From an uncultured Flavobacteriia bacterium (GTDB lineage: Bacteria > Bacteroidota > Bacteroidia > Flavobacteriales > Flavobacteriaceae): DNA of 6,786 nucleotides. The notes under the pieces are model-generated. The model saw only the letters and a list, made by a program, of their open reading frames with translations. It was not told the origin of the DNA and ran no database searches. How positions within the stretch are numbered: position 1 is the first letter of the stretch; each line of letters begins with the position of its first letter. The stretch spans positions 1-6,786 of the forward strand of contig CAMLRV010000125.1 of assembly GCA_946482495.1 (NCBI GenBank), given 5' to 3'. Position numbers and translations under genes: made by a program. Positions 1 through 6,786 of this stretch are shown one piece after another.

Positions 1-441
<441 letters not shown>

Positions 442-449
442 AATATCTG

Positions 450-580
450 GCCACAAATTCACGAATTAAATTTTTCTAATTATCTTAAATTTATCGTCAA
501 AGACGATAATAATTCGAATTAAATCGAAATAAACACATATAATTCGTGAATTAGCTCCGCTGAATCTTCGATTTCGTGGC
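450..580. repeat. Imperfect inverted-repeat element (MITE/REP-like) between katG and its terminator
   Basis: The element opens with GCCACAAATTCACGAATTA (450-468). It closes with TAATTCGTGAATT (540-552) and, after a 20-base side stretch, TTCGTGGC (573-580). Read in reverse, the right end gives GCCACGAA, an insert, then AATTCACGAATTA, so the outer and inner parts of both arms match. Inside lie a perfect 8-bp hairpin, TTATCGTC-AAA-GACGATAA (491-509), and the palindrome TAATTCGAATTA (510-521). AAATCGAA (521-528) is also complementary to TTCGATTT (567-574). No ORF of its own is convincing. From memory, gccacgaattcacgaatt-type palindromes recur in flavobacterial genomes, but copy number could not be checked. 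A non-autonomous mobile element or a structured RNA 3' region are both possible. Confidence 0.55.
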
Positions 581-594
581 AAAAAAAAAGATAG

Positions 595-620
595 AGGTAG
601 CTTGTTACAAGCTACCTTTT
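595..620 (+). terminator. Hairpin terminator, probably of katG
   Basis: AGGTAGCTTG (595-604), loop TTA, CAAGCTACCT (608-617) form a perfect 10-bp stem, followed by TTTT and then CATTT. A run of nine A residues (581-589) lies just before it, so termination in the opposite direction is conceivable. It sits about 150 bases after the katG stop, with the structured repeat in between. Confidence 0.8.
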
Positions 621-696
621 CATTTAATAAAATTAAGGTAAAACTTCTTGTATAAACATATCCTATCACAAAATAAGTAATTACAATAAATTACAC

Positions 697-726
697 TTGA
701 AATACTAATAATAATCTCTAATTTTG
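697..726 (+). promoter_or_regulatory. Bacteroidetes-type promoter for the peroxiredoxin gene
   Basis: TTG (697-699), a 19-base spacer and TAATTTTG (719-726) match the known Bacteroidetes primary sigma consensus TTG-N17-23-TAnnTTTG exactly. Transcription would start near 732-735, leaving an AT-rich leader of about 25 bases before ATG 760. No Shine-Dalgarno is seen, which is normal in this phylum. I looked for an OxyR-like palindrome nearby and found none that was convincing. Confidence 0.75.
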
Positions 727-759
727 CATCCGAATTAAAAACATTTAATACAAATAATT

Positions 760-1395
760 ATGGCATTAGTAGGAAAACAATTCCCAAACATTACCGTTGA
801 CGCAATCTCAGAAATGGGTGACAACTTAAGAATTAACGTTTTAGAAGAAGCTACAAAAAACAACAAAAAAGTACTTTTATTTTGGTATCCAAAAGATTTT
901 ACTTTCGTTTGTCCAACTGAATTACACGCTTTCCAAGCTGCTTTACCAGAATTTGAAAAAAGAAATACTATCGTAATTGGTGCTTCATGTGACACTAACG
1001 AAGTACACTTTGCTTGGTTAAACACACCAAAAAATAATGGTGGAATTGAAGGTGTAACTTACCCTTTATTAGCTGACACCACTCGTAATTTATCTGCTGC
1101 TTTAGATATTTTAGATGCAGAATGGGTTTACAACGCTGAATTAAATGACGAAATTTTAGAAGGTTCAAATGTAACTTTCCGTGCGACATATTTAATTGAT
1201 GAAACTGGTAAAATTTTCCACGAAAGTGTTAACGATATGCCATTAGGAAGAAACGTAAACGAATATTTACGTATGGTGGATGCTTACACGCATATTCAAA
1301 CTAAAGGTGAAGTTTGTCCTGCTAACTGGGAAGCTGGTAAAGAAGCGATGAACGCTGATAGATTAAGTACTGCTGCTTATTTAAGCCAAAACTAA
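760..1395 (+). CDS. Peroxiredoxin, typical 2-Cys AhpC/Prx1 type
   Basis: This 211-residue thiol peroxidase is expected in the cytoplasm, reducing H2O2, organic peroxides and peroxynitrite. The peroxidatic cysteine is C51 in FTFVCPTE. The conserved active-site arginine is R141 in FRATYLID. The resolving cysteine is C186 in GEVCPANWEAGKEAM. Two widely separated cysteines of this kind make it a typical 2-Cys enzyme that forms intersubunit disulfides. A third cysteine is C77 in GASCDTNE. The length is normal for bacterial Prx1/AhpC. The loop reads GGIEG (94-98) rather than the GG(L/I/V)G of hyperoxidation-sensitive enzymes, and the C-terminal YF position reads YL (207-208). The ATG start follows a strong promoter by a short leader. 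No ahpF lies next to it; a thioredoxin-fold gene follows instead, suggesting thioredoxin-type recycling (inference). It could be named ahpC, but the partner is unknown. Confidence 0.95.
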   Translation: MALVGKQFPNITVDAISEMGDNLRINVLEEATKNNKKVLLFWYPKDFTFVCPTELHAFQAALPEFEKRNTIVIGASCDTNEVHFAWLNTPKNNGGIEGVTYPLLADTTRNLSAALDILDAEWVYNAELNDEILEGSNVTFRATYLIDETGKIFHESVNDMPLGRNVNEYLRMVDAYTHIQTKGEVCPANWEAGKEAMNADRLSTAAYLSQN

Positions 1396-1412
1396 TATTT
1401 TAAAAGATTTTT

Positions 1413-1463
1413 AGGTTCTAAGTTACAAAGTCGTAAAGATTTTAAACTTAGAACCTTTAATTT
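1413..1463 (+). terminator. Long-stem hairpin after the peroxiredoxin gene, possible attenuator or terminator
   Basis: AGGTTCTAAGTT (1413-1424) and AACTTAGAACCT (1445-1456) form a perfect 12-bp stem with a 20-base loop. It is followed by TTTAATTTA. It lies 17 bases after the peroxiredoxin stop. The broken T-tract and large loop make it weaker than the terminators at 595 and 2107, so partial read-through into the thioredoxin gene is likely. Confidence 0.45.
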
Positions 1464-1514
1464 ACACTCAAAAACTAACTTAGTAACTTTGAATCTTAGT
1501 TACTCTGAAACTTT
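1418..1514. repeat. Degenerate 8-base repeats in both orientations
   Basis: On the + strand an array with an 8-base period runs from 1478: ACTTAGTA, ACTTTGAA, TCTTAGTT, ACTCTGAA, ACTTT (1510-1514). Before it, three units occur in reverse orientation with the same period: CTAAGT (1418-1423), CAAAGT (1426-1431) and TAAAGA (1434-1439). One forward unit, ACTTAG (1446-1451), closes the 12-bp hairpin described separately. The second unit includes TAACTTTG (1484-1491), a perfect TAnnTTTG -7 element, but no TTG sits at the right distance upstream. The array fills the space between the peroxiredoxin and thioredoxin genes and ends 10 bases before ATG 1525. Confidence 0.65.
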
Positions 1515-1524
1515 AAAAAAAACT

Positions 1525-1833
1525 ATGTTTCAAGAATTAGAAAAAGATAATTTAGCAGAAGTAATTGCTTCAAACGAAGTAGTTTTAGTACAATTTTCGG
1601 CATCTTGGTGTGGAAATTGCCGTATTATGAAACCAAAATTCAAAAAAATGGCTTCAGAAAATGAAAATGTTCCTTTTTTGATTGTCGATGCAGAAAAATT
1701 TACAGAATCTAGAAAATTAGCAACTGTAGATAATTTACCAACATTCGCAGCTTTCAAAAACGGAGTGTTAGTGAACCAAACACAAACGAATAAAGCTGAA
1801 GTTTTAGCAGAATTAGTTGCCGAAGTAATTTAA
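1525..1833 (+). CDS. Thioredoxin family protein, WCGNC active site
   Basis: This small thioredoxin-fold protein has 102 residues. The redox motif is W28-C29-G30-N31-C32 inside SASWCGNCRIMKP. The cis-proline is P72 in NLPTFAAFKNG, followed by the usual glycine turn at G80. Strand VVLVQFSASW (19-28) and helix 33-45 fit the fold. There is no signal peptide, so it should act in the cytoplasm. The usual thioredoxin motif is WCGPC; asparagine in place of proline should alter the redox potential (family knowledge, effect on this protein inferred). I chose ATG 1525. An upstream TTG at 1489 would add 12 residues encoded entirely by the octamer repeats and is not credible. It lies downstream of the peroxiredoxin gene and 12 bases ahead of the next gene, so it is a good candidate reductant for the peroxiredoxin. 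Confidence 0.92.
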   Translation: MFQELEKDNLAEVIASNEVVLVQFSASWCGNCRIMKPKFKKMASENENVPFLIVDAEKFTESRKLATVDNLPTFAAFKNGVLVNQTQTNKAEVLAELVAEVI

Positions 1834-1845
1834 TTCTAGATAGCT

Positions 1846-2103
1846 ATGAAATTACCCGTAATAAAACACCTGACCCAATTTGTAGAAGAAAACGATGCAG
1901 ATTACTTAGTGGAAACCATTGCCGTTTTAGAACATCTTTGCGAATTAGAATCGTTGAAAGATGACGAATTAGATGTAATTAGCGAATTGATTTCCAATAT
2001 GTATGGTGCCATCGAAGTACACAAAATGGTTAAAGAAGGCAAAGACAAAAAAACAGCCCTAAACGATTTTATGAAACGCGTTTTAGGTGCGATTGACAAA
2101 TAA
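1846..2103 (+). CDS. Small acidic helical protein, conserved hypothetical (possibly DUF6952)
   Basis: The product has 85 residues, no signal peptide, no membrane span, and a single cysteine (C32, in LEHLCELES). Composition is rich in Glu, Asp, Lys and Leu. The pattern suggests three or four amphipathic helices: about 5-15, 18-34, 39-59 (with DDELDVISELISNMYGAIEV) and 65-83. I recall a family of this size, DUF6952, that travels with thioredoxin and peroxiredoxin genes in flavobacteria, but I could not check the match. Function is unknown. It starts 12 bases after the thioredoxin stop and ends three bases before a strong terminator, so it is the last gene of that transcript. A role in peroxide or thiol metabolism is suggested by context only. 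Confidence 0.85.
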   Translation: MKLPVIKHLTQFVEENDADYLVETIAVLEHLCELESLKDDELDVISELISNMYGAIEVHKMVKEGKDKKTALNDFMKRVLGAIDK

Positions 2104-2106
2104 CAG

Positions 2107-2134
2107 AACTCTCAAGAAATTGAGAGTTTTTTTT
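2107..2134 (+). terminator. Strong intrinsic terminator of the peroxiredoxin-thioredoxin block
   Basis: AACTCTCAA (2107-2115), a GAAA tetraloop and TTGAGAGTT (2120-2128) form a perfect 9-bp stem running into eight T residues (2127-2134). GAAA is a GNRA loop, which stabilises RNA hairpins. Confidence 0.92.
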
Positions 2135-2300
2135 ATTTAAAGATTTTTTAACCTCGGATAATTATTCATCAAAAAACCCAAAAAAAAATATTTTTATACC
2201 AAAAAGTTTAAAATTGGCTCTAATTAAATAATCTAACAAAATAATTTTATATAGAAAATACTTTGTTTTATTGGTAATTCACTAATATTTAAACTTAAAC

Positions 2301-2317
2301 ATTGATAATTTATCAAT
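2301..2317. promoter_or_regulatory. Operator-like palindrome upstream of the secreted hydrolase
   Basis: ATTGATAA-T-TTATCAAT is a perfect 8-bp inverted repeat around one base, 59 bases before ATG 2377. It resembles a dimeric regulator site. The core TTGAT-N5-ATCAA recalls the CRP/FNR pattern TTGAT-N4-ATCAA but with one extra spacer base. No clear TAnnTTTG promoter was found between 2135 and 2376. TTTG at 2262-2265 with TAATATTT at 2283-2290 is the nearest candidate and is weak. In so AT-rich a region chance is possible. Confidence 0.35.
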
Positions 2318-2376
2318 AAAATAATCATAATTAAATATATTTCATTATATTGCATTCTAACTTATTATGCATGCAT

Positions 2377-4098
2377 ATGAAAAAAATTACCTACTATTCT
2401 TTGCTTACATTAGTATTATCAGGGTTTTCTTTCGCCCAAGACTTACAATTCAAACCAAGACCTAAATCGTTTGAATTTCAAGAAATTAGAAATGATTCTG
2501 TTTTTGTCTTAAAATCTGTCGATCTGAATACTAAACAAATCTTCGAAAGTAAATTACCTTATCCCATAATTTTCATCCACGGATTAAATTCAAGTTCTAG
2601 CACTTGGGATGCTTCCACAGCTTATTTCGACTCTCAATATGGCCTAACATTTGGAGGAAGGTTTGATTTTTGCTTAAACGCCGACGGAAATCACGGAACA
2701 GCCAATTTAAATATGTTTCCCACGCCTGGTGCCGACATTGCAGCATTCGAAACAACCATGATAAACGGAGATTATTATACAATTAACTTTAACGTAAATA
2801 CAGATGGTTCTATTGGAACTGGAGCCTTGAGCAATCAATCTGCTATTTACAAACAAGGAATCGCAGTTAAAAAAGCAATTGAACGCGTAATGCAATTAAC
2901 AGGTAAAAACAAAGTAATTTTAGTTGGACATAGCATGGGCGGATTGGCATCTCGTCAATATTTACAAAACACTAATTATTGGCAATCAGATAATGCACAT
3001 CATGTGGCGAAACTACTAACATTAGGAACACCTCATGGTGGAAGCAACGCAAGCGATACTGGTTTAGGATGGTTTGCAGGAATCGACACGAAAAGCGAAG
3101 CAATTAGAGATTTAAAAATCTCCTATTATTACAGTGGCGATGCGGGACGATTTTTATATGGTGGTATTGAAGTGAATAATTCTAGTAATATGAATGAACA
3201 TCTTTTTGGTGCCGATTTTTATAATTATGATGTAAATTGTAGCGGAAACATTGGTGATAATGTAATTGGTTTAAACTCAAAACCAATTGATAATAACATC
3301 GATTTTTCAAGTGTGATTGGAAGAATTACTGGAGGAACAACTGATGGTGTGGTTGCAGAACCGCAATCGATTATGGATACATACTATACAAGTTTAACCT
3401 ATCCAACAAAATTTTTCTATTTTAATTCTGCTTTCGATTTCATAGAAAATCATACCGAATTGCCTGGATATTATTACCAAATTATGCAAGGTTTAGATGA
3501 ACCCAACTTCAAAGAATTAGCTTATGTAGTAAATACAAATAAAATTTACAATGGCTTCACAACGGTTCAATCCAACTCAAGTGATGCCGATTTGGATTTT
3601 TATAAATTCACTATTTCTGGTGGAACAATGACTACCAACATAGATATTAGCTCAATAAACACAAGCATAATGAATGCTTCTGTTTTAGACAGTAACGGAA
3701 ATTTAGTTGGCACGATTGTTACCAATTCGGGAAGTACACTTTCATTTGTAAGAACATTGGTTCCTGGAGATTATTTCTTAAAAATTGTTAGCACTACTCC
3801 AACTAGCACTAATTACCAAACTCCGTATAGTTTTGTAATCAACACCACATTAGGAATTCAAACAAGTGAAACGAACAAAGTGAGTTTTTATCCAAATCCT
3901 GTAAAAGATGTTTTATATTTCGATAACATTTCTATTTCGAAAGCCACAATTTATTCATCAATTGGACAACAATTAGAAGTCAAAGATTTTAAAACTTCAT
4001 CTTCAACAATAGATATGAGAAAATTCGCTAAAGGACTTTATTTAATTGCCTTAGAAACAGATAACCAGCCCCAAATTATTAAAGTTATAAAAGAATAA
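2377..4098 (+). CDS. Secreted lipase/esterase-type alpha/beta-hydrolase with T9SS type A sorting domain
   Basis: This 573-residue protein is predicted to hydrolyse esters, probably lipids, at the cell surface or outside the cell. Residues 1-20 form a signal peptide (MKK, hydrophobic core, then SFA before Q21). The oxyanion region is IIFIHGLN (64-71). The nucleophile elbow is GHSMGG with S186, followed by TLGTPHGGS (215-223), typical of true lipases. D323 (TTDGVV) and H359 (ENHTEL) are the likely triad partners. The only cysteines I see, C99 and C288, could form a disulfide. Residues 389-491 resemble a PPC-type beta-sandwich (DADLDFYKF, LVPGDYFLKI). Residues 502-573 are a T9SS type A sorting domain (FYPNPVKDVLYF, IGQQLEVK, KGLYLIALETD, IIKVIKE). 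In this system the tail is recognised at the outer membrane and usually cleaved. ATG 2377 gives the classical signal peptide; upstream TTG 2350 and ATG 2371 would add odd residues. The gene appears monocistronic. Substrate is unknown. Confidence 0.92.
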   Translation: MKKITYYSLLTLVLSGFSFAQDLQFKPRPKSFEFQEIRNDSVFVLKSVDLNTKQIFESKLPYPIIFIHGLNSSSSTWDASTAYFDSQYGLTFGGRFDFCLNADGNHGTANLNMFPTPGADIAAFETTMINGDYYTINFNVNTDGSIGTGALSNQSAIYKQGIAVKKAIERVMQLTGKNKVILVGHSMGGLASRQYLQNTNYWQSDNAHHVAKLLTLGTPHGGSNASDTGLGWFAGIDTKSEAIRDLKISYYYSGDAGRFLYGGIEVNNSSNMNEHLFGADFYNYDVNCSGNIGDNVIGLNSKPIDNNIDFSSVIGRITGGTTDGVVAEPQSIMDTYYTSLTYPTKFFYFNSAFDFIENHTELPGYYYQIMQGLDEPNFKELAYVVNTNKIYNGFTTVQSNSSDADLDFYKFTISGGTMTTNIDISSINTSIMNASVLDSNGNLVGTIVTNSGSTLSFVRTLVPGDYFLKIVSTTPTSTNYQTPYSFVINTTLGIQTSETNKVSFYPNPVKDVLYFDNISISKATIYSSIGQQLEVKDFKTSSSTIDMRKFAKGLYLIALETDNQPQIIKVIKE

Positions 4099-4113
4099 TT
4101 TGTTTAGTTAAGA

Positions 4114-4149
4114 AAAAACCCGTCAAGTTTTAGAACAAGACGGGTTTTT
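4114..4149. terminator. Bidirectional terminator between converging genes
   Basis: AAAAACCCGTC (4114-4124) and GACGGGTTTTT (4139-4149) form an 11-bp stem around a 14-base loop. Its A and T flanks give a T-tract on each strand. It ends both the hydrolase transcript from the left and the corA-DUF1003-methyltransferase transcript from the right, whose last stop is at 4168. Confidence 0.9.
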
Positions 4150-4167
4150 GTATTTAAAACATGAAGT

Positions 4168-4782
4168 TTATTTCTTTTTAAAAACACAAAAAATAAAGTT
4201 TTGTGTGGTATCAAAAGGCGTTTGATGATTTTCAGTAAAACAATTTTGTTTTTCTAAATTTTGGCCAAAAATGGCGTCACACGCTGATTCTGAATACTGA
4301 CTAATATCTAATCCACTGCATTTTACTGGTCCGTTTTCAGAGAAAGTCCCGATAAATAAATAGCCATTTTGAGTAATGGAATGGGTTACTAATGTTTCGT
4401 AAGTTTGAATCTCTTTTTCAGTCGTTAAAAAATGAAAACTCGCCCTATCATGCCAAACATCAAATGTTGTTTCTGGTTTGAAATCCAATACATCCGAAAC
4501 AATAAAGGTTACATTTGTCGCTTTTTCCCCTAACCTATTTTTAATACGTTCTATCGCATTTTCTGAAATATCTAGTAAAAATAAATTCGTAAATCCTAAA
4601 TCTAATAAACTATCAATTAGATAACTATCACCACCACCAATATCAATAATTTTTGCATCTTTAGCGATATTATTATCAATAAAAAATTTAATAGAAGTTT
4701 CTGGCTTCTCTTGATACCAACTTACTTCTGTTTCTTTCTTCGTTGCAAAAACTTTTTCCCAATGTATTTTTTTCTCACTCAT
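4168..4782 (-). CDS. Class I SAM-dependent methyltransferase, substrate unknown
   Basis: The product has 204 residues and should be a soluble cytoplasmic enzyme moving a methyl group from S-adenosylmethionine. Motif I is IIDIGGGDS (45-53), the SAM-binding glycine loop, and the acidic residue ending strand 2 is D71 in LLDIS. SDVLDF (96-101) fits motif II. The family marks WEKVFATKKETEVSWYQ (8-24), FDVWHDRASFHFLT (107-120) and, near the C-terminus, GPVKCSGLDISQYS are shared with a widespread group of uncharacterised bacterial methyltransferases. I do not recognise a proven substrate. The start was set at ATG 4782 (MSEKKIHW). An in-frame start at 4806 would add eight residues (MITCDICI) unlike the family. 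It is the last gene of the minus-strand group, 30 bases after the DUF1003 gene, and shares the terminator at 4114-4149. Its functional link to corA is unclear. Confidence 0.9.
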   Translation of the reverse strand: MSEKKIHWEKVFATKKETEVSWYQEKPETSIKFFIDNNIAKDAKIIDIGGGDSYLIDSLLDLGFTNLFLLDISENAIERIKNRLGEKATNVTFIVSDVLDFKPETTFDVWHDRASFHFLTTEKEIQTYETLVTHSITQNGYLFIGTFSENGPVKCSGLDISQYSESACDAIFGQNLEKQNCFTENHQTPFDTTQNFIFCVFKKK

Positions 4783-4812
4783 GATACATATGTCGCAAGT
4801 AATCAAAAAAAG

Positions 4813-5346
4813 TTACTTCAATTTTTTCTCAATGTTTTTTAAAATTTGTAATTGTTTTGCCTGACTATCGAATAAAATTTTGATTTGCTCTTCTAATAAC
4901 AAATCAATTTTTTGGTTTAACGCTCTAATTTCTAATTCCGATTTAAGATTGATTAAGTAATCGTTTTCACTTCTTTTTCTGTCTTTTTCTTCTTGTCGGT
5001 TTTGACTCATCATAATAATTGGCGCTTGCAATGCCGCTACACATGATAAAATTAAATTCATCAAAATAAATGGATACGGATCAAAAGCTAAGTTTTTTAA
5101 CGCCAAGGAATTAAATACAATCCAAGCGACTAAAACCACAAAAAATGAAATAATAAAAGCCCAACTTCCTCCGAAATTAGCTACTTTATCCGAAATTTTT
5201 TGACCTCTTGTTAATTTATCAGTTGGTGGATGCAGTAAATTATTGATAATTAGTTTTTCTTCTGAAATTGCTTTTTTAACAATTTCTTGGAGCTTTTTTA
5301 ACTCAACATCTTCAGAATCTAATATTTTTTTTATGTCATTTTCCAT
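4813..5346 (-). CDS. DUF1003 domain-containing inner-membrane protein
   Basis: This 177-residue protein has two membrane helices and long charged ends. The N-terminal 45 residues are helical and charged. The DUF1003 core begins at RGQKISDKVANFGGSWAF (47-64). Helix 1 spans about 62-79. After FDPYPFILMN (88-97), helix 2 spans about 93-113 and ends in the signature LQAPIIMMSQNRQEEKDR (106-123). The tail from 115 to the end is strongly heptad-like (LEIRALNQKIDLLLEEQ) and should form a coiled coil in the cytoplasm, suggesting an oligomer. Its biochemical role is not established. ATG 5346 was chosen over TTG 5355, which would add only three residues. It lies 19 bases after corA, so the two are almost certainly co-transcribed, and a link with divalent-metal transport is a fair inference from position only. 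Confidence 0.92.
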   Translation of the reverse strand: MENDIKKILDSEDVELKKLQEIVKKAISEEKLIINNLLHPPTDKLTRGQKISDKVANFGGSWAFIISFFVVLVAWIVFNSLALKNLAFDPYPFILMNLILSCVAALQAPIIMMSQNRQEEKDRKRSENDYLINLKSELEIRALNQKIDLLLEEQIKILFDSQAKQLQILKNIEKKLK

Positions 5347-5365
5347 TTTATACAAATTTTAATGA

Positions 5366-6430
5366 TTAATACCATCTTCTCTTTTTAAAGTAAATTATCA
5401 TAGTAATAAACAGCAAAAACATTACACCTAGAATAATGAAATAACCATACTGCCAGTGCAATTCTGGCATATTATCGAAATTCATTCCATATACACCAAC
5501 TATAAAAGTCAAAGGCATAAAAAATACTGAAACCACAGTTAATGTTTTCATTACTTCATTCATTTTATGACTTTGCATAGAAAAATAAAAAGCCGAAGCA
5601 CTTTCTAAAGAACTTAAATCGGCATCAACTTGATCTAAAAGTTCTAAACATTTTTGATGTAATCGAGAAAAGAAAGTATAATTTTCAGGAGCAATCACAT
5701 TAAAAACATCATCATCTTTCATGCTTTTTATAGAATACAACGAATCACGAAGTGGCACAATAGAACGGCGTAAAAAATTCAAATTATCTCTGTGACATTC
5801 AATGTCTTCTAAAATATTTGGATTGGGTTTCGTTTTAATTAAATCAATCACATTATCAATTTTCATCTCTTCACTTTCAATGGTGATGTAAAAATTTTCC
5901 ATCACTGCATCTAAAAGCAAATACAACAAATAATCTACTTTACGGTCTCTTACAATTCCTGCATGCTGACGCATTCTTTCTCGAATATGCTGAAAGAAAT
6001 CGCTCTTTTTTTCTTGAAAAGAAAATAGAAAGCCATCTCTTAGTATAAAACTAATTTGCTCTACATCAATACCATTCGATTCTGGTAAAAGTGATTTAAT
6101 ATTAAAAAACAACGTATGATTATACTCATCAACTTTTGAACGTTTTAAAATATTTAAGATATCGCCCAAAATAAAATCGTCAATAGAAAACTTCTCACCA
6201 ATTTCTTTTATCAATTCAATATCACCTAAACCGTGCAGATTTAACCAATTGTTCTTGGAATCATCTAAATGCTTATCTAATTGCGACAATTTTATGTCTT
6301 CAAATTCAAATAATTCATCAGAATTGTACACAAATAATTGCATTTCTGGTTTCGTATCTGCGTGTTCACCAGTGTATTCAATTAATGTTGGAACAACTTT
6401 TCGCCCTTTTTTGTATAATAGTTTTCGCAC
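5366..6430 (-). CDS. corA: Magnesium and cobalt transport protein CorA
   Basis: CorA is a homopentameric inner-membrane channel that takes up Mg2+ and also Co2+ and Ni2+ along the membrane potential. The 354-residue length is typical. A large cytoplasmic N-terminal domain (1 to about 285) contains the family stretches NWLNLHGL, FILRDGFLFSFQE and LRRSIVPLRD. The long stalk helix includes LLDQVDADLSSLESASAFYFS. Membrane helix 1 (about 292-313) ends in the selectivity motif YGMNF, with G315-M316-N317. The periplasmic loop reads NMPELHW, helix 2 spans about 327-347, and the end is the basic KKRRWY. The start is GTG at 6430. An in-frame stop lies seven bases upstream, and the next internal ATG (residue 30) would cut into the conserved domain, so GTG is favoured. 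It is the first gene of the minus-strand operon and has its own promoter overlapping a REP palindrome. Confidence 0.96.
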   Translation of the reverse strand: MRKLLYKKGRKVVPTLIEYTGEHADTKPEMQLFVYNSDELFEFEDIKLSQLDKHLDDSKNNWLNLHGLGDIELIKEIGEKFSIDDFILGDILNILKRSKVDEYNHTLFFNIKSLLPESNGIDVEQISFILRDGFLFSFQEKKSDFFQHIRERMRQHAGIVRDRKVDYLLYLLLDAVMENFYITIESEEMKIDNVIDLIKTKPNPNILEDIECHRDNLNFLRRSIVPLRDSLYSIKSMKDDDVFNVIAPENYTFFSRLHQKCLELLDQVDADLSSLESASAFYFSMQSHKMNEVMKTLTVVSVFFMPLTFIVGVYGMNFDNMPELHWQYGYFIILGVMFLLFITMIIYFKKRRWY

Positions 6431-6460
6431 TTTATTTTAAATAAGTATTTTTACCTCTCA

Positions 6461-6493
6461 CAAATATAACTAAATAACCTAACAGGTTTCAAA
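6461..6493 (-). promoter_or_regulatory. Bacteroidetes-type promoter of the corA operon
   Basis: Read on the minus strand, TTTG (complement of 6490-6493), a 21-base spacer and TATATTTG (complement of 6461-6468) fit TTG-N17-23-TAnnTTTG. Transcription should start near 6453-6456, about 25 bases before GTG 6430. The -33 TTTG lies in the loop and the first base of the right arm of the palindrome at 6476-6506, so the hairpin, or a protein bound to it, would compete with RNA polymerase. Confidence 0.65.
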
Positions 6494-6506
6494 AACCTGT
6501 TAGGTT
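6476..6506. repeat. REP-like perfect palindrome in front of the RAYT gene
   Basis: AACCTAACAGGTTT (6476-6489), loop CAA and AAACCTGTTAGGTT (6493-6506) make a perfect 14-bp stem with a 3-base loop. Each arm is itself a small inverted repeat: AACCT-AAC-AGGTT on the left and AACCT-GTT-AGGTT on the right. The site can therefore fold as one long hairpin or two short ones. It ends 12 bases before the start of a REP-associated tyrosine transposase. Such enzymes are known to recognise and process palindromes of this kind near their own gene, so this is very likely the cognate REP. No second copy was found in the window. Confidence 0.75.
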
Positions 6507-6518
6507 TAAATAATAAAA

Positions 6519-6786
6519 ATGAAGCAAGATAAATTCGAAGCTGGTCTTACTTATCATATTTTCAACAGAGGAAATAATAAAGAGGATTTATTTTTAGACG
6601 AAGGTAACTATACTTACTTTTTAAGTTTAGTAGAAAAATATTTACTGCCAGTTTGTGATATCTATGCTTACTGTTTATTAAAAAATCATTTTCACATTGT
6701 TTTAAAAATAAAAGAAAAAGAAAATTTGCCAGAAAAATTAAAAGGCAAATTACATTTACCCTTTTCAAATTTATTTAATTCTTACA
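6519..6786 (+). CDS. REP-associated tyrosine transposase (RAYT, IS200-like Y1), N-terminal part
   Basis: An open frame of 89 codons starts at ATG 6519 and runs off the right end without a stop. It carries the N-terminal half of the Y1 transposase fold. Marks are GLTYHIFNRGNNKEDLF (9-25), AYCLLKNHFHIVLKIK (50-65) with the metal-binding HUH motif H57-F58-H59, and PFSNLFNSY (81-89). YHIFNRGNNKE followed by a long helix is characteristic of RAYT proteins rather than classical IS200 TnpA. The catalytic tyrosine normally lies further on, outside the window. These HUH nucleases cut single-stranded DNA at structured palindromes and form a 5'-phosphotyrosine link. They are thought to be domesticated enzymes that spread REP sequences. 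The adjacent palindrome at 6476-6506 supports this. No good promoter is seen on this strand (TAGGTTTA at 6501 lacks a -33), so expression may be low. Whether the full gene is intact cannot be told. Confidence 0.88.
   Translation, partial: MKQDKFEAGLTYHIFNRGNNKEDLFLDEGNYTYFLSLVEKYLLPVCDIYAYCLLKNHFHIVLKIKEKENLPEKLKGKLHLPFSNLFNSY

Follow-up and report, generated by a model that had tools for sequence, protein, structure and literature searches.

A probable REPtron-like unit beside corA in an uncultured flavobacterium: a RAYT-type transposase gene preceded by a hairpin without the GTAG head

The window, by which we mean the whole stretch of 6,786 nucleotides analyzed here, very probably ends in the left-hand portion of a REPtron-like unit, in which a RAYT gene and its cognate hairpin of a non-GTAG type have been displaced to corA. 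The evidence comes from the window itself, from the RAYT genes and hairpins of flavobacterial relatives, and from the distribution of the hairpins among genomes.

Results

The hairpin, a REP-like palindrome to which no strand is assigned, occupies positions 6476..6506, with arms at 6476-6489 and 6493-6506, the core CCTAACAGG..CCTGTTAGG and symmetric AACC..GGTT ends. The sequence-only reading of this DNA had claimed a perfect 14-bp palindrome 12 bases 5' of an open frame, and this proved exact: in the inverted-repeat listing of the window the arms are 14 nt each, with 100% complementarity and a loop of 3 nt, and 12 bases separate the hairpin end at 6506 from the ATG at 6519. Of the 8 pairs in that listing it is the only one with full complementarity, and its fold as single-stranded DNA reaches -13.4 kcal/mol, against a mean of -2.74 for 200 shuffles (z -7.35; 0/200 equal). 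The GT[AG]G head is absent from the foot of the window hairpin, and the CCTAACAGG..CCTGTTAGG core is also found flanking the RAYTs of the window clade defined below. The window, which ends inside the gene, shows one hairpin beside the RAYT frame, on the upstream side. Elsewhere in the window, an imperfect terminator-like hairpin lies at 4114-4149 between the converging genes of a lipase-like protein and a methyltransferase, and an imperfect 17-nt inverted repeat lies at 1413-1456 between peroxiredoxin and thioredoxin genes. The latter was considered as a dispersed element and rejected, the 17-mer having 1 match, with 1 mismatch, in the genomes of 8 relatives.

The 5' part of the putative RAYT-type (HUH, Y1) transposase gene spans 6519..6786 on the plus strand, with an open frame (6519-6785) that runs off the window end after 89 aa. 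Both motifs that had been read in this open frame, YHIFNRGNNKE and HFH, were confirmed, the latter as NHFH; in an alignment of the window with 40 RAYTs the columns N56, H57, F58 and H59 are invariant, and the Tyr of a Y-x-H-x-N-P motif, before which the window stops, is nearly so. Searched by itself, the 89-aa piece had neither a Pfam nor an NCBIfam match at E<=0.001, and when the threshold was relaxed to E<=10 the best model was Y1_Tnp, with 18.7 bits vs a cut-off of 23. A homology search at E<=0.001 gave 35 proteins, whose identity to the piece in the aligned region is 45-79%; some of them are named transposase in their sources and one "REP element-mobilizing transposase RayT." Among flavobacterial RAYTs, L132-L149, the group that we call the window clade in protein comparisons, shows 64-73% identity to it over 89 aa. 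The NCBIfam RAYT model NF047646 matches 40/41 aligned members at E<=0.001, and Pfam Y1_Tnp matches 29/41 at E<=0.01; the only NF047646 score shown, 58.9 bits for L132, is under the curated cut-off of 80 and counts against the RAYT reading. An AlphaFold2 model of P0003, a protein 66% identical to the window piece, has a pLDDT of 92.3, and its best solved match (TM 0.74, E 1.2e-7) is 4er8, the REP-associated tyrosine transposase of Escherichia coli (TnpAREP) bound to a REP hairpin, with the IS608 and ISDra2 transposases ranking behind. A sequence-only search of solved structures was set aside; it gave 4er8 just E 0.27, behind designed repeat proteins that are apparently chance matches. The profile matches of the relatives and the predicted fold thus support a RAYT-type identity of the protein.

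The divergent neighbor, corA (5366..6430, minus strand, TIGR00383), belongs to the context outside the unit. Its leader, at 6425..6473 and given without strand, is common to five relatives, but the match stops at about 6473, where the relatives continue into hutI. In these five genomes, whose corA is 87-91% identical, corA and hutI stand back to back (the identity of hutI was tested in L001, and in the other four by similarity to L001), and none of the five near relatives has a RAYT between the two genes. The usual site of the gene is a different one: at 21/21 loci with the CCTAACAGG core beside a RAYT (L132-L151 and L156) the same preceding neighbor was found, ending ..LPGLQCEAMYD.., a call made by pattern at 17 loci and by eye at 4. 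This neighbor matched no NCBIfam model and contains a GCVEQ motif, which we take to be typical of alpha-2-macroglobulins. The remaining four loci of the set, L152-L155, have other neighbors and other cores. The RAYT copy of the window, adjoining corA, lies away from the locus used by its relatives, and given that locus and the RAYT-less corA-hutI arrangement, the unit therefore moved or was acquired by transfer in the window lineage.

As a separate observation, 6 of the 80 corA loci examined have a RAYT. In L060, L050, L044, L059 and L028 it sits immediately upstream of corA, flanked on each side by hairpins that resemble or are related to CCCGACAGG, one of which may be degenerate, and in L001 (2019-2624) it sits behind hutI with a different hairpin family. 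RAYT units near corA thus turn up more than once among the loci examined.

Alternatively, the window copy could be a degraded remnant, a displaced and non-functional RAYT piece left with one hairpin. Such a remnant would agree with the contig end falling inside the gene, with the different locus at which the relatives keep their RAYT, and with the broken copies known from F. hibisci and G169, but it is unlikely considering that the part of the frame within the window is uninterrupted and keeps the conserved residues of the HUH motif, and that the hairpin is perfect.

The pairing of hairpin and RAYT was examined in 42 flavobacterial RAYT genes, namely, 12 of a 14-locus set (the other two duplicate L132 and L156) and all 30 of a second set. 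Of these genes, 39/42 have a hairpin in the 150 bp upstream, 36/42 have one in the 150-base stretch at the gene end and 35/42 have one on both sides, against 11/545 control stretches from the same loci. The stem core varies by RAYT lineage, with CCTAACAGG, CCTCACAGG, CCTCAAAGG, CCCGACAGG, CCTGCAAGG, CCCTATCAGGG and others represented, and the core of the window is that of the window clade. Distances between RAYT proteins and between hairpins were correlated in a Mantel test with n=41, including the window and omitting two hairpin-less RAYTs (Spearman 0.66; 0/2000 permutations as high, maximum 0.28), and part of this correlation is accounted for by common ancestry by itself. Counting against the pairing, the RAYT closest to the window by uncorrected distance, L152, carries CCTCACAGG, which is one base off. 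GT[AG]G occurs at 1/104 RAYT-flanking hairpins, under the background of 369/8400. The earlier proposal of a REP/RAYT unit therefore stands in part: a RAYT-type protein, a lineage-linked hairpin and intergenic repeats are all found in the relatives, but the GT[AG]G foot is not a feature of these hairpins. In addition, L083 and L094 have, compared with L084, arm-swapped palindromes in which the two arms come in exchanged order, and in L083 the palindromes flanking the RAYT differ from each other in the same way. A table of stem pairing was left unused because its hairpins had been pre-selected for complementarity.

A set of 249 genomes from the genus to which G001 belongs was then searched for the pattern CCTAACAGGTTN{1,8}AACCTGTTAGG, which was found in 82 of them, with a maximum of 36 copies; the backward control of the pattern gave 0 in every row. 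Carriers of a window-clade RAYT were defined here by a RAYT sharing 66% identity or more with L081, which gave 19 genomes, including one with the broken F. hibisci gene. The CCTAACAGG hairpin is present in 19/19 carriers (median 19 copies), whereas it is present in 63/230 non-carriers (median 0; one-sided p 5e-16, kinship ignored), and in genomes of at least 4.4 Mb the medians are 19 in carriers (n=15) vs 3 in non-carriers (n=44; p 4e-7, kinship ignored). A second pair, CCCGACAGG and the RAYTs that share 70% identity or more with L087 (one carrier gene, in G169, being broken), behaves similarly: the hairpin is present in 12/14 carriers vs 44/235 others (p 3e-11, and p 8e-4 in large genomes, kinship ignored in both). 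Non-cognate crosses, computed after removing carriers of the cognate RAYT, showed no association in genomes of at least 4.4 Mb (p 0.95 and 0.38, kinship ignored). Over all 249 genomes they were significant (p 1e-3 and 8e-7, kinship ignored), since large genomes are richer in both, and this counts against a specific link. In the large-genome subset, RAYT and hairpin copies are linked for cognate pairs only.

Exceptions also count against the link. At least 6 CCTAACAGG hairpins occur in 14 genomes that have no window-clade RAYT; 9 of these have no RAYT at E<=1e-5, and in the other 5 the best RAYT of each has its own CCTGCAAGG-type hairpins. Comparable CCCGACAGG-rich genomes without the cognate RAYT number 23. 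Either the enzyme was lost from such genomes with the copies remaining, or some copies are of other origin. Where the cognate RAYT is missing at E<=1e-60, CCCGACAGG hairpins can still be numerous, with 70 in G113, 42 in G252 and large populations in other genomes as well.

The placing and anatomy of dispersed copies were analyzed in G010 and G112, where 70 copies group into 50 clusters. With genes called as mechanical ORFs of at least 90 aa, 0/50 clusters lie inside an ORF; 40 lie between tandem genes, 6 between convergent and 1 between divergent genes, and 3 are at contig edges, with 4/50 clusters flanking the RAYT itself. By form, 43 copies show a TA foot on one side, 19 are symmetrically extended in the stem and 8 have neither feature. 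The 43 oriented copies follow the scheme TAT-hairpin-TAT, with T at -1 in 42/43 and T at +3 in 42/43, the TA at +1/+2 being fixed by the selection of the copies. The window hairpin, with its AACC..GGTT ends, belongs to the symmetric form, which counts against the favored reading; symmetric copies may include terminators or have another origin.

G010 also has six exact doublets of inverted hairpins with spacers of 9-10 bp that are similar in sequence, and a doublet used as a query matches about 10 places in this genome over the greater part of its length. The fold computed for one doublet is one long hairpin, at -33.2 kcal/mol. In this the doublets are REPIN-like, REPINs being, as Bertels and Rainey reportedly described them, inverted hairpin doublets that fold into one long hairpin; the comparison concerns the relative G010 and its 9-10 bp spacers, and the window has a single hairpin. 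One doublet site was compared with 6 aligned relatives, taken from 23 matching genomes among 398, and in these the same pair of genes has no doublet between them; the extra DNA of G010 at this site amounts to about 280 bp, and therefore the comparison falls short of a clean doublet insertion. Outer inverted 9-mers were found with at most 2 mismatches at 7/9 left and 8/9 right flanks of G010 doublets, against about 0.19 in shuffles, and we do not claim them as MITE ends because the motif was derived from the same sequences.

The intergenic placing bears on the idea that these hairpins are mainly transcription terminators or RNA-stabilizing hairpins common in Flavobacterium, and that the one beside the RAYT is incidental or merely regulatory. 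That most clusters are intergenic, that 19/70 copies are symmetric, some with T runs after them, and that 14 genomes are rich in copies without a window-clade RAYT would all suit this idea. We nevertheless consider it quite unlikely, because the window hairpin precedes the starts of both adjoining genes, the wrong place for a terminator, and because the stems track the RAYT lineage, copies among large genomes track only the cognate RAYT, 35/42 RAYTs are flanked on both sides, and the doublets with their similar spacers resemble mobile units. A true self-moving IS200/IS605 insertion sequence is highly improbable: the site does differ from that of the relatives' copies and IS200-type folds are among the next structure matches, but a genome usually contains one gene of each lineage, the locus is fixed at 21/21 loci with the CCTAACAGG core, and the RAYT profile and the TnpAREP fold match best.

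Discussion

In the REPtron-like unit that we favor, a gene for a single-strand HUH transposase of the RAYT type would be preceded by its own hairpin, and a second hairpin would follow the gene, judging from its relatives. The enzyme most likely recognizes the hairpin as single-stranded DNA. E. coli TnpAREP binds and cuts REP in that form, with GTAG crucial (PMC8266576 and PMC6006769, in the parts cited here), and since the flavobacterial unit has like parts but a different foot, we infer that recognition would proceed through the stem sequence and flanking bases other than GTAG. Cutting would be performed by a Tyr encoded past the window end. The solitary hairpins and inverted doublets that share the core and lie between genes in the relatives would be non-autonomous products mobilized by the enzyme. 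Many hairpin copies tend to accompany a close relative of the RAYT, and this suggests that the enzyme recognizes the hairpin and has spread it.

RAYT/REP units, known as REPtrons, have been described in gammaproteobacteria (Nunvar 2010, PMC2817692). Compared with what the cited part of that paper describes, the flavobacterial relatives are alike in having an HUH transposase gene between two hairpins, a hairpin family matched to the RAYT, and intergenic copies, clusters and doublets, the last recalling REPINs (Bertels and Rainey 2011, PMC3116915). They are unlike REPtrons in that the hairpins are without the GT[AG]G head (1/104), the hosts are AT-rich, and the copies are counted in tens, not hundreds. 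TIRYT genes in TIRtron units are RAYT-like, and the inverted repeats on their flanks bear no relation to GTAG repeats (Di Nocera 2013, PMC3733652), but the flavobacterial flanking elements, unlike those covered in the cited part of that paper, are compact palindromes and occur dispersed as well. According to the relevant part of Quentin 2018 (PMC6006769), TnpAREP subclasses 2.4 and 2.6, corresponding to Bertels groups 4 and 5, occur in Bacteroidetes, subclass 2.6 genes have atypical flanking hairpins with copies elsewhere, and subclass 2.4 has the motif NH[IFV]H. The NHFH of the window agrees with subclass 2.4, and the Y[IV]H[LNYF]NP of its relatives wholly fits neither the 2.4 nor the 2.6 motif as presented there.

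Flavobacterial RAYTs had been called little studied. The field is indeed thin, and among the literature matches listed there was no study of flavobacterial RAYT/hairpin pairs, but Bacteroidetes RAYTs with unusual hairpins had already been published in general terms (PMC6006769, as far as the cited part goes). Palindrome counts in two Flavobacterium genomes are given in PMC12306157, whose main text contains neither "rayt" nor "transposase." The pairing in flavobacteria, the lack of GTAG, the foot with TAT and the doublets do not appear in the matches listed.

A broader scheme, which we put forward tentatively as nearly as probable as its opposite, is that several orthogonal RAYT/hairpin pairs exist in Flavobacterium, each with its own stem code and no GTAG foot, that the pair of the window clade has a TAT foot at either end of the hairpin and has given rise to REPIN-like doublets, and that stem recognition has replaced the GTAG guide. 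If true, this would be a second solution to the problem of how domesticated HUH transposases find their hairpins. Measured RAYT recognition concerns gammaproteobacterial enzymes, with a large part played by GTAG (PMC8266576, in the part cited here), and GTAG-less pairs with stems matched to the enzyme within one genus would then offer natural swaps for probing how the enzyme reads its target. That copy number is linked to the cognate enzyme is relevant to the question of whether transposases, once domesticated, go on maintaining their hairpins.

A final observation concerns the RAYTs of L150 and L151, in which a Phe replaces the catalytic Tyr, yet hairpins flank both genes on either side. Judging from this substitution, the two proteins are possibly non-cutting binders.
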